This document shows positions 1 through 64,000 of a stretch of DNA of 64,000 nt, piece after piece. The stretch comes from Lysobacter sp. GX 14042 (GTDB lineage Bacteria; Pseudomonadota; Gammaproteobacteria; Xanthomonadales; Xanthomonadaceae), in contig NZ_JAJUWY010000003.1 of NCBI RefSeq assembly GCF_021390425.1, positions 124,001 through 188,000 of the forward strand. The letters run 5' to 3'. A model generated the notes under the pieces. The model worked only from the letters and a program-made list of their open reading frames with translations. It was not told the DNA's origin and did no database searches. Position 1 is the stretch's first letter. Each line of letters starts with the position of its first letter. Position numbers and translations under genes: made by a program.

Positions 1-158
1 GCGACGATCACCAGTTCGATCAGCACGTCCACCAGCCCGGCGACCAGTTGCCCGGAAGCAAACCGGTACACCGCGAAAGGGGTGATCGCCAGCACTGCCA
101 GGCCGCCGAACAGGACCATCAGGGCGAAGCGGAAATCGGCGCTCAGCCTTGGTTTCAT
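1..158 (-). CDS. N-terminal fragment of an inner-membrane protein
   Basis: Only the first 52 codons lie in the window; the gene continues past the left edge. It begins with ATG at 156-158 (MKPRLSADFRFALMVLFGG). The visible part has a short basic N-terminus and two hydrophobic segments (about residues 11-30 and 37-52), as in a multi-pass sensor or diguanylate-cyclase membrane module. No catalytic domain can be seen, so the function is unknown. It reads away from the Lrp gene, and the spacer between them shows no motif. Confidence 0.5.
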   Translation of the reverse strand, partial: MKPRLSADFRFALMVLFGGLAVLAITPFAVYRFASGQLVAGLVDVLIELVIV

Positions 159-257
159 GATTGCCAGCTTCCCCGCCCCCGGTGCCCGGGCCGCACCTTC
201 CCGATACCGTATCGGCCACGCTTGGCAAACCTTGAGGGCGGGTTGCGACCCGGTGGC

Positions 258-734
258 TCAGCCGCCGTCGAGCGGCAGGCCGCGGTCGGCCTTCACGGTT
301 CGCAGCACGAAGCTCGAGTTCACGTCGTCGACCCCGGCCTGGGCCAGCAACCGGTCCAGCAGGAAGCGCGAGAAGTGCTCCAGGTCGCGCACCGCGACGT
401 GCAGCAGGTAGTCCATGTCGCCGGTGAGCGCGTGGCAGGCGATCACCTCGTCCCACTGGTTGACGAAGTCGCCGAACGACGCGATCGCGGCGCTGTCGTG
501 GTGGTCGAGCTGGACCCGGACGAAGGCGTGCAGGCCCAGGCCCAGGCGCTCGGGGTCGAGCAGTGCGCGGTAGCCGGAGATCACGCCCTCGCGCTCGAGC
601 CGCTGCACCCGGCGCAGGCAGGCGGACGGCGACAGGTTTACCCGCTCGGCCAGTTCGGCGTTGGTCTGCCGTCCCGCACGCTGCAGTTCGGCGAGCAGCA
701 GAATGTCGGTCCGGTCCAGTGAATCCGCAGCCAT
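258..734 (-). CDS. Lrp/AsnC family transcriptional regulator
   Basis: The 158-aa product has the Lrp/AsnC layout: an N-terminal winged HTH (about residues 5-60, containing LSPSACLRRVQRLE) and a C-terminal RAM ligand domain (about 70-150) with the GDMDYLLHV motif. The ATG at 732-734 is preceded by GGAGG six bases upstream, which decides the start over longer reading frames. It is divergent from phhA, so the simplest inference is an amino-acid-responsive regulator of phenylalanine breakdown. Palindromes in the shared 174-bp spacer are candidate binding sites. The ligand is not determined by the sequence. Confidence 0.9.
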   Translation of the reverse strand: MAADSLDRTDILLLAELQRAGRQTNAELAERVNLSPSACLRRVQRLEREGVISGYRALLDPERLGLGLHAFVRVQLDHHDSAAIASFGDFVNQWDEVIACHALTGDMDYLLHVAVRDLEHFSRFLLDRLLAQAGVDDVNSSFVLRTVKADRGLPLDGG

Positions 735-747
735 ATCGCCTCCGCAG

Positions 748-766
748 GGTGCGATGAAATCGCACC
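748..766. promoter_or_regulatory. Perfect palindrome next to the Lrp gene start
   Basis: GGTGCGAT-GAA-ATCGCACC is a perfect 8-bp inverted repeat with a 3-bp centre. It lies just upstream of the ribosome-binding site of the Lrp gene. It could be an operator for autoregulation or a stem-loop in the mRNA leader. The repeat is seen; its function is inferred. Confidence 0.45.
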
Positions 767-798
767 ACACCAACGCCATTCCGCAACCATACCCCCAA

Positions 799-853
799 CG
801 CAACATCCTTGCGCCTACCCACGCGTTCCCTGCAATAACGCAACCCGATTGCG
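799..853. promoter_or_regulatory. Two CGCAA-N5-TTGCG sites between lrp and phhA
   Basis: The palindrome CGCAA-N5-TTGCG occurs twice, at 799-813 and 839-853. Their centres are 40 bp apart, about four helical turns, so both face the same side of the DNA. A lone CGCAA half-site lies at 782-786. This is the arrangement expected for an Lrp/AsnC multimer acting on the divergent lrp and phhA promoters. Confidence 0.5.
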
Positions 854-908
854 GCCCAGCTGCGCTAGCGTAGGCAGTCCACCCGATCCTGCCCGCAAGG
901 AGCGCGCC

Positions 909-1796
909 ATGAACCTGCCCAATCGCGTCGAACACCAGATGACCGACAAGGGCTACGTGCCCGTCTACACCACCTCCGTGGTCGAGCAGCCCTGGGGCAG
1001 CTACACCGGCACCGACCACCGGGTCTGGGCGCAGCTGTTCGAGCGCCAGAAGCAGGTCCTGCCCGGCCGCGCCAGCGACGAGTTCCTGTCCGCGCTGGCG
1101 GCGATGGAGATGACTCCGGACCGGATCCCCAGGTTCGACGACCTCAACCCGATCCTGCGCGCCGCCACCGGCTGGGAGCTGATCGGGGTGGAGGGCCTGC
1201 TGCCGGAACTGACCTTCTTCGACCACCTCGCCAACCGCCGCTTTCCGGTGACCTGGTGGATCCGCAAGCCCGAGCAGATGGACTACCTGTCCGAGCCGGA
1301 CCTGTTCCACGACCTGTTCGGCCACGTGCCGCTGCTGATGAACCCGGTGTTCGCCGACTACATGGAGGCGTACGGCCGTGGCGGGGTGAAGGCACACGGC
1401 CTTGGCGAGGACGCGCTGGTCAACCTGACCCGGCTGTACTGGTACACGGTGGAGTTCGGCCTGATCCGCCAGAAGGACGGGCTGCGCATCTACGGCAGTG
1501 GCATCGTCAGCTCCAAGGGCGAGTCGATCCATTGCCTGGAAAGCGAAGCGCCCAACCGGATCGGCTTCGACCTGGAGCGGATCATGCGCACCCGCTACCG
1601 GATCGACACCTACCAGAAGACCTATTTCGTGATCGACAGCTTCGAGCAGCTGATGGAGGCCACCGGCCCGGACTTCGCGCCGATCTACCAGCGGCTGGCG
1701 AAGCTCGATTCGGTTCCCGCCGGCACCGTGCTCGACAGCGACCGGGTCTACAACCGCGGCACCGGCGAGGGCTGGCTGGAGGACGGGGACGTCTGA
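909..1796 (+). CDS. phhA: Phenylalanine 4-hydroxylase
   Basis: This cytoplasmic iron- and pterin-dependent aromatic amino-acid hydroxylase converts phenylalanine to tyrosine. The 295-aa product is of bacterial length with no N-terminal regulatory domain. The iron ligands are visible: His134 and His139 in FHDLFGHVPLL and Glu182 in YWYTVEFGL. The ATG at 909 has AAGGAG nine bases upstream; an in-frame start at 849 would add a non-conserved extension. It is divergent from the Lrp-type regulator, which probably controls it. Confidence 0.97.
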   Translation: MNLPNRVEHQMTDKGYVPVYTTSVVEQPWGSYTGTDHRVWAQLFERQKQVLPGRASDEFLSALAAMEMTPDRIPRFDDLNPILRAATGWELIGVEGLLPELTFFDHLANRRFPVTWWIRKPEQMDYLSEPDLFHDLFGHVPLLMNPVFADYMEAYGRGGVKAHGLGEDALVNLTRLYWYTVEFGLIRQKDGLRIYGSGIVSSKGESIHCLESEAPNRIGFDLERIMRTRYRIDTYQKTYFVIDSFEQLMEATGPDFAPIYQRLAKLDSVPAGTVLDSDRVYNRGTGEGWLEDGDV

Positions 1797-1813
1797 CGCC
1801 CACGCAGCCGCTC

Positions 1814-1841
1814 AGGCCGGTTCGGGCACGCGGACCGGCTT
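1814..1841 (+). terminator. Weak hairpin downstream of phhA
   Basis: GCCGGT (1816-1821) pairs with ACCGGC (1834-1839), with extra A-T/G-T pairs outside. Only a short, interrupted T tract follows, so this is a possible weak terminator. Confidence 0.25.
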
Positions 1842-1918
1842 GACAGTGTTTCCACCGGGCGCTCACAGGCGACGGGTGACCATTCGCGGTCCCCCGCACC
1901 GCCAGCAGCCAATCACCC

Positions 1919-2260
1919 ATGCCGTCCTGTTCCCCCGCACTCCCGTATCCACTCCGGACCCGCACTGCCAACCTGCTCACGCGGGAACTCGAGCGCCTGG
2001 ACGACACGCTGGACGAAGCGGTATCGCGGGCCGGCCAGGGCGAGGACCCGCGCTTCGCCCGCCGCGCCGGGGCCCACCTGCGGCGCCTGGCCGATTACCT
2101 GGATGCGGACGCGTACGCCGCCGCCGAGCAGGCCCTTGAAGACGCGCGGCGCCTTCTGGACGCGGCCGAGCCGGCGGCCCCCCTCCTGATGCTTGAACAC
2201 TCGCGGGCGCGGTTCGCGGATACCCTGCGGCGCATGCGGCGGCTGCACCAGGCCGCCTGA
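1919..2260 (+). CDS. Small hypothetical protein, helical
   Basis: This 113-aa reading frame lies between phhA and fbp. The product is rich in Arg, Ala, Leu and Glu and looks almost wholly alpha-helical, with no signal peptide or membrane segment. No family is recognised. It has no strong ribosome-binding site, and several other frames across it are also open, as is common at this GC content, so it may not be a gene. Confidence 0.4.
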
Positions 2261-2322
2261 GCCGGCGCGGAGCCCGGCAGCGGCGGCCTACAATGAGGCT
2301 CCCGCCACTGCATCCGAGCGCC

Positions 2323-3375
2323 ATGTCCCTGACGCCCAACGACCCCCAGCCCTGCTCGCTGACCCGGTTCCTGATCGAGGAGCAGCGGGCCGGCCACATC
2401 GAACCCGACCTGCGCCTGCTGATCGAGGTGGTGGCGCGCGCCTGCAAGCGGATCTCGATCGCCGTCGGCAAGGGCGCGCTGGGGGGCGTGCTGGGCGATG
2501 CCGGCCGGCCCGGCGAGGCCAGCGTCAACATCCAGGGCGAGGCGCAGAAGAAGCTCGACGTGATCGCCAACGACGTGCTGATGGAAGCCAATGCCTGGGG
2601 CGGCCACCTGGCCGGCCTTGCCTCGGAGGAAATGGACCACAGCCAGCCGATTCCCGACGAGTTCCCGCGCGGCCGCTACCTGCTGCTGTTCGATCCGCTG
2701 GACGGCAGCTCCAACATCGACGTCAACGTCTCGGTCGGCACCATCTTCTCGGTGTTGCCGTGCCCGCGCCAGGGCTGCGACCCGGTCGATGCGGACTACC
2801 TGCAGCCGGGCACCGCGCAGCTGGCCGCCGGCTACTGCGTGTACGGTCCGCAGACCACCCTGGTATTGACCGTCGGCCACGGCACGCATGTTTTCACCCT
2901 GGACCGCGAGGTGGGCAGCTTCGTGCTGACCGGCCGCGACATCCGGATCCCGCAACAGACCGCCGAGTTCGCGGTGAACATGTCCAACCAGCGCCATTGG
3001 CAGCCACCGATGCAGGCCTACATCGGCGACCTGCTGGCGGGGAAGACCGGCCCGCGCGGCAAGGACTTCAACATGCGCTGGGTGGCCAGCATGGTCGCCG
3101 ACGTGCACCGCATCATGACCCGCGGCGGCATCTTCGCCTATCCGCTGGACGCCAAGTGCGAGGCGAAGGGCGGCAAGCTGCGCCTGATGTACGAGGCCAA
3201 CCCGATGGCCTTCCTGGTCGAACAGGCTGGCGGTGCGGCGACCACCGGCCGCCAGCGCATGATGGAGGTGGCCCCGGCCGCACTGCACCAGCGGGTCCCG
3301 GTGTTCCTGGGTTCCAGGACCGAGGTCGAAGAGGCAGGCCGCTACCACCGCGAGCACGACGCCGGCACCGGCTGA
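2323..3375 (+). CDS. fbp: Fructose-1,6-bisphosphatase class I
   Basis: This cytoplasmic gluconeogenic enzyme hydrolyses fructose 1,6-bisphosphate to fructose 6-phosphate. The 350-aa product carries the class I metal-binding motif [14 protein letters not shown], the SEEMDHSQP segment, and the C-terminal [21 protein letters not shown] block. The ATG at 2323 gives [10 protein letters not shown]; a start at 2293 is in frame but has no conserved residues before it. It stands alone, and the next gene has its own start 137 bp on. Confidence 0.97.
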
Positions 3376-3511
3376 GCCGCGACGCTGTCCGCTTCCGGGT
3401 ACCGGCCGCGTTGTCCGACAGGCACACACAGGACCGCCGCGGCGGTTCCGGAGGCCCGCTCCGGGCCCTGCCTTCCGCCGCCATGGACACCCAGACCGCT
3501 TCGGGGGAGGC

Positions 3512-4870
3512 ATGGCCGCAGTTACCGCCGGGCCCGGACAATGCGTGGTCTGGTTTGGAGAGCCGCTTGCGCGCGAGCGCAAGGCGCTCGCCGCCGCCGG
3601 CTGGCAGCTGCGGGCGATCCCGCCCGGCCGCGGCCGCGACGGCATCGGGCTGCGGGCGGGCGACACCGTGGTCGGGATGCTGGACCTGCGCGAGGCGGAT
3701 GCGGCGGCCGCCGGGCACGCCGCGCAGCTGGCCGGTGAGTACCGGCACCTGCCGTTCCTGGCCATCATCCCTCGGCGGCTGGCGCAGGCCCCGGCCCTGG
3801 CTCCCCTGCTGGCGCAGTGCCGGCGCCACTTCACCCGCGCCCCGGATACCGAGGCGCTGATCGCGGCGGTCACCGAACTGGCCGGCCCGCCGGCGCCGCA
3901 GAGCACCGGCGGACTGGACGCGCTGGTGGGGCGGAGCCCGGCAATGCTGGCCACCATCGCCGCCATCAGGAAGTTCGCCCCGATCGACCTGCCCACCCTG
4001 ATCACCGGCCAGACCGGCACCGGCAAGGAGGTCGCCGCGCGCGCGCTGCACGACCTGTCGCCGCGCGCCGGCAGGGTGTTCGCGCCGCTCAACTGCGGCG
4101 CGATTCCGGACAACCTGGTGCAGTCCGAACTGTTCGGGCACGAGCGCGGCGCCTTCACCGGCGCGACCGCCCGCCGGACCGGGCTGTTCGAAGCCGCGCA
4201 TGGCGGCACGGTGTTCCTGGACGAGATCGGCGACCTGCCCCTGGATGCGCAGACCAACCTGCTCCGGGTATTGCAGGAGGGCACGATCGAGCGGGTCGGC
4301 AGCCACCAGCCGGTGGAAACCGATGTGCGGGTGATCGCGGCCACCCACGTCGACCTCGAGCAGGCGATCGCCGCCGGGCGCTTCCGTGCCGACCTGTACT
4401 ACCGCCTCAACGTCCTGCGGCTGCGGATGCCGCCGGTGGCCGACCGCGGCGAGGACATCGTGCTGCTCGCGCAGCATTTCCTCGACCGTTTCCGCCAGCT
4501 GCATGCCACCCGCGCCCGGGGTTTCAGCGCCGGGGCACGGCGTGCCATGGCCGCCTTCGACTGGCCGGGCAACGTGCGCGAACTGCTCAACCGGGTGCAG
4601 CGCGCGGCCGTGGTGGCCGAGTCCGAGCTGATCAGCGCCGGCGAGCTGGAACTGCCGGAGGCCGGGCCGGCGCCAGGGGGACGCGGCCTGGACCGCGCCC
4701 GCATCGACGCCGAACGCGACATGCTGCTGGGCTGCCTGCGCGACAGCGGCTACAACGTCAGCCAGGCCGCGCGCCGGCTCGGAGTCTCGCGGATGACCGT
4801 GTACCGGCTGTGCCGGAAGCACCAGCTGCCTGTCACGCAGCTGCGCCGCACTGGCGGCCGCGGGCACTAG
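3512..4870 (+). CDS. Sigma-54-dependent Fis-type activator
   Basis: The 452-aa product is an NtrC-family enhancer-binding protein. Residues 1-130 form an atypical N-terminal domain without a clear phosphoryl-acceptor pattern. The AAA+ domain covers about 137-370: Walker A GQTGTGKE (166-173), the sigma-54 contact loop GAFTGA (213-218) and Walker B VFLDEIGD. A Fis-type HTH (NVSQAARRLGVSRMTVYRL) ends the protein. It converges on the Fap-like operon, the two stop codons overlapping at CTAG, and a sigma-54-type promoter precedes that operon. It is therefore the likely activator. The start at 3512 has GGGAGG unusually close, so the N-terminus could be slightly different. Confidence 0.93.
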   Translation: MAAVTAGPGQCVVWFGEPLARERKALAAAGWQLRAIPPGRGRDGIGLRAGDTVVGMLDLREADAAAAGHAAQLAGEYRHLPFLAIIPRRLAQAPALAPLLAQCRRHFTRAPDTEALIAAVTELAGPPAPQSTGGLDALVGRSPAMLATIAAIRKFAPIDLPTLITGQTGTGKEVAARALHDLSPRAGRVFAPLNCGAIPDNLVQSELFGHERGAFTGATARRTGLFEAAHGGTVFLDEIGDLPLDAQTNLLRVLQEGTIERVGSHQPVETDVRVIAATHVDLEQAIAAGRFRADLYYRLNVLRLRMPPVADRGEDIVLLAQHFLDRFRQLHATRARGFSAGARRAMAAFDWPGNVRELLNRVQRAAVVAESELISAGELELPEAGPAPGGRGLDRARIDAERDMLLGCLRDSGYNVSQAARRLGVSRMTVYRLCRKHQLPVTQLRRTGGRGH

Positions 4871-6294
4871 AGCATGTATGGCACCTTGAAGATCAGGCTG
4901 AAGTCGGGGGCGTCGGGTGTCAGGCCGATCCCGAGCTGGGTGACGAAGGTGGCATTCGGGCTGAGCGCATAGGTCACGCCCAGGTTGAACATCGCCGCGT
5001 TGGCGTCGCTGCCGATCACCTTCAACCAGTTGCCGTCGCCCTCGTCGTAGCGGGTGCGCGCGCGCGCGCTCAGCTTGTCGCTGACCGAAAGGCTCAGGCT
5101 GGTGCGCTCGTTGAAGGCGAACGCCAGGCCGGCTCCGAAGTAGAACGACCGGCCCAGCCAGACCTCGCCGGGATTGACCGTGTCGGGGTTGTTGTCCAGG
5201 TCGTCGAAACGCCTGGCAAACGGGTGCATGTAACCGAAGTTGGCAAACAGGATCGCCGGGTCGGCGGTCTTGACGAAGGACATGCCTACGTTGGCCTGCC
5301 AGGCCCCGCTGCCGGTGGGCTCCTCCTCGGGCACCGCGAAGCGGATGAAGCCGTCGTCGTCGCGCTCCAGCACCCGCCACGACACCCCGTAGGGTTCCTG
5401 CCCGGTGGGCGCGGTCACGCCCACGGTCAGCACGGTGTCGGGCCAGTTGGCCCGCTCGGTGAACACGCGGTAGTTCGCGCTCAGGGTGATGTCGCCCAGG
5501 CCGGTGCCGGTGGTGTGCTCCTGGGCGATCGCGCTGGCCGCGCCGCCGGCGCCGCCCTTCTGGTAGACGGTCTTGCGCGCCAGCCACGGCACCTCGATGT
5601 TGAGCGAGGTGCGCGGGTTGAGGCCGTAACGTGCGGCCGCGGTCCAGGTCAGGGTGTCGGATTCGACGTTCTCGATGGCGATGTTGCCCAGGAAGATCGC
5701 GTCCAGCGCCAGGAAGCCGGTCAGGGTCAGCTGCTTGCGGTCGTAACGGTTGTAGGAAAGGCTGTTCTCCAACGTCAGGCGGCGGTTGAACAGGGCCTGC
5801 TGCTGTTGCTTGACGTCCTGCACGCTGCGCATCGTCGCCTGCTGGGCGCGCTCGGCCTCCTCGGCGGTGCCGGCATGCCCGGGCGGCGGCTCGGCCGCTG
5901 CGGCGGCCGCGGCGGTGCCGGGGGCAGACGGCGGCATCGGGGGCGGCGGCGGTTGCGGAGGTGCCGGGACCGGCGCCCCCGATTGCGGGTCCGGAGCAGC
6001 CGCGGTACCGCGCTCGATCCGCGACTGCAGGGCCTGCAGCTGCATGTCCAGTTCGCGCAGCCTGCGAACCTCCTGCGCGTAGCTGTGCTTCAGCGCCTCC
6101 AGCTGCGCGGTCAGCGCCTGCAGTTCCCCGGCCTCGTCTCCTGCCGGTTGGGCGGGCTGCGCCTGCGTTGCCGGCGGTGCCTGCGGGCCGACGGGCGACT
6201 GGGCCTGGGCGGCGCCGGCGAAACCGCCGGCTCCCAACCCCGCGAGTGCGGCGGCGGCAAGCGCGCGTACCGCGGTGGATGCGTTGGTGTCCAT
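4867..6294 (-). CDS. FapF-like outer-membrane beta-barrel protein with coiled coil
   Basis: This is the last gene of the Fap-like operon (475 aa). A signal peptide (about residues 1-32, ending AAQAQ) is followed by a coiled coil (about 57-95, ELQALTAQLEALKHSYAQEV). A proline/alanine linker comes next, then about 300 residues of alternating beta-strand pattern. In Pseudomonas, FapF is a trimeric outer-membrane pore with an N-terminal coiled-coil plug that exports the amyloid subunits; the domain order here is the same. The ATG at 6292-6294 is preceded by GGGGAAG. Assignment rests on architecture and operon position, not a measured similarity; a generic porin-like export channel remains possible. 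Confidence 0.75.
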   Translation of the reverse strand: MDTNASTAVRALAAAALAGLGAGGFAGAAQAQSPVGPQAPPATQAQPAQPAGDEAGELQALTAQLEALKHSYAQEVRRLRELDMQLQALQSRIERGTAAAPDPQSGAPVPAPPQPPPPPMPPSAPGTAAAAAAAEPPPGHAGTAEEAERAQQATMRSVQDVKQQQQALFNRRLTLENSLSYNRYDRKQLTLTGFLALDAIFLGNIAIENVESDTLTWTAAARYGLNPRTSLNIEVPWLARKTVYQKGGAGGAASAIAQEHTTGTGLGDITLSANYRVFTERANWPDTVLTVGVTAPTGQEPYGVSWRVLERDDDGFIRFAVPEEEPTGSGAWQANVGMSFVKTADPAILFANFGYMHPFARRFDDLDNNPDTVNPGEVWLGRSFYFGAGLAFAFNERTSLSLSVSDKLSARARTRYDEGDGNWLKVIGSDANAAMFNLGVTYALSPNATFVTQLGIGLTPDAPDFSLIFKVPYML

Positions 6295-6338
6295 CGACTT
6301 CCCCCGGTCCGGCGCCCCCTGCCGGCGCCGGACCTGCC

Positions 6339-7121
6339 TCAGATGCCCGGGCCGATGCCGCGGGCCGTGACCATGGCCTGGGCGACGGTCTGCGCGAGCA
6401 TCGCCTGCGCCGCCAGCGGCTGCTGCACCAAGTCGATCTGCAGCCGGTTGGCGGCGACCTGGTGGTCGGCCGCCAGCTGGATGCTCTGGCCCAGGCTGCC
6501 GCTGCGGATCCACTGCTCGACCGCGCCCTGGCCGTCGATCTGCAACTTCACCCTGGCGGTGCTGCCATCGAAGCCGGCCAGCACGGTGGCATCGCCGAGC
6601 CGGCTCACCGCGTCATGCCCGTACATCGGCATGGCGCTGCCGTCCGGCGCGCCGCTGCCCTCGCGCACCCGCAAGTGGGCCAGGTTGCTGGCGGTGTTGC
6701 CGTCACCGGCGACCTGCACGCTCTGCAGCAGGCCCGACGCATTGGCCAGGCCGGATGCATCGATGCTGCGCGCGCCGCCGCCGGTCACCGGCAGCGGAGC
6801 GTCGGCATCGGTGATGCTGACCACCGGGGTGAAGCTGACCACCGGCACCTGGGCGCCGTCGCTGAAATCCAGGCCCAGGGTCATGCCGCCCTCGAGCGTG
6901 CGCCCGGCGGCATCGGTCCAGGTGGAGATCATGGTGACCCCGAACCAGGCGACCGAGTTGCCGCCGACCGTGTAGCGGCCGCGCATGAGCTCGAGCTCGG
7001 GGTCGGGGATTTCGGTCAGGCCGCGGCCGGGCTGTGTCGCGGCCGCCGGGGCCGGGCAGGCGAGCGCCAGCAGGGTTGCGAGCGCGCCTCCGGCCAGGAT
7101 GAGGAAAGATCGGGTGAGCAT
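6339..7121 (-). CDS. FapE-like exported protein
   Basis: The 260-aa product has a signal peptide (cleavage near ACPAPAAA, residue about 27) and a secreted body. The body includes GLLQSVQVAGDGNTASNLAHL, which resembles the amyloid-repeat core of the neighbouring subunits. The ATG at 7119-7121 is preferred over the GTG at 7128-7130 because GGGAG lies eight bases before it, directly after the upstream stop codon. Its position between the C39 protease and the barrel protein matches fapE. The Cys-X-X-Cys seen at the C-terminus of Pseudomonas FapE is absent. Its role is inferred from position. Confidence 0.6.
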   Translation of the reverse strand: MLTRSFLILAGGALATLLALACPAPAAATQPGRGLTEIPDPELELMRGRYTVGGNSVAWFGVTMISTWTDAAGRTLEGGMTLGLDFSDGAQVPVVSFTPVVSITDADAPLPVTGGGARSIDASGLANASGLLQSVQVAGDGNTASNLAHLRVREGSGAPDGSAMPMYGHDAVSRLGDATVLAGFDGSTARVKLQIDGQGAVEQWIRSGSLGQSIQLAADHQVAANRLQIDLVQQPLAAQAMLAQTVAQAMVTARGIGPGI

Positions 7122-7133
7122 GGCCACCACTCC

Positions 7134-7841
7134 CTAGAAGAGATCCGCATGGGTGAACCCGAAGTCGAGCAGCTCGGCGTCGGTGACCGGTACCTGGCGT
7201 GCCAGCAGCCGCCGCGCGCTGGGGCGCTCCATCGGCTCCAGCAGTACCGTGTTGCGGTCGAAGTCACTGCCTATCACGACGAATACGGCGCGCGACGGCC
7301 ACGAGGCGAGGAACTCGTCCAGGGGCACGCTGCGGTTGCCGAGGATCGGATCGCCGAGCTCCACCCGGTCGCCGATGACCTGCTTGAGCACCACGAAGTG
7401 CCGGAAACCGTTGACGTCCATCAGCACGATGCCGGGGACCCGCAGCGAACGCAGCCGCTCCTCGTCGACCCGGTAGCCGCGCCCGCGCATGCCCAGCGAC
7501 TCCACGTACCGCTTGATATCCAGCAACGAGAACCCGCGCTGGGCCACCAGTTCCGCGTCCGCGTTCCCGAGCATCCCCTCGATCACCATCGGCTCGTCGG
7601 CGTCCAGGTGGTAGGCGTACTTCAACAGGGTCGCCAGCGATGCCGCGCCACAGCTGTAGTCGGTCTGCTGCCGCACCAGGTGGCGGAAGCGGCGCTCGGT
7701 CATGCTTTCGACCGGGGTGGTGTAGACCGCCCCATTGGGCAGCACGCCGCTGAAGGCCACTTCCGCCGCACCGGCCGGATCGCTCCCGGCGGCGAGGAAA
7801 GCGCAGGCCGCGAGCACGCGGAGCCTGTTCCGGGAACCCAT
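7134..7841 (-). CDS. FapD-like C39 family cysteine protease
   Basis: The 235-aa exported protein has a signal peptide (about residues 1-25) and a papain-like C39 domain. Visible catalytic elements are Gln59, Cys64 in YSCGAAS, His148 in GFRHFVVL and Asp164 in LGDPILG. In the Fap system, FapD is the periplasmic C39-type protease that processes or licenses subunit export. Here it sits between the major repeat protein and the FapE-like gene, as fapD does. The C39 fold assignment is strong; the substrate is inferred from context. Confidence 0.88.
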   Translation of the reverse strand: MGSRNRLRVLAACAFLAAGSDPAGAAEVAFSGVLPNGAVYTTPVESMTERRFRHLVRQQTDYSCGAASLATLLKYAYHLDADEPMVIEGMLGNADAELVAQRGFSLLDIKRYVESLGMRGRGYRVDEERLRSLRVPGIVLMDVNGFRHFVVLKQVIGDRVELGDPILGNRSVPLDEFLASWPSRAVFVVIGSDFDRNTVLLEPMERPSARRLLARQVPVTDAELLDFGFTHADLF

Positions 7842-7860
7842 CGGACCACCTCCTGGAAGG

Positions 7861-7898
7861 GAAAGCCCCGCTCCCGGGGGAAGTGGAGCGGGGCTTTC
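7861..7898 (-). terminator. 14-bp hairpin between fapC-like and fapD-like genes
   Basis: GAAAGCCCCGCTCC (7861-7874) and GGAGCGGGGCTTTC (7885-7898) form a perfect 14-bp stem with a 10-base loop. No clean U tract follows. It may act as a leaky terminator, or as a 3'-end stabiliser that raises major-subunit mRNA over the downstream genes. Confidence 0.6.
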
Positions 7899-7904
7899 GG
7901 GGAA

Positions 7905-7928
7905 CCCGGCCCTCAGGGAAGGGCCGGG
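7905..7928 (-). terminator. Second tandem hairpin after the fapC-like gene
   Basis: CCCGGCCCT (7905-7913) pairs with AGGGCCGGG (7920-7928) around a 6-base loop. It is the first of two stem-loops met by a transcript leaving the major repeat gene. Confidence 0.5.
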
Positions 7929-7963
7929 CTTGACGCACGTGCTCCGGTCAGGCGACGCGCAGC

Positions 7964-9727
7964 TCAGCCACCCGGGCCCGGATCGACCGGCGGGGTACCA
8001 CCGGTGGACGGCTGCGCGACCGCCAGCGACAGGCTGTTGGACTGCAGGTTGCCGCTGCCGGAGGCGATGTTGACGCCGATGTTGCCGGAGGCGCCGTTGA
8101 AGGCCGCACCGGTCAGCGTGGCGCTGTTGGTCGCCGCGACCGCCACCTGGTAGCTCATGTCCAGGGTGCCGGTGAGGGCAGCGGCCATCTCGGCATCCGA
8201 CAGGTCGATGGTGCCGGCCTCGTCGGTGTCGAAGGCGATGCCGCCGATGCTCCCGAACTCGTCGGAGTCGCGGTACGGGTTGTCGATCGAGCCCTGCATG
8301 TCGCCGTCCATGTCGAGGTGGCCCAGACGCGGCGAATCGGGATGGTTGCCGTCGTTGCCGTCGGCGCCCCAGACCTCCGGATAGATGTTGCCCATCTGGT
8401 AGGCCGCGCCACGGCCGGCATAGCTGCCCGCCGAGCCGTCGGTACCGGTGAGCGTGCCGCCGATGGTCAGCGTCAGGGTGTCCTGGACCTCGGTCATGGT
8501 GCCGGCGTTGTTGGTCACGTTGCCGGTCGAGACCTGGTCGGAGGCCACCGAGGCCTGCGCATAGGCGCTGGTGGCCACCGAGGCGGCCAGCGAGTTGCGC
8601 TGGGCGTTGTTGTTGCCCGAAGCGGCGTTGACGTTGATATTGCCCGACGCGCCGCTGAAGGCCGCTCCGCTGAGGCCGGCGGCGTTGGCGACGCCCGCGT
8701 TGTTGGTGACGTTGCTGGCGCCCAGCTGGTTGTTGAAGATCTCCGCATCGGCCATGCCGAAGGCGAAGCTGGCGTCGGCCGCCGACAGCGCCGCGGCGTT
8801 GTCCTGGGCGTTGTTGTCGCCAGCGGCGACGTTGAAGCCCAGGTTGCCCGAGGCGCCACCACCCGCGTCGTCGCCGATCGCGGCGATGTTCTCGAGCGTG
8901 TCGTTGTTGCCCTCGTTGCCCACCGTGGTCTGGCGGCCATCGACCACCGCGATCGCGGCCGAGTCGAGGTCGATCGAACCGGTGATCTCGGGGGCGCCGG
9001 TGAACGCGATGTCCGAACTCACCGACAGGTCCTTCGACAAGTAGACCGAGCGGCCGTGCTCGTTCTGCTCACGACGGATGTCGGAGTCGACATCGACGTT
9101 CTCGTACACCTCGTTGGTCGACATGCGCTGGTCGACGACGTAGTTCTCGCTGGAGGTGAGACGCTGGTCGACGAGGTAGTTCTCGCTCAGCGCGCCGGTG
9201 ACCCGGATGTCCTCGGCGTAGGTACGGCTCTCGTTGACCGAGTAGTCCTGGTCCACGTCCAGGGTGTAGTTCTCGGTGTTGTTGACGGTGTTGTTGAAGG
9301 TATCGCTGGCGGTGTTGGTCACCGTGTTGGTTTCGCTGTTGGCCAGCGTGTTGGTGATCGTGTTGGTCTCGGTGTTGTCGAGCGTGTTGGTCACCGTGTT
9401 GGTTTCGTTGTTGGTGACGGTGTTGTCGTAGGTGTCGTTGTAGCGGATCACCGCGGCGGCATCGAGCACCAGGTCGATGTCGGCGTCGATCGCGGCATTG
9501 ACATCGGCATTGACGTTGATGTTCTCGGTGTAGTTGCGCTCGGTGGTGTTGGTTTCCATGTTGCGGATGTCGTCGACGGTGATGTCCCAGTCCTCGACGA
9601 CCACGTGGTTGTGCAGGATGTCGGCGTCCGCGTTCGGGTCGTCGACGCTTTGCGCGAAGGCGGCGGGGCTGGCCACCAGGGCAGCCACCGCGACCGCCAT
9701 CGCGGTTTTCCTCAGGTTGACGTTCAT
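7964..9727 (-). CDS. FapC-like major amyloid-repeat protein
   Basis: The 587-aa secreted protein has a signal peptide (cleavage near residue 25, AAFAQ). It has three spaced copies of a GASGN-[IL]-x-[VF]-N-x-A-[AS]-G-x-N-x-Q-x-N motif at about residues 291-315, 359-384 and 545-571. Pseudomonas FapC likewise has three Asn/Gln-rich repeats separated by linkers. Upstream lie two further tandem repeats: a 12-residue Thr/Asn unit (ETNTVTNTLDNT, three copies, 108-143) and a 12-residue unit starting SENY (two copies, 181-204). The ATG at 9725-9727 has GAGAGAA before it. The protein has no cysteine, unlike FapC, which ends in Cys-X-X-Cys. Amyloid formation is inferred. Confidence 0.75.
   Translation of the reverse strand: MNVNLRKTAMAVAVAALVASPAAFAQSVDDPNADADILHNHVVVEDWDITVDDIRNMETNTTERNYTENINVNADVNAAIDADIDLVLDAAAVIRYNDTYDNTVTNNETNTVTNTLDNTETNTITNTLANSETNTVTNTASDTFNNTVNNTENYTLDVDQDYSVNESRTYAEDIRVTGALSENYLVDQRLTSSENYVVDQRMSTNEVYENVDVDSDIRREQNEHGRSVYLSKDLSVSSDIAFTGAPEITGSIDLDSAAIAVVDGRQTTVGNEGNNDTLENIAAIGDDAGGGASGNLGFNVAAGDNNAQDNAAALSAADASFAFGMADAEIFNNQLGASNVTNNAGVANAAGLSGAAFSGASGNINVNAASGNNNAQRNSLAASVATSAYAQASVASDQVSTGNVTNNAGTMTEVQDTLTLTIGGTLTGTDGSAGSYAGRGAAYQMGNIYPEVWGADGNDGNHPDSPRLGHLDMDGDMQGSIDNPYRDSDEFGSIGGIAFDTDEAGTIDLSDAEMAAALTGTLDMSYQVAVAATNSATLTGAAFNGASGNIGVNIASGSGNLQSNSLSLAVAQPSTGGTPPVDPGPGG
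9116..9187 (-). repeat. Two tandem 36-bp units (SENY repeat)
   Basis: This stretch encodes SENYLVDQRLTS followed by SENYVVDQRMST in the FapC-like protein. The DNA copies differ at several positions, so the repeat is kept at the protein level. Confidence 0.75.
9299..9406 (-). repeat. Three tandem 36-bp units (Thr/Asn repeat)
   Basis: This stretch encodes ETNTVTNTLDNT, ETNTITNTLANS and ETNTVTNTASDT in the FapC-like protein. The units are imperfect at DNA level and continue as degenerate Asn/Thr-rich sequence on both sides. Confidence 0.8.
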
Positions 9728-9765
9728 GGTTCTCTCTCTCTTTGGTACCACGGGTGGAACGGGTG

Positions 9766-10395
9766 TCACCTGCCCCGGAAATCCAGTGCGAGCTGATTGC
9801 TCGTCGCATTGCCCGAGCCGGCGACCTGGTTGAGTTGCAGCACTCCCGAGAATCCCCGCAGTGCCGTGGCTTCCACCGCGACTGAGCGCGAGCCGCTGGC
9901 GGTCGCGCGCGGATCCATGGAGGTCTGCTCCCCCGCCGACGCGGAAACGAGCGACAGACCTTCGTCGCCCGTCTCGCGTATGCCCTGTGCCGCCAGCGTC
10001 GCGGTGACGAGGTTCACCTCGGCATTGCCGCTCCCGCTGGCCTGGTTGATCGATACGATTCCGCTGGCGCCCGCCAGGGCCCGGCCGCCGATGCCGGCTT
10101 CGGCCCGGTGCGGCGTGTCGAAACGGTCGCCGCCGCGCGACTGGCGCGCGGTTGCCGCCGCATCGGCGTGCCCGCCGCTGGCGAGGGCGTGCACGTTGGC
10201 CTGCATGTTCAGGTCGCCGGCGGCCTGGTTGACCGCGATGGCGCCACTGGCACCGGCCAGCGCGCTGTCACCGATGTGGCTGTGGGCGAGATAGCCGAGC
10301 AGCGCCTCGTAGGATTCGGCCGCCGGCTCGTCGGCGGCTGCCGGAGCGGCGCAAGCGAGACAGGCCAGGAGCAGCAGCGGAAACCGCGTCGCCAT
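9766..10395 (-). CDS. FapB-like minor amyloid-repeat protein
   Basis: The 209-aa product has a signal peptide (about residues 1-21, ending APAAAD) and three copies of an amyloid-type repeat: GASGAIAVNQAAGDLNMQAN, GASGIVSINQASGSGNAEVN and GFSGVLQLNQVAGSGNATSN. This is the pattern of FapB, the minor or nucleator subunit in Pseudomonas, which also has three repeats. The ATG at 10393-10395 lies three bases after the stop of the upstream gene, so the two are co-transcribed. There is no C-terminal Cys-X-X-Cys. Subunit function is inferred from repeats and gene order. Confidence 0.72.
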   Translation of the reverse strand: MATRFPLLLLACLACAAPAAADEPAAESYEALLGYLAHSHIGDSALAGASGAIAVNQAAGDLNMQANVHALASGGHADAAATARQSRGGDRFDTPHRAEAGIGGRALAGASGIVSINQASGSGNAEVNLVTATLAAQGIRETGDEGLSLVSASAGEQTSMDPRATASGSRSVAVEATALRGFSGVLQLNQVAGSGNATSNQLALDFRGR

Positions 10396-10398
10396 GGT

Positions 10399-10932
10399 TC
10401 AGGGGCCTCCCGGCGGGGTGGTCGACTGCGATGCCTGGCCCATGAGCGGGAACTGCGCCAGCGCACCATTGATCTGGTCCGCGATCCCGCCGGTGGCGCG
10501 GTGCACGGCGCCGATCGGCACCGAAACGCTGCCGCTGAGCGAGGCGCCCGACAGCGGCCCCGAATTCCCGGTGAGCACATCCAGCGAGCCGCCCACGGCA
10601 TGCCGGGTCATCCGCTCGACGGTGGTCGGCCCGGCAACCGGTCCCGCGCCGGTGCTGGCGCCCAGGGCGGCGAACTCGGCGTCGGTCAGCTCACCGGTGC
10701 CGAGGACGCGTTCGAGCTCGGTGCGCGGCGAGGGATCCACGATGACCGCCATTCCCGGCGGCATCGAGCGGTACGCGTGGCGGGCGTGCACATCACGCAG
10801 GACCACGATCTCGCCATGCCGCGCCTTGTCGGAGTGGCGCGCGCCGGATGCCTGGGCGAGCAGGGGCGCCAACGCCAGCAGACTCACGGAGACGATCAGG
10901 GCCCCGCTGCGGAGACGGGCTTGGCTTGACAT
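10399..10932 (-). CDS. First gene of Fap-like operon, small exported protein (FapA position)
   Basis: The 177-aa product has a signal peptide (about residues 1-30, ending LLAQASG). The C-terminal half is rich in Gly and Ser (NSGPLSGASLSGSVSVP). The ATG at 10930-10932 is preferred; the longer reading frame starts at a TTG that coincides with the predicted promoter. By position it corresponds to FapA, a periplasmic chaperone-like protein in Pseudomonas, but no FapA-specific motif was identified. Confidence 0.6.
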   Translation of the reverse strand: MSSQARLRSGALIVSVSLLALAPLLAQASGARHSDKARHGEIVVLRDVHARHAYRSMPPGMAVIVDPSPRTELERVLGTGELTDAEFAALGASTGAGPVAGPTTVERMTRHAVGGSLDVLTGNSGPLSGASLSGSVSVPIGAVHRATGGIADQINGALAQFPLMGQASQSTTPPGGP

Positions 10933-10967
10933 GGGGGTGGTTCCCGAATGGATGCAAGGGAACCAAC

Positions 10968-10983
10968 GCACGGTGCATGCCAA
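10968..10983 (-). promoter_or_regulatory. Sigma-54-type promoter of the Fap-like operon
   Basis: On the minus strand TTGGCATGCACCGTGC gives the invariant GG-N10-GC spacing of a sigma-54 promoter. The -24 element is TTGGCA and the -12 element is GTGC. Transcription would start near 10956, about 24 bases before the first start codon of the operon. A sigma-54 activator gene sits at the other end of the same operon. Confidence 0.7.
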
Positions 10984-11043
10984 GCATAAATGTCCTTTTA
11001 CTTCAATCAGTTACGAACAACGCGAGATGTTTTCGCGTCCGCT

Positions 11044-11054
11044 GGTGTAACACC
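11044..11054. promoter_or_regulatory. Palindrome upstream of the Fap-like operon, site 1
   Basis: GGTGT-A-ACACC is a perfect 5-1-5 palindrome about 70 bp upstream of the -24 element. It is a candidate upstream activator site. Confidence 0.4.
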
Positions 11055-11125
11055 CGTGTGCCATCCCGGAGGCCGGGTGGCGCCCTGGCACGGCGCACAT
11101 CCAGGCAGCAGCGGTCGCATCGGCA

Positions 11126-11147
11126 GGTGTAACCCGCGTGCTACACC
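11126..11147. promoter_or_regulatory. Palindrome upstream of the Fap-like operon, site 2
   Basis: GGTGTA-N10-TACACC is a perfect 6-bp inverted repeat about 150 bp upstream of the -24 element. It shares GGTGTAAC with site 1, so the two are probably read by one protein, such as the sigma-54 activator. Confidence 0.45.
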
Positions 11148-11239
11148 CGTACCCGGGTCGTTTACACATCCGTCGTGGCGCGTGGTCCGGCACCCCTGGA
11201 CGTGGGACCATCGGCCACCAGTTCACATCGGACCCGCAC

Positions 11240-11950
11240 ATGGACGGTGACCGCCGCGACGACTTCATCCACGTGACCGAGGACGCGCTCGACGCCGCCA
11301 GCTGCCGCACGCTGGTGGAGCGCTTCGAGGCGAGCGGCGACCTCGGCCGCGGCCGGGTCGGCGGCGGTGTCCACGTGGAACTCAAGGACAGCCACGACCT
11401 GACCATCAGCGGCCGTCCGGAATGGCTGCAGCTGGAAGGCCTGCTCAACGCGGCGATGCTGCGCGGCCTGATGGACTACGTGCGCCGCTGGCCGTACACG
11501 CTGATCGCGCCCCTGATGCTCCAGGTCACCGATGCCGGCGGCCGGCCCACGCGACTGGACGCGGAACGGGTCCGGGGGATGGCCGACGCCGAGCTGGCGC
11601 CGCTGCTGCGCCTGGTGTTCCGCCCCGGCGCCATCAACCTGCAGCGCTACCGCGCCGGACAGGGTGGCTACCCCTACTGGCACTGCGAGCTGTTCCCGCG
11701 TGATGGCCAGGCCGAGACCCTGCACCGCCACCTGCTCTGGACGGTGTACCTCAACGACGGGTTCGCGGCCGGCGAGACCGAGTTCCTCCACCAGCGCCGC
11801 AGGATCGCGCCGCGGACCGGGTCACTGCTGATCGCCCCGGCCGGGTTCACCCATACCCATCGCGGCAACCGGCCGGAGGGGGGCGACAAGTACATCGCGA
11901 CCAGCTGGGTGCTGTTCCAGCGTGCCGAGCACCTGTACCCGCCGGGATAG
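11240..11950 (+). CDS. 2OG-Fe(II) oxygenase family protein
   Basis: The 236-aa cytoplasmic protein has a prolyl-hydroxylase-type jelly-roll pattern. Candidate iron ligands are His148 and Glu150 (YWHCE) and a distal His at 205 or 207 (FTHTHRG). The basic residue after it (Lys217) could bind 2-oxoglutarate. LHRHLLWTVYLND and GETEFLHQ are typical core strands of the family. The HxE in place of HxD is a known variant. The substrate is unknown. It is divergent from the Fap-like operon, but nothing shows a shared function. Confidence 0.8.
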   Translation: MDGDRRDDFIHVTEDALDAASCRTLVERFEASGDLGRGRVGGGVHVELKDSHDLTISGRPEWLQLEGLLNAAMLRGLMDYVRRWPYTLIAPLMLQVTDAGGRPTRLDAERVRGMADAELAPLLRLVFRPGAINLQRYRAGQGGYPYWHCELFPRDGQAETLHRHLLWTVYLNDGFAAGETEFLHQRRRIAPRTGSLLIAPAGFTHTHRGNRPEGGDKYIATSWVLFQRAEHLYPPG

Positions 11951-11953
11951 TGC

Positions 11954-12388
11954 TCAGCTGCCCTGCGGGTGGTTCAGCACCAGCCAGTACAGGCCGACCT
12001 GCTTGACCGCCCAGACGAACTGCTCAAAGTCGACCGGCTTCTGGATATAGCTGTTCACGCCCAGCGCGTAGCTGGCCTCGACGTCGAACGGCTCGGTGCT
12101 GGTGGTCAGCACCACCACCGGCAGGGTACGGGTGGCCTCGTCGGCACGGATCGCCTGCAGCACCTCGCGGCCGTCGACCTTCGGCAGGTTCAGGTCCAGC
12201 AGCACGATCGAGGGCAGGTCGCCCTGGTCCCGGCCGGCGTGCGCACCCCGGGCGAACAGGTAGTCCAGCGCCTCCGCGCCGTCGCCGACCACCACCAGGC
12301 GATTGGCGATCTTCGCCTCGGCGAAGGCAAGCCGGGTCAGCTCGACGTCGTCGGGGTTGTCTTCGACCAGCAGGATGTCCTTGTGCAT
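11954..12388 (-). CDS. CheY/Rcp1-type response regulator
   Basis: The 144-aa product is a single receiver domain. The acidic pocket is EDN near the N-terminus, the phosphoacceptor is Asp65 (VLLDLNLP), TTST follows beta-4 and Lys117 is in IQKP. There is no output domain. The insertion between alpha-2 and beta-3 and the C-terminal WLVLNHP are typical of Rcp1-like regulators paired with phytochrome-type kinases. It lies directly after a histidine kinase gene on the same strand, which is its likely partner. Confidence 0.93.
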   Translation of the reverse strand: MHKDILLVEDNPDDVELTRLAFAEAKIANRLVVVGDGAEALDYLFARGAHAGRDQGDLPSIVLLDLNLPKVDGREVLQAIRADEATRTLPVVVLTTSTEPFDVEASYALGVNSYIQKPVDFEQFVWAVKQVGLYWLVLNHPQGS

Positions 12389-12403
12389 TGCGATACCCGT
12401 CTG

Positions 12404-13153
12404 TCAGGCCGCGGCGGGAAGCCGGAGGTGGAACGTGGCACCGCCGGCGCCGGCGGATTCCGCGTCCAGGCTGCCGCCATGCCGTTCCACGATGCGTTGC
12501 GCCACCGCCAGCCCGAGCCCGTGGCCGGCGCCCTCCGCAGGCCCGTGCAGGCGCTGGAAGGGCTGGAAGATCTTGTGCAGGTAACGTGCGTCGAAACCGC
12601 TGCCGTGGTCGCGGATCCGCAGCTGCACCTGTCCCTCCGCATGGGCGCCGTGCAGCTCGATGCGCACGGCCTCCCCGGCCGGCGTGAAGCGCCACGCGTT
12701 GTCCATCAGCTTGCCCAGCGCGAGCCGCAGCAGGCGCTCGTCGCCCTGGGCCAGCAGGCCGTCGAGGCCTTCAGTGAGCACCTCGGCGCCGCGTTCCGGC
12801 TGCGCGTCCTGCAACTCGGCCAGCGCCCAGTCGCACAACAGGCCCAGGTCGACCGGCCCGGAGCGCAGCTCGGCGCCGGTGGCCTGCGAGAGTTCGCCCA
12901 GTCCGGTCAGCAGCCCGTCCATGCGATCGGCGGCCCGGCGGATGCGCTGGAGGTGGTCGCGCGAGGTCTCGTCCAGCTGCGCGGACGCCCGGCTTTCGAG
13001 CAGGCCCGAGAAGCTCTGGATCGAACGCAGGGGTGCCCGCAGGTCGTGGGCGACCGCATCGGCGAACAGCTGCAGCTGGCGCCGCGAGGCCTCGTCGGCC
13101 TCACCGGTCGCGGCCTGCGCGTCAGGAGGGTGGGGAGCTGGAAACTGGGACAT
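12404..13153 (-). CDS. Sensor histidine kinase without membrane segments
   Basis: The 249-aa product starts almost directly with the dimerisation/phosphoacceptor helix. The His box is AVAHDLRAPLRSIQSFSGLL (His36), followed by the N box (KLMDNAWRFTP) and the G boxes (DHGSGFD, GHGLGLAV). It has no sensor domain or membrane segment, so its input must come from a partner. It resembles the kinase core of Cph1-type phytochrome kinases. It is 15 bp upstream of the receiver gene, forming a compact two-component pair. Confidence 0.92.
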   Translation of the reverse strand: MSQFPAPHPPDAQAATGEADEASRRQLQLFADAVAHDLRAPLRSIQSFSGLLESRASAQLDETSRDHLQRIRRAADRMDGLLTGLGELSQATGAELRSGPVDLGLLCDWALAELQDAQPERGAEVLTEGLDGLLAQGDERLLRLALGKLMDNAWRFTPAGEAVRIELHGAHAEGQVQLRIRDHGSGFDARYLHKIFQPFQRLHGPAEGAGHGLGLAVAQRIVERHGGSLDAESAGAGGATFHLRLPAAA

Positions 13154-13304
13154 CTAGAGGCAATGCACGTGGTTCGCCGGAAGATACAAACGCAACCGTG
13201 ATGGGGCGGTGCAGCACACCCGGCCCTGGGCCCTGGACCGTGACCGCGCGGTAAACCCCATGACCTTGGACCCCACCGGGGCCGGATTGCAACCCGCGGC
13301 CGGG

Positions 13305-14393
13305 TCAGAACAGTTCTCCCTGCGGTGAGGGAATGCGCGGGGCCACGAACCGGGCGACCTCCAGTGCCGGGAGACGGCCGAAGCCCAGCCGGCGGCTGGC
13401 GGTGGCGAAGCGCTGGCCCAGCAGGCGGGCGAACGGGCCCTCGCCGCGCATGCGGGTCCCGAAGCGGCTGTCATAGTCGCGCCCGCCCCGCATCTGCCGC
13501 ACCAGGCTCATCACGTGCGCGGCGCGGTCGGGGTAATGCAGTTGCAGCCACTCGCGCCAGACCTCCTTGAGCTCGTGGGGCAGGCGCAGGAGCACGTACC
13601 CGGCGGCGCGGGCGCCGTGTTCGTGGGCGGCTTCGAGGATGCGCTCCAGCTCGTGGTCGGTCAGGGCGGGCACCACCGGCGCCACCATCACGCCGACCGG
13701 CACGCCGGCCTGGTACAGCGCCCGCATCGCACGCAGCCGGGCATGCGGCGCGGAGGCCCGCGGCTCCATGCGCGCGGAAAGCCGGTTGTCCAGGCTGGTG
13801 ACCGAGAAGTACACCGTCACCAGCCGCTCGCGGGCCATCGAGGCCAGCAGGTCCAGGTCGCGCGTGATCATCGCGCTCTTGGTGACGAAGCTCACCGGGT
13901 GCCGGCACTCGGCGAGCACTTCCAGCAGTTCCCGGGTGATGCGATAGCGGCGCTCGATCGGCTGGTAGGCATCGGTGTTGATGCCCAGCGCCAGCGGGCG
14001 GGGCTGGTAACCGGGCTTTGCCAGCTCGGCGCGCAACCGCTCGGCGGCATTGGTCTTGGCGTACAGCCGGGTCTCGAAATCCAGCCCCGGCGAGAGGTCC
14101 AGCCAAGCATGCGAGGGGCGCGCGAAGCAATAGACGCAGCCGTGCTCGCAGCCGCGGTAGGGATTGACCGACTGCCCGAAACCGACATCGGGCGAGTCGT
14201 TGCGGCTGATGATGCCGCGGGCCTGCTCCTCGGTGACGGTGGTGGCGGGGCGGGGTGCCTCGGCCATGTCCTGGTACACCGAGCCCCATCCGTCGTCGCT
14301 GCCGACCGCGGTCGACGTCTCGTAGCGTCCGGCGACCCGCGAGGCGGCACCGCGGCCCTTGATCGGCTGCAGGGGTTTGCGGGCGTCTTCCAT
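13305..14393 (-). CDS. PA0069-family radical SAM protein
   Basis: The 362-aa protein carries the radical SAM cluster motif Cys82-x3-Cys86-x2-Cys89 in YRGCEHGCVYCFARPSH. It belongs to the spore-photolyase-like PA0069/Rv2578c group, whose reaction is unknown. A TIM-barrel body follows, with KSAMITRDLDLL and TVYFSVTSLD segments typical of the group. It lies between the two-component pair and the divergent cls with no operon partner. Confidence 0.9.
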   Translation of the reverse strand: MEDARKPLQPIKGRGAASRVAGRYETSTAVGSDDGWGSVYQDMAEAPRPATTVTEEQARGIISRNDSPDVGFGQSVNPYRGCEHGCVYCFARPSHAWLDLSPGLDFETRLYAKTNAAERLRAELAKPGYQPRPLALGINTDAYQPIERRYRITRELLEVLAECRHPVSFVTKSAMITRDLDLLASMARERLVTVYFSVTSLDNRLSARMEPRASAPHARLRAMRALYQAGVPVGVMVAPVVPALTDHELERILEAAHEHGARAAGYVLLRLPHELKEVWREWLQLHYPDRAAHVMSLVRQMRGGRDYDSRFGTRMRGEGPFARLLGQRFATASRRLGFGRLPALEVARFVAPRIPSPQGELF

Positions 14394-14487
14394 CGGGCTA
14401 GCCTAGTCCGGCACCGTCGCAGCACGCGCGACGGTGCGCGCGATGCCCGGGGCGCCGTTCAGGCCCGGAGCGCCTGCCGCCGAGCCG

Positions 14488-15924
14488 ATGCCCGACAGCC
14501 TGCCTGCCCTGTGGAGCCAACTGCTCGACTTCCAGCACCTGGAGGTCGCGCTGGTCGCCGGCTGGGCACTCTACGTGGCCGGCCTGGGCATGTGGATCGT
14601 GCTGCAGAAGCGCGAACCCGCCGCCACCCTGGCGTGGCTGATCGGGCTGGCGGCGCTGCCGTACCTGGGCTTCCTGGTCTACTACGTGTTCGGCCCGCAG
14701 AAGATCGACCGCCAGCGGCTGCGGCGCAACCGCGCCCGGCGCGCGCTCCCGGCGCTGCCGGCGGGGATCGCCGCCAGCGACGAGGCGGTGGAAATGGCGC
14801 ACATGGTGAACGCGACCACCGGCCTGCCGCCGACCAGCGCCACCTCCGCGGCGGTCCTGGTCGACGGCGCGGCGAAGTACCAGGCATTGCTGGAGGCGGT
14901 CGCCGGCGCCCGCGACCACGTCCACCTCGAGTACTACATCTTCCAGCCCGACCGCACCGGTACCGCCCTGCGTGACGCCTTGGCGGCCAAGGCGCGCGAG
15001 GGCGTCCAGGTGCGGCTGCTGCTCGATGCGGTCGGCTCGTCGGCGCTGCGGCGCAGCTTCCTGCAGCCGCTGCTGGCGGCCGGCGGCGAGGTGGCCTGGT
15101 TCCACCCCATGCGGCTGCGCTGGTTCTGGAAGCGCCCCTGGGTCAACCTGCGCAACCACCGCAAGCTGGTGGTGGTCGATGACCGGATCGGCTTCACCGG
15201 TGGCATCAACATCACCGACGAGCAGGACGAACGCCTGTGCGGGGCCGCCTACCGCGACCTGCACATCCGCCTGGAGGGCCGGGTGGTGCGCGAGCTGCAG
15301 CTGGTGTTCGTGGAGGACTGGGCGTACGCCACCGGAACCGCGCCCCTGCCGTTGTCCGACTTCGATCCGGGCCGCGGCTCGATCGCCACCCAGGTGGTGA
15401 CCTCCGGGCCGGATTCCTCATGGGAGAGCATCCACCGCGCGCACGTCGGGGCGATCCATGCCGCCCGGCGCCGGGTCTGGCTGATGACCCCCTACTTCGT
15501 TCCCGGCGAGGCGGCGATGATGGCGCTCACCTCGGCCGCGCTGGGCGGGCTGGACGTGCGCCTGCTGGTCCCGCGCATGAGCGACAGCCGGCTGGTCACC
15601 TATGCCGCTCGCTCCTACTACGACCGGCTGCTCGCGGCCGGTGTCGCGATCCACGAGTACGGGCCGCGCCTGCTGCACAGCAAGGTGCTGGTCTGCGACG
15701 ACGAGCTGGCGATCGTCGGCAGCGCGAACTTCGACCACCGCAGCTTCCGGCTGAACTTCGAACTCTCCCTGCTGATCCGCGACCCGGCCCTGGTCGCGGC
15801 CCTCGCCCGGGTGGTGGAACACGACTGCGGTGCCTGCAGCCCGGTGTCCGCGCAGCGGCCGCGGCCGTTGTGGCGCGCGCGGCTGCCCGAAGGCCTGGCA
15901 CGCCTGGTCTCACCGTTGCTCTAG
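14488..15924 (+). CDS. cls: Cardiolipin synthase
   Basis: This inner-membrane phospholipase-D superfamily enzyme makes cardiolipin from phosphatidylglycerol. The 478-aa product has two N-terminal membrane helices (about residues 18-40 and 47-68). Its two HKD motifs are [10 protein letters not shown] (His224) and [10 protein letters not shown] (His397), each followed by a GS/GG-N-D signature. The start is uncertain: ATG at 14488 fits family length, while ATG 14443 or GTG 14434 would add a Pro-rich leader. No clear ribosome-binding site was found for any of them. Confidence 0.93.
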
Positions 15925-15977
15925 CGCGGCCCGGGCCTGCCCGGCGCTACACTGGTGCGCCCACTTCCCGCCTGTCC

Positions 15978-16760
15978 ATGACCGCCCTGAGCGTCAACGT
16001 GAACAAGGTTGCGGTGCTCCGCAATTCCCGCGGCGGCGGCGAGCCCGATGTCCATCGCGCGGCCGCCACCTGCCTGGATGCCGGCGCCAACGGCATCACC
16101 GTGCACCCGCGGCCCGATGCCCGGCACATCCGCGCCGACGATGTCCTGCAACTCGCCCGGCTGACCGCCAGCCGGGGGGTCGAGTTCAACATCGAGGGCA
16201 ACCCGTTCGCCGCCCCGCGCCCCGGCTATCCCGGCTTGCTGGAGCTCTGCCGCCAGGCCCGCCCGGCGCAGGTGACGCTGGTCCCCGACTCCGACGGCCA
16301 GCTGACCTCCGACCACGGCTTCGATTTCGCCCGCGACGCCGCGCGGCTGCGGCCGCTGGTGGCGGGGTTCAAGGCCCTGGGCTGCCGGGTCAGCCTGTTC
16401 GCCGATGCCTGGGACGAGACCCGCAGTGCCGGCATCGAGCATGCCGCGGACACCGGCGCGGACCGGGTCGAGCTGTACACCGGACCCTACGCGGAAGCCG
16501 CCGCCGCCGGGGCCGCGGCGCCCCTGCTGGCGCGCTTCGCCGGCATCGCCCGGCGCGCCCGGGCGGTCGGCCTGCAAGTCAACGCCGGGCACGACCTGAC
16601 CCGCGACAACCTCGGGCCGTTCCTCGCCGCGGTTGCCGACGTGCGCGAGGTGTCGATCGGCCACGGGCTCATCTCCGAGGCGCTTTACCTGGGGCTGGAA
16701 CGGACGGTCCGCGGCTACCTGCAGGTCATTGCCGACGCCGGGAGCAACTCCGCCGCATAA
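15978..16760 (+). CDS. pdxJ: Pyridoxine 5'-phosphate synthase
   Basis: This cytoplasmic enzyme condenses 3-amino-2-oxopropyl phosphate with deoxyxylulose phosphate in the last ring-forming step of vitamin B6 synthesis. The 260-aa TIM-barrel shows [27 protein letters not shown], the catalytic Glu in EFNIEGNP, and [14 protein letters not shown] near the end. It is followed by a clear terminator and converges on the exb genes, as in Xanthomonas genomes. Confidence 0.97.
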
Positions 16761-16762
16761 AA

Positions 16763-16787
16763 AAACGCCGCCCGGTGGGCGGCGTTT
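16763..16787. terminator. Bidirectional terminator between pdxJ and exbD
   Basis: AAACGCCGCCC (16763-16773) and GGGCGGCGTTT (16777-16787) form a perfect 11-bp stem with a GGT loop. Flanking A and T residues let it work for both convergent genes. Confidence 0.85.
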
Positions 16788-16808
16788 CCATTCGACAGTA
16801 AGCGTCTA

Positions 16809-17222
16809 TCAGTCGTTCTGCACGAAGCCGATCTTCTTCATGTCGGCGGTCTTCGCGTGGGCCAGTACCTTGGCCAGGATGCCGTAGTCGGCGTCCAGGT
16901 TGGTGTCGATCTCCAGCTGCGGCTGGTTGGTCGGATCGGCCGCCACCGTCTGCTGCATCATCTCGGCGATGACCGGCAGCGGGTGGGCCGAGTTGTTCCA
17001 GAACACCTCGCCGGAGGCGTCGATCCGCAGCCGGATCGGCGGCGGCGGCTCGGACGTCGGCGGCGGGGCGTTGGTGCGCTGCGGCAGGTTCACCTCGATC
17101 GGGTAGGACGCGATCGGGGCGGTGACCATGAAGATGATCAGCAGCACCAGGAGGACGTCGACCAGCGGGGTGACGTTGATGTCCGACATCGAGCCGCCGC
17201 CGGAGTTTGCACTGAAAGCCAT
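16809..17222 (-). CDS. exbD: ExbD family biopolymer transport protein (second copy)
   Basis: This 137-aa inner-membrane protein has a short cytoplasmic N-terminus, one membrane helix with the proton-conducting Asp ([19 protein letters not shown]), and a periplasmic domain. With ExbB it uses the proton motive force to energise TonB. It is the last gene of tonB-exbB-exbD-exbD. Two ExbD paralogues are usual in Xanthomonas, where the second is linked to specialised functions rather than to iron uptake in general. Confidence 0.92.
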
Positions 17223-17237
17223 CTGCGTTGTCTCCGG

Positions 17238-17663
17238 TCAGTTACGGTCCTTGATGGCGACGAAGCCGACCTTGCGCATGCCTTGCTGCTGCGCGGTCTG
17301 CACCACTTCGCGAACGATGCGGTACTTGGTCGTCTTGTCGCCACGGACATTGAGCTGCGGCTGCGGCGTCTTCTGCGCCTCCACCGAGAGCCTGCTCTCG
17401 AGCAGGTCCCTGGTGATCTGCTCGTCGTTCCAGTACAGCGCACCGGAAGGCTCGATCGCGATCGTGATCGGCGGCACCTCCGGTGCCTGCTGGTCAAGGT
17501 GGCTCACGTCGGCCTCGGGCAGGTCAACCTGGATCTTGTGGGTCATCAGCGGCGCCGTGATCATGAAGATGATCAGCAGCACGAGCATCACGTCGACAAG
17601 CGGGGTGACGTTGATCTCGGCCATCGGCGTACCGCCGCCGCTGTTGCCTGAACTGAAGGCCAT
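17238..17663 (-). CDS. exbD: ExbD family biopolymer transport protein (first copy)
   Basis: The 141-aa product has the same layout as its neighbour, with the helix [19 protein letters not shown] carrying the essential Asp and a periplasmic TonB-interacting domain. It lies 15 bp upstream of the second exbD and 36 bp after exbB, on one transcript. Confidence 0.93.
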   Translation of the reverse strand: MAFSSGNSGGGTPMAEINVTPLVDVMLVLLIIFMITAPLMTHKIQVDLPEADVSHLDQQAPEVPPITIAIEPSGALYWNDEQITRDLLESRLSVEAQKTPQPQLNVRGDKTTKYRIVREVVQTAQQQGMRKVGFVAIKDRN

Positions 17664-17699
17664 ATCGGGCTCCGACTGGAACTGGGGGACTTCGCGGGA

Positions 17700-18440
17700 T
17701 CAGCGCCGGGACACGCCCACGCGCGAACCGGTTGCGAAGAAGTCGTGCAGGTCGTGCGCGAAGGTGTCGAACCGGCTGTTGAGCGAACGGTTGGCCTTGT
17801 TGAAGAAGTTGTAGGCCAGCACCGCCGGGATCGCCACGAACAGACCGAATGCGGTCATGATCAGTGCCTCGCCGACCGGACCGGCGACCGCGTCGATGGA
17901 CGCGTTGCCGGTCGCACCGATGCGGATCAGCGCGTGGTAAATGCCCCACACGGTGCCCAGAAGGCCGACGAACGGCGAGGTGGCGCCGACGGTGGCCAGC
18001 AGGGTCTGGCCGGACTCGAGCTTGATCGACTCGCGGGTGACGGCCTGGCGCAGCGCCCGGTCGACGAACTCGGAGCGGGTCAGCGACTCGGCCAGGCGCG
18101 AGCCTTCCTGCTGCTGGTGGTGGGCGGCGGCTTCGGCGGCGTCCAGGGCGATCTTGGAGAACGGCTCGCTGCGCGACTGCTCTTCCATGTAACGGATCGC
18201 GTCCTGGGCATTGTTGGTTTCCCAGAAGGTGCTGACGACGCGGTCGCTGCTGCGGCGCAGGCGGGCATTGCGGATCAAGTTGACCACGATCCAGTACACC
18301 GACAGCACCGAGAACAGCACCAGGGTGAGGAACACGACCCAGGCGACGGTGTCGAAGTTCTGGATCATGTGGGAGAAGCTCATCTGCTGGAAAGCAGCGG
18401 CATCGTTGGCGCCGGTTGCGGCGGTGGTTTCCTGAAGCAT
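17700..18440 (-). CDS. exbB: ExbB family proton channel subunit
   Basis: This 246-aa MotA/TolQ/ExbB-family inner-membrane protein has three predicted helices, about residues 30-55, 140-165 and 190-212. The conserved segments are TVGATSPFVGLLGTVWGI and GPVGEALIMTAFGLFVAIPAVLAYN. It forms the pentameric channel that, with ExbD, powers TonB. It follows tonB in the operon. Confidence 0.94.
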   Translation of the reverse strand: MLQETTAATGANDAAAFQQMSFSHMIQNFDTVAWVVFLTLVLFSVLSVYWIVVNLIRNARLRRSSDRVVSTFWETNNAQDAIRYMEEQSRSEPFSKIALDAAEAAAHHQQQEGSRLAESLTRSEFVDRALRQAVTRESIKLESGQTLLATVGATSPFVGLLGTVWGIYHALIRIGATGNASIDAVAGPVGEALIMTAFGLFVAIPAVLAYNFFNKANRSLNSRFDTFAHDLHDFFATGSRVGVSRR

Positions 18441-18522
18441 GACGCTTACCTTTAGGTGTCGTGGAAGAAAAAAGGACTACTTAGAGGACAACTGAAGAAC
18501 CGGCTTGAAGCTGCGGCCCGCT

Positions 18523-19194
18523 TCAACTGCTCAGGTTGAAGTCGACCGGGACACGGACCCGGCTTGGCACCGCCTGGCCATTCTCCGTGGCCGGGTTGAA
18601 GCGCCACTTGCGCGCGGCCTGGACCGCGGCGCGATCGAGGTCACGGTTGCGGCTGGACTGCTCCACCTCGACATCGAGCACGTTGCCCTGCGCGTCGATG
18701 CTGATCACCAGGATCACCGTGCCCTCGATCTGCGCGCGGATGGCGCTGGGCGGATAGCGCGGCGGGTTCTGTGCACGCGAGGACGGATCCACCGAGCCAA
18801 GCGTATCGACCGGCGCCGGCGGTGACGGCGGTGCCGGAGGCGGTGCCGGCACGTCCACCGGGCTCGGGTCGTCGACCACGATCGGCGGCGCTTCGGGCGG
18901 CGGCGGCAACGGCGTCGGCTTGGGCGTGGTCAGCGTGCGCGGCGGCGTGATCGGCTTGGGCTGCTCCGGCGGCGGCGGCGGCGGCGGGGGCGGGGGCGGC
19001 GGCGGCTTGATGATGTTGACGATGGTCGCCTGTTCCGGCTCCGCTTCCGGCGGCGGGGCCTTGGGAGGCGCGAGCATCATCAGCAACGCGGCCGCGTGCA
19101 CCGCGATCGCCATGGTGATGCCGGCGACACGGGCCCAGTTGAGCTCTTCGCGCTCCGGGCGGTTTTCTATGGGGTTTTCCAGGTCTTGCGTCAT
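18523..19194 (-). CDS. tonB: TonB energy transducer
   Basis: The 223-aa protein has one N-terminal membrane helix (about residues 23-42, with the Ser/His-type SHLS region replaced by ITMAIAVHAA). A long Pro-rich spacer including 13 consecutive prolines crosses the periplasm. The C-terminal TonB domain (about 140-223) has YPPSAIRAQIEGTVILVISID and RKWRFNPA. It delivers energy to TonB-dependent outer-membrane receptors. It is the first gene of the tonB-exbB-exbD-exbD operon. Confidence 0.95.
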   Translation of the reverse strand: MTQDLENPIENRPEREELNWARVAGITMAIAVHAAALLMMLAPPKAPPPEAEPEQATIVNIIKPPPPPPPPPPPPPEQPKPITPPRTLTTPKPTPLPPPPEAPPIVVDDPSPVDVPAPPPAPPSPPAPVDTLGSVDPSSRAQNPPRYPPSAIRAQIEGTVILVISIDAQGNVLDVEVEQSSRNRDLDRAAVQAARKWRFNPATENGQAVPSRVRVPVDFNLSS

Positions 19195-19340
19195 GCGCCG
19201 TCAGCTCGGGTTTGATGCCGGGCGCAAGACGCCACGGGCTTCGAAGATGGCTCCCGCCTCGGCGGACGGGAACTTCCAAGGATATAACAAAACAGGTTGG
19301 CGGAAGGTTGCCGGAATGTGTCGCGTGGGCGGGAAGTCCG

Positions 19341-20552
19341 TCAGTTGCCCGCCGAAATGATGGCGCGCGCGTCGTCGGGGCTCTTCACGCCCTTGTCCAG
19401 GGCCTGGCGTGCGGCCTGCACCGCTTCGGCCATGCGGTCTTCCTGGAACAGCACCTTGGCCAGGTTCAGGTAGGTCTCCCCGTCATCGTCCAGCGGGGCG
19501 GCCTTCTGGTAGGCCTCGATCGCCGGGCCGGGCTGGTCGGAGAAGTAGTACGCCTGGGCGAGCGCGACGTAGGTGTTGTGCTCGGGCGGAAGCACGCCAC
19601 GGTCCAGGCCTTCAGTGATGACCTCGGCGGCCTTGCGTTCCTGCCCATCCATGTTGAGGTAGGTGACGTACAGCTGGTTGTACTCGGCGGCGGTCTCGAG
19701 CTGGCCGCCGGCACGCAGGCGCTCGAGCACTTCGATCGCCTTGTCGGTCATGCCGGCCTGGTCGTAGACCACCGCCAGGTTCAGCAGCGCCCGACGGTCG
19801 TCAGGCTTGGCCTCGGCGACTTGCTCGGCCATGCGGACCGCCCCGGCGGTGTCACCGCTCTCGGCGTAGACCTGCATCAGCAGTGCCTGCCATTGCGGAT
19901 TGGGGTTGTCGCTGGCGGCGATCGCCTCCTGGATCACCTGCGCCGCCTCTGCGTAGCGCTCCAGCAGGTACAGCGCCTGGCCTTTCATCACCAGGTCCTG
20001 CGGGTTGTTGCTGCCACTGCCGGCGAAGAACTGCTCGAAGGTCGCCAGGGCGGCCTCGTTCTGGTCGGCGGCCTGCTGCATCTGCGCCAGGTTGAGCATC
20101 GCGCCGAAATGCGAGTTGTTGTCCAGCGCGTTCAGGTCCACGGCCTGCTGCATGTAGTCGATCGCGGCCTGGACGTCGTCGGCCTCGTAGGCGGCCTGGG
20201 AGGCGAACTGGGCCGCGTAGGCCTTCTCGTAGTCGTTGGCCTTCGGGTCGGCGAGGATCTCCTCGGCCACCACCCGGGTACCGGCCATGTCGTCGTTGGA
20301 GTACCGCTCGTTCATCTGCTCGAGCTTCTTTCCGACCGCGCGCGAGGCCGTTCCGGTGGGAGCTTTGCGGGTCGCGTTGGGGTAGCGCTCTTCCTGCTTC
20401 TGGCTGCGCTGGTCGGAACGCTGCTCACGACGGTCCTTGCCGCGGGCCTGGGGGTCGGCGTGGACCGGCGCCGAGGCCAGTGTGCCGAAGGCGAGGACAG
20501 CGCCGATGGCGGCAGCGAGGATGGTGCTGGAAGTGGAGACAGAAGCAGTCAT
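19341..20552 (-). CDS. Exported tetratricopeptide-repeat protein
   Basis: The 403-aa product has a signal peptide (about residues 1-32, ending APVHAD), a basic Arg/Gln/Lys-rich stretch (about 35-60), and then several TPR units (for example ALLNLAVVYDQAGMTDKAIEVLERL and TYLNLAKVLFQEDRMAEAVQAARQAL). TPR arrays bind partner proteins; here it would act in the periplasm. It lies directly upstream of the tonB operon with its own 146-bp spacer, as is common in Xanthomonadaceae, which suggests a role linked to TonB-dependent uptake. No partner is proven. Confidence 0.85.
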   Translation of the reverse strand: MTASVSTSSTILAAAIGAVLAFGTLASAPVHADPQARGKDRREQRSDQRSQKQEERYPNATRKAPTGTASRAVGKKLEQMNERYSNDDMAGTRVVAEEILADPKANDYEKAYAAQFASQAAYEADDVQAAIDYMQQAVDLNALDNNSHFGAMLNLAQMQQAADQNEAALATFEQFFAGSGSNNPQDLVMKGQALYLLERYAEAAQVIQEAIAASDNPNPQWQALLMQVYAESGDTAGAVRMAEQVAEAKPDDRRALLNLAVVYDQAGMTDKAIEVLERLRAGGQLETAAEYNQLYVTYLNMDGQERKAAEVITEGLDRGVLPPEHNTYVALAQAYYFSDQPGPAIEAYQKAAPLDDDGETYLNLAKVLFQEDRMAEAVQAARQALDKGVKSPDDARAIISAGN

Positions 20553-20672
20553 GACAACCTCGTATGTTCCTTGCGGCGCAGGGTGACCGCGGCGTGAAAA
20601 CGCCAGATCGACGAAACTAGCAGAAACGCGGTGGAGGAAGAAACCGTTTGCCTTGGCCGAATCTGCCGGGAC

Positions 20673-21476
20673 TCAGCCGCAGTTGGGACGCTTGCCGGCG
20701 CTGCGCGCGCGTTCATATACGGGAACCAGGTCGGTCGCCCGCGCACCGAGTTCGGCGATCCGCGACTGCGGGTTAGGGTGGGTGGACAACCACTCCGGCC
20801 CTTGGCTGCCGCCGGCGGAAATCATGTTCTGCCAAAGCCCGACCGCCTCGCGCGGGTCAAAGCCCGCCTCCGCCATCAGCCGCTGGCCGACCACGTCGGC
20901 TTCGGTCTCCTGGGTGCGGCTGTTGGGCAGCAGGAACGCGGTCTGCAGCGCCGCACCGCCCAGCTGCTGGGTGGCCTGGGCAGCATTGGTACCGTACTGC
21001 GAGCCGACCAGGGCGCCGAGGATCCCGAGGCCGGCCTGGGCACCGTACTGGCGGGTGATGCGCTCATCATGGTGGCGCGAGACCACGTGGCCGACCTCGT
21101 GCGCGATGACCGCCGCCAGCTGGTCCTGGTTGCGGGCGACCTTGAAGATCCCGGTGTAGACGCCGACCTTGCCGCCCGGAAGCGCGAAGGCATTGGGTGA
21201 ATCGTTGCTAAACAGCGCCACGTCCCAGCCGGTCTGGGCAGAGGCCGGAAGCTCACGCACCACCGCACCGACCACGCAGCGCACGTAGTTGGTCTGGGCC
21301 GCGTTGCTGCTCAGGGGCTGCTGCTGCCGGTATTCCTGGAACGCCTGCTCACCCATCTGGTCCAGTTGCTGCTGCGACACCGCGCCCACGGTCTGGGTGC
21401 GCCCGGTGGGCGAGGTCGTGGTGGCACAGGCGGCAACCGCAAGACTCACCGCGCAGGCCAGGAGTAGACGCTTCAT
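20673..21476 (-). CDS. M48 family metalloprotease lipoprotein
   Basis: The 267-aa product begins with a lipoprotein signal (lipobox VAAC, Cys17). The zinc site HEVGH is at residues 126-130 and the third ligand is the Glu in ETEADVVG. LPGGKVGVYTGI and WLSTHPNPQSRI are conserved M48 segments. It resembles LoiP/BepA-type periplasmic proteases that watch over outer-membrane assembly. The ATG at 21474-21476 is chosen because it gives the signal peptide. It sits between the TPR gene and gyrB. Confidence 0.93.
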   Translation of the reverse strand: MKRLLLACAVSLAVAACATTTSPTGRTQTVGAVSQQQLDQMGEQAFQEYRQQQPLSSNAAQTNYVRCVVGAVVRELPASAQTGWDVALFSNDSPNAFALPGGKVGVYTGIFKVARNQDQLAAVIAHEVGHVVSRHHDERITRQYGAQAGLGILGALVGSQYGTNAAQATQQLGGAALQTAFLLPNSRTQETEADVVGQRLMAEAGFDPREAVGLWQNMISAGGSQGPEWLSTHPNPQSRIAELGARATDLVPVYERARSAGKRPNCG

Positions 21477-21553
21477 AGAAGGGCGGTCCTCGAAAGGGAG
21501 GCAACGGTGATAACGCCACGACCATGAATGGGCCGTCAAGCGGCCCACCGTGG

Positions 21554-24088
<2,535 letters not shown>

Positions 24089-24182
24089 TCAGGATCAATG
24101 GAATCAAGCATCGCAGTATACCAGCCCGCTTCCCTCACCCCGGGGTCGCCCGGGGCCCCGGCTGCCGCCGGCAGCGGCGCAT

Positions 24183-25283
24183 TCAGCACGGAACACCCGG
24201 TCCGAGCTGCCCATGTTCCACGTGGAACCGTATGCAGCCCGTGGTTCCGGGTGCGCCCGCCGGAACCCCGGTGCCGGTCACGAACACCTGTGCGCCGCTG
24301 CCGGCGAGGTAGTCCAGTACCCGTGCCTGATGGGTGCGGTCCAGCTCGGACGGGAGATCGTCCAGCGCAACGACCGGCCACTCTCCCGTGACCTCCGCAT
24401 GGTGGCCGGCCTGGGCGAGCAACGCCGACAACGCGGTAAGTTTCGCCTGGCCACGCGACAGCGCATCCCGGCCTGGAATTCCGGAGAACCCGATCTTCCA
24501 GTCGGCGCGGTGCGGGCCGACCGAGGTAAAGCCGGCCTGCCGGTCCCGCTCGCGCGCGAGCAGCAGCGCATCGGCAAGGCCACTGTCTGTTTCCTTCCAG
24601 CCTGGCTGGTACTGCAGTGCGACTTCACCGAGTGCGGGTGCCAGTTCGCGTGCGAGCGCCGCCATCCGTGGCTCGAGGGCCTGCAGGTAGTCGCTGCGCA
24701 TCGCACCGAGCCGCTCCCCCGCGCCTGCCAGCTCGGCCTCCCACGGCGCAAGCTCCGCATCGCCCGCACGGCGCTTGAGCAGTGCGTTGCGCTGCTTGAG
24801 CGCACGGGAATAGCGGCGCCAGGGAACCATGAAATCGCGTTCCACGTGGAACAGTCCCCAGTCGAGATAGCGCCGCCTGTTGTCCGCGCCGCCCGCTACC
24901 AGCGCGTGACTCCCTGGTTCAAAGGTCACAACGGCGAATGCCGCACAGATGTCGCCGAGCTTGTCGACCTGCGATCCGTCGAGACGCCCGGTCCACGCGT
25001 GTCCGGAATGCCGAAGCCCCGCCTGGCGCGCGGTGGGCGCGTCGCCTCGCGGATCCGGAGCTGATGTCCATTGCGCGAAGACCTCCAACGCCTCGTGCCC
25101 CTCGCGCACCAGGCCTTCGCGCACACGGCCGCGGAAGCTCCTGCCGTAGCCAAGCAGGTGCAAGGCCTCCAGCACGCTCGTCTTGCCCGCACCGTTGTCC
25201 CCGACCAGGACGTTGAGACCGGGCCCCGGGGCGAGGCTGACTTCTCCGAAACGTCTCAGGTTGCGGATATCGAGCCGGGTCAC
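24183..25283 (-). CDS. recF: DNA replication and repair protein RecF
   Basis: This SMC-like ATPase loads RecA at gaps through RecFOR. The 366-aa product has Walker A GDNGAGKT (28-35) and LDDLPSELD as Walker B. The start is probably the GTG at 25281-25283 (TRLDIRNLRRF), because GAGGGTGG lies upstream at suitable spacing; a GTG at 25296-25298 is in frame but has its ribosome-binding site touching it. Two ParB-type parS palindromes lie inside the coding sequence, one in LFHVERDF and one at the C-terminus (RFHVEHGQ). Confidence 0.94.
   Translation of the reverse strand: MTRLDIRNLRRFGEVSLAPGPGLNVLVGDNGAGKTSVLEALHLLGYGRSFRGRVREGLVREGHEALEVFAQWTSAPDPRGDAPTARQAGLRHSGHAWTGRLDGSQVDKLGDICAAFAVVTFEPGSHALVAGGADNRRRYLDWGLFHVERDFMVPWRRYSRALKQRNALLKRRAGDAELAPWEAELAGAGERLGAMRSDYLQALEPRMAALARELAPALGEVALQYQPGWKETDSGLADALLLARERDRQAGFTSVGPHRADWKIGFSGIPGRDALSRGQAKLTALSALLAQAGHHAEVTGEWPVVALDDLPSELDRTHQARVLDYLAGSGAQVFVTGTGVPAGAPGTTGCIRFHVEHGQLGPGVPC
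24214..24229. other. parS site 1 (ParB-binding palindrome)
   Basis: TGTTCCACGTGGAACC matches the parS sequence known from Pseudomonas, with the CCACGTGG core intact. It lies inside the 3' end of recF. Confidence 0.85.
24838..24853. other. parS site 2 (ParB-binding palindrome)
   Basis: CGTTCCACGTGGAACA has one arm-end mismatch to the parS consensus. It lies in the middle of recF, where it encodes HVE. Confidence 0.83.
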
Positions 25284-25325
25284 ACGCAACGGAACCACCC
25301 TCTGGCGCCTGGCATCCCGACAGCA

Positions 25326-25350
25326 TCACGCCCGGACGTGCCGGGCGTGA
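25326..25350. other. 10-bp hairpin between dnaN and recF
   Basis: TCACGCCCGG (25326-25335) and CCGGGCGTGA (25341-25350) form a perfect stem with a 5-base loop. There is no T tract on the minus strand. It may attenuate transcription between dnaN and recF. Confidence 0.45.
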
Positions 25351-25358
25351 AAAGGTGC

Positions 25359-25374
25359 GGTTCCACGTGGAACA
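25359..25374. other. parS site 3 (ParB-binding palindrome)
   Basis: GGTTCCACGTGGAACA is a near-perfect parS site in the dnaN-recF spacer. With sites 1 and 2 it forms a cluster of three within 1.2 kb of the dnaN end. Confidence 0.85.
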
Positions 25375-25377
25375 CCC

Positions 25378-26478
25378 TTAAAGCCTGAGCGGCATCACCA
25401 CGTGACGGCAGCGGGCGTTGCTGGCTTCGCGCACCAGCGCCGAGGAGTTCGCGTCCCGCATGGCCAGGATCACCTGCTCCTCCTTCAATGCGGACAGCGC
25501 GTCCAGCAGGTAGTTGACGTTGAAGCCCACCGCCAGCCCGTCCACCCGGGTTTCGGCCTCGACCTCTTCCTGGGCTTCCTCCTGCTCCGGATTGTGGGCA
25601 CTGATCTTCAACTGCGACGGTGACACCTCGATGCGGACGCCGCGGTACTTCTCGTTGGAGAGGATCGCCGCACGCTGCAGCGAAGCGCGCAGCACCTCGC
25701 GGTCGATCTTCACTTCCTGATCGGCCCCGATCGGGATGACGGCCTCGTAATCGGGGAAACGCCCGTCGATCAGCTTGCTGGTAAAGGTCACATCATCGCG
25801 CTTGACCCGCAGGTGGCCGCGCCCCATCTCCAGCTCGACCTCGCGGTCCCCGCCCTCGAGCAGGCGCTGCAGCTCGGTCACGCCCTTGCGCGGGACGATG
25901 ATCTGGCGCTTGGCCTGCGCGCCGCCGCCGTATTCGGCCTCGCACAACGCCAGCCGGTGGCCGTCCGTCGCCACGCACCTCAGGCTGCCGTCGCGAAGGT
26001 CGAACAGCAGCCCGTTGAGGTAGTAGCGCACGTCCTGCTGCGCCATCGCGAACGAGGTCCGCTCGATGAGTTCCTTCAGCGTGGCCTCGGGCACCGTGAC
26101 CCGCTCGGTCGCCTCGACCTCGTCGATCGACGGGAAGTCGTTCGCCGGCAGGCTGGCCAGGGTGAAGCGCGAACGCCCTGCCTGCACCGTGACCTTCTCG
26201 GCGCTCTGGCTGACCGTCACGCGGCTGCCGTCGGGCAGGGCGCGGATGATGTCGAACAGCTTGCGTGCCGGGATCGTGGTCTCGCCGTCCGACGCGTCGT
26301 CGACGGCGACACGGGACACCATCTCGACTTCCAGGTCGGTACCGGTCAGCGACAGCTGGCCATCCCGGACCTGCACCAGCAGGTTCGCCAGCACCGGCAG
26401 GGTCTGGCGACGTTCAACCACGTTGACGACCTGCGCCAACGGCTTCAGAAACACTTCGCGTTGCAGGCTGAAACGCAT
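25378..26478 (-). CDS. dnaN: DNA polymerase III beta sliding clamp
   Basis: The 366-aa product is the ring-shaped processivity clamp. It has the three-domain clamp pattern, with a typical N-terminus (MRFSLQREVFLKPLAQVVNVVERRQ), the ATDGHRLA segment, and the C-terminal end ARCRHVVMPLRL of the partner-binding pocket. It follows dnaA after a 231-bp spacer that is the likely origin region. Confidence 0.98.
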   Translation of the reverse strand: MRFSLQREVFLKPLAQVVNVVERRQTLPVLANLLVQVRDGQLSLTGTDLEVEMVSRVAVDDASDGETTIPARKLFDIIRALPDGSRVTVSQSAEKVTVQAGRSRFTLASLPANDFPSIDEVEATERVTVPEATLKELIERTSFAMAQQDVRYYLNGLLFDLRDGSLRCVATDGHRLALCEAEYGGGAQAKRQIIVPRKGVTELQRLLEGGDREVELEMGRGHLRVKRDDVTFTSKLIDGRFPDYEAVIPIGADQEVKIDREVLRASLQRAAILSNEKYRGVRIEVSPSQLKISAHNPEQEEAQEEVEAETRVDGLAVGFNVNYLLDALSALKEEQVILAMRDANSSALVREASNARCRHVVMPLRL

Positions 26479-26499
26479 TCGGTCCTTCCCCTATGCCCA

Positions 26500-26690
26500 G
26501 TACAAGAGAATGTATAAATCAAAAGCTTGGAGGCGGTGGAGTCACTGGATAAGTCCTGAAACGACCGCAACTTGCTGATTCGTCTATTGTTTTGCCGCCG
26601 TGAAACCCATGTAGAACCCGGGGCCGAGCCTCGGTACAAGCTGTGGACAACTTTCGTCCGCTGGCGCCGGTTCAGAGTTGTCCACAAGTT
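26500..26690. other. Candidate chromosomal origin (oriC)
   Basis: The dnaN-dnaA spacer contains two DnaA-box-like 9-mers, TTGTCCACA at 26678-26686 and its complement TGTGGACAA at 26642-26650. Each is one mismatch from TTATCCACA. A weaker site (ACTGGATAA) is at 26544-26552 and an AT-rich stretch at about 26500-26530 could unwind. In Xanthomonas the origin is known to lie between dnaA and dnaN. Flanking genes point away from this area on both sides. No perfect DnaA box is present. Confidence 0.65.
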
Positions 26691-26709
26691 GTGAGCAGGC
26701 TCCCGGAGC

Positions 26710-28059
26710 TTATTCACTGAGCTTGCGGATCAGCTTTTCCCAGTCCTCGCGCAGCTTGCCATCGCTCTCGCTGAGGTTGCGGATCTGCCTGCAGGCGTGC
26801 AGCACCGTGGTGTGGTCGCGCCCGGCAAAGGCATCCCCGATCTCCGGGAGGCTGTGTTCGGTCAGTTCCTTGGTCAGCGCCATTGCCACCTGTCGCGGGC
26901 GGGCCAGCGAACGGGTGCGGCGCTTTGACAGCAAGTCCTTGACCTGCAAGCCATAGTAGTCTGCCACGGTCTTTTGTATGTTGGTGATGCTGACCGCCTG
27001 CTGCTGGGCGCGCAGCAGGTCGCGCAGGGTCTCCTGGGCGAAATCGGTGGTGATCGGCTTGCCGGTGAAGTTCGCCCGCGCCGTCAGCGTGTTCAGGGCG
27101 CCCTCCAGGTCGCGTACGTTCGAGCGCATCCTCTTGGCCAGCAGGAACGCGACGTCCTCCGGAATCCGCGTCCCCCGCTCGGCGGCCTTCGACAGCACGA
27201 TCTGCGCCCGGGTCTCGAAGTCCGGTGGCTCGATCGCCACGCTCAGCCCCCAGGCCAGGCGCGATTTCAGCCGCGGCTCCAGGCCCTCCACCTCGCGCGG
27301 GTAGCGGTCGCAGGTGAGGATGATCTGCTGGCGGCTGTCGAACAGCGCGTTGAAGGTGTGGAAGAACTCCTCCTGCGTCCGGTCCTTGCCTGCGAAGAAC
27401 TGGATGTCGTCGATCAGCAGCGCATCGACCCGCTGGAACTGGCGCTTGAACGCGTCCATGTTCTTCTCCTGCAGGGCACGCATCATGGCGCTGAAGAACT
27501 GGTCGCTGCGCAGGTACATGACGCGGGCGCCGGGCGCGTTGGTGCGCATCCGGTTGCCCGCGGCGAACATCAGGTGGGTCTTGCCCAGTCCCGTGCCGCC
27601 GTAGAGCAGGAGCGGATTGTGCGCCCGGTCGCCCGGCTTGAGCGCGGCCTGCATGGCGGCCGCGCGGCCCAGCTGGTTGCTGCGGCCCTCGACGAAGTTG
27701 TCGAAGGTGTAGTGCGAATCCAGGTTGCCGTCGAACGGTTCGACCGGCGCGGGCGCGCGGGCGGCGGCACTACCGGCCGGCGGCGCCACGACCGGTGGCG
27801 GCCGGCGTGGCAGCGAACCGACTTCCAGGTTGACCGCGCCGGAGCCACCGAAGTGCGCCAGCAGTTCGCGGATCCGGTCCAGGTAGCGCTCGCGCACGTG
27901 TTCGACCACGAAGTCGTTGGGCGCGTACAGCACCATCGCGTCCGCGCGCGGGCTGGCCTGCAGCGGGCGCAACCAGGTGTGGACGTCCTCGGCCGGGAGT
28001 TCGGCTTCGAGGCGTTCCAGGCAGCGGGGCCAGGCGTCGAGGGTCGGGTTGTTGTCCAC
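26710..28059 (-). CDS. dnaA: Chromosomal replication initiator DnaA
   Basis: The 449-aa AAA+ initiator has a DnaB/DiaA-binding N-terminus (domain I, residues 1-80). A Pro/Ala-rich linker follows, then the ATPase domain with Walker A GGTGLGKT (154-161) and LLIDDIQFF as Walker B. The HTH DNA-binding domain carries the signature [14 protein letters not shown]. The start is the GTG at 28057-28059: the only in-frame ATG upstream would add over 80 unrelated residues. It heads the leftward dnaA-dnaN-recF-gyrB set. Confidence 0.97.
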
Positions 28060-28188
28060 GTGGCGGATCGTTCGGGCGCGGGTCGGCCGCACGCGCTGGC
28101 GGACAGCGGGTGCCGGACGGATGCGGGGACCAGGCAGACTATCATGGCGGCCGGTCCGGCGGCCGACCGGGGCGAGCGGATTACACGT

Positions 28189-28218
28189 TTGACCCGGGAG
28201 CCGGGGCCGGACTAGACT
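28189..28218 (+). promoter_or_regulatory. Probable promoter of rpmH-rnpA
   Basis: TTGACC (28189-28194) and TAGACT (28213-28218) are separated by 18 bp and lie about 37 bp before the rpmH start codon. This is a plausible sigma-70 promoter. Confidence 0.5.
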
Positions 28219-28254
28219 TGTCGGTCTTTCTCCGCAGAATCCAGAGCCAACGTC

Positions 28255-28395
28255 ATGGCCACCAAGCGCACCTACCAGCCCAGCAATCTCAAGCGCAAGC
28301 GCGACCACGGTTTCCGTGCGCGCATGGCGACTGCCGACGGCCGCAAGATCCTGGCCCGTCGCCGCGCCAAGGGCCGCAAGCGCCTGAGCGCCTGA
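28255..28395 (+). CDS. rpmH: 50S ribosomal protein L34
   Basis: The 46-aa, strongly basic product matches L34 throughout (start [20 protein letters not shown], end [11 protein letters not shown]). It is divergent from dnaA and immediately upstream of rnpA, the conserved origin-region arrangement. Confidence 0.98.
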
Positions 28396-28442
28396 TCGCG
28401 GTCGTGGACCAACGGCCGCCCGGTGCCGCCGTTGCCACTTCC

Positions 28443-28907
28443 ATGACAGCGGCCCGCTTCCCGCGCTTGGCGCGGGTCCGCGCCAAGGCCGAGTACGACA
28501 GGGTATTCAAGCACGGACGACGTACCGCGTCGCCCGTTCTTGTGCTGCATGTCTACCGCGAAGACGCGTCCCCCGGCCCGCGAATGGGACTGGCGGTCTC
28601 GCGGAAAGTGGATCCGCGCGCGGTCGGCCGCAACCGCATCAAACGTGTGTTGCGCGAGACCTTCCGCCATTACCGCGACCGGTTGCCCGCCGGTGACTAT
28701 GTCCTGGTGGCCCGCACGGCTGCCCGCGACCTGCCCAATCCCGAACTCGCCGACGCGTTCCTGAAGCTGTTGCGGCGGGCCGGTGCGTTGCCCCCTACCG
28801 GCCACGCCGGCACAATGCCGACGCCGCGTCATCCGGCGCCTCCCACTTCCACCGCTCCCGTCCCGTCATCGGACGGTGGCCGAGCCTGTCCGCCTGCCCG
28901 CCCATGA
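28443..28907 (+). CDS. rnpA: Ribonuclease P protein component
   Basis: The 154-aa product is the protein subunit that helps the RNase P RNA remove 5' leaders from tRNA precursors. It shows the RnpA core: [14 protein letters not shown] and the signature [14 protein letters not shown]. The ATG at 28443 is preferred, but an in-frame GTG at 28404, nine bases after rpmH, is possible. The C-terminal 30 or so residues are a Pro-rich tail. Its stop codon overlaps the yidC start (ATGA). Confidence 0.93.
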
Positions 28908-30634
28908 ACCAGACCCGTGTATTCCTGATCATCGCCTGGCTGATGGTGGCGACGCTGCTGTGGATGGAGTGGAACCGGGAGCAGGCCGCCCCGCCCGCCA
29001 AGGCCCCGGTCGCCAGCGGCAGCACGGTACCGCAGGCGATCCCCGCGGTTCCGGCCGCCGACGGCAGCGTGCCGGCGGTGCCGCAGGAGTCGCCCGCGGC
29101 CGTGCCCGGGGCGGCCCCGGCGGCCTCCGCCGCGGTCCTGCCGGCGGCCACCGTGCGCACCGATGTGCTGGAGGTCGACCTGGACGGCGGCGGGATCACC
29201 CGCGCCGACCTGCTGGCCTACCCGGCCAGCAATGATCCCGAAAGCCCGCCGGTGCGCCTGTTCTCCGACGCCCCGGAGGACTACTTCGTCGCCCAGAGCG
29301 GCTGGGTGAGCAACACCGGGGCGGCGCCGACCCACGAGGCAGGCTGGGTGCTCGACCGTGCCTCGCTGCCCGCCGGCGCCGACTTCCACCTCGACGAGGG
29401 CGAGCAGCAGCTGGTGGTGCCGTTCCTGTGGCAGGGCCCGGACGGGGTGCTCATCCGCCGCAGCTATGCCTTCGAGCGCGGGCAGTACGTGGTGCAGGTC
29501 CGCGACGAGGTCATCAACCAGGGCACGCAGCCGTGGCAGGGGTTCGTCTACCGCCAGCTCGCCCGGGTGCCGCGTGGCATCCAGGCCAAGGGGCCGATGA
29601 GCCCGGAGGGCTACAGCTTCCAGGGCGCGGCCTGGTACAGCGCCGGTGACAAGTATCAGCGCCGCCCCTACGACGACTTCATCGACGACGGTCCGCTCAA
29701 CAAGCAGGTCACCGGCGGCTGGATCGCCTTCCTGCAGCACCACTTCTTCGCTGCCTGGATTCCCGGAGCCGACGACACCGCCACCTTCTCGCTGGCCACG
29801 CCCCCGGCCGACGGCGGCAGCCGCTACCTGATCCGCGAGGTCGGGCCGGGCGTGTCGGTCGCCCCGGGTGGCAGCTCGCAGACCAGCGCCCGCCTGTGGG
29901 TCGGTCCCAAGCTGTCGGAGCAGATCAACGCCCAGGCCGTGCCGGGGCTGGAGCGGGCAGTCGATTTCAGCCGCTTCAGTGTCATGGCCACGCTGGCCGG
30001 CTGGCTGTTCTGGGTGCTCGAGAAGCTCCATGGGCTGCTGGGCAACTGGGGCTGGGCGATCGTCGGCCTGGTGGTGCTGCTGAAGCTGGCGATGTACCCG
30101 CTGTCGGCCGCGCAGTACAAGTCGATGGCCAAGATGCGCCGGTTCCAGCCGCGCATCGCCCAGCTCAAGGAGCGCTACGGGGACGACAAGCAGAAGTTCC
30201 AGATGGCGATGATGGAGCTGTACAAGAAGGAGAAGATCAATCCGGTCGGTGGCTGCCTGCCGCTGCTGCTGCAGATGCCGGTGTTCCTGGCGCTGTTCTG
30301 GATGCTGTCGGAGTCCGCCGAACTGCGCCACACGCCGTGGATCCTCTGGATCAACGACCTGACCGCGCGTGATCCGTACTTCGTGCTGCCGGTCATCAAC
30401 ATGGTGCTGATGTGGGCGACCACCCAGCTCAATCCGACGCCGGGCATGGACCCGATGCAGAAGCGGATGATGCAGCTGATGCCGATGGTATTCGGGGTGA
30501 TGTTCGCCTTCTTCCCGGCTGGCCTGGTGCTGTACTGGGTGACCAACGCCGGGCTGGGCCTGCTGCAGCAGTGGTGGATGATCCGCAAGTACGGGGACAA
30601 GCCGCCAGTGGCATCGCCGCCGGCGAAGGCCTGA
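28904..30634 (+). CDS. yidC: Membrane protein insertase YidC
   Basis: The 576-aa inner-membrane protein inserts and folds membrane proteins, alone or with Sec. It has an N-terminal helix ([20 protein letters not shown]), a periplasmic beta domain (about residues 75-355) and five C-terminal helices. The helix region includes QMPVFLALFWMLSESAELRHTPW in the insertase core. The start overlaps the rnpA stop by four bases, leaving no room for yidD, which often sits between them. Confidence 0.97.
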   Translation: MNQTRVFLIIAWLMVATLLWMEWNREQAAPPAKAPVASGSTVPQAIPAVPAADGSVPAVPQESPAAVPGAAPAASAAVLPAATVRTDVLEVDLDGGGITRADLLAYPASNDPESPPVRLFSDAPEDYFVAQSGWVSNTGAAPTHEAGWVLDRASLPAGADFHLDEGEQQLVVPFLWQGPDGVLIRRSYAFERGQYVVQVRDEVINQGTQPWQGFVYRQLARVPRGIQAKGPMSPEGYSFQGAAWYSAGDKYQRRPYDDFIDDGPLNKQVTGGWIAFLQHHFFAAWIPGADDTATFSLATPPADGGSRYLIREVGPGVSVAPGGSSQTSARLWVGPKLSEQINAQAVPGLERAVDFSRFSVMATLAGWLFWVLEKLHGLLGNWGWAIVGLVVLLKLAMYPLSAAQYKSMAKMRRFQPRIAQLKERYGDDKQKFQMAMMELYKKEKINPVGGCLPLLLQMPVFLALFWMLSESAELRHTPWILWINDLTARDPYFVLPVINMVLMWATTQLNPTPGMDPMQKRMMQLMPMVFGVMFAFFPAGLVLYWVTNAGLGLLQQWWMIRKYGDKPPVASPPAKA

Positions 30635-30657
30635 CCGCCGCCCGCGCCTGACCCTGG

Positions 30658-30687
30658 AGCCCGCCTGACCGGCGGGCTTCGCTTTTT
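30658..30687 (+). terminator. Rho-independent terminator after yidC
   Basis: AGCCCGCC (30658-30665) pairs with GGCGGGCT (30671-30678) around TGACC, and TTTTT follows at 30683-30687. Confidence 0.85.
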
Positions 30688-30743
30688 CGTGCCGTTGCGC
30701 GCCTCGTGCTTGTGTACCGGACGCGTACTGCGATCATTGCCCG

Positions 30744-32117
30744 ATGGCCGACCGCGACACCATTGCCGCCATTGCCACCGCCCCGGGGACCGGCGGGGTC
30801 GGGATCGTGCGCCTGTCGGGTCCGGCGGCACGGCACGTCGGCGAACTGCTTGCCGGGCGTCGCCTGGTGCCGCGCCACGCCCACCACGCGGTGCTGCGGG
30901 ACAGTGATGGCGAGCCGATCGACGATGGCATCGTGCTGTACTTCGCCGCACCGGCCAGCTACACCGGCGAGGACGTGGTCGAGTTGCAGGGCCATGGCGG
31001 GCGTGCGGTGCTCCAGGCCCTGCTGGCACGCTGCCTGGCACTGGGCGCCCGGTTGGCCCGGCCCGGCGAGTTCAGCGAGCGCGCTTTCCTCGAGGGCCGG
31101 CTGGACCTGGCCCAGGCCGAGGCGGTCGCCGACCTGATCGCCGCCGGCGATGCCCGCGCGGCCCGTGCGGCACGGCGGACCCTGGACGGCGAGTTCTCCA
31201 CCCGGGTGGAGGCGATCGCGCAGGGGCTGCTGGAGGTGCGGATCCACGTGGAGGCGGCGATCGACTTCGCCGACGAGCCGATCGACACCCTGGGCGGCGG
31301 GCAGTTGCGCGCAAGCCTGGTCGAGCTGGACCGCCAGCTGGACGCCCTGCTGGCTGCCGCCGAGCGCGGCCGCCGGCTGCGCGAGGGCCTGCACGCGGTG
31401 ATCGTCGGGCCGCCCAACGCCGGCAAGAGTTCGCTGCTCAACGCGCTGTCGGGGAGCGAGCGCGCGATCGTCACCGACATCGCAGGCACCACCCGCGACC
31501 TGCTGCACGAGCAGGTCCATGTCGAAGGGGTCGAGCTGACCCTGGTCGACACCGCCGGGCTGCGCGAGGGAGGCGACGCGATCGAGCGCGAGGGCATGCG
31601 CCGTGCCCGCGACGAACTGGGCCGGGCGGACCTCGCCCTGGTGGTGCTGGATGCGCGCGAGCCGGATGCCGGGCTGCACGCGCTTGGGGATGCGCTGGAA
31701 CGGGTGCCGGCGAAGGTCGTGGTGCTCAACAAGGTGGACCTGCTGCCAGGCAGCGCGAGCGAGGACGCGGGAATGGCGTTCCCGGGTGCGCTTCGCTTAC
31801 CCGGGCTACGGGGTGGGGTGCCGGTGTCGGCGCGTACCGGCGAAGGACTGGAGGCGCTCCGGGCCGCGCTGGCCCGGGCGGTCACCGGGGACGATGCCGG
31901 GGACGGCGAGTTCACCGCCCGCACGCGGCACGTGGAGGCGCTGCGCGAGGCCGCCGGCCAGCTTTCGGCGGCGCGCGGATGGCTCGCGACCGAGCAGCTC
32001 GAACTGGTCGCCGAAGCCCTGCGCCTGGCGCATGACGCCCTGGGGACGATCACCGGGCGGGTCGATGCCGATACCCTGCTGGGGCACATTTTTTCCAGCT
32101 TCTGCATCGGCAAATGA
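30744..32117 (+). CDS. mnmE: tRNA-modifying GTPase MnmE
   Basis: With MnmG this enzyme installs the carboxymethylaminomethyl group on U34 of certain tRNAs. The 457-aa product has an N-terminal formyl-folate-binding domain, a helical domain and an inserted G domain. G1 is [10 protein letters not shown]3 DTAGLR and G4 NKVD, and the invariant C-terminal end is FCIGK. Between G4 and the SARTGEG segment it is about 11 residues longer than E. coli MnmE. That extra stretch is encoded by a REP-like palindrome (31781-31805). Confidence 0.96.
31781..31805. repeat. REP-like palindrome inside mnmE
   Basis: CCCGGGT (31781-31787) and ACCCGGG (31799-31805) flank GCG-CTT-CGC-TT, giving a double-stepped hairpin. 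The sequence resembles a dispersed element usually found between genes in Xanthomonadaceae and pseudomonads. Here it is read in frame as [10 protein letters not shown]. Confidence 0.6.
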
Positions 32118-32227
32118 GGCGCCGGTCGCGTTCCCGGACGCCTTAGCCACTATCATCCGGGCTGCGGCCCCCCGGGAGGGGGAGGGACGCGATGGCCTGG
32201 ATCAGGTCGCACAAGGGGGAACATCAG

Positions 32228-33286
32228 ATGAGCAACACAGACATTCAGGCGTGCCCGCGCGCGTCCGGCTCGACGGGCGTACTGGCCCGGCTGACGCTTG
32301 TCGCCGCGCTCGGCGTGGCGCTGGCCGCCTGCGGCGGCGCCGACGAGCCGACGGCCGCACCGTCGACGCCGCCGGCCCCGGCTGCCGCCACGGCAGCACA
32401 GGGCAGTGACGAGGCCGCCGCCGCCGCGGCCCAGGCCGAAGGAACCCTGGCCGCAATGGGCGCCGACGAGCTGCGCACCGCCGCGCGGGCGGCCTACTCC
32501 GAAAACCGCCTGTACGCGCCGGCGGGCGACAACGCCGTGGAGTACTTCCTTGCCCTGCGCGGGAAGTCGCCCGGCGATGCGTCGGCGTCCAGCGCGCTGA
32601 CCGACCTGCTGCCGATGACGGTGATCGCCACCGAGCAGAGCCTGGCGCGCGAAGACTTTGAGGAGGGCGAGCGGCTGATCGCCCTGCTCGGCCGCGTCGA
32701 CGCCTCGCACCCGGCGCTGGAGCGCCTGCGGCACTCGGTCGAGACCGGCAAGCGCGACATGGCCAACCGGCTGGCACGTGAGCAGGTCAGCGCGGAGGAG
32801 CAGGCGCGCCGCCAGGCGGAGCTGGAGCGCCAGCGCGCCGCCGAACAGCAACGCCAGCAGGAGGCGGCCGCCCGCGAACTGGCCGAACAGCAATCCGCCG
32901 CGGAGCAGGAAGAGGCCGCCGCCGCCGCGCGGGCGGCCGCGGCGCAGCGTGAGCAGGAGGCGGCCGAACGACTCGCCGCCGAGCAGCGTGCCGCCGAGCA
33001 GCGCCGTGCCGAGGCCCAGCGTCGCCCGACCGCGGCGGACCTGAGGCCGCTGTCGACGCCGGCACCGGAATACCCGCGTACCGCGCTGCGTACCGGCCAG
33101 TCGGGGGAGGTGGAAGTCGAGATCACCATCGGCACGGACGGTGCAGTGAGCGCGGCGCGGGTGATCCGTGCCGACCCGGCCCGCGTATTCGACCGCGCCG
33201 CGCTGTCGGCGGTGGAGCGCTGGCGCTTCCAGCCGCTGTCGGAACCGGTCACTGCGCGGCGCACGATCGCCTTCAGTCCCGACTAG
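32228..33286 (+). CDS. Lipoprotein with coiled coil and C-terminal TonB domain
   Basis: The 352-aa product has a signal peptide ending in a lipobox (ALAAC, Cys about 38). An Ala-rich segment follows, then a long Glu/Gln/Arg/Ala coiled coil (about residues 185-275) and a C-terminal TonB-type domain (about 280-352: STPAPEYPRTALRTGQSGEVEVEI, VERWRFQPL). It may be an accessory transducer or a TolA-like envelope linker. Lipid anchoring in place of a membrane helix is unusual for TonB proteins. An in-frame ATG at 32192 with a strong GGGAGG is an alternative start. Confidence 0.75.
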   Translation: MSNTDIQACPRASGSTGVLARLTLVAALGVALAACGGADEPTAAPSTPPAPAAATAAQGSDEAAAAAAQAEGTLAAMGADELRTAARAAYSENRLYAPAGDNAVEYFLALRGKSPGDASASSALTDLLPMTVIATEQSLAREDFEEGERLIALLGRVDASHPALERLRHSVETGKRDMANRLAREQVSAEEQARRQAELERQRAAEQQRQQEAAARELAEQQSAAEQEEAAAAARAAAAQREQEAAERLAAEQRAAEQRRAEAQRRPTAADLRPLSTPAPEYPRTALRTGQSGEVEVEITIGTDGAVSAARVIRADPARVFDRAALSAVERWRFQPLSEPVTARRTIAFSPD

Positions 33287-33310
33287 GCGGCCGGCCGCCG
33301 ATGGCACAAG

Positions 33311-33340
33311 GAAAAGGCCCGGTACGCACCGGGCCTTTTC
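33311..33340. terminator. Bidirectional terminator after the TonB-domain gene
   Basis: GAAAAGGCCCGGT (33311-33323) and ACCGGGCCTTTTC (33328-33340) form a perfect 13-bp stem with an ACGC loop, A/T-rich at both ends. It serves both convergent genes. Confidence 0.88.
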
Positions 33341-33365
33341 CGTTTTCCCCGCGGGGTATCCCCCG

Positions 33366-34555
33366 TCAGGCCGAGATCGCCAGCTTCTCGCGGTGGTACA
33401 GCCGTCCGGCGGCAAGCCACAGCAGCAGCGCCAGTCCAAGGCCCGCGCCCAGGTAGATCGCCCATTGCTGGGCGCTGATGGCGTCGCTGCGGACCAGTGC
33501 CATGATCATCTGGTTCTGGGCCAGGAACGGCACCGCGAACTGCCACGGCTCTTCCTTGACCGGATTGATCAGCAGGATCAGCGTCGGGATGATCGGCAGC
33601 AGCATGAGCACGCTCATGTAGCTCTGGGCTTCCTTGACCGATTTCACGCTGGCCGCGATCAGGGTCAGCAGCGTGGTGCCGATCAGGACCATCACCAGCA
33701 GCACCAGCAGCAGCTGCGCCATCACCGGCCAGCTCACGTCCACCTGGGCCAGCGGCCCGGGCGCGAACATGAAGCTGAGCTTGAAGGCCAGCAGGATCAA
33801 CAGCAGGCTGAGCATGCCGAAGGCGCAGGCGGCGACGATCTTCCCGCTCATGATCGCGCTGCGCGGGGCCGGCGTGGCCAGCAGCGGTTCCAGCGACTGC
33901 CGCTCGCGCTCGCCGGCGGTGACGTCGATCACCAGGTAGGCCCCGCCCAGGAATGCCGACAGGATCAGCAGGTAGGGCAGGAAGGCAAGCATCATCCCGC
34001 GCTTGGCCTCCGGGGTCGCGACATCGCGGTTGGCGGCGGTGACCGGCGCGGTGGCCACCGGGCTGATGCCCCGGGTCATCAGCCGCAGCACCCCCACCGT
34101 GCCGGCGTATTCCTCGATCGCCGCGCGCACCCGGCTGACCGGGATCGACGAGTCGCTGCGCGAGCTGTCGTGCACCAGTTCCACCCGCGCATTGCGCCCG
34201 GCGCGCCACGCCTCCGGGTAGCTGGCGTCGATCACCAGCACGACGTCGTGTTCCTGGTCGCGGATGACCGCCTCGGCGTCCTGCGGTGCCGGCAGGATCT
34301 CGATGTTCCGGCTGCGCAGGTGGTTGACCAGGTTGGGCGCGTGGTCGGCGCCCACCACCGGCAACTCCAGGGTCGATTCCAGCTGGGTGCGCATGCGCTT
34401 TTCCATCATCCCGCCCATGCCCAGGATCAACGCCGGCAGCAGGATCGGTCCCATCAGCAGGCCCAGCAACACGGTCCGGCGGTCGCGGAACAGGTCCAGG
34501 AGTTCCTTGCGGGCGACCGACAGGATCGTGCCCATCGCATTGATGCGTGGCGTGT

Positions 34556-34559
<4 letters not shown>
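33366..34559 (-). CDS. ABC transporter permease, NatB-like
   Basis: The 397-aa inner-membrane protein has one N-terminal helix (about residues 28-50), a large periplasmic loop (about 55-185) and five to six C-terminal helices. The segment TAGERERQSLEPLLATPAPRSAIMSGK is typical of ABC-2/NatB-type exporters. Its ATG overlaps the stop of the ATPase gene (ATGA), so the two are translationally coupled. The substrate is unknown; Na+ export is the prototype function. Confidence 0.87.
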
Positions 34560-35302
<743 letters not shown>

Positions 35303-35303
35303 C

Positions 35304-36836
35304 TCAGGGCTCCCAGCCGTAGGTGCCGGCGAAGGGCGGCACCGGTTGCAGGCGGTCCAGGCACGAGGCGTCCAGCGCCCCGGCGTCGGCGGACTCGATG
35401 AACTGCGCGGCCAGCGTCGGCATGCAGCCGGCCGGCAGCACGTTGTGGCCCTGCCCGGGCAGCACCAGGTGGCGGCCGTTGGGCAGGTGTTCGACCACCG
35501 CATCGCCGTAGCGGGCCGGGGTGACCGGATCGAACTCGCCGCTGATCGCCAGCAGCGGCACATCGGTGGCCAGCGGCTCGCGGAAGGCGGGTACGCGCTC
35601 GCCGCGCGGCCAGGCCTCGCACTGGGCGCGGGTGAAGTCGAGCAGTTCGGTGCCCATCACCGTCCCGGCATCGCCGTCCCCGGCCGCCATGTCCGGGTAG
35701 TCCTCGGTGCAGGTGACCGACAGCTGCATGCCGTGGGCGATCTGCCCGCCCAGGTCGGTCATCAGCATCTGCGCCTGGGCCATCAGCGACTGGTAGCGGC
35801 CACCGGCCGCCTCGTGCAGCAGCAACGGCAGGGTCGCGGTCGCCGCCGGCTGGTAGGCGTACATGCGCAGAAGCGCGGCAAGGTGGCCGTAGGTCGGCGT
35901 GTCGCGGGTCCATTCGCCGGTGACCGGGTCGCGGTAGTCGACCGCGTCAAGGCCACCGGCCTCCAGCTGGCCGCGGACCTTCGCCAGGTTGGCCGCCGGG
36001 TCGCCCAGGTTGCCGGCGCATGCGGCGTCCTCGCGGCAGCGCTCGAACAGGCGCTCGAGCGCGGCCTCCAGGTTGGCGGCGTGCTCGTTGCCCAGTGGCA
36101 GTGCGTTGGGGACCACCGAGTCCAGCAGGACGGTCCGGGTGTGCTCCGGCCAGGCGGCCGCGTACTGCTGCGCGACCCGGGTGCCGTAGGAGATCCCGAC
36201 CAGGTTCAGCTGTGGCGCGCCGATGAGCGCCCTGACCTGCTCCAGGTCGCGGACGTGGTCGGCGGTGCCGTAGAAGCGCAGGTCCGCGTGGGTCGCCAAC
36301 TGGTCTCGGCAGCGTTCGGCGAAGGCGCGGGCGGCCTCGACGGTGTGCTCGTCGGGGTCGCTGAAGGCGGTGTTGCCGTCCTCGTCATGGCAGGCGAGCA
36401 GGTTCGAGCCGCCGGTGCCGCGCGCATCCACCAGCAGCACGTGGCGGTTGCGCCGGATGTCGCCGAACGCCGCGTGCAGCATCGGATAGCTCTGCAGCGC
36501 CGACTGCCCGGGTCCGCCGGCGATCATCACCACCGGATCGGGCTGCGCGTCGCCGGAGGACTCGATCCAGGCCACCGCGAGCTCGATCGCGCGCCCGTCA
36601 GGGTCAGCACGGTTCTCGGGCACGCTGACCTTGGCGCAGCGGGCCTCGACCGCACTGCCGAGGGGTGCGCTGAGCGAACACGGCTCGAAGGCAATGTCAC
36701 CGTAGTACACGCCACCATCGGTGGTGACCTCTGGCCCTCTGGGCTCCGGTGCGGCGGCCTGGCACCCGGCCAGCACCACGGCAGCGGCCACGACGAGCAA
36801 AGCCGCGGGCCGGGGCAGGGAAACGACAGGTCTCAT
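35304..36836 (-). CDS. Tripeptidyl-aminopeptidase-type alpha/beta hydrolase lipoprotein
   Basis: The 510-aa product has a lipobox (VLAGC, Cys25), an alpha/beta-hydrolase fold and a C-terminal TAP-like domain. Catalytic elements are Ser216 in GISYGTR, the Asp in SGEFDPVTP and the His in GQGHNVLP; the oxyanion segment is IAGGPGQSA. Such enzymes release N-terminal peptides in the periplasm. The ATG at 36834-36836 has GAGGA six bases before it. A GntR-type operator sits in its promoter, matching the one in front of the distant YtrA-type gene. Confidence 0.92.
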   Translation of the reverse strand: MRPVVSLPRPAALLVVAAAVVLAGCQAAAPEPRGPEVTTDGGVYYGDIAFEPCSLSAPLGSAVEARCAKVSVPENRADPDGRAIELAVAWIESSGDAQPDPVVMIAGGPGQSALQSYPMLHAAFGDIRRNRHVLLVDARGTGGSNLLACHDEDGNTAFSDPDEHTVEAARAFAERCRDQLATHADLRFYGTADHVRDLEQVRALIGAPQLNLVGISYGTRVAQQYAAAWPEHTRTVLLDSVVPNALPLGNEHAANLEAALERLFERCREDAACAGNLGDPAANLAKVRGQLEAGGLDAVDYRDPVTGEWTRDTPTYGHLAALLRMYAYQPAATATLPLLLHEAAGGRYQSLMAQAQMLMTDLGGQIAHGMQLSVTCTEDYPDMAAGDGDAGTVMGTELLDFTRAQCEAWPRGERVPAFREPLATDVPLLAISGEFDPVTPARYGDAVVEHLPNGRHLVLPGQGHNVLPAGCMPTLAAQFIESADAGALDASCLDRLQPVPPFAGTYGWEP

Positions 36837-36901
36837 CTGGAGTCCTCTGCAGGAGAGTGAAAGAAGCGCCCGGCTTCGCAGCCACGCGATACACCGGACA
36901 T
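36835..36901 (-). other. Possible leaderless 22-codon upstream ORF
   Basis: An ATG at 36899-36901 directly follows the operator and would sit near the transcription start. It opens a 22-codon frame (MSGVSRGCEAGRF...) whose TGA at 36833-36835 overlaps the ATG of the aminopeptidase gene. It could couple translation of the main gene or be chance. No homologue is known to me. The span given excludes the last two bases of the stop codon. Confidence 0.3.
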
Positions 36902-36923
36902 GTGTATTAATAAACCAATACAC
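36902..36923. promoter_or_regulatory. YtrA-type operator in the aminopeptidase promoter
   Basis: GTGTATT-N8-AATACAC is a 7-bp inverted repeat, 20 of 22 bases identical to the complement of the site at 46994-47015. A minus-strand -35 (TTGACA, 36934-36929) lies just upstream and the -10 region (ATTAAT) falls inside the operator, so binding would block the promoter. Confidence 0.7.
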
Positions 36924-36944
36924 ACGGCTGTCAATGGCCGTGCG

Positions 36945-37145
36945 TCACTGCGGCTCGTCATACAGGAAGATCGTCTCGATCGGCTCGGCGAACAGCCGCG
37001 CGATTCGGAAGGCCAAGGGCAGGCTTGGATCGTACTTGCCGGTCTCGATGGCGTTCACGGTCTGCCGGGAGACCTCCAGCCGCTCGGCAAGGGCGGCTTG
37101 CGACCATCCCGCGGCCTCGCGGAGATCGCGTACCCGGCTGCGCAT
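36945..37145 (-). CDS. XRE family HTH regulator, small
   Basis: The 66-aa product is little more than an HTH of the Cro/CI type (WSQAALAERLEVSRQTVNAIETGKYDPSL) followed by a short tail (FAEPIETIFLYDEPQ), the pattern of the YozG-like group. It starts one base after the stop of the upstream membrane-protein gene, so the two form an operon. It probably represses that operon through the two palindromes at 37556-37617. Confidence 0.9.
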   Translation of the reverse strand: MRSRVRDLREAAGWSQAALAERLEVSRQTVNAIETGKYDPSLPLAFRIARLFAEPIETIFLYDEPQ

Positions 37146-37146
37146 T

Positions 37147-37545
37147 TCAACGGTACCTGCGCACGGCAGCGAACTTGGCCAGCCCGAACACGGCGAACAT
37201 CGCCGGCAGGATCCACAGCCACCAGTCGCCGCTGACCGTCAGCACGTCCGCCGCCGCCAGCATCCCGAGGCTGAAGGTCCCCAGCCCGACGACAAGCGCG
37301 GCGATGGCGATCGCTTCACTGTCGATCCGGCGCTGCAGTTCGTCCTCGTCGCGCACGTACCGCAGTACCGCCCGCAGCACCAGGCCGACCGGCAACACCG
37401 GCAGCAGCGCGACAACGGCCCGCACTGCTGGCCCCGCCGAGGCGAGTGGCCCGTTGAGGGCCGTGATCGAGGCGACCAGTACCAGGACGTAGGCCGACAT
37501 CGCCACGCCGAACTCACGCATGTAACGCCGGTGGATGTGCTGCAC
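37147..37545 (-). CDS. Small membrane protein paired with XRE regulator
   Basis: The 132-aa product has four predicted membrane helices (for example AYVLVLVASITALNG and WWLWILPAMFAVFGLAKF). The GTG at 37543-37545 is the likely start because AGGA lies upstream; the next ATG is at 37519-37521. It is of unknown function, but such proteins are often encoded next to a small XRE regulator. The pair shares one start region with two operator-like palindromes. Confidence 0.75.
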   Translation of the reverse strand: MQHIHRRYMREFGVAMSAYVLVLVASITALNGPLASAGPAVRAVVALLPVLPVGLVLRAVLRYVRDEDELQRRIDSEAIAIAALVVGLGTFSLGMLAAADVLTVSGDWWLWILPAMFAVFGLAKFAAVRRYR

Positions 37546-37555
37546 GGCCCTGTCC

Positions 37556-37573
37556 TGTAAAGCGAACTTGACA
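37556..37573. promoter_or_regulatory. Operator-like palindrome 1 of the XRE operon
   Basis: TGTAAAG-CGAA-CTTGACA is a 7-4-7 inverted repeat with one mismatch, just upstream of the ribosome-binding site of the membrane-protein gene. Confidence 0.6.
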
Positions 37574-37599
37574 TCAAGGATTGGCTTCGCGGCCCCACG

Positions 37600-37617
37600 T
37601 GTCAAGGACTCTTTACA
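37600..37617. promoter_or_regulatory. Operator-like palindrome 2 of the XRE operon
   Basis: TGTCAAG-GACT-CTTTACA is the same 18-bp motif in opposite orientation, 44 bp from site 1. On the minus strand it contains TTGACA, a likely -35 element, so regulator binding would cover the promoter. Confidence 0.6.
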
Positions 37618-37639
37618 GCTGGCGCCCTCCGCCCCGCGT

Positions 37640-38407
37640 TTATTTGCTGCTGACGTACTTCTCGCGCCGGATCCGGCGCGGCTCCAGGCCGGCCTCGCGC
37701 AGGGCCTCGAATGCGGCATCGACCATGTTCGGGTTGCCGCACAGGTAGCTGATGTCGCGCGCCGGGTCCGGCGCGAGCTCGCCGATGAACTGCTGGACGT
37801 ACCCGTGGCGGACATCCGCATGGGCATGCGAGGAGTCCGCCGCCGGCAGCTCGCGCGAGAAGCACGGCAGGTAGCGGACGCGGTCCGGGTGGCGGTCGGC
37901 GAAGGCGCGGAACTCCTCGCCATACAGCAGTTCCTCCGGTCGCCGCGCGCCCTGCAGGAACGCCACCTGGACGCCACGTTCGGTGACCGCCTGCTCCAGC
38001 AGCGGCAGCATCGACCGGTAGGGCGTGACGCCGGTGCCGGTGGCGATCAGCAGGTAGCGGCTGTTGTCGTCCTGCGGCATCAGGCAGAAGCGCCCGAACG
38101 GCCCGCTGGCCTCCAGCGTGTCGCCCGCTTCCAGCCCCTCGAACAGCGCGGTGGCCGCGCCGCCGGGCACGAAGCTCACGGCGATCTCCACCTGCGTCGC
38201 CGGTCCGCTGCCGGGCGGGTGCACCGTCGCCAGCGAGTAGCTGCGCTTGGTCTCGGTACCGTCGGCATAGCGGAAATGGACCTGGATGAACTGCCCGGGC
38301 AGGAACGGCAGCGGCTGGCCGTCGCCCCGGCGGAACACGTAATGGCAGATGCCCGGTGCCAGGGGGCGCCAGGATTCGAGCACGAGGGGAAAACGCTGGA
38401 TCGGCAA
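37640..38407 (-). CDS. Ferredoxin-NADP reductase family protein
   Basis: This FAD-dependent oxidoreductase moves electrons between NADPH and ferredoxin or flavodoxin. Visible are the FAD motif KRSYSLATV, the NADP motif GTGVTPYRSML, YLCGNPNMVD and a C-terminal EKYVSSK. Homology begins near IQRFPLVLESWRPL, and no ATG or GTG lies in frame close to it. The likely start is the TTG at 38405-38407, giving 255 aa. An ATG far upstream at 38570-38572 would add about 55 unrelated residues. Confidence 0.82.
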   Translation of the reverse strand: MPIQRFPLVLESWRPLAPGICHYVFRRGDGQPLPFLPGQFIQVHFRYADGTETKRSYSLATVHPPGSGPATQVEIAVSFVPGGAATALFEGLEAGDTLEASGPFGRFCLMPQDDNSRYLLIATGTGVTPYRSMLPLLEQAVTERGVQVAFLQGARRPEELLYGEEFRAFADRHPDRVRYLPCFSRELPAADSSHAHADVRHGYVQQFIGELAPDPARDISYLCGNPNMVDAAFEALREAGLEPRRIRREKYVSSK

Positions 38408-38544
38408 GGGAGGGCCTGGATGCGGGGGAACGGGCCTGCGGCGGGGCGGGACACAGCGTGCCGCGGGCCGCAGCGGCGAGCCGCCTATACTAACGCGGTC
38501 CTGGCGGGACAACGTGCGCCCGCCTCCCCCCGCACTAAGGCTGC

Positions 38545-39530
<986 letters not shown>

Positions 39531-39534
<4 letters not shown>

Positions 39535-40304
39535 GCGGCAGCCCCAACCTGGTCGCCCTGTACACCATCGCCCGCCGCGAGATCACCCGGATCATGCGCA
39601 TCTGGGCCCAGACCCTGGTGCCGCCGGCGATCACCATGACCCTGTACTTCCTGATCTTCGGCGGGCTGATCGGCTCGCGGATCGGGACCATGGACGGCAT
39701 CGCCTACATGGACTTCATCGTCCCCGGGCTGGTGATGATGAGCGTGATCCAGAACAGCTACGGCAACATCGCCTCCAGCTTCTTCGGCGCCAAGTTCGGG
39801 CATTACGTCGAGGAACTGCTGGTCAGCCCGATGCCCAACTGGGTGATCCTGGGCGGCTACGTCGCCGGTGCGGTCGCGCGCGGCCTGGCGGTGGGCGTGA
39901 TCGTGATGCTGATCGCCTCGCTGTTCACCGACGTGCGCATCGCCCACCCGTTGGTGACCGCGACCACGGTGTTCCTGGGCTCGGTGATCTTCGCCCTGGC
40001 CGGCTTCATCAACGCGGTGTTCGCACGCAAGTTCGACGACGTGGCGATCGTGCCGACCTTCATCCTGACCCCGCTGACCTACCTGGGCGGCGTGTTCTAT
40101 TCGATCACCCTGCTGCCCGACTGGGCCCAGGCGATGACCCGGGCCAACCCGATCTTCTACATGGTCAACGCCTTCCGCCACGGCCTGCTGGGCAGCAGCG
40201 ACGTGCCGCTGTGGATCAGCTACGCGTTGATGGTGGGTTTCGTGGTGCTGCTGGCCTCGACCGGGCTGGTGCTGCTGCGGCGCGGGGCCGGGTTGCGCAG
40301 CTGA
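39531..40304 (+). CDS. ABC-2 type permease, YadH-like
   Basis: The 257-aa inner-membrane protein has six predicted helices and the ABC-2 pattern, including RIMRIWAQTLVPPAITMTLYF at the start and PLTYLGGVFYSITLLPDWAQ before the last helices. It pairs with the ATPase just upstream and forms an exporter of unknown substrate. Confidence 0.92.
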
Positions 40305-40331
40305 GGTCGCGCGGGTCCCGGGTGCGGCCCC

Positions 40332-41129
40332 TCATTCCACCGCTGGCAACCGGAAAAACGCGCGCGTGGTCGCGGTCGCATTCGCCGCCGTCACCGCGAC
40401 CTCCTCGCCGCGGTCGCGGGCCAGCTCCTCGACGATGTGCGGCAGGAACATCGGTTCGTTGCGCCGGTCCTTCGGCATCGGCTCCAGGGTGCGCGGCAGC
40501 AGGTAGGGCGCGTCGGTCTCCACCATCAACCGGTCGGCGGGGATGTCCCTGACGAACCCGCGCAGGTGGCGCCCGCGCCGCTCGTCGCACAGCCAGCCGG
40601 TGATGCCCACGTGCCAGTCCTGGTCGAGGTAGTCGTACAGCTCCTCGCGGGTGCCGGTGAAGCAGTGCACCACGGCGGGCCCGAGCCGGCCCTGGAAATT
40701 GCGCATGACCGCCATGAAGTCGGCATGCGCATCGCGCTGGTGCAGGAACAGCGGCTTGCCGGTCTCGACCGCAATCTGCAGCTGCATCTCGAACGCGCGC
40801 CGCTGCGCCGGCCGCGGCGAGAAGTCGCGGAAGTAGTCGAGCCCGCACTCGCCCACCGCCACGACCTCGGGGTGGACATGCAGCGCACGTATTTCCGCAT
40901 CGCACTCGGCGGTGTACTCGCTGGCGTGGTGCGGGTGGACCCCGGCGGTGGCGAACAGCTCGCCGGGGTGCGCACGCGCCAGCTCCAGCGCCATCGGCGA
41001 GTGCTCGCGGCTGGCGCCGGTCACCACCATCTGCACTACGCCCGCCTCCCGGGCGCGCGCCATGACCGCACCGCGATCGTGGTCGAAGGAGTCGTGGGTG
41101 AGGTTCGCGCCGATGTCGATCAGTTCCAT
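40332..41129 (-). CDS. tatD: TatD family 3'-5' DNase/RNase
   Basis: The 265-aa metal-dependent TIM-barrel nuclease begins MELIDIGANLTHDSFDHD. It has the metal-binding Glu in VGECGLDYFRDF, the histidines in LHQRDAHAD and VVHCFTG, and the Asp in ETDAPYLLPR. Enzymes of this family act in DNA repair and RNA turnover. A second ATG at 41136-41138 would add three residues; neither has a strong ribosome-binding site. Confidence 0.94.
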   Translation of the reverse strand: MELIDIGANLTHDSFDHDRGAVMARAREAGVVQMVVTGASREHSPMALELARAHPGELFATAGVHPHHASEYTAECDAEIRALHVHPEVVAVGECGLDYFRDFSPRPAQRRAFEMQLQIAVETGKPLFLHQRDAHADFMAVMRNFQGRLGPAVVHCFTGTREELYDYLDQDWHVGITGWLCDERRGRHLRGFVRDIPADRLMVETDAPYLLPRTLEPMPKDRRNEPMFLPHIVEELARDRGEEVAVTAANATATTRAFFRLPAVE

Positions 41130-41245
41130 GGGGCGCATTGTAGGAGAGGTGCTTCGGAGAGTTCGCGGGGGAGCCGGCTGCCGCCTGCGGCCTTACCCCC
41201 GGCTGCGTGGCGGGGGATTGCCACACACACAAACACCTCCTCCAC

Positions 41246-41273
41246 CGTCATCCCCGCGTGCGCGGGGATGACG
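41246..41273. repeat. REP-type palindrome between tatD and hrpB
   Basis: CGTCATCCCCGCG (41246-41258) and CGCGGGGATGACG (41261-41273) are perfect 13-bp arms with a two-base centre. The GTCATCCCCGCG arm is typical of a dispersed repeat in many proteobacteria. It lies 20 bp before the hrpB start. Confidence 0.8.
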
Positions 41274-41293
41274 TGGCCTGCCATCATTTGCGG

Positions 41294-43816
41294 GTGAGCA
41301 AGACCGCGCTGCCCATCGACGAGGTGCTCCCGCAGATCCGCGGCAGCCTGCGTGACCACACCCGCCTGGTGCTCGAGGCGCCGCCCGGCGCCGGCAAGAC
41401 CACCCGGGTGCCGCTGGCGCTGCTGGAGGAACCATGGCTGCAGGGGCGCAGGATCGTGATGCTGGAGCCGCGGCGGGTGGCCGCGCGGGCGGCGGCGCGG
41501 TTCATGGCCGGCGCGCTCGGCGAGCAGGTCGGACGGACGGTGGGATACCGGATCCGCTTCGAGAACCGGACCTCGGCCGACACCCGCATCGAGGTCGTCA
41601 CCGAGGGCATCCTGACCCGGATGATCCAGGACGACCCGGCGCTGGACGGCGTCGGCGCGGTGCTGTTCGATGAGTTCCACGAGCGCCACCTGGCCGGTGA
41701 CCTCGGCCTGGCGCTGGCGCTGGACGTGCAGGCCGGGCTACGCGAGGACCTGCGGGTCGTGGTGATGTCGGCGACCCTGGACGGCGCGCGCCTGTCGCAG
41801 CTGGTCCAGGCACCGCGGGTGTCCAGTGCCGGGCGCGGCTTCCCGGTCGAGGTGGGGCATTTCCCCGCCCGGCGCGAGGAGAAGCTGGAGCACCAGGTGC
41901 GCCGTGCGATCGACCATGCGCTGGCGGCGCACGCCGGCGACGTGCTGGTGTTCCTGCCCGGTCAGCGCGAGATCGGGCGGGTGCTGGCCTTGCTCGCCGG
42001 CCAGTTGCCGGCGGAGGTGGAGGTCCTCGCCCTGCACGGCGAGTTGCCGGTGGAGCAGCAGTCGCGGGTCCTGCAGCCTGCCTCCGAGGGCACGCGGCGG
42101 GTGGTGCTGGCGACCAATGTCGCCGAGTCCAGCGTCACCCTGCCGGGGGTGCGGGTGGTGGTCGACAGCGGGCTGGCGCGCGAGCCGCGCTTCGATCCCA
42201 ACAGTGGCTTTTCGCGACTGGACGTCGTGGCCATCAGCCAGGCCTCGGCCGACCAGCGCGCCGGCCGCGCCGGACGGGTCGCGGAAGGCTGGGCCTACCG
42301 GTTGTGGCCGCAGTCGCAGCGGCTGGAGCCGCAGCGCCGGCCGGAGATCACCCAGGTCGACCTGTCGGGGCTGGCGCTCGAACTCGCCGCCTGGGGCTCG
42401 GACCGGCTGTGCTTCGTCGATCCGCCGCCGCCGGGTGCGTTGGCCGCGGCGCGCGACCTGCTCGCCCGGCTGGGCGCACTGGACCAGGACGCGTTGACCA
42501 CGGCTGGCAGGCATCTCCTCGCCCTCGGCACCCATCCCCGGCTGGGCGCGATGCTGGGTGCCGCGGCCAACCCGGTCGAGGCCGCGGTCGCCTGTGACCT
42601 CGCCGCGTTGCTGGAATCACGTGATCCACTGCGCGGCAGCGGCGATGCGCTCGCCGCCCGCTGGCGGGCGCTGGCCGGGTTCCGTGGCAACGCTCGTGGC
42701 GCCGTGCCTGTGGGTGGCAGCGCCGGTGCGCTCGCGGCCATCGATACCCTCGCCCGGCAATGGCGCCGACGCCTGCGCCTCGATGCACCGCCGCCGCCCA
42801 GTGTCCCCGCCCACCTGCTCGGCGACCTGCTCGCCCATGCGTTCCCGGAGCGCATCGCCCGCCAGCACCCTGCAGATCCGGACCGATACCAGCTTGCCAG
42901 TGGCCGGGGCGCCACCCTGCTGCCGGACAGCATGCTGCGCGGGGAGCCATGGCTGGTGGTCGCCGGCCTGCGCATGCCCGTTGCAGGCGACCGCGGACAG
43001 GCGCGGATCCTCCAGGCGGCGCCGCTCGACCCGGCGCGGCTGGAGCGGGAGTCGCCGGCACGCTTCACCAGGACCGACGAGGTCCGCTGGGATGCCGCCA
43101 CCCGGCGCATCGTCGCGGTGCGCGAGCAGCGCTTCGATGCCATCGTCCTCGATGCCCGCCCACTGCCGGCGCCGGACCGCAGCCGCTACGCCGAGGCCCT
43201 GGTGGACGCGGTCCGCCAGCTTGGCCTGGCGGCGTTGCCGTGGAGCCCGGCACTCGAGCAGTGGCGTGCCCGGGTACGCTGCCTGGGCGCCTGGATGCCC
43301 GGGCTCGGGCTGCCGGCGCTTTCCGACCAGGCACTGCTCGACACCGCGGATCACTGGCTGCAGCCCGCGCTCGACGGGATGAGCCGGCTGGACGCACTCG
43401 GCCCGGATGCGTTCGCCAACGCACTGCACACCCTGCTGGGCTGGGACCGGCAGCGCGACCTGGATCGCCTCGCTCCGGTCCGGGTGACTGTGCCTTCGGG
43501 GCTCGCGCGTCCGCTCGTGTACGCCTTCGACGACGCCACCGGCGGGCCGGCGGAGCCGGTGCTGGCGGTCAAGCTGCAGGAGCTGTTCGGCCTGGCCGAA
43601 ACCCCGTGCATCGCCGACGGCCGGGTACCGCTGATGCTGCACCTGCTCTCGCCCGGCGGCCGGCCGCTGCAGGTCACCCGCGACCTGCGCGGATTCTGGG
43701 AGCGCACCTACCCCGAGGTACGGCGGGAAATGAAGGGCCGCTATCCCCGGCATCCGTGGCCGGAGGACCCCTGGACGGCAGCCGCGACCCACCGGGCCAA
43801 GCCGCGCCCGCGCTGA
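41294..43816 (+). CDS. hrpB: ATP-dependent helicase HrpB
   Basis: The 840-aa DEAH-type helicase has Walker A EAPPGAGKTT, the DEFHERH box, SATLDG as motif III and QRAGRAGR as motif VI. Its long C-terminal domain ends with PRHPWPEDPW, specific to HrpB. The GTG at 41294-41296 (SKTALPIDEVLPQIRG) is chosen; a longer frame from 41207 would run through the REP palindrome. Its cellular role is poorly defined. Confidence 0.96.
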   Translation: MSKTALPIDEVLPQIRGSLRDHTRLVLEAPPGAGKTTRVPLALLEEPWLQGRRIVMLEPRRVAARAAARFMAGALGEQVGRTVGYRIRFENRTSADTRIEVVTEGILTRMIQDDPALDGVGAVLFDEFHERHLAGDLGLALALDVQAGLREDLRVVVMSATLDGARLSQLVQAPRVSSAGRGFPVEVGHFPARREEKLEHQVRRAIDHALAAHAGDVLVFLPGQREIGRVLALLAGQLPAEVEVLALHGELPVEQQSRVLQPASEGTRRVVLATNVAESSVTLPGVRVVVDSGLAREPRFDPNSGFSRLDVVAISQASADQRAGRAGRVAEGWAYRLWPQSQRLEPQRRPEITQVDLSGLALELAAWGSDRLCFVDPPPPGALAAARDLLARLGALDQDALTTAGRHLLALGTHPRLGAMLGAAANPVEAAVACDLAALLESRDPLRGSGDALAARWRALAGFRGNARGAVPVGGSAGALAAIDTLARQWRRRLRLDAPPPPSVPAHLLGDLLAHAFPERIARQHPADPDRYQLASGRGATLLPDSMLRGEPWLVVAGLRMPVAGDRGQARILQAAPLDPARLERESPARFTRTDEVRWDAATRRIVAVREQRFDAIVLDARPLPAPDRSRYAEALVDAVRQLGLAALPWSPALEQWRARVRCLGAWMPGLGLPALSDQALLDTADHWLQPALDGMSRLDALGPDAFANALHTLLGWDRQRDLDRLAPVRVTVPSGLARPLVYAFDDATGGPAEPVLAVKLQELFGLAETPCIADGRVPLMLHLLSPGGRPLQVTRDLRGFWERTYPEVRREMKGRYPRHPWPEDPWTAAATHRAKPRPR

Positions 43817-43906
43817 GCCTGCGTTCAGCGGGCCGGCAGGCGGCTCACGCGGGAAAAACGCGGCTGTGGGCAGACTGCGTGCATCCCATCTGCCAGGTAG
43901 ACCGTG

Positions 43907-44296
43907 ATGAGCCGATTCGATCGCATTTCCGACCGTGCGCTGGACCTTGCCGGCGATGTCGGCGACCGCCTCCGCCATGCGATTCCCGATGACGTCGGAC
44001 AGCGCCTGCGCGGCGCGCTGCCCAGCCGTGCCGGCGGCGGGCTGCTGGAGACCGGTGTCGCGCTAGGCGCGATGCGCAGCGGCGCGAAGGTCGCAGGCAG
44101 CTTCGCCCGGCGCCATCCGGCCGCCCTTGCGGCGACCGTCGCCGGTGCCGGCCTGCTGTGGTACGCGGCGCAGCGCCGCAAGAAGCGCCAGGCCGGCGGC
44201 ACCACCTACGAGGGCACCGCCACCCGCCTGGATGGCAACGGCAACCCGAGCCGCGACGGCGCCCCGCACGTGCGGCAGGCGCCGGCCGAAGGCTGA
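43907..44296 (+). CDS. Hypothetical protein with one membrane segment
   Basis: The 129-aa product has an amphipathic N-terminal half (SRFDRISDRALDLAGDVGDRL), one hydrophobic helix (about residues 74-90, ALAATVAGAGLLWYAAQ) stopped by a basic cluster, and a polar Gly/Asn/Arg tail. It looks like a small inner-membrane protein. No family is recognised. Confidence 0.65.
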   Translation: MSRFDRISDRALDLAGDVGDRLRHAIPDDVGQRLRGALPSRAGGGLLETGVALGAMRSGAKVAGSFARRHPAALAATVAGAGLLWYAAQRRKKRQAGGTTYEGTATRLDGNGNPSRDGAPHVRQAPAEG

Positions 44297-44303
44297 GCGC
44301 GGC

Positions 44304-45392
44304 TCAGCCTGCCGCCCCGACCTCGGGCAACTCGATCACGAAGACCGCCCCGCCTCCAGGGCGGTCTTCGTACCAGAGCTGGCCGCCGGCATTGGCCACG
44401 ATCTGTTTGGCCAGCGACAGGCCCAGCCCGCTGGAAATGCCGTCATCCTCGTCCTGCAGCCGGGTGAACGGCTTGAACAGTTCCCGCTGGCGGCCCGGCG
44501 GAATGCCCGGGCCCCGGTCCGCGGCCACCAGTTGCAGGTAACCCGGTGCTCCGGGACGCCCGGCGAGCAGCAACTCGCCCTCGCGGGCGTACTTCATCGC
44601 ATTGGACACCAGGTTCTCGCCCAGCTGGCGCAGGACCCGGGGGTCGATCGCCACGTGCGCCGGCTCGGGCGGCAGTGACAGCCGCAACGCGATGCCGTGG
44701 GCATCGAGCTGGATCTCGTAGCGCTGCTGCAGCCATTCCAGCGTCTCGCGCAGGCAGGCGCTGGCGCTGCCGGGGCCGTCGCCACGGCCGCTGCGGCTTT
44801 CCAGGTAGTGCCGGATGTAACCCAGCGCATCGTCCGCGCTTTCGTGGATCATCTGCAGGTAGCGCGGGACACGCTCGGGCCGGCAGCCGTCCTGGCGCAG
44901 GATGTCGCTGGCGAACAACACGCTCGACAACGGGTTCTTGAGGTCGTGGGCGACCAGGTTGACCAGTTCCTCGCGCTCGCGGGCGACCCGCTCGAGCCGG
45001 TCGCGGGTGAGCTTCAATCCGACGTGGGCGTTGACCCGCGCCAGCAGTTCCTCGGGCAGGAACGGCTTGGTCACGTAGTCGACCACCCCGGCGTCGAAGG
45101 CGCGCAGCAGCAGGTCGCGGTCGTGCGCGGCGGTGACGAACACCACCGGCACGTCCAGCCCGCGCTGGTGCAGCGCCTCCAGCACCTCGAAGCCGTCCAT
45201 GCCCGGCATCATCATGTCGAGCAGGATCAGATCGGGGACCGAAGCGTCGTACAGCGATAGGGCCTGCTCGCCGGCTTCCGCGGTTTCCACCGCGTATCCC
45301 TGGCGGCCAAGCAGGGTGCTGACCACGCGCAGGTTGGCCGGCTGGTCGTCAACGACCAGGATGCGGCCGGCAGCGGCGACGGGGGTATTCAT
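44304..45392 (-). CDS. Response regulator-histidine kinase hybrid
   Basis: The 362-aa cytoplasmic protein has a receiver domain first (about residues 8-125, phosphoacceptor Asp59 in LILLDMMMPGMDG, Lys in VTKPF). A kinase core follows, with His149 in NLVAHDLKNPLSS, the N box NLVSNAMKYA and G boxes DRGPGIPPG and SGLGLSLAK. Receiver-first hybrids get their signal by phosphotransfer from another kinase. No output gene is adjacent. Confidence 0.93.
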   Translation of the reverse strand: MNTPVAAAGRILVVDDQPANLRVVSTLLGRQGYAVETAEAGEQALSLYDASVPDLILLDMMMPGMDGFEVLEALHQRGLDVPVVFVTAAHDRDLLLRAFDAGVVDYVTKPFLPEELLARVNAHVGLKLTRDRLERVAREREELVNLVAHDLKNPLSSVLFASDILRQDGCRPERVPRYLQMIHESADDALGYIRHYLESRSGRGDGPGSASACLRETLEWLQQRYEIQLDAHGIALRLSLPPEPAHVAIDPRVLRQLGENLVSNAMKYAREGELLLAGRPGAPGYLQLVAADRGPGIPPGRQRELFKPFTRLQDEDDGISSGLGLSLAKQIVANAGGQLWYEDRPGGGAVFVIELPEVGAAG

Positions 45393-45482
45393 TGCGTACA
45401 GATGCCATTCACCCAGCTGAACAGGGAAGTTAGCAGAACGGCGACGCCACGGGGCGTCGCGCGCGCCGGTCGGCTGAACGGT

Positions 45483-46037
45483 TCAAGTCCCCCCATGGCG
45501 ATCATCGCTGCGCCACTCCCCCGGCGCCAGTCCCTGCAGACGGTGGCGTCCAATGGCGACCCTCACCAGGCGCAACGTGGGAAGCCCCACCGAAGCGGTC
45601 ATCCGCCGCACCTGGCGGTTGCGGCCCTCGGTGATCACCAGCTCCAGCCAGGCATCGGGCACGGTCTTGCGGAAACGCACGGGCGGGTCGCGCGGCCACA
45701 GTGCGGGGGGCGGGTCCAGGCGCCGCACCTCCGCTGGCCGGGTGGGTCCGTCGCGCAGCAGCACGCCCTGCCTGAGCGCCTGCAGTGCTTCCCCCGTTGG
45801 TTCGCCTTCCACCTGCACCCAGTAGGTCTTGGCCAGCCTGTGGCGCGGGTCGGTCAACCGGTGGGCGAGCCGTCCGTCGTCCGTGAGCAGCAGCAGGCCC
45901 TCGCTGTCGTGGTCCAGCCGGCCGGCCGGGTACACCCGCGGCGGCAGCCCGAAGCCGGCCAGGGTCGGCCGGGGCGGAGTCCCCCGGTCGGTGAACTGGC
46001 ACAACACCCCGTAGGGCTTGTTGAAGGCGACCAGCAA
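45483..46037 (-). CDS. RsuA/RluE-family pseudouridine synthase
   Basis: The 184-aa product has the catalytic motif GRLDHDSEGLLLLT (Asp42) and ITEGRNRQVRRM, and lacks an S4 domain. It is close to RluE, which modifies U2457 of 23S rRNA. The start is probably the TTG at 46035-46037 (LVAFNKPYGVL), as the conserved N-terminus begins there. The stop of the upstream methyltransferase-like gene lies 11 bp before it. Confidence 0.88.
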   Translation of the reverse strand: MLVAFNKPYGVLCQFTDRGTPPRPTLAGFGLPPRVYPAGRLDHDSEGLLLLTDDGRLAHRLTDPRHRLAKTYWVQVEGEPTGEALQALRQGVLLRDGPTRPAEVRRLDPPPALWPRDPPVRFRKTVPDAWLELVITEGRNRQVRRMTASVGLPTLRLVRVAIGRHRLQGLAPGEWRSDDRHGGT

Positions 46038-46047
46038 GTGCGTGGGA

Positions 46048-46926
46048 TCAGTCGGCGGGCTTGCGGAAGCGGAGCGTCATCCGGTCGCTCTCGCCGATGG
46101 CGGCGTAGCGCTCGGCGTCGGCCTGGTCGTGGTTGTTGCCTGGCGGCAGTGTCCACACGCCGTTGGGATGGTTGCCGGTGTCCTTCGGGTTGGCGTTGAC
46201 CTCGCTGGCCTCCTCGAGCACGAAGCCGGCCTCGCCGGCCAGCTCGACCACGCGTGCCTGCGGCACGTAGCCGCTGTCCCTGGTGGCACGCGCGTTGGCC
46301 CGGTGCTCGACCACGCCCAGTACGCCGCCAGGACGCAATACTTCGAAGAAGCCCTCGAACATGGCTTCGGCCTGGTCGTTGGACAGCCAGTTGTGCACGT
46401 TGCGGAAGGTCAGCACGACGTCCGCGCTTTCCGGTGCGCCGAACACCGGCGCCGACGGGTCGTAGGCCACCACGCCGGCGCGGTCGAACTGCTTCGGCGC
46501 CCCGGCGAACAGGGTTTCGAGCTGGTCACGCGCGCGCTGCTGGTAGTCCCGGCCGCCGCCCTCGGGCAGCGCGTCGGGATCGACCACCGCCGCGACGTAG
46601 CGGCCGTGGTGGTACAGGTACGGCGCCAGGATCTCCGCGTACCAGCCGCCGCCCGGGGTGATCTCGACCACGCTGTGGGTCGGCTGGACGCCGAAGAATT
46701 CCAGGGTCCGGACCGGGTTCCGGAAGGCATCGCGCTCACGGTTGTCGTGGCTGCGCCAGTCGCCGGCCACGACCTGCTGGAGGGTGGGGGCCTCGACGGA
46801 GGCCTGGGCCGGATCGTCCTGCTTCGAGGCGGGCGCGGCCAGGCCGGTGGGACGCTCGGCGGGCGCGTCCTGGGCGCAGCCCAGCAGCAAGGCGGGCAGG
46901 AGTACGGCGGGCAGCAGTCGTCTCAT
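46048..46926 (-). CDS. Lipoprotein with class I methyltransferase fold
   Basis: The 292-aa product has a lipoprotein signal (LLLGC, Cys17) followed by a class I SAM-methyltransferase-like domain. The glycine-rich motif is EITPGGGWYAEIL, with VVDPDAL, ADVVLTFRNVHNW and a LRPGGVLGVVEHR strand after it. A methyltransferase fold outside the cytoplasm is unusual because SAM is cytoplasmic. This secreted family is nonetheless widespread in Xanthomonadaceae. The substrate is unknown. Confidence 0.85.
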   Translation of the reverse strand: MRRLLPAVLLPALLLGCAQDAPAERPTGLAAPASKQDDPAQASVEAPTLQQVVAGDWRSHDNRERDAFRNPVRTLEFFGVQPTHSVVEITPGGGWYAEILAPYLYHHGRYVAAVVDPDALPEGGGRDYQQRARDQLETLFAGAPKQFDRAGVVAYDPSAPVFGAPESADVVLTFRNVHNWLSNDQAEAMFEGFFEVLRPGGVLGVVEHRANARATRDSGYVPQARVVELAGEAGFVLEEASEVNANPKDTGNHPNGVWTLPPGNNHDQADAERYAAIGESDRMTLRFRKPAD

Positions 46927-46993
46927 GGCATTTCCTCACCGTCGTCAGGGAGGCGGCAAGCCTAGCGCAGCCACGGGGCTTGACAAGCGAACC

Positions 46994-47015
46994 GTGTATT
47001 GGTCAATTAATACAC
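46994..47015. promoter_or_regulatory. YtrA-type operator of the gntR-ABC operon
   Basis: GTGTATT-N8-AATACAC ends at the base before the ATG at 47016. A -35 (TTGACA, 46980-46985) lies upstream, and with a 17-bp spacer the -10 (TCAATT) falls within the palindrome. The transcript would start at or next to the start codon, so the mRNA is probably leaderless. Confidence 0.7.
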
Positions 47016-47411
47016 ATGGACGCAACCATGCTGCACATCCAGCCGGGCGCTGCCGAGCCCATCTACCGGCAGATCATGGAGCAGGTCCGCCGCCTGGTGG
47101 CCGGAGGCCAGCTCCAGGCCGGCCAGGAGTTGCCCTCGGTACGTGAAGTGGCTTCCGTGCACGCGATCAACCCGATGACCGTCTCCAAGGCCTACAGCCA
47201 GCTGGAAGGCGAGGGCGTGCTCGAGCGCCGGCGCGGGAAGGGAATGGCGGTGGCGGCGCGGGCGGCGGGCAAGGGATCCGCCGGGCACCGGTGGGAACTG
47301 ATCGGGCCCGGCCTGCAGGTGGTGGCACGCCAGGCGCGGGAACTGGAGCTGCCGGCCGACGAGGTCCTCGACCGGTTGCGGCGGCTGATGAAAAGCGAAC
47401 CAGGGGAGTGA
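47016..47411 (+). CDS. GntR family regulator, YtrA subfamily
   Basis: The 131-aa product has a GntR winged HTH (EPIYRQIMEQVRRLVAGGQ, LPSVREVA, NPMTVSKAYSQLE) and only a short helical C-terminal tail, the hallmark of the YtrA subfamily. Such proteins repress their own ABC-transporter operon. The ATG at 47016 directly abuts the operator; an ATG at 47028 is the alternative. The stop codon overlaps the ribosome-binding site of the ATPase gene. Confidence 0.92.
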   Translation: MDATMLHIQPGAAEPIYRQIMEQVRRLVAGGQLQAGQELPSVREVASVHAINPMTVSKAYSQLEGEGVLERRRGKGMAVAARAAGKGSAGHRWELIGPGLQVVARQARELELPADEVLDRLRRLMKSEPGE

Positions 47412-47413
47412 AG

Positions 47414-48361
47414 ATGGAAGCGACGATTGCCCATGAAACCGCGGTGGCCGGCATGTCGGCCCTCGACCCGCCCCTCGACCCGGCGGGGAACGTCCCGCCG
47501 CTGGCGGCCCGCCAGCTGGTCAAGCACTACGACGGGCGGGCTGCCCTGGCCGGCGTGTCGCTGTCGCTGGAGCCGGGAGCCGTGCTGGGCCTGATCGGCC
47601 GCAACGGTGCCGGCAAGTCGACCCTGATCCGCGCGCTGCTCGGATTGCTGGAGCCCGAGGCCGGGGAGGCGTGGGTCTGGGGCCAGCCGGCCCTGGCGAT
47701 GGGGGACGCGGCCAAGGCCCGGCTGGGCTACGTGCCGCAGCAGCCCGAGGCGTTGTCCTGGTTGAAGGTCGGCGACATGCTCGAGTTCGTCGGCCGCTTC
47801 TATCCGCGATGGGATGCCGGGTTCGTGCGCAGCACCCTCGCGCGCTGGGAGTTGCCGGCCAACAAGGTGCTGGCCAGGCTTTCCCCGGGCGAGCGCCAGC
47901 GGGTCGCGATCATCCGCGCCCTGGCCAGCCAGCCGGAGTTGCTGGTGCTCGACGAGCCGGTCGCCGCGCTGGACCCGGTCGCGCGCCGCGAACTGCTGCG
48001 CGAGATCGCCACCCGTGCCGGGGAGTTCGGTACCACCGTGCTGTTCTCCACCCACATCGTGTCCGACCTGGAGCGCGTGGCCTCGCACGTGGCCTTCATG
48101 CACCACGGCCAGCTGCTGTTGCAGAGCGAACTCGGCAGCCTCAAGGAACGCCACCTGCGCCTGCATGTCCCGGCCGCGGTCGCCGACCCGCTGGTGGGGC
48201 CGGTGCCGGGGGAGGTCGCCCGGCGTCCGAATCCATACGGGGGCCTGAGCGTGGTGCTGGTGCGCGGCGAGGACGGGCCATGGCCGAAGATCGCCCAGGC
48301 GCCGGGGGTGCGCCGCGAGGTGTTGTCGCTGGAGGACCTGTTCGTCGAGGTGGCGGGGTGA
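47414..48361 (+). CDS. ABC transporter ATP-binding protein (YtrA-controlled)
   Basis: The 315-aa nucleotide-binding subunit has Walker A GRNGAGKST, signature LSPGE and Walker B LLVLDEPVAALD with FSTHIVSDLE as H-loop. About 30 N-terminal residues precede the domain. The ATG at 47414 has GGGGAG at the stop of the regulator gene. It overlaps the next gene by GTGA. It is the second gene of a three-gene operon probably repressed by the GntR regulator. Confidence 0.92.
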   Translation: MEATIAHETAVAGMSALDPPLDPAGNVPPLAARQLVKHYDGRAALAGVSLSLEPGAVLGLIGRNGAGKSTLIRALLGLLEPEAGEAWVWGQPALAMGDAAKARLGYVPQQPEALSWLKVGDMLEFVGRFYPRWDAGFVRSTLARWELPANKVLARLSPGERQRVAIIRALASQPELLVLDEPVAALDPVARRELLREIATRAGEFGTTVLFSTHIVSDLERVASHVAFMHHGQLLLQSELGSLKERHLRLHVPAAVADPLVGPVPGEVARRPNPYGGLSVVLVRGEDGPWPKIAQAPGVRREVLSLEDLFVEVAG

Positions 48362-49848
48362 GCGGCCGGCCAGGCGCGATCCCCGGTGCGTGGCCGAGCC
48401 TGCGGGCCGCCGCGCCCATGCCGCTGCGGCTCGCCACCACCCTGGCGGCACTGGTCGGTGTCGCGGGCGCGGTGCTCGCGCGGGTCGCGATCCCGGGTCC
48501 GGAGCTTGCAACGCGGGTTGCGGTGATTGTCACGGCCGCCGCGGTCTGCTCGTTCTGGGCCGGCTGGGTACCGCGGTTGTTGCTGCTGCGGATCGACGGC
48601 ATGGAAGGATGCATTCCCGGGATCGCGCGCGCGGCGCATCGTGCCCTGGCCGTCGCCGCGGTCGCCACCGTGCTCCTGCCTGCGGCGCTGCTGGCGGTCG
48701 CGGGGGCCGAGCCGGGGCTGGCACTGGCGGCGCTGGTCGCGGCCGCGGCGGCGGCCATGCTGCTTGCCATGCTCCCGGCGTGGATCTGGCTGGCGGCCTG
48801 CTTCCTGCCGCTGGCGGCGATGCTGCTGCATGTCGTCGTTGTGCGGCTGCCGCTGGTATCCAACCTGCAGGTCGACGCGGGTCGGCTTTTCCAGCTGCCC
48901 TGGCTCTCCGCCGTGGCGGCAGGGCTGCTGGTGCTGGCGAGCTGGCGCTGGACTGCGGTGGTCCGTGGTCAGGCCCGACCCGGGCGCGGGCTGTGGAGCA
49001 TGCCCACGGTGCTGGCGAACCGGTCGGGCGCCTGGGGCAGCGCCTGGATGGTCGAGTCGGCGGGGCAGTTGCCCGAGTGGTTCTGGCCCTCCGGGCAGAC
49101 TGCCGGCGCCGGACCGGACAATGCGGTGCGCACGATCAGGGTGCTCCTGGGCACGCCGTTCGCGCCATTGACCCGCCGGCAATGGCTGTTCCAGTGGGGC
49201 GTGGGCGGGATCGCACTGGTGGCGGTCGCGCTTCATCTGATGCCCGGCGGGCAAGGGCACGGCTCCACGGGCGCGGTGTCGGGCTTCATGAAGGGCTTCG
49301 TCGAAGGCGGCCTGGCAGGCGGCGTGCTGGGAGGCGCCGGGGTGCTGATCGGCATGTTCGGCACGCGGCTGGACCGGATGGTCCGCAGGCGATCGGGCGA
49401 GTTGTCCGAACTCGCGCTGCTGCCCGGGCTGGATCGGTCCGCGGCGACCACCAGCCTGCTGCGCGCCGTCGTCGGCACGCCGGTGAAAAGCCTGCTCGCC
49501 GGTACGGTGATCCTGCTGGCGTTCATGGCCGGTGCCGGCGTGGACACCTCCGGCCTGGCCTGGACTGCCGCCGCGTGCGCGGGCATCGGGCTGCTTACCG
49601 CGCAGGTTTGCCTGCGGCCGCTGGCGGGACTGCCGATGCTGTGCTGGTGGGGTTACCTGCAGCTCGGGTTCGCCTTGCTGCTGGTGCTGGCCACCACCGG
49701 CCTGGCGGTCAACGGCCGCTCTTCGGAGCCAATATTGGCCGGCCTGCTCGCGGCGCTCTGGATGCCCGTCCTGCTGGCCTCGGGCCTGCAGGTCGCCCAG
49801 GCCTGGCGGCGGATCAGGGCACGCCCCCACCCCTTCGTGCAGGACTGA
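48358..49848 (+). CDS. Multi-pass membrane protein, ABC permease partner
   Basis: The 496-aa product starts at GTG 48358-48360, overlapping the ATPase stop. It has about ten hydrophobic segments in two blocks (about residues 20-200 and 280-480), separated by a polar cytoplasmic region. No ABC-2 motif stands out, but its place next to the ATPase and YtrA-type regulator points to the permease. The substrate is unknown; related YtrA operons respond to cell-wall stress. Confidence 0.75.
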   Translation: MSGRPGAIPGAWPSLRAAAPMPLRLATTLAALVGVAGAVLARVAIPGPELATRVAVIVTAAAVCSFWAGWVPRLLLLRIDGMEGCIPGIARAAHRALAVAAVATVLLPAALLAVAGAEPGLALAALVAAAAAAMLLAMLPAWIWLAACFLPLAAMLLHVVVVRLPLVSNLQVDAGRLFQLPWLSAVAAGLLVLASWRWTAVVRGQARPGRGLWSMPTVLANRSGAWGSAWMVESAGQLPEWFWPSGQTAGAGPDNAVRTIRVLLGTPFAPLTRRQWLFQWGVGGIALVAVALHLMPGGQGHGSTGAVSGFMKGFVEGGLAGGVLGGAGVLIGMFGTRLDRMVRRRSGELSELALLPGLDRSAATTSLLRAVVGTPVKSLLAGTVILLAFMAGAGVDTSGLAWTAAACAGIGLLTAQVCLRPLAGLPMLCWWGYLQLGFALLLVLATTGLAVNGRSSEPILAGLLAALWMPVLLASGLQVAQAWRRIRARPHPFVQD

Positions 49849-49873
49849 GCCAGCCGGCGGGTACTATCCGCGC

Positions 49874-50854
49874 ATGGGGATCGGATCGCTACTGCGCGGA
49901 TGGCTTCTGGCCGGACTGGCAATGGCCGCGTTTGCGCCCGCCGCCGCGCGGAGCGCGGACGTGCCGTCGTCGGCGGCGGACACGCGGGTCCGGGCGGTGA
50001 CTCCCGCCGGGAACTTCCGCTATGCCTACCTGCCACCGCGCTCCCCGGACCTCGAGCCGGTCCATGCACGCATGGAAAGCCTGGACCTGCTGCGCCGCCT
50101 GCCCGAACTGCACTGGCTGGACGGCCTGCTGGTGCTGCCCGGGCCGGTGACCTACATCGCCGCCGAGTGCGGCGAGGCGGACGCGTTCTATGACCCGCGC
50201 CGCGCCAACGTGGTGCTGTGCTACGAGATGCTCACGGTGCTGTATCGCCAGGGTGGGGAGCGCGCGGAAGTGCTGGGCATCACCGGCGTGGATGCGGTCG
50301 AGGCGGCCGAGGACTATGTCTGGGCCAACCTGCGTTTCATCGCCTCGCACGAGACCGGGCATGCGCTGATCGACCTGCTGGACCTGCCGGTGACCGGCCG
50401 GCAGGAGGACGCGGTCGACCAGTTCGCGACCTCGCTGATGCAGCACATCGGCGAGGAGGGCGAGTCGCGGCGCCAGGCGGTCGACAACCTGCGCATGGCC
50501 GCGCACTGGTTCCTGACCCGGGTCGAGGAGCAGGCCGACGACGAGGGCGGGTTCTCGCTGGATGCCTACGCCGACACCCACTCACTCGGGTTGCAGCGCT
50601 ACTTCAACCTGCAATGCCTGCTGTACGGCTCGGATCCGCAGCGCTTCGCCGCCATCGTTGAAAGCGGCGACCTACCGGTCTCCCGCGCGCGCTATTGCCC
50701 CGGGGAGGCAAGGCGCGCGCAGGAAGCTTGGGTGCGGCTGCTGCTGCCGCACTTCTCGCCAGCCCGCCCGGAGCTGCGCCAGGAAGCGGAAGAGTGGCTG
50801 CGCCGGCGGGCCGGCGAACGCTCGACCCGCAGGAGCGGCTTCATCCGCGACTGA
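49874..50854 (+). CDS. DUF4344-type exported metallopeptidase
   Basis: The 326-aa product has a signal peptide (about residues 1-28) and a DUF4344 domain with the zinc motif HETGH (159-163); the downstream EDAVDQFA segment supplies a likely third ligand. Conserved cysteines (for example in [13 protein letters not shown] and VVLCYE) fit a periplasmic protein. The biological substrate is unknown. It follows the ABC operon by 25 bp and may be read through from it. Confidence 0.85.
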
Positions 50855-50869
50855 CGGCCAGCGGGGCAA

Positions 50870-53278
<2,409 letters not shown>

Positions 53279-53319
53279 TTACGGAACGTCAGCGCAGGGC
53301 TGAGCGGTGAGGAGCAGGA

Positions 53320-53613
53320 ATGAGCAAGTCAGCGGTGCACACCACGGGCGCAAAGGTCTTCTTCTGGCTGGCGGTCATCCTCGCCGGCCTGAACCTGTTC
53401 CGGTTCGTGTTCTCCGGGTGGGCGCTGGATGACCTGCTCGCCGGCGCCGGTTTCGCACTGATCGCCTACGGGGCCACCCGCAACGGCTTTGGCCGCCCGG
53501 TTGACGGCGAAGGACAGCCGCTGCCGGTGGACCCGCATGCGCGGATCGCGACGCTGGCCGGCATGGCGTTGGTGGTCGTCGGGCTGGTGCTCGAAGCCGG
53601 TGCGCGCGGATGA
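53320..53613 (+). CDS. Small membrane protein
   Basis: The 97-aa product has three hydrophobic helices (about residues 12-30, 36-51 and 78-94) and no recognised domain. GAGGAGCAGG precedes the ATG. Its stop overlaps the csaA start (ATGA), so the two are co-translated. Confidence 0.75.
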   Translation: MSKSAVHTTGAKVFFWLAVILAGLNLFRFVFSGWALDDLLAGAGFALIAYGATRNGFGRPVDGEGQPLPVDPHARIATLAGMALVVVGLVLEAGARG

Positions 53614-53954
53614 ACATGCAGGAAATCGGCTGGGAGGACTTCAGCCGCGTCGAGCTGCGCGTCGGCCGCGTCCTCCGCGTCGAACCGTTCCCGGAGGCAC
53701 GCAAACCGGCCTACATCCTGCAGGTCGACTTCGGTCCGGAGATCGGCGTCCGCAAGTCGAGTGCGCAGATCACCGCGCTTTACACGCCGGAGGAACTCGT
53801 CGGCCGCCAGGTGGTGGGGGTCGTGAACTTCCCGAAGAAGCAGATCGGGCCGCTGATGTCGGAGTGCCTGGTGACTGGCTTCCACAACGCGAACGGTGAG
53901 GTCGTGCTGTGCGTCCCCGACCGCGAGGCGCCACTGGGGACGAAGCTGCTGTGA
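53610..53954 (+). CDS. csaA: CsaA-type tRNA-binding protein
   Basis: The 114-aa product is a single OB-fold tRNA-binding domain, with FSRVELRVGRVLRVEPFPEARKP, RKSSAQIT and VVNFPKKQIG as in Bacillus CsaA, a chaperone-like export factor that dimerises. An ATG six bases downstream (53616) is an alternative start. A GC-rich hairpin (53956-53979) follows the gene. Confidence 0.92.
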   Translation: MNMQEIGWEDFSRVELRVGRVLRVEPFPEARKPAYILQVDFGPEIGVRKSSAQITALYTPEELVGRQVVGVVNFPKKQIGPLMSECLVTGFHNANGEVVLCVPDREAPLGTKLL

Positions 53955-53979
53955 TGCCCCGCGCCCTTGGGGGCGGGGC

Positions 53980-54294
53980 TCAGGACGACAGCTTCATCAG
54001 CACCAGACCGGACACGATCAGCACCGCGGCGGTCACCCGCATCGGGGTGAGTGGCTCGCCCAGCACGGCGGCCCCGACCACGAAGGCACCCACCGCGCCG
54101 ATGCCGGTCCAGATCGTGTAGGCGGTGCCCAGGGGGAGGGTGCGCATCGACCAGGCCAGCAGCACGAAGCTCACGATCATGGCCACGAGGGTGACCGCCG
54201 TGGGGACGGGGCGGGTGAACCCGGCGGATTGCTTCATCGAGAACGCCCAGACGACTTCGAACAGCCCGGCGATGAAAAGGGAGATCCAGGCCAT
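53980..54294 (-). CDS. gdx: Guanidinium exporter, SMR family
   Basis: The 104-aa inner-membrane protein has four helices with the membrane Glu in LFEVVWAFSMK and TAYTIWTGIGAVG, a close match to SugE/Gdx. Gdx proteins export guanidinium in exchange for protons. The assignment is supported by a guanidine-II riboswitch in its leader. AGGAGG precedes the ATG. Confidence 0.95.
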   Translation of the reverse strand: MAWISLFIAGLFEVVWAFSMKQSAGFTRPVPTAVTLVAMIVSFVLLAWSMRTLPLGTAYTIWTGIGAVGAFVVGAAVLGEPLTPMRVTAAVLIVSGLVLMKLSS

Positions 54295-54314
54295 GTGGCC
54301 CTCCTGTCATGGGG

Positions 54315-54361
54315 CCGGGCCGTCCCGGTCGTGTGCGCCCGCGATGGGGGAGGTCGTCCTC
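54315..54361 (-). promoter_or_regulatory. Guanidine-II (mini-ykkC) riboswitch
   Basis: On the minus strand two hairpins carry the diagnostic ACGR loops: GAGG-ACGA-CCTC (54361-54350) and CCGGG-ACGG-CCCGG (54328-54315), 21 bases apart. The second ends ten bases before the AGGAGG of gdx. In this class, guanidine bound by the paired loops frees the ribosome-binding site. Placement before a SugE/Gdx gene is the standard context. Confidence 0.92.
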
Positions 54362-54445
54362 TCTGCGGGCGATTCTACCGCCTGGTCGCGGCGACGCAGG
54401 GCGCAACCGCTCCCCTCTTGCGGGCGGCGCGTCGCACCGCCCGCT

Positions 54446-54838
54446 TCAGGCACTCCTTGGCAACGGCGACCAGCCCGGCCCGTGCGGGTCGTTCCAGGTT
54501 CCCGGCGTCAGTGGCGCCAGCCCATGCGCGGCCCGTGCGCGGTCGCATTGCGGGCTGGGCTGGCCGCTCTCCCAGGCGGGCTGCAGCGCCCGGCAGGGCG
54601 AGGGCCGCCGCTCGTAGATGCCGCAACTGGCAGCGGTGCCGACTTCGCCTTCCAGCGCGATGCAGCGCGGGCTGGGCCCGCCACGCGTGCCACGCATGGC
54701 CACGCGGTGGGGATCCAGCTTCGCGGTAAGGTCCGCGGGCGTGTTCCCACCCATGAAGGGCTCGGTCTCGGACCAGTGGAAGGCGACACGGAAGTGGGCG
54801 CAGCAGGCGCCGCAGGTCAGGCAGGGGTGTTCGGGCAT
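54446..54838 (-). CDS. YkgJ family cysteine-cluster protein
   Basis: The 130-aa cytoplasmic protein has the N-terminal cluster CLTCGACC and further cysteines (CIALEGE, CGIYERRPSPCRAL) that probably bind zinc or an iron-sulfur cluster. Function is unknown. The ATG at 54836-54838 is chosen because conserved sequence starts there. It lies 17 bp after the SEC-C protein gene on the same strand. Confidence 0.88.
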   Translation of the reverse strand: MPEHPCLTCGACCAHFRVAFHWSETEPFMGGNTPADLTAKLDPHRVAMRGTRGGPSPRCIALEGEVGTAASCGIYERRPSPCRALQPAWESGQPSPQCDRARAAHGLAPLTPGTWNDPHGPGWSPLPRSA

Positions 54839-54855
54839 GGCACTGGCGCCGTCGT

Positions 54856-55575
<720 letters not shown>

Positions 55576-55620
55576 GCAGCCTCCGGCGCTTGGGAGTCCG
55601 CATGGTAGCGGGCGCTGCGC

Positions 55621-55651
55621 AAAAAAAGGGGCGCGGACCCACCCGCGCCCC
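55621..55651 (-). terminator. Rho-independent terminator after the lipoprotein gene
   Basis: On the minus strand GGGGCGCGG (55651-55643) pairs with CCGCGCCCC (55636-55628) and is followed by seven T residues (55627-55621). It ends the transcript of the upstream lipoprotein gene. Confidence 0.9.
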
Positions 55652-55683
55652 GCATGCCCGCCCAGGGCGGGAGAGAGAAGGTC

Positions 55684-56196
55684 CTACCGCACCGTGAAGC
55701 TGGTGGAATCGGCGCGCGCGCCGTCGACCGTGACCTCGACCGTGTAGGTGCCGGCGGGCCAGTCGTTGGCGTTGTTGAAGGTGATGTTGGTGGTTTCCGA
55801 ACCGGTGGTGTTGAGCGTCTGGCGCTCTTCGCCGGCCACCTGGCCGTCCTGGTACACCAGACGGGCGCCGAGCTCGACGTTGCTGGCCGCACCGTCGGTC
55901 CGGACCGAAACCACGACCGGGTCGCCGGCGGCGAAGGTGGTGGTCGGGTTGCTGATCGAGCGGTCCGCTCCGGCCCTCGTACCCAGCGTTACCGAAGTGA
56001 CGTTCACCGCGGTTTCCGGGGCCCGGGTCGCCGGCGGCATGCCGGTGTCGGGCGGGGTCATCGGGCTGGTGGCCGCGGGGGCTGTCGCCGGCGGCAGTTC
56101 ACCGGCGTGGTCGCGGTTGGCGTCGCGGTTGCAGCCCGCCAGTGCGGTGGCCGCCAGTGCCGCGGCCAGGGTCAGGTGAAGGGGCTTGAGGGTCAT
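55684..56196 (-). CDS. Small lipoprotein with beta-sandwich-like domain
   Basis: The 170-aa product has a lipoprotein signal (TALAGC, Cys about 22), a Pro/Thr/Ala-rich linker (about residues 30-62) and a Thr/Val-rich C-terminal domain (about 65-170) with strand patterns such as GTYTVEVTVDGARADSTSFTV. It may be an Ig-like or LEA-type envelope protein. No family is certain. Confidence 0.75.
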   Translation of the reverse strand: MTLKPLHLTLAAALAATALAGCNRDANRDHAGELPPATAPAATSPMTPPDTGMPPATRAPETAVNVTSVTLGTRAGADRSISNPTTTFAAGDPVVVSVRTDGAASNVELGARLVYQDGQVAGEERQTLNTTGSETTNITFNNANDWPAGTYTVEVTVDGARADSTSFTVR

Positions 56197-56230
56197 CGGG
56201 TGCTCCTTGGAACGTGGGGGTCCGGGCGGC

Positions 56231-56560
56231 TCAACGCTCTGGACTGATCTGCGGAATCTTCAACACCTGCCCGGACTGGATCCGGTCGGGGTCGTCGAGC
56301 TGGTCACGGTTGGCCTCGTAGATTTCCCGCCAGCCACTGGCCTTGCCGTAGAAGTGCTGGGCGATGTGCGACAGGGTGTCGCCGCGCTGGACCACGTAGG
56401 TCTGGGTGGCCGGTTCGCCGACCTGCTCGGCGCTGCTGTCGGTGCGGCTGCTCACCCTGGAGAAGTCGGCCTTGCCCTGTCCCGCGCTGCGCGGGGCGCT
56501 GCTGTCAGTGCTCGATCGCACTCCCGAAAAATCGGGCTTGTTGTCACGGGTACTGATCAT
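56231..56560 (-). CDS. LysM domain protein
   Basis: The 109-aa product has a Ser/Arg-rich N-terminal half with two copies of a DFS-[GR]-V-x-S-[SR]-TDSSA motif, then one LysM domain (about residues 53-104, YVVQRGDTLSHIAQHFYGK, IQSGQVLKIPQ). LysM domains bind peptidoglycan. There is no signal peptide, as in E. coli Kbp/YgaU, which is also cytoplasmic or released by osmotic shock. Confidence 0.85.
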   Translation of the reverse strand: MISTRDNKPDFSGVRSSTDSSAPRSAGQGKADFSRVSSRTDSSAEQVGEPATQTYVVQRGDTLSHIAQHFYGKASGWREIYEANRDQLDDPDRIQSGQVLKIPQISPER

Positions 56561-56640
56561 CGGGGTCTCCTGCCCTGGGGCTGGCGACCACGATGGCAGC
56601 GGGTTTGTTAATGGAACATCGCGCCGTGGTGAAGGTGCGG

Positions 56641-57453
56641 CTACTGGCGCAGGTCGCGCCCGGCGGCAGGAGCCGAGGTCCCGGGCGTCGCCCGCCAGGG
56701 ATTGATGTCCAGGCCGCCGCGGCGGGTATAGCGCGCCTCGACCGACAGCCACTGCGGGGCAGCGACGCGGCCCAGGTCGGTGAAGACCTGTTCCACGCAT
56801 TGCTCGTGGAAGCCGCAGTGGTCGCGGAAGGACACCAGGTAGCGCAGCAGCCCGGCGCGGTCCAGCCGCGGCCCGCGGTAGGCGATCGACACCCGCGCCC
56901 AGTCCGGCTGGCCGGTGACCGGGCAGTTCGACTTGAGCAGCGCGCTGGTGAGCGTCTCCTCGACCAGCGTGGCGTGGTCGGCCGACAGCAGGCCGGCGTC
57001 CGGCGGGCCGTAGCTGCCGATGGCGACGTCCAGAGCATCGATGCAGGTGCCCGCCGGCGCCGCGTCGAAGGCAGGGAGGCCGAAGGCGACCTGTACCGGC
57101 GCTCCGGCCGCGGTCGACAGGTCGGTGGTGATACGCGCGAGCACCTCCCGCGCGCTGGCGAAGCGGGTGGCGTTGAAGGAATTCAGGTACAGCTTGAGCG
57201 ACTTGGATTCCACCAGGTCCGGCGAATCGGCCGGCACGAGGATGGTGGCGGTCTCCACCACCGGCTTGCCGCGTCCGTCCAGCCAGCCCAGTTCATAGGC
57301 GTGCCAGCGGTCATGGCCGGTGAACGGCAGGGCGCCGTCCTCCAGCCCGAGGCTGGCGCGCCCGGTACTGCGCGGGATCGGAAACAGCAGCGAGGCGTCG
57401 TACCGGCGCGGGTAGTCGACCTGGCGGCCGAGCGGGAGGTCGGAGCTGGACAT
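56641..57453 (-). CDS. queF: NADPH-dependent preQ0 reductase
   Basis: QueF reduces the nitrile preQ0 to preQ1 in queuosine synthesis. The 270-aa product is the long, two-domain type. It has the catalytic Cys177 in [13 protein letters not shown], the substrate Glu/Ser segment [13 protein letters not shown] (82-94), and [10 protein letters not shown]. No preQ1 riboswitch is evident in the short leader. Confidence 0.96.
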
Positions 57454-57511
57454 GCCGCCATTATCGCCCCGTTCCGCGGTCATGCCCGCGCACGCGCGGC
57501 TCCACCAGCGC

Positions 57512-57961
57512 TCACCGCGACGACTCCGGTATCACCGAAATCGATCCGTCCCGCTCCAGCACCGCGTACTTCACCTGCCGCATGTTCTCCAGCCCGTGCA
57601 GGCCCCGGGCCGCCTCCAGGATGTCGTCCTCTTCCACCCGCGCCTTGTCCATGCGTCCGGTCAGCGGCGTGCCGTTCTCGACCAGTATCAGGGGCACGTC
57701 GTCGAGCAGCCGGCTGGCGACATCCGAGCGCCCCTTGAGCCAGGCGAAGCCCAGTTCCATCAGCACCAGGGTGACGACCAGGATGAAGGCGTGGGTCAGC
57801 GACGGGTTGCCGCTGGCGAGGGCGTTCGACACCGCCTCGCTGATCAGCAGCAGCAGGATCATGTCGAACGCGGTCATCTGCGCCAGCGTCCGGCGACCGC
57901 CGACGCGGAACACCACCATCAGGAACAGGTAGATCACCGCCGCACGCAGCACCGCTTCCAT
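57512..57961 (-). CDS. DUF421 (YetF-like) membrane protein
   Basis: The 149-aa product has two to three N-terminal helices ([34 protein letters not shown]...) and a cytoplasmic C-terminal domain ([28 protein letters not shown]) typical of DUF421/YetF proteins. Their role is unknown, with some links to spore or envelope function in Bacillus. It follows the membrane-anchored gene upstream by nine bases. Confidence 0.88.
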
Positions 57962-57970
57962 GGGGTCTCC

Positions 57971-58477
57971 TCAGGGATAGACAAAAAGCCGGAGTGGTAC
58001 CGCCTCGCCGCGGCCGCCATCCGCGGCGACCGCGCGCACCGTCGCCTCCAGGCGGCCGATCCCGTCGGGCTCCAGCTGCAATGCGACGGCCGCGGTGCCC
58101 TCGGCGAAGTGGCATTCGATCGAGCCGGCGCTGTGCCGGACCTGCTCGGGCTGGGGCGTGACGTGGTCGATGTCGACCTCCCCGACCAGCGGACCCTGCA
58201 GCACCAGCACCAGCGGTGCGCCGCCCGGAGCCGGGTCCAGCTGCACCTGCACCGGAACCCGGGCATGGCGCTGCGCGAAGCGGGGGTGCTCGACCCGCAG
58301 CGGTCCGGAGTCCACGTGTGCCCGGCTCAGCGGGCCGCCGTCGCCGAGCAGGCCGCTGAGCGCCCCCGCCAGCAGCAGGACCATCAGGCCCACGCCCACC
58401 ATCCGCACCACGCGGAAGCGGCGCTGGAAATCCAGGTGCTGGTGGATCTGCAATGAGGGCGGCGCGTCCGTATTCAT
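57971..58477 (-). CDS. Membrane-anchored protein of unknown function
   Basis: The 168-aa product has one N-terminal helix (about residues 26-44, MVGVGLMVLLLAGALSGLLG) and a beta-rich extracytoplasmic domain (for example VPVQVQLDPAPGGAPLVLVLQG). It is in an operon with the DUF421 gene. Pairing of such a protein with DUF421 suggests a joint envelope role, but nothing more can be said. Confidence 0.7.
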   Translation of the reverse strand: MNTDAPPSLQIHQHLDFQRRFRVVRMVGVGLMVLLLAGALSGLLGDGGPLSRAHVDSGPLRVEHPRFAQRHARVPVQVQLDPAPGGAPLVLVLQGPLVGEVDIDHVTPQPEQVRHSAGSIECHFAEGTAAVALQLEPDGIGRLEATVRAVAADGGRGEAVPLRLFVYP

Positions 58478-58521
58478 GTCCGGACTGTCGCCACGGCAAT
58501 GTGGAAGCCGCGTGTGCTTGC

Positions 58522-59622
58522 TCAGCAGCGGTGGTCGAGCGCCAGGTACTCCGCCGAGCGCATCTCGATCAGTCGCGAGGCGGTGCGGTCGAAAGCGCCC
58601 AGCAACCTGCGGCCGCGGTACAGGTGCGTGGGCGTGGCGGCGGCGGTGCAGACCAGGTTGACCTGGCGGTCGTAGAGCTCATCGACCAGGTGCACGAAAC
58701 GGCGTGCCGGATCGTCGTTGTTGCCGTCGAACAGCGGGATGTCGCCGACCAGCACGGTGTGGAATTCGGTGGCGATCTCGATGTAGTCGGCGACCGACCG
58801 CGGGCCGTCGCAGATGGCACCGAAATCGAACCAGGCATGGCCGTCGGCGAGCCCGCGCACCGGGATCGGCCGCGCCTCGATCACCAGCGGCCCGCGCTGG
58901 CGCGCCGCGCCGGCGGTCAGCTCGGCCCAGCGGCCGGCAAGCCAGGCATCGGCCTCCTCGTCCAGCGGCGAGCGGTACACCGGCGAGCCGGTCAGCGCGC
59001 GCAGGCGGTAGTCGGTGTCGCTGTCCAGGTGGAGCACCCGGCAGTGTTGCTCGATCAGCGCGATCGCCGGCAGGAAACGCTCGCGCTGCAGCCCGTCCCT
59101 GAACAGGCCGGAAGGCTCGATGTTGGACGTGGTGACCAGTGCGACGCCTTCGGCGAACAGGTGCTCGAGCAGCCGCCCGAGCAGCATCGCATCGCCGATG
59201 TCATGGACGAAGAACTCGTCCAGCACCAGCACCCGCAGCTCGTCGCGCCACTCGCGGGCGATGGTCCGCAGCGGATCGGACTCGCCGGCGTGCCCGCGCA
59301 GCCGGGCGTGGATCTCGCGCATGAAGCGGTGGAAATGGGTCCGGCGCTTGGCACTGATCGGCAGGCCGTCGAAGAACAGGTCGATCAGGAAGGTCTTGCC
59401 GCGGCCGACCCCACCCCACAGGTACAGCCCCTGGGGCGCCGGCGCCGGTCGCCCGCGCAGGCGGTCGAGCAGGCCGCGCGGGTCGAGGGCGATCAGGGCG
59501 GCGTGCAGCCGGTCGAGCTCGGCCAGGGCCCGGTGTTGCGCGGGGTCGTCGTTCCAGTCGCCGCGGGCGACGCCCTGCGCATAACGCTGGCCCGGCAGTG
59601 CCGCATCGGCGGCTTCAGGCAT
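58522..59622 (-). CDS. zapE: Cell division protein ZapE (AFG1-type ATPase)
   Basis: This 366-aa AAA+-type protein has Walker A GGVGRGKT (70-77), Walker B VLVLDEFFVHD and the sensor segment LVTTSNIEPSGLF. In E. coli it acts on FtsZ rings late in division. The start overlaps the stop of the upstream hydrolase gene by eight bases. Confidence 0.95.
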   Translation of the reverse strand: MPEAADAALPGQRYAQGVARGDWNDDPAQHRALAELDRLHAALIALDPRGLLDRLRGRPAPAPQGLYLWGGVGRGKTFLIDLFFDGLPISAKRRTHFHRFMREIHARLRGHAGESDPLRTIAREWRDELRVLVLDEFFVHDIGDAMLLGRLLEHLFAEGVALVTTSNIEPSGLFRDGLQRERFLPAIALIEQHCRVLHLDSDTDYRLRALTGSPVYRSPLDEEADAWLAGRWAELTAGAARQRGPLVIEARPIPVRGLADGHAWFDFGAICDGPRSVADYIEIATEFHTVLVGDIPLFDGNNDDPARRFVHLVDELYDRQVNLVCTAAATPTHLYRGRRLLGAFDRTASRLIEMRSAEYLALDHRC

Positions 59623-60322
59623 CGTTGCCGTCCACCGGCGGTGGCAGCCACGGGCGTACGCCGTTCTTCACCGCACCGCGCAGGTCGATCAGCTTGCGGT
59701 GGAAGAAGTGGCTGCTGTCGGGGATCCGGACCAGCTCGGGGCGCCGCGGCAGCGAGTCGACCCAGGCGTAGACCTTCTGCGGATCGACCACCTCGTCGGC
59801 CTCGCCCTGGATCACCAGCCAGGGGCCGTCGAACGGCGCGATGTCCTCGAAGCCGTAGCTGGAGCGGCCGGCCGGCGGCGCGATCATGATCAGCCCGCCC
59901 GGCTTCACGTCGGCCGAGACCTTGTAGGCCATTCCCGAGCCGAAGCTGAAGCCGGCCAGCCACAACTCGGCATCCGGGCGCTGCTCCCTCACCCAGGCGA
60001 CCACCGCGCGCACGTCGTCGGCCTCGCCGTTGCCCTCGTCCCAGCTGCCCGCGGAAGCGCCGACCCCGCGGAAGTTGAAGCGCACCGTGGTGGCGCCGCA
60101 CTGCTGCAGGGCGCGGGCGGTCATGGTGACCACCTTGTTGTGCATGGTGCCGCCCTCGGTGGGCAGCGGGTGGCAGATCACCGCCACCAGGTTGCGGCGC
60201 GGGCAATCCGGGTCGTGTCCTTCGACGGCGGCCTCGATGTCGCCGGCCGGCCCCTGCAGGGTGACCGGGACCGTTTTGCCCTCGTCGAGCAGGGCCTGGG
60301 CGGGGAACACGGGGTTGCTCAT
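59615..60322 (-). CDS. Alpha/beta hydrolase of the small CocE/YmbA-like group
   Basis: The 235-aa cytoplasmic protein has an alpha/beta-hydrolase fold with the nucleophile elbow GFSFGS, oxyanion HPLPTEGGTMHN, Asp in GEADEVVDP and His in DSSHFFHRK. The substrate is unknown. An ATG at 60329-60331 would add three residues. It is translationally linked to zapE. Confidence 0.88.
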   Translation of the reverse strand: MSNPVFPAQALLDEGKTVPVTLQGPAGDIEAAVEGHDPDCPRRNLVAVICHPLPTEGGTMHNKVVTMTARALQQCGATTVRFNFRGVGASAGSWDEGNGEADDVRAVVAWVREQRPDAELWLAGFSFGSGMAYKVSADVKPGGLIMIAPPAGRSSYGFEDIAPFDGPWLVIQGEADEVVDPQKVYAWVDSLPRRPELVRIPDSSHFFHRKLIDLRGAVKNGVRPWLPPPVDGNDA

Positions 60323-60397
60323 GCTTGCCATGATAAGCGCCCGGGAACGGCAACGCCGCCCGGAGGCGGCGTCATGCGGGCGCGGCATGGCGCGGGA

Positions 60398-60913
60398 TCA
60401 GTTGAGGTTGTCGAGCATCCAGTCGACGGTGGCGATGACCTGCTCGTCGGTCAGGGCCGGGTTGCCGCCCTTGGGCGGCATCACGCCGGCGCTGCCGGTG
60501 AAGCCCTCGATGGCGTGGTGGTGCAGGGTGTCCACGCCCTGGGCGATGCGTGCGGTCCAGTCGGCGCTGACCATGGTCGGGGCACCGCCGGCGCCACTGG
60601 AGTGGCAGCCCGAACACAGGTTGTTGAAGATCACCGAGCCGTCGAGGGTGCCGTCGTAGGCCACGTTGGCGGTGGCCGCCGCCGCCGCCGCGGCAGCCGC
60701 CGCGGCCTGCGCCGCCGCGCCGGTGCTGCCCGCGTAGACCGCGCCGGCCGGCGCGATGCGCATCTCGGTGCGCCGGGCCATGCTGTCGGGCACCTCGGTG
60801 GGCAGCGACTTGTGGACCATCCACGAGCCGATCAGCAGCCCCAGCGCCAGCAGCACCAGGAAGCCGATCATGACGGAGAACTTCTTCAGGAATTCCAGGT
60901 CGTAGTTGCGCAC
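60398..60913 (-). CDS. Membrane-anchored cytochrome c5-type protein
   Basis: The 171-aa product has an N-terminal helix (about residues 13-32) anchoring it to the inner membrane and a run of 11 alanines in the linker (71-80). A C-terminal class I cytochrome c domain follows: haem motif CSGCH (100-104) and axial Met145 in GVMPPKGG. It would carry electrons in the periplasm, probably to a terminal oxidase. Confidence 0.9.
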
Positions 60914-61078
60914 GATCCACCCTTTGCAGCGCCCAGGGCCGGGCGCATGGCCATTGTGTGTTGGCGGCAGCCGCCGCGCCGCGCGCCAGTATAGCCCCGC
61001 AGGTCCGCGGTACCGGGCTGGCGCAAGGGGCGGATTATTCCAGAAAGCGGGCCGTCGAGGCGAGCGGGGAAGCTTGAA

Positions 61079-61155
61079 TGGCGCGCCTGGAGGGATTCGA
61101 ACCCCCGACCAATGGCTTCGGAAGCCACTACTCTATCCGGCTGAGCTACAGGCGC
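61079..61155 (-). tRNA. tRNA-Arg (anticodon CCG)
   Basis: The minus strand folds as a full cloverleaf. The acceptor stem is GCGCCTG / CAGGCGC with discriminator G, and the D arm has GCTCAGCCGGATAGAGT. The anticodon stem is GTGGC/GCCAT with loop TTCCGAA, and the T arm contains GGTTCGAATCC. The 3' CCA is encoded at 61081-61079. Confidence 0.95.
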
Positions 61156-61265
61156 GCTGGCCGCCGCGGCCTTGCGCCGGGCGGACCGGCATTCTAGCGG
61201 CAAACGCGGGCGCGCTGCACGCCCGCGATACGGCCCCTTCGCCGCGGTGCTCCATAATGGCGGCC

Positions 61266-62165
61266 ATGAGCTCCCCCGCTTCGCAGGCGCCGGTCCGTCC
61301 GGCGTGGAAGTCGCGCCTGGATGCGTATTGGCGCCTGACCCGCAATGACCGTCCGATCGGCTGGCTGCTGCTGTTGTGGCCGACCTGGTGGGCGTTGTGG
61401 ATCGCCTCCGGCGGAGTGCCGGCGCCGTGGACCTGGTTCGTGTTCACCGCCGGTGTCTGGCTGACGCGTTCGGCGGGCTGCGTGATCAACGATTACGCCG
61501 ACCGCTGGCTCGATCCGCACGTGGAGCGCACCCGCGGCCGCCCGCTGGCCACCGGCGAGGTGTCCGGACGCGAGGCGCTGGTGCTGTTCGCGCTGCTGAT
61601 GCTGGCGGCGTTCGCGCTGGTGCTGACGCTGAACCGGCTGACGGTGCTGCTCAGCTTCGTCGGCCTGCTGCTGGCCGCGACCTATCCCTATCTGAAGCGC
61701 TACACCCACCTGCCGCAGGTGTACCTGGGGATGTCCTTTGGCTGGGCGATCCCGATGGCCTTCGCCGCGGTGCTGGGGGAAATCCCTCCCGTGGGCTGGC
61801 TGCTGTACGTGGCCAACATCGTCTGGTCGACCGCCTATGACACCTGGTATGCGATGGTCGACCGCGAGGACGACCTGAAGGTCGGCGGCAAGTCCACCGC
61901 GATCCTGTTCGGCCGCCTGGACCTGCAGATCCAGGGCGTGCTGTACGCGCTGGTGTTCCTCGCGCTGGTGCTGGTCGGCCAGCGGGCGGGACTGGGGGTG
62001 CCGTATCGCGCCGGTCTGGGCGTGGCGCTGGTGCTGGTGGCCTGGGAGTTCTGGATCTGCCGCGGACGCGAGCGGGCGCCGTGCTTCCGCGCCTTCCTGC
62101 ACAACCACTGGGTGGGGATGTCGGTCTTCGCCGGCATCGCCGCGGAATTCGCCCTGCGCGGCTGA
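61266..62165 (+). CDS. ubiA: 4-hydroxybenzoate octaprenyltransferase
   Basis: The inner-membrane enzyme prenylates 4-hydroxybenzoate in ubiquinone synthesis. The 299-aa product has about nine helices and both Asp-rich motifs, NDYADRWLD (75-83) and DREDDLKVG (starting at 199). An in-frame ATG at 61257 is a possible start three codons earlier. It reads away from the tRNA gene. Confidence 0.96.
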
Positions 62166-62170
62166 CCCCC

Positions 62171-62923
62171 TCAAAGCGCCCGTCCGCAGACCCAGGCGTC
62201 GACCCGTCGCACCCCTGCGTCCAGCAGGGCTTCGGCGGCGGCGTGCAGCGTGGCCCCGGTGGTCATGACGTCGTCGACCAGCACCACGTGGCCCGGCAGC
62301 CCGCCGGAGCCGGATACGACGAAGGCATCGAGCAGGTTCTCCCGCCGCGATGCCGCGTCCAGCGTCGATTGCGCGCGGGTGTGGCGCTGGCGCCGCAGCA
62401 AGCCGGCCTGCAGGTCCACCTCCAGGACCGCCGCCAGCGGTTTTGCCAACTCCAGTGCCTGGTCGTAGCCACGCTGGCGCAGCCGCGCGCGGTGCAGCGG
62501 GACGGGTACCAGCGCGGCCGGCCGTGGCAGCCCGGCGAAAGCGCGCGCCATGAGCTGCGACATCAGCCGTCCGGCGGCCAGGTCGCCGTGGAACTTGAAG
62601 CGGGGCAGCAGCCGGTCCAGGGGCGCCTGGTAGCGGCATGCGGCGTGGCAGGCGGCCAGCGGCGGCGGCTCGGTCAGGCAGGCCGCGCAGGTGTCGTCGC
62701 CGGCAGGTTGCGGCAGCGGCAGGGCGCAACGGATGCATGCCCGCGGCTGCCAGGGCAGCGCCGCCAGGCAGACGGGGCACAGGTCCAGGCCCTCCACTCC
62801 GGGCGCTTCGCAGGCCAGGCAGCGCGAAGGGAACAGCAGGCGGGCGGCGTCGTTGCGCAGCCAGAAGCCGAGCCGCTCGCGGATCCCGAATGCATGTTCC
62901 CTCTGGTTGACAGCCTCTTGCAT
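62171..62923 (-). CDS. ComF family phosphoribosyltransferase-like protein
   Basis: The 250-aa product has an N-terminal zinc finger with four Cys pairs (CLAC, CPVC, CIRC, CAAC) and a C-terminal PRTase fold with the PRPP loop VVLVDDVMTTGAT. ComF proteins assist DNA uptake and recombination. The ATG at 62921-62923 is chosen because a longer frame adds 55 unrelated residues. It is divergent from bioH. Confidence 0.93.
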   Translation of the reverse strand: MQEAVNQREHAFGIRERLGFWLRNDAARLLFPSRCLACEAPGVEGLDLCPVCLAALPWQPRACIRCALPLPQPAGDDTCAACLTEPPPLAACHAACRYQAPLDRLLPRFKFHGDLAAGRLMSQLMARAFAGLPRPAALVPVPLHRARLRQRGYDQALELAKPLAAVLEVDLQAGLLRRQRHTRAQSTLDAASRRENLLDAFVVSGSGGLPGHVVLVDDVMTTGATLHAAAEALLDAGVRRVDAWVCGRAL

Positions 62924-63057
62924 GCTTCCGAGACTGCCGCGCCGGTCGCCCGGGCACAGTCGGAAAACCCCCTTGAATGCTGTCCGCCGCTGGCGCGGCC
63001 TGGCGCCGGTCAGCACCCGCATGCGGCGGCCGTCGCGGCGGTCCCACCGGAGCTGCA

Positions 63058-63843
63058 ATGCATATCGAAACCCGTGGCCACGGTCCATCCCTGATCCTGC
63101 TGCACGGCTGGGCGATGCATTCCGGACTGTTCGAGCCGCTTGTGGCGCGGCTGGCGGGGCGGTTCACCCTGCATTTTGTCGACCTGCCCGGCCATGGCCA
63201 CGCCCGCAACGATGACCGCGCGCTGGAACCGGCGGCCTTGGGGCGTGAACTGGCTGCGCGGTTACCGGGTGCGGTATGGCTGGGATGGTCCCTGGGCGGG
63301 ATGGTCGCGCTGCGTGCCGCGCTCGACCATCCGGGCCAAGTGCGTGGGCTGGTGATGGTCGCCTCCTCGCCGCGCTTCGTGCAGGGCCGGGACTGGCCGC
63401 ACGGCGTGCGGCCGAGCCTGTTCCGCGAGTTCGGCGACGCGCTTGGCCGTGACTTCCGCGGGACCCTGGACGGCTTCCTGGCACTGGAAGCCCTGGGCTC
63501 GCCCGAAGCCACCCGCGAACTGCGTGGATTGCGGGCCCAGGCCTTCGAGCGTGGCGAGCCCGCCCCCCACGTGTTGCAGGAGGGGCTGCGGCTGCTGGAG
63601 CAGGTGGACATGCGCGACGAGCTCGGCCGCCTGCGGGTGCCCAGCCTGTGGCTGTCCGGCCGCCGCGACCGCCTGGTGCCGCCGGCTGCGATGACCGCCG
63701 CCGCGCGGCTCGCGCCCGGCGCCCACAGCGTGCGGATCGACAATGCCGGCCACGCGCCCTTCCTCGGCGCCCCCGATCGGGTCGCCGCGGAGGTCGCCGC
63801 CTTCATCGGTGCCCTCGACCTGCCCGCAGGCCTAGCCCCGTAG
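63058..63843 (+). CDS. bioH: Pimeloyl-ACP methyl ester esterase
   Basis: BioH removes the methyl group from pimeloyl-ACP methyl ester and so ends the pimelate stage of biotin synthesis. The 261-aa alpha/beta hydrolase has the triad Ser78 (GWSLGG), Asp204 (GRRDRLVPP) and His232 (NAGHAPF). The start at 63058 gives MHIETRGHGPSL. bioC follows after 27 bp. Confidence 0.95.
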   Translation: MHIETRGHGPSLILLHGWAMHSGLFEPLVARLAGRFTLHFVDLPGHGHARNDDRALEPAALGRELAARLPGAVWLGWSLGGMVALRAALDHPGQVRGLVMVASSPRFVQGRDWPHGVRPSLFREFGDALGRDFRGTLDGFLALEALGSPEATRELRGLRAQAFERGEPAPHVLQEGLRLLEQVDMRDELGRLRVPSLWLSGRRDRLVPPAAMTAAARLAPGAHSVRIDNAGHAPFLGAPDRVAAEVAAFIGALDLPAGLAP

Positions 63844-63870
63844 GCGTGCCTTCGGGCGACAATGCCGCCC

Positions 63871-64000
63871 ATGCCCGCGCTGTTCGACACCCGCCAGATC
63901 CGCCGCGCCTCGTCCCGCGCGGCTTCCACCTACGAAGACGCCGCGATCCTGGAGCGCGAGGTGGGTTCGCGCCTGGCGGAATCCCTGGACTACCTGGACG
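63871..64000 (+). CDS. bioC: Malonyl-ACP O-methyltransferase, N-terminal part
   Basis: Only the first 43 codons are in the window. MPALFDTRQIRRASSRAAST and the following YEDAAILEREV fit the N-terminus of BioC, which starts the pimelate arm of biotin synthesis by methylating malonyl-ACP. Placement behind bioH supports this. An in-frame ATG at 63862 would add three residues. Confidence 0.88.
   Translation, partial: MPALFDTRQIRRASSRAASTYEDAAILEREVGSRLAESLDYLD

Follow-up and report, generated by a model that had tools for sequence, protein, structure and literature searches.

A predicted sigma-54 enhancer-promoter with a BrfA-type activator at a Fap-type amyloid operon in Lysobacter and its relatives

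Introduction

The control of Fap functional amyloids is known in outline from Pseudomonas. In Pseudomonas fluorescens PF07, 5'-RACE placed the start of fapA at a -24/-12 promoter, and expression of fapA-E needs RpoN and also requires the adjacent convergent gene brfA (PMC9207406). BrfA of PF07 is reported to be a direct regulator of fapA that senses c-di-GMP (PMC13101488, citing Guo et al. 2024). Within the literature surveyed, one Pseudomonas strain is the case in which an activator is described as regulating Fap amyloids directly.

Here, we analyze a 64-kb stretch of DNA (the window) from Lysobacter sp. GX 14042, a host that, in contrast to PF07, belongs to the Lysobacteraceae. We conclude from sequence comparison, with a probability of about 0.9, that the region upstream of fapA acts as enhancer-promoter for a Fap functional-amyloid operon that would be run by RpoN and a BrfA-type activator. 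Beyond the Pseudomonas outline, our comparison shows that this wiring is conserved in Lysobacter-type bacteria and that the enhancer and IHF sites keep a conserved geometry, and it gives signs of operon, switch and activator being exchanged together as a single cassette. It further indicates that, across Gammaproteobacteria, fap operons are accompanied by the same kind of sigma-54 switch, with two enhancers, an IHF site and an activator of their own.

Results and discussion

A Fap-type operon in the window

The window carries a complete fapABCDEF set in canonical order, the order also found in PF07, with a C39 peptidase as FapD:

10399-10932, minus strand: fapA, putative chaperone (NF058617, E 2.6e-8, below the curated cut-off)
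9766-10395, minus strand: fapB, minor amyloid subunit (NF058557, E 4.1e-28, below cut-off)
7964-9769, minus strand: fapC, major amyloid subunit with an Asn/Thr-rich N-terminal region (NF058558, E 1.5e-45, below cut-off)
7134-7841, minus strand: fapD, C39 peptidase (PF03412; NF058616, E 2.8e-77, below cut-off)
6339-7130, minus strand: fapE (NF058559, E 1.6e-25, below cut-off)
4867-6294, minus strand: fapF, outer-membrane amyloid transporter (NF058560, E 2.5e-105, below cut-off)

All six proteins score below the NCBIfam equivalog cut-offs (for example, 259 versus 330 for FapD and 353 versus 700 for FapF). The FapD cut-off was reached in 0 of 299 Lysobacteraceae genomes versus 44 of the 44 Pseudomonadaceae genomes with a match, and we therefore limit the claim to an operon that, by its sequence, is Fap-type and distant from the Pseudomonas set. 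The FapC of the window also differs from that of PF07 in its long Asn/Thr-rich N-terminal region, which contains TNTVTNT-like repeats and reaches 48% N+T per 100 residues; the other fapC frames sampled had lower values (26-40%).

A predicted sigma-54 promoter precedes fapA

10967-10983, minus strand: predicted sigma-54 (-24/-12) promoter of fapA, TTGGCATGCACCGTGCG, at the same position in orthologues

A GG-N10-GC box 36 bp before the first gene had been claimed in an earlier note on this DNA, and it is present as TTGGCATGCACCGTGC on the minus strand at 10968-10983, 36 bp before the ATG of fapA (10932), although its weight comes from the extended consensus and not from the spacing. The bare GG-N10-GC pattern occurs 1855 times in the 64-kb window versus 1853 expected; it is thus uninformative by itself in this GC-rich sequence and was dropped as promoter evidence. 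The extended form TTGGCANGNNNNNTGC has a single copy in the window versus 0.16 expected, and TTGGCATGNNNNNTGC has five copies in the 2.8-Mb genome. Both the -24 GG and the -12 GC lie in this extended context, and the genome encodes rpoN, in two copies, as well as an activator bearing GAFTGA. No sigma-70-type promoter was found in the control region, and the +1 position of fapA is predicted near 10956.

Given that the spacing and generic palindromes are both common in the window, the claim for the promoter is carried by the comparison across loci. We compared 80 named loci and further loci taken from other genomes, and 74 fapA-bearing loci were scanned. A sigma-54 box precedes fapA in all 74 (69 directly and the other 5 after a wider search), normally about 30-37 bp from the start of the gene. 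Among Pseudomonadaceae fap loci, 17 of 20 have the box and 3 lack a clear one; most carry a CGGCAC form in contrast to the TTGGCATG of the window. Boxes were also found before fap in loci of several other gammaproteobacterial families, with some weaker matches. The search among orthologues for a loss of the GG/GC elements, as the earlier note had proposed, therefore found them retained, including before the second fap-like operon described below.

Two enhancer sites and an IHF-like site lie at conserved distances from the promoter

Three further elements were recognized upstream of the box:

11001-11013, minus strand: IHF-like site, TAACTGATTGAAG, with 2 mismatches to YAANNNNYTGATW, beginning exactly 30 bp upstream of the box
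11044-11065, minus strand: predicted proximal activator (enhancer) site, GATGGCACACGGGTGTTACACC, with a strong half, GTTACACC, and a weak other half, scoring 13/16 at 82 bp
11126-11147, no strand assigned: predicted distal activator (enhancer) site, GGTGTAGCACGCGGGTTACACC, a 22-bp inverted repeat scoring 15/16 at 164 bp

Two palindromes had been noticed here from the sequence alone, about 70 and 150 bp upstream, which is correct if the distances are counted from the sigma-54 box. Both are real, and the distal one coincides exactly with the 22-bp enhancer site, whereas the proximal one had been placed in the wrong register. The 11-bp palindrome GGTGTTACACC at 11044-11054 has only its strong half in common with the 22-bp site, and its 1-bp spacer is an accident of register. 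Instead, conservation identifies 11044-11065 as the proximal element, given that scored sites fall at fixed distances and that the window scores 13/16 at 82 bp. The word shared by the two sites (GGTGTAAC/GTTACACC) occurs at 11044 and 11126 in the control region and nowhere else in the 64 kb.

Sites were scored with the consensus GGTGTAWC-N6-GWTACACC, a 22-mer with 16 scored positions. The best 22-mer per locus scored between 11 and 16 in all 74 loci (64 of them non-redundant), and 62 of the 74 reached at least 13/16 versus 0.18 expected from dinucleotide shuffles, a figure that is somewhat optimistic because we composed the pattern with the Lysobacterales promoters already in view and relaxed it once the Pseudomonas promoters had been inspected. 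Counted upstream from the box, nearly all sites of at least 12/16 lie at 81-84 bp (in some cases 70-71 bp), at 152-156 bp or at 159-169 bp. Pseudomonadaceae loci resemble the window in both site family and distances, with a TGTWWCA-N4-TGWWACA site at 79-82 bp, mostly another at 159-168 bp, and often a third near 235-242 bp; several other families likewise match the enhancer-site family. We consider the recurring proximal position (79-82 bp in Pseudomonadaceae) to be stronger evidence from sequence than the shuffle figures. The distance between the two sites is bimodal, at 69-73 and 78-86 bp with none at 74-77 bp, and the modes are about one helical turn apart, with only moderate helical phasing (R about 0.53 at 10.5 bp).

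The IHF consensus lies between the proximal enhancer site and the promoter. Of 64 non-redundant orthologous promoters, 35 have a match whose start is exactly 30 bp upstream of the box, and 38 loci have a site with no more than one mismatch versus 4.1 expected (perfect matches at 12 loci versus 0.1 expected and one-mismatch sites at 26 loci versus 4.0 expected). Both upstream enhancer sites are conserved in sequence and position among orthologues, as the earlier note had asked of its palindromes.

The convergent activator belongs to a fap-linked clade

3512-4870, plus strand: BrfA-type sigma-54 activator, convergent with the operon, with a receiver-like domain, an AAA+ domain with GAFTGA and a Fis-type HTH

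The GAFTGA activator that had been described as converging on the end of the operon is indeed there, adjoining fapF with a 4-bp overlap with its stop, just as a convergent Fis-family sigma-54 activator adjoins fapF downstream in PF07, where the promoter before fapA is likewise of the -24/-12 type. The window protein and the convergent activator of a Pseudomonadaceae genome are reciprocal best hits (52.6%, about 53%, identity over 304 aa). A quick tree with some long branches compared them with 21 further activators from those two genomes; all fap-linked activators, including the BrfA of Pseudomonas, form one clade in it (SH-aLRT 95). By its place beside fap, its clade and its reciprocal best hit, the window protein is of the BrfA type. 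Among 299 Lysobacteraceae genomes, type-1 FapD occurs in 51 and the type-1 activator in 52 (one of them truncated), with both in 51; this co-occurrence is the intersection of two lists and counts related genomes without correction. The HTH recognition helix, VSRxTxYRL, is conserved across fap-linked activators, and together with the conserved sites it indirectly favors binding of the activator to the DNA upstream of fapA. No further target of the activator above control level was found elsewhere in the genome.

We considered that the sigma-54 promoter could be real and yet driven by another activator, such as FleQ, with the convergent gene acting elsewhere. The genome encodes five other sigma-54 activators that match Sigma54_activat in full, a FleQ relative among them, and FleQ of Pseudomonas aeruginosa resembles the window protein in having a receiver-like domain, AAA+ with GAFTGA, a Fis-type HTH and a role in the control of biofilm genes. 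However, a scan of the region for the literature FleQ motif found nothing, even with 3 mismatches allowed. The fap-linked activators also make up a separate clade and follow FapD across the 299 genomes, and the distal site is the sole such site in the genome, which argues against the use of another activator at fapA. In PF07, loss of brfA lowers transcription of both fapA and fapC (PMC9207406). The window activator itself stands on a separate branch from known FleQ, with a different recognition helix and without the LFRS c-di-GMP motif. Control by another activator is thus very unlikely, and the BrfA-type protein is preferred.

The activator also matches VpsR of Vibrio cholerae, a c-di-GMP-binding biofilm activator, over residues 22-381 including the receiver-like domain, and in its fold (7v2b). 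VpsR works with sigma-70, and its targets, exopolysaccharide genes, are unrelated.

The upstream sites are conserved independently of the neighboring gene

A divergent gene for a 2OG-Fe(II) oxygenase lies upstream:

11138-11950, plus strand: open reading frame of the oxygenase

Both palindromes could in principle serve this gene and not fap, given that the distal site is near or upstream of the oxygenase start, depending on the start codon chosen. We consider this extremely unlikely, because the oxygenase was not found beside fapA in many of the Pseudoxanthomonas, Stenotrophomonas, Dyella, Rhodanobacter and Luteimonas loci that the oxygenase search covered, and yet the sites keep their distance to the fap sigma-54 box there; this distance is likewise kept in the Pseudomonadaceae loci. 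That the palindromes form hairpins in RNA or DNA, act as a terminator or arise by chance as repeats in a GC-rich genome is scarcely credible even though generic inverted repeats (6-bp arms, loop up to 12) are frequent, at 3 in the 310-bp region and about 10 per kb across the window, and the terminator or hairpin reading was rejected, since no terminator-like site was found in the region, single-strand folding was no better than in shuffles (z -0.49), and sequence and position are conserved across families.

A model for fap control

Sequence and cross-locus comparison establish the operon, the predicted promoter, the geometry of the sites, the family of the activator and the presence of rpoN. 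We infer the remaining steps, in which RNA polymerase with RpoN would form a closed complex on the -24/-12 box (10967-10983) while the BrfA-type activator binds the inverted repeats at 11126-11147 and 11044-11065 through its Fis-type HTH. A bend at the IHF-like site (11001-11013) could then carry the activator to the polymerase by looping, where the AAA+/GAFTGA ring would spend ATP to open the promoter, leading to transcription of fapABCDEF that depends on both RpoN and the activator. The receiver-like N-terminal domain may gate the activity of the protein, and c-di-GMP is the probable signal by analogy with BrfA of P. fluorescens. The window activator lacks FleQ-type c-di-GMP residues, which is uninformative given that the BrfA of Pseudomonas lacks them too; c-di-GMP sensing here is thus proposed by analogy.

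The suggestion in the earlier note of a self-contained regulatory unit is supported by the conserved sites, the fap-linked activator clade and the co-occurrence of activator and FapD. Its wording that the activator works across the operon holds in the sense of a trans-acting protein encoded at the far end, and should be taken to mean no more than that. Our comparison provides exact bases for mutation, as well as a sequence code with which BrfA-type targets could be predicted in other genomes.

A second fap-like operon and possible cassette exchange

Some Lysobacteraceae carry a second, divergent fap-like operon with several FapB/FapC-like subunits (loci L117-L128, e.g., L117:810-8610). It usually has its own convergent activator, of another branch, and a sigma-54 box was found in 11 of the 11 complete loci checked; in some loci, related enhancer sites lie at 90-91 and about 215-228 bp. 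The candidate type-1 code would be GGTGTAWC-N6-GWTACACC at about 82 and 164 bp, and the candidate type-2 code CGTTTCA-N4-TGAAACG-like at about 90 and 215-228 bp.

A slot in Lysobacteraceae, between a two-component/2OG-oxygenase cluster and the gene for fructose-bisphosphatase, holds either type of fap operon together with its activator, and the second operon is often located in this slot. Downstream of the fap operon at locus L129 (genome G080) there are two adjacent fap-linked activators from different branches, which looks like the result of one operon taking the place of another whose activator stayed. In genome G202, an orphan BrfA-type activator (L227:9178-10575) is flanked by the genes for the oxygenase and fructose-bisphosphatase, and the 20 kb examined contain no fap genes. 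The shared slot, the distinct branches and sites, the pair at L129 and the orphan in G202, as read from gene order and trees, suggest an exchange of complete operon-plus-switch cassettes. We give even odds to the broader view that Fap cassettes, each with structural genes, a sigma-54 enhancer-promoter and a private activator, move or are replaced whole, such that two lineages with separate activator/enhancer codes fit one slot.

A FapD search of plasmids returned no Pseudomonas reference locus. In three genomes of one genus of the family (G099, G278 and G268; loci L222-L224), the activator has been relocated and now lies divergently upstream of fapA, while the box and the distal site are kept. 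Two records, assigned to Bacillus subtilis SK7B5 (L065) and Candidatus Eremiobacteraeota (L094), hold Stenotrophomonas-like and Dyella-like fap loci, respectively, and are probably contaminated or mis-binned assemblies.
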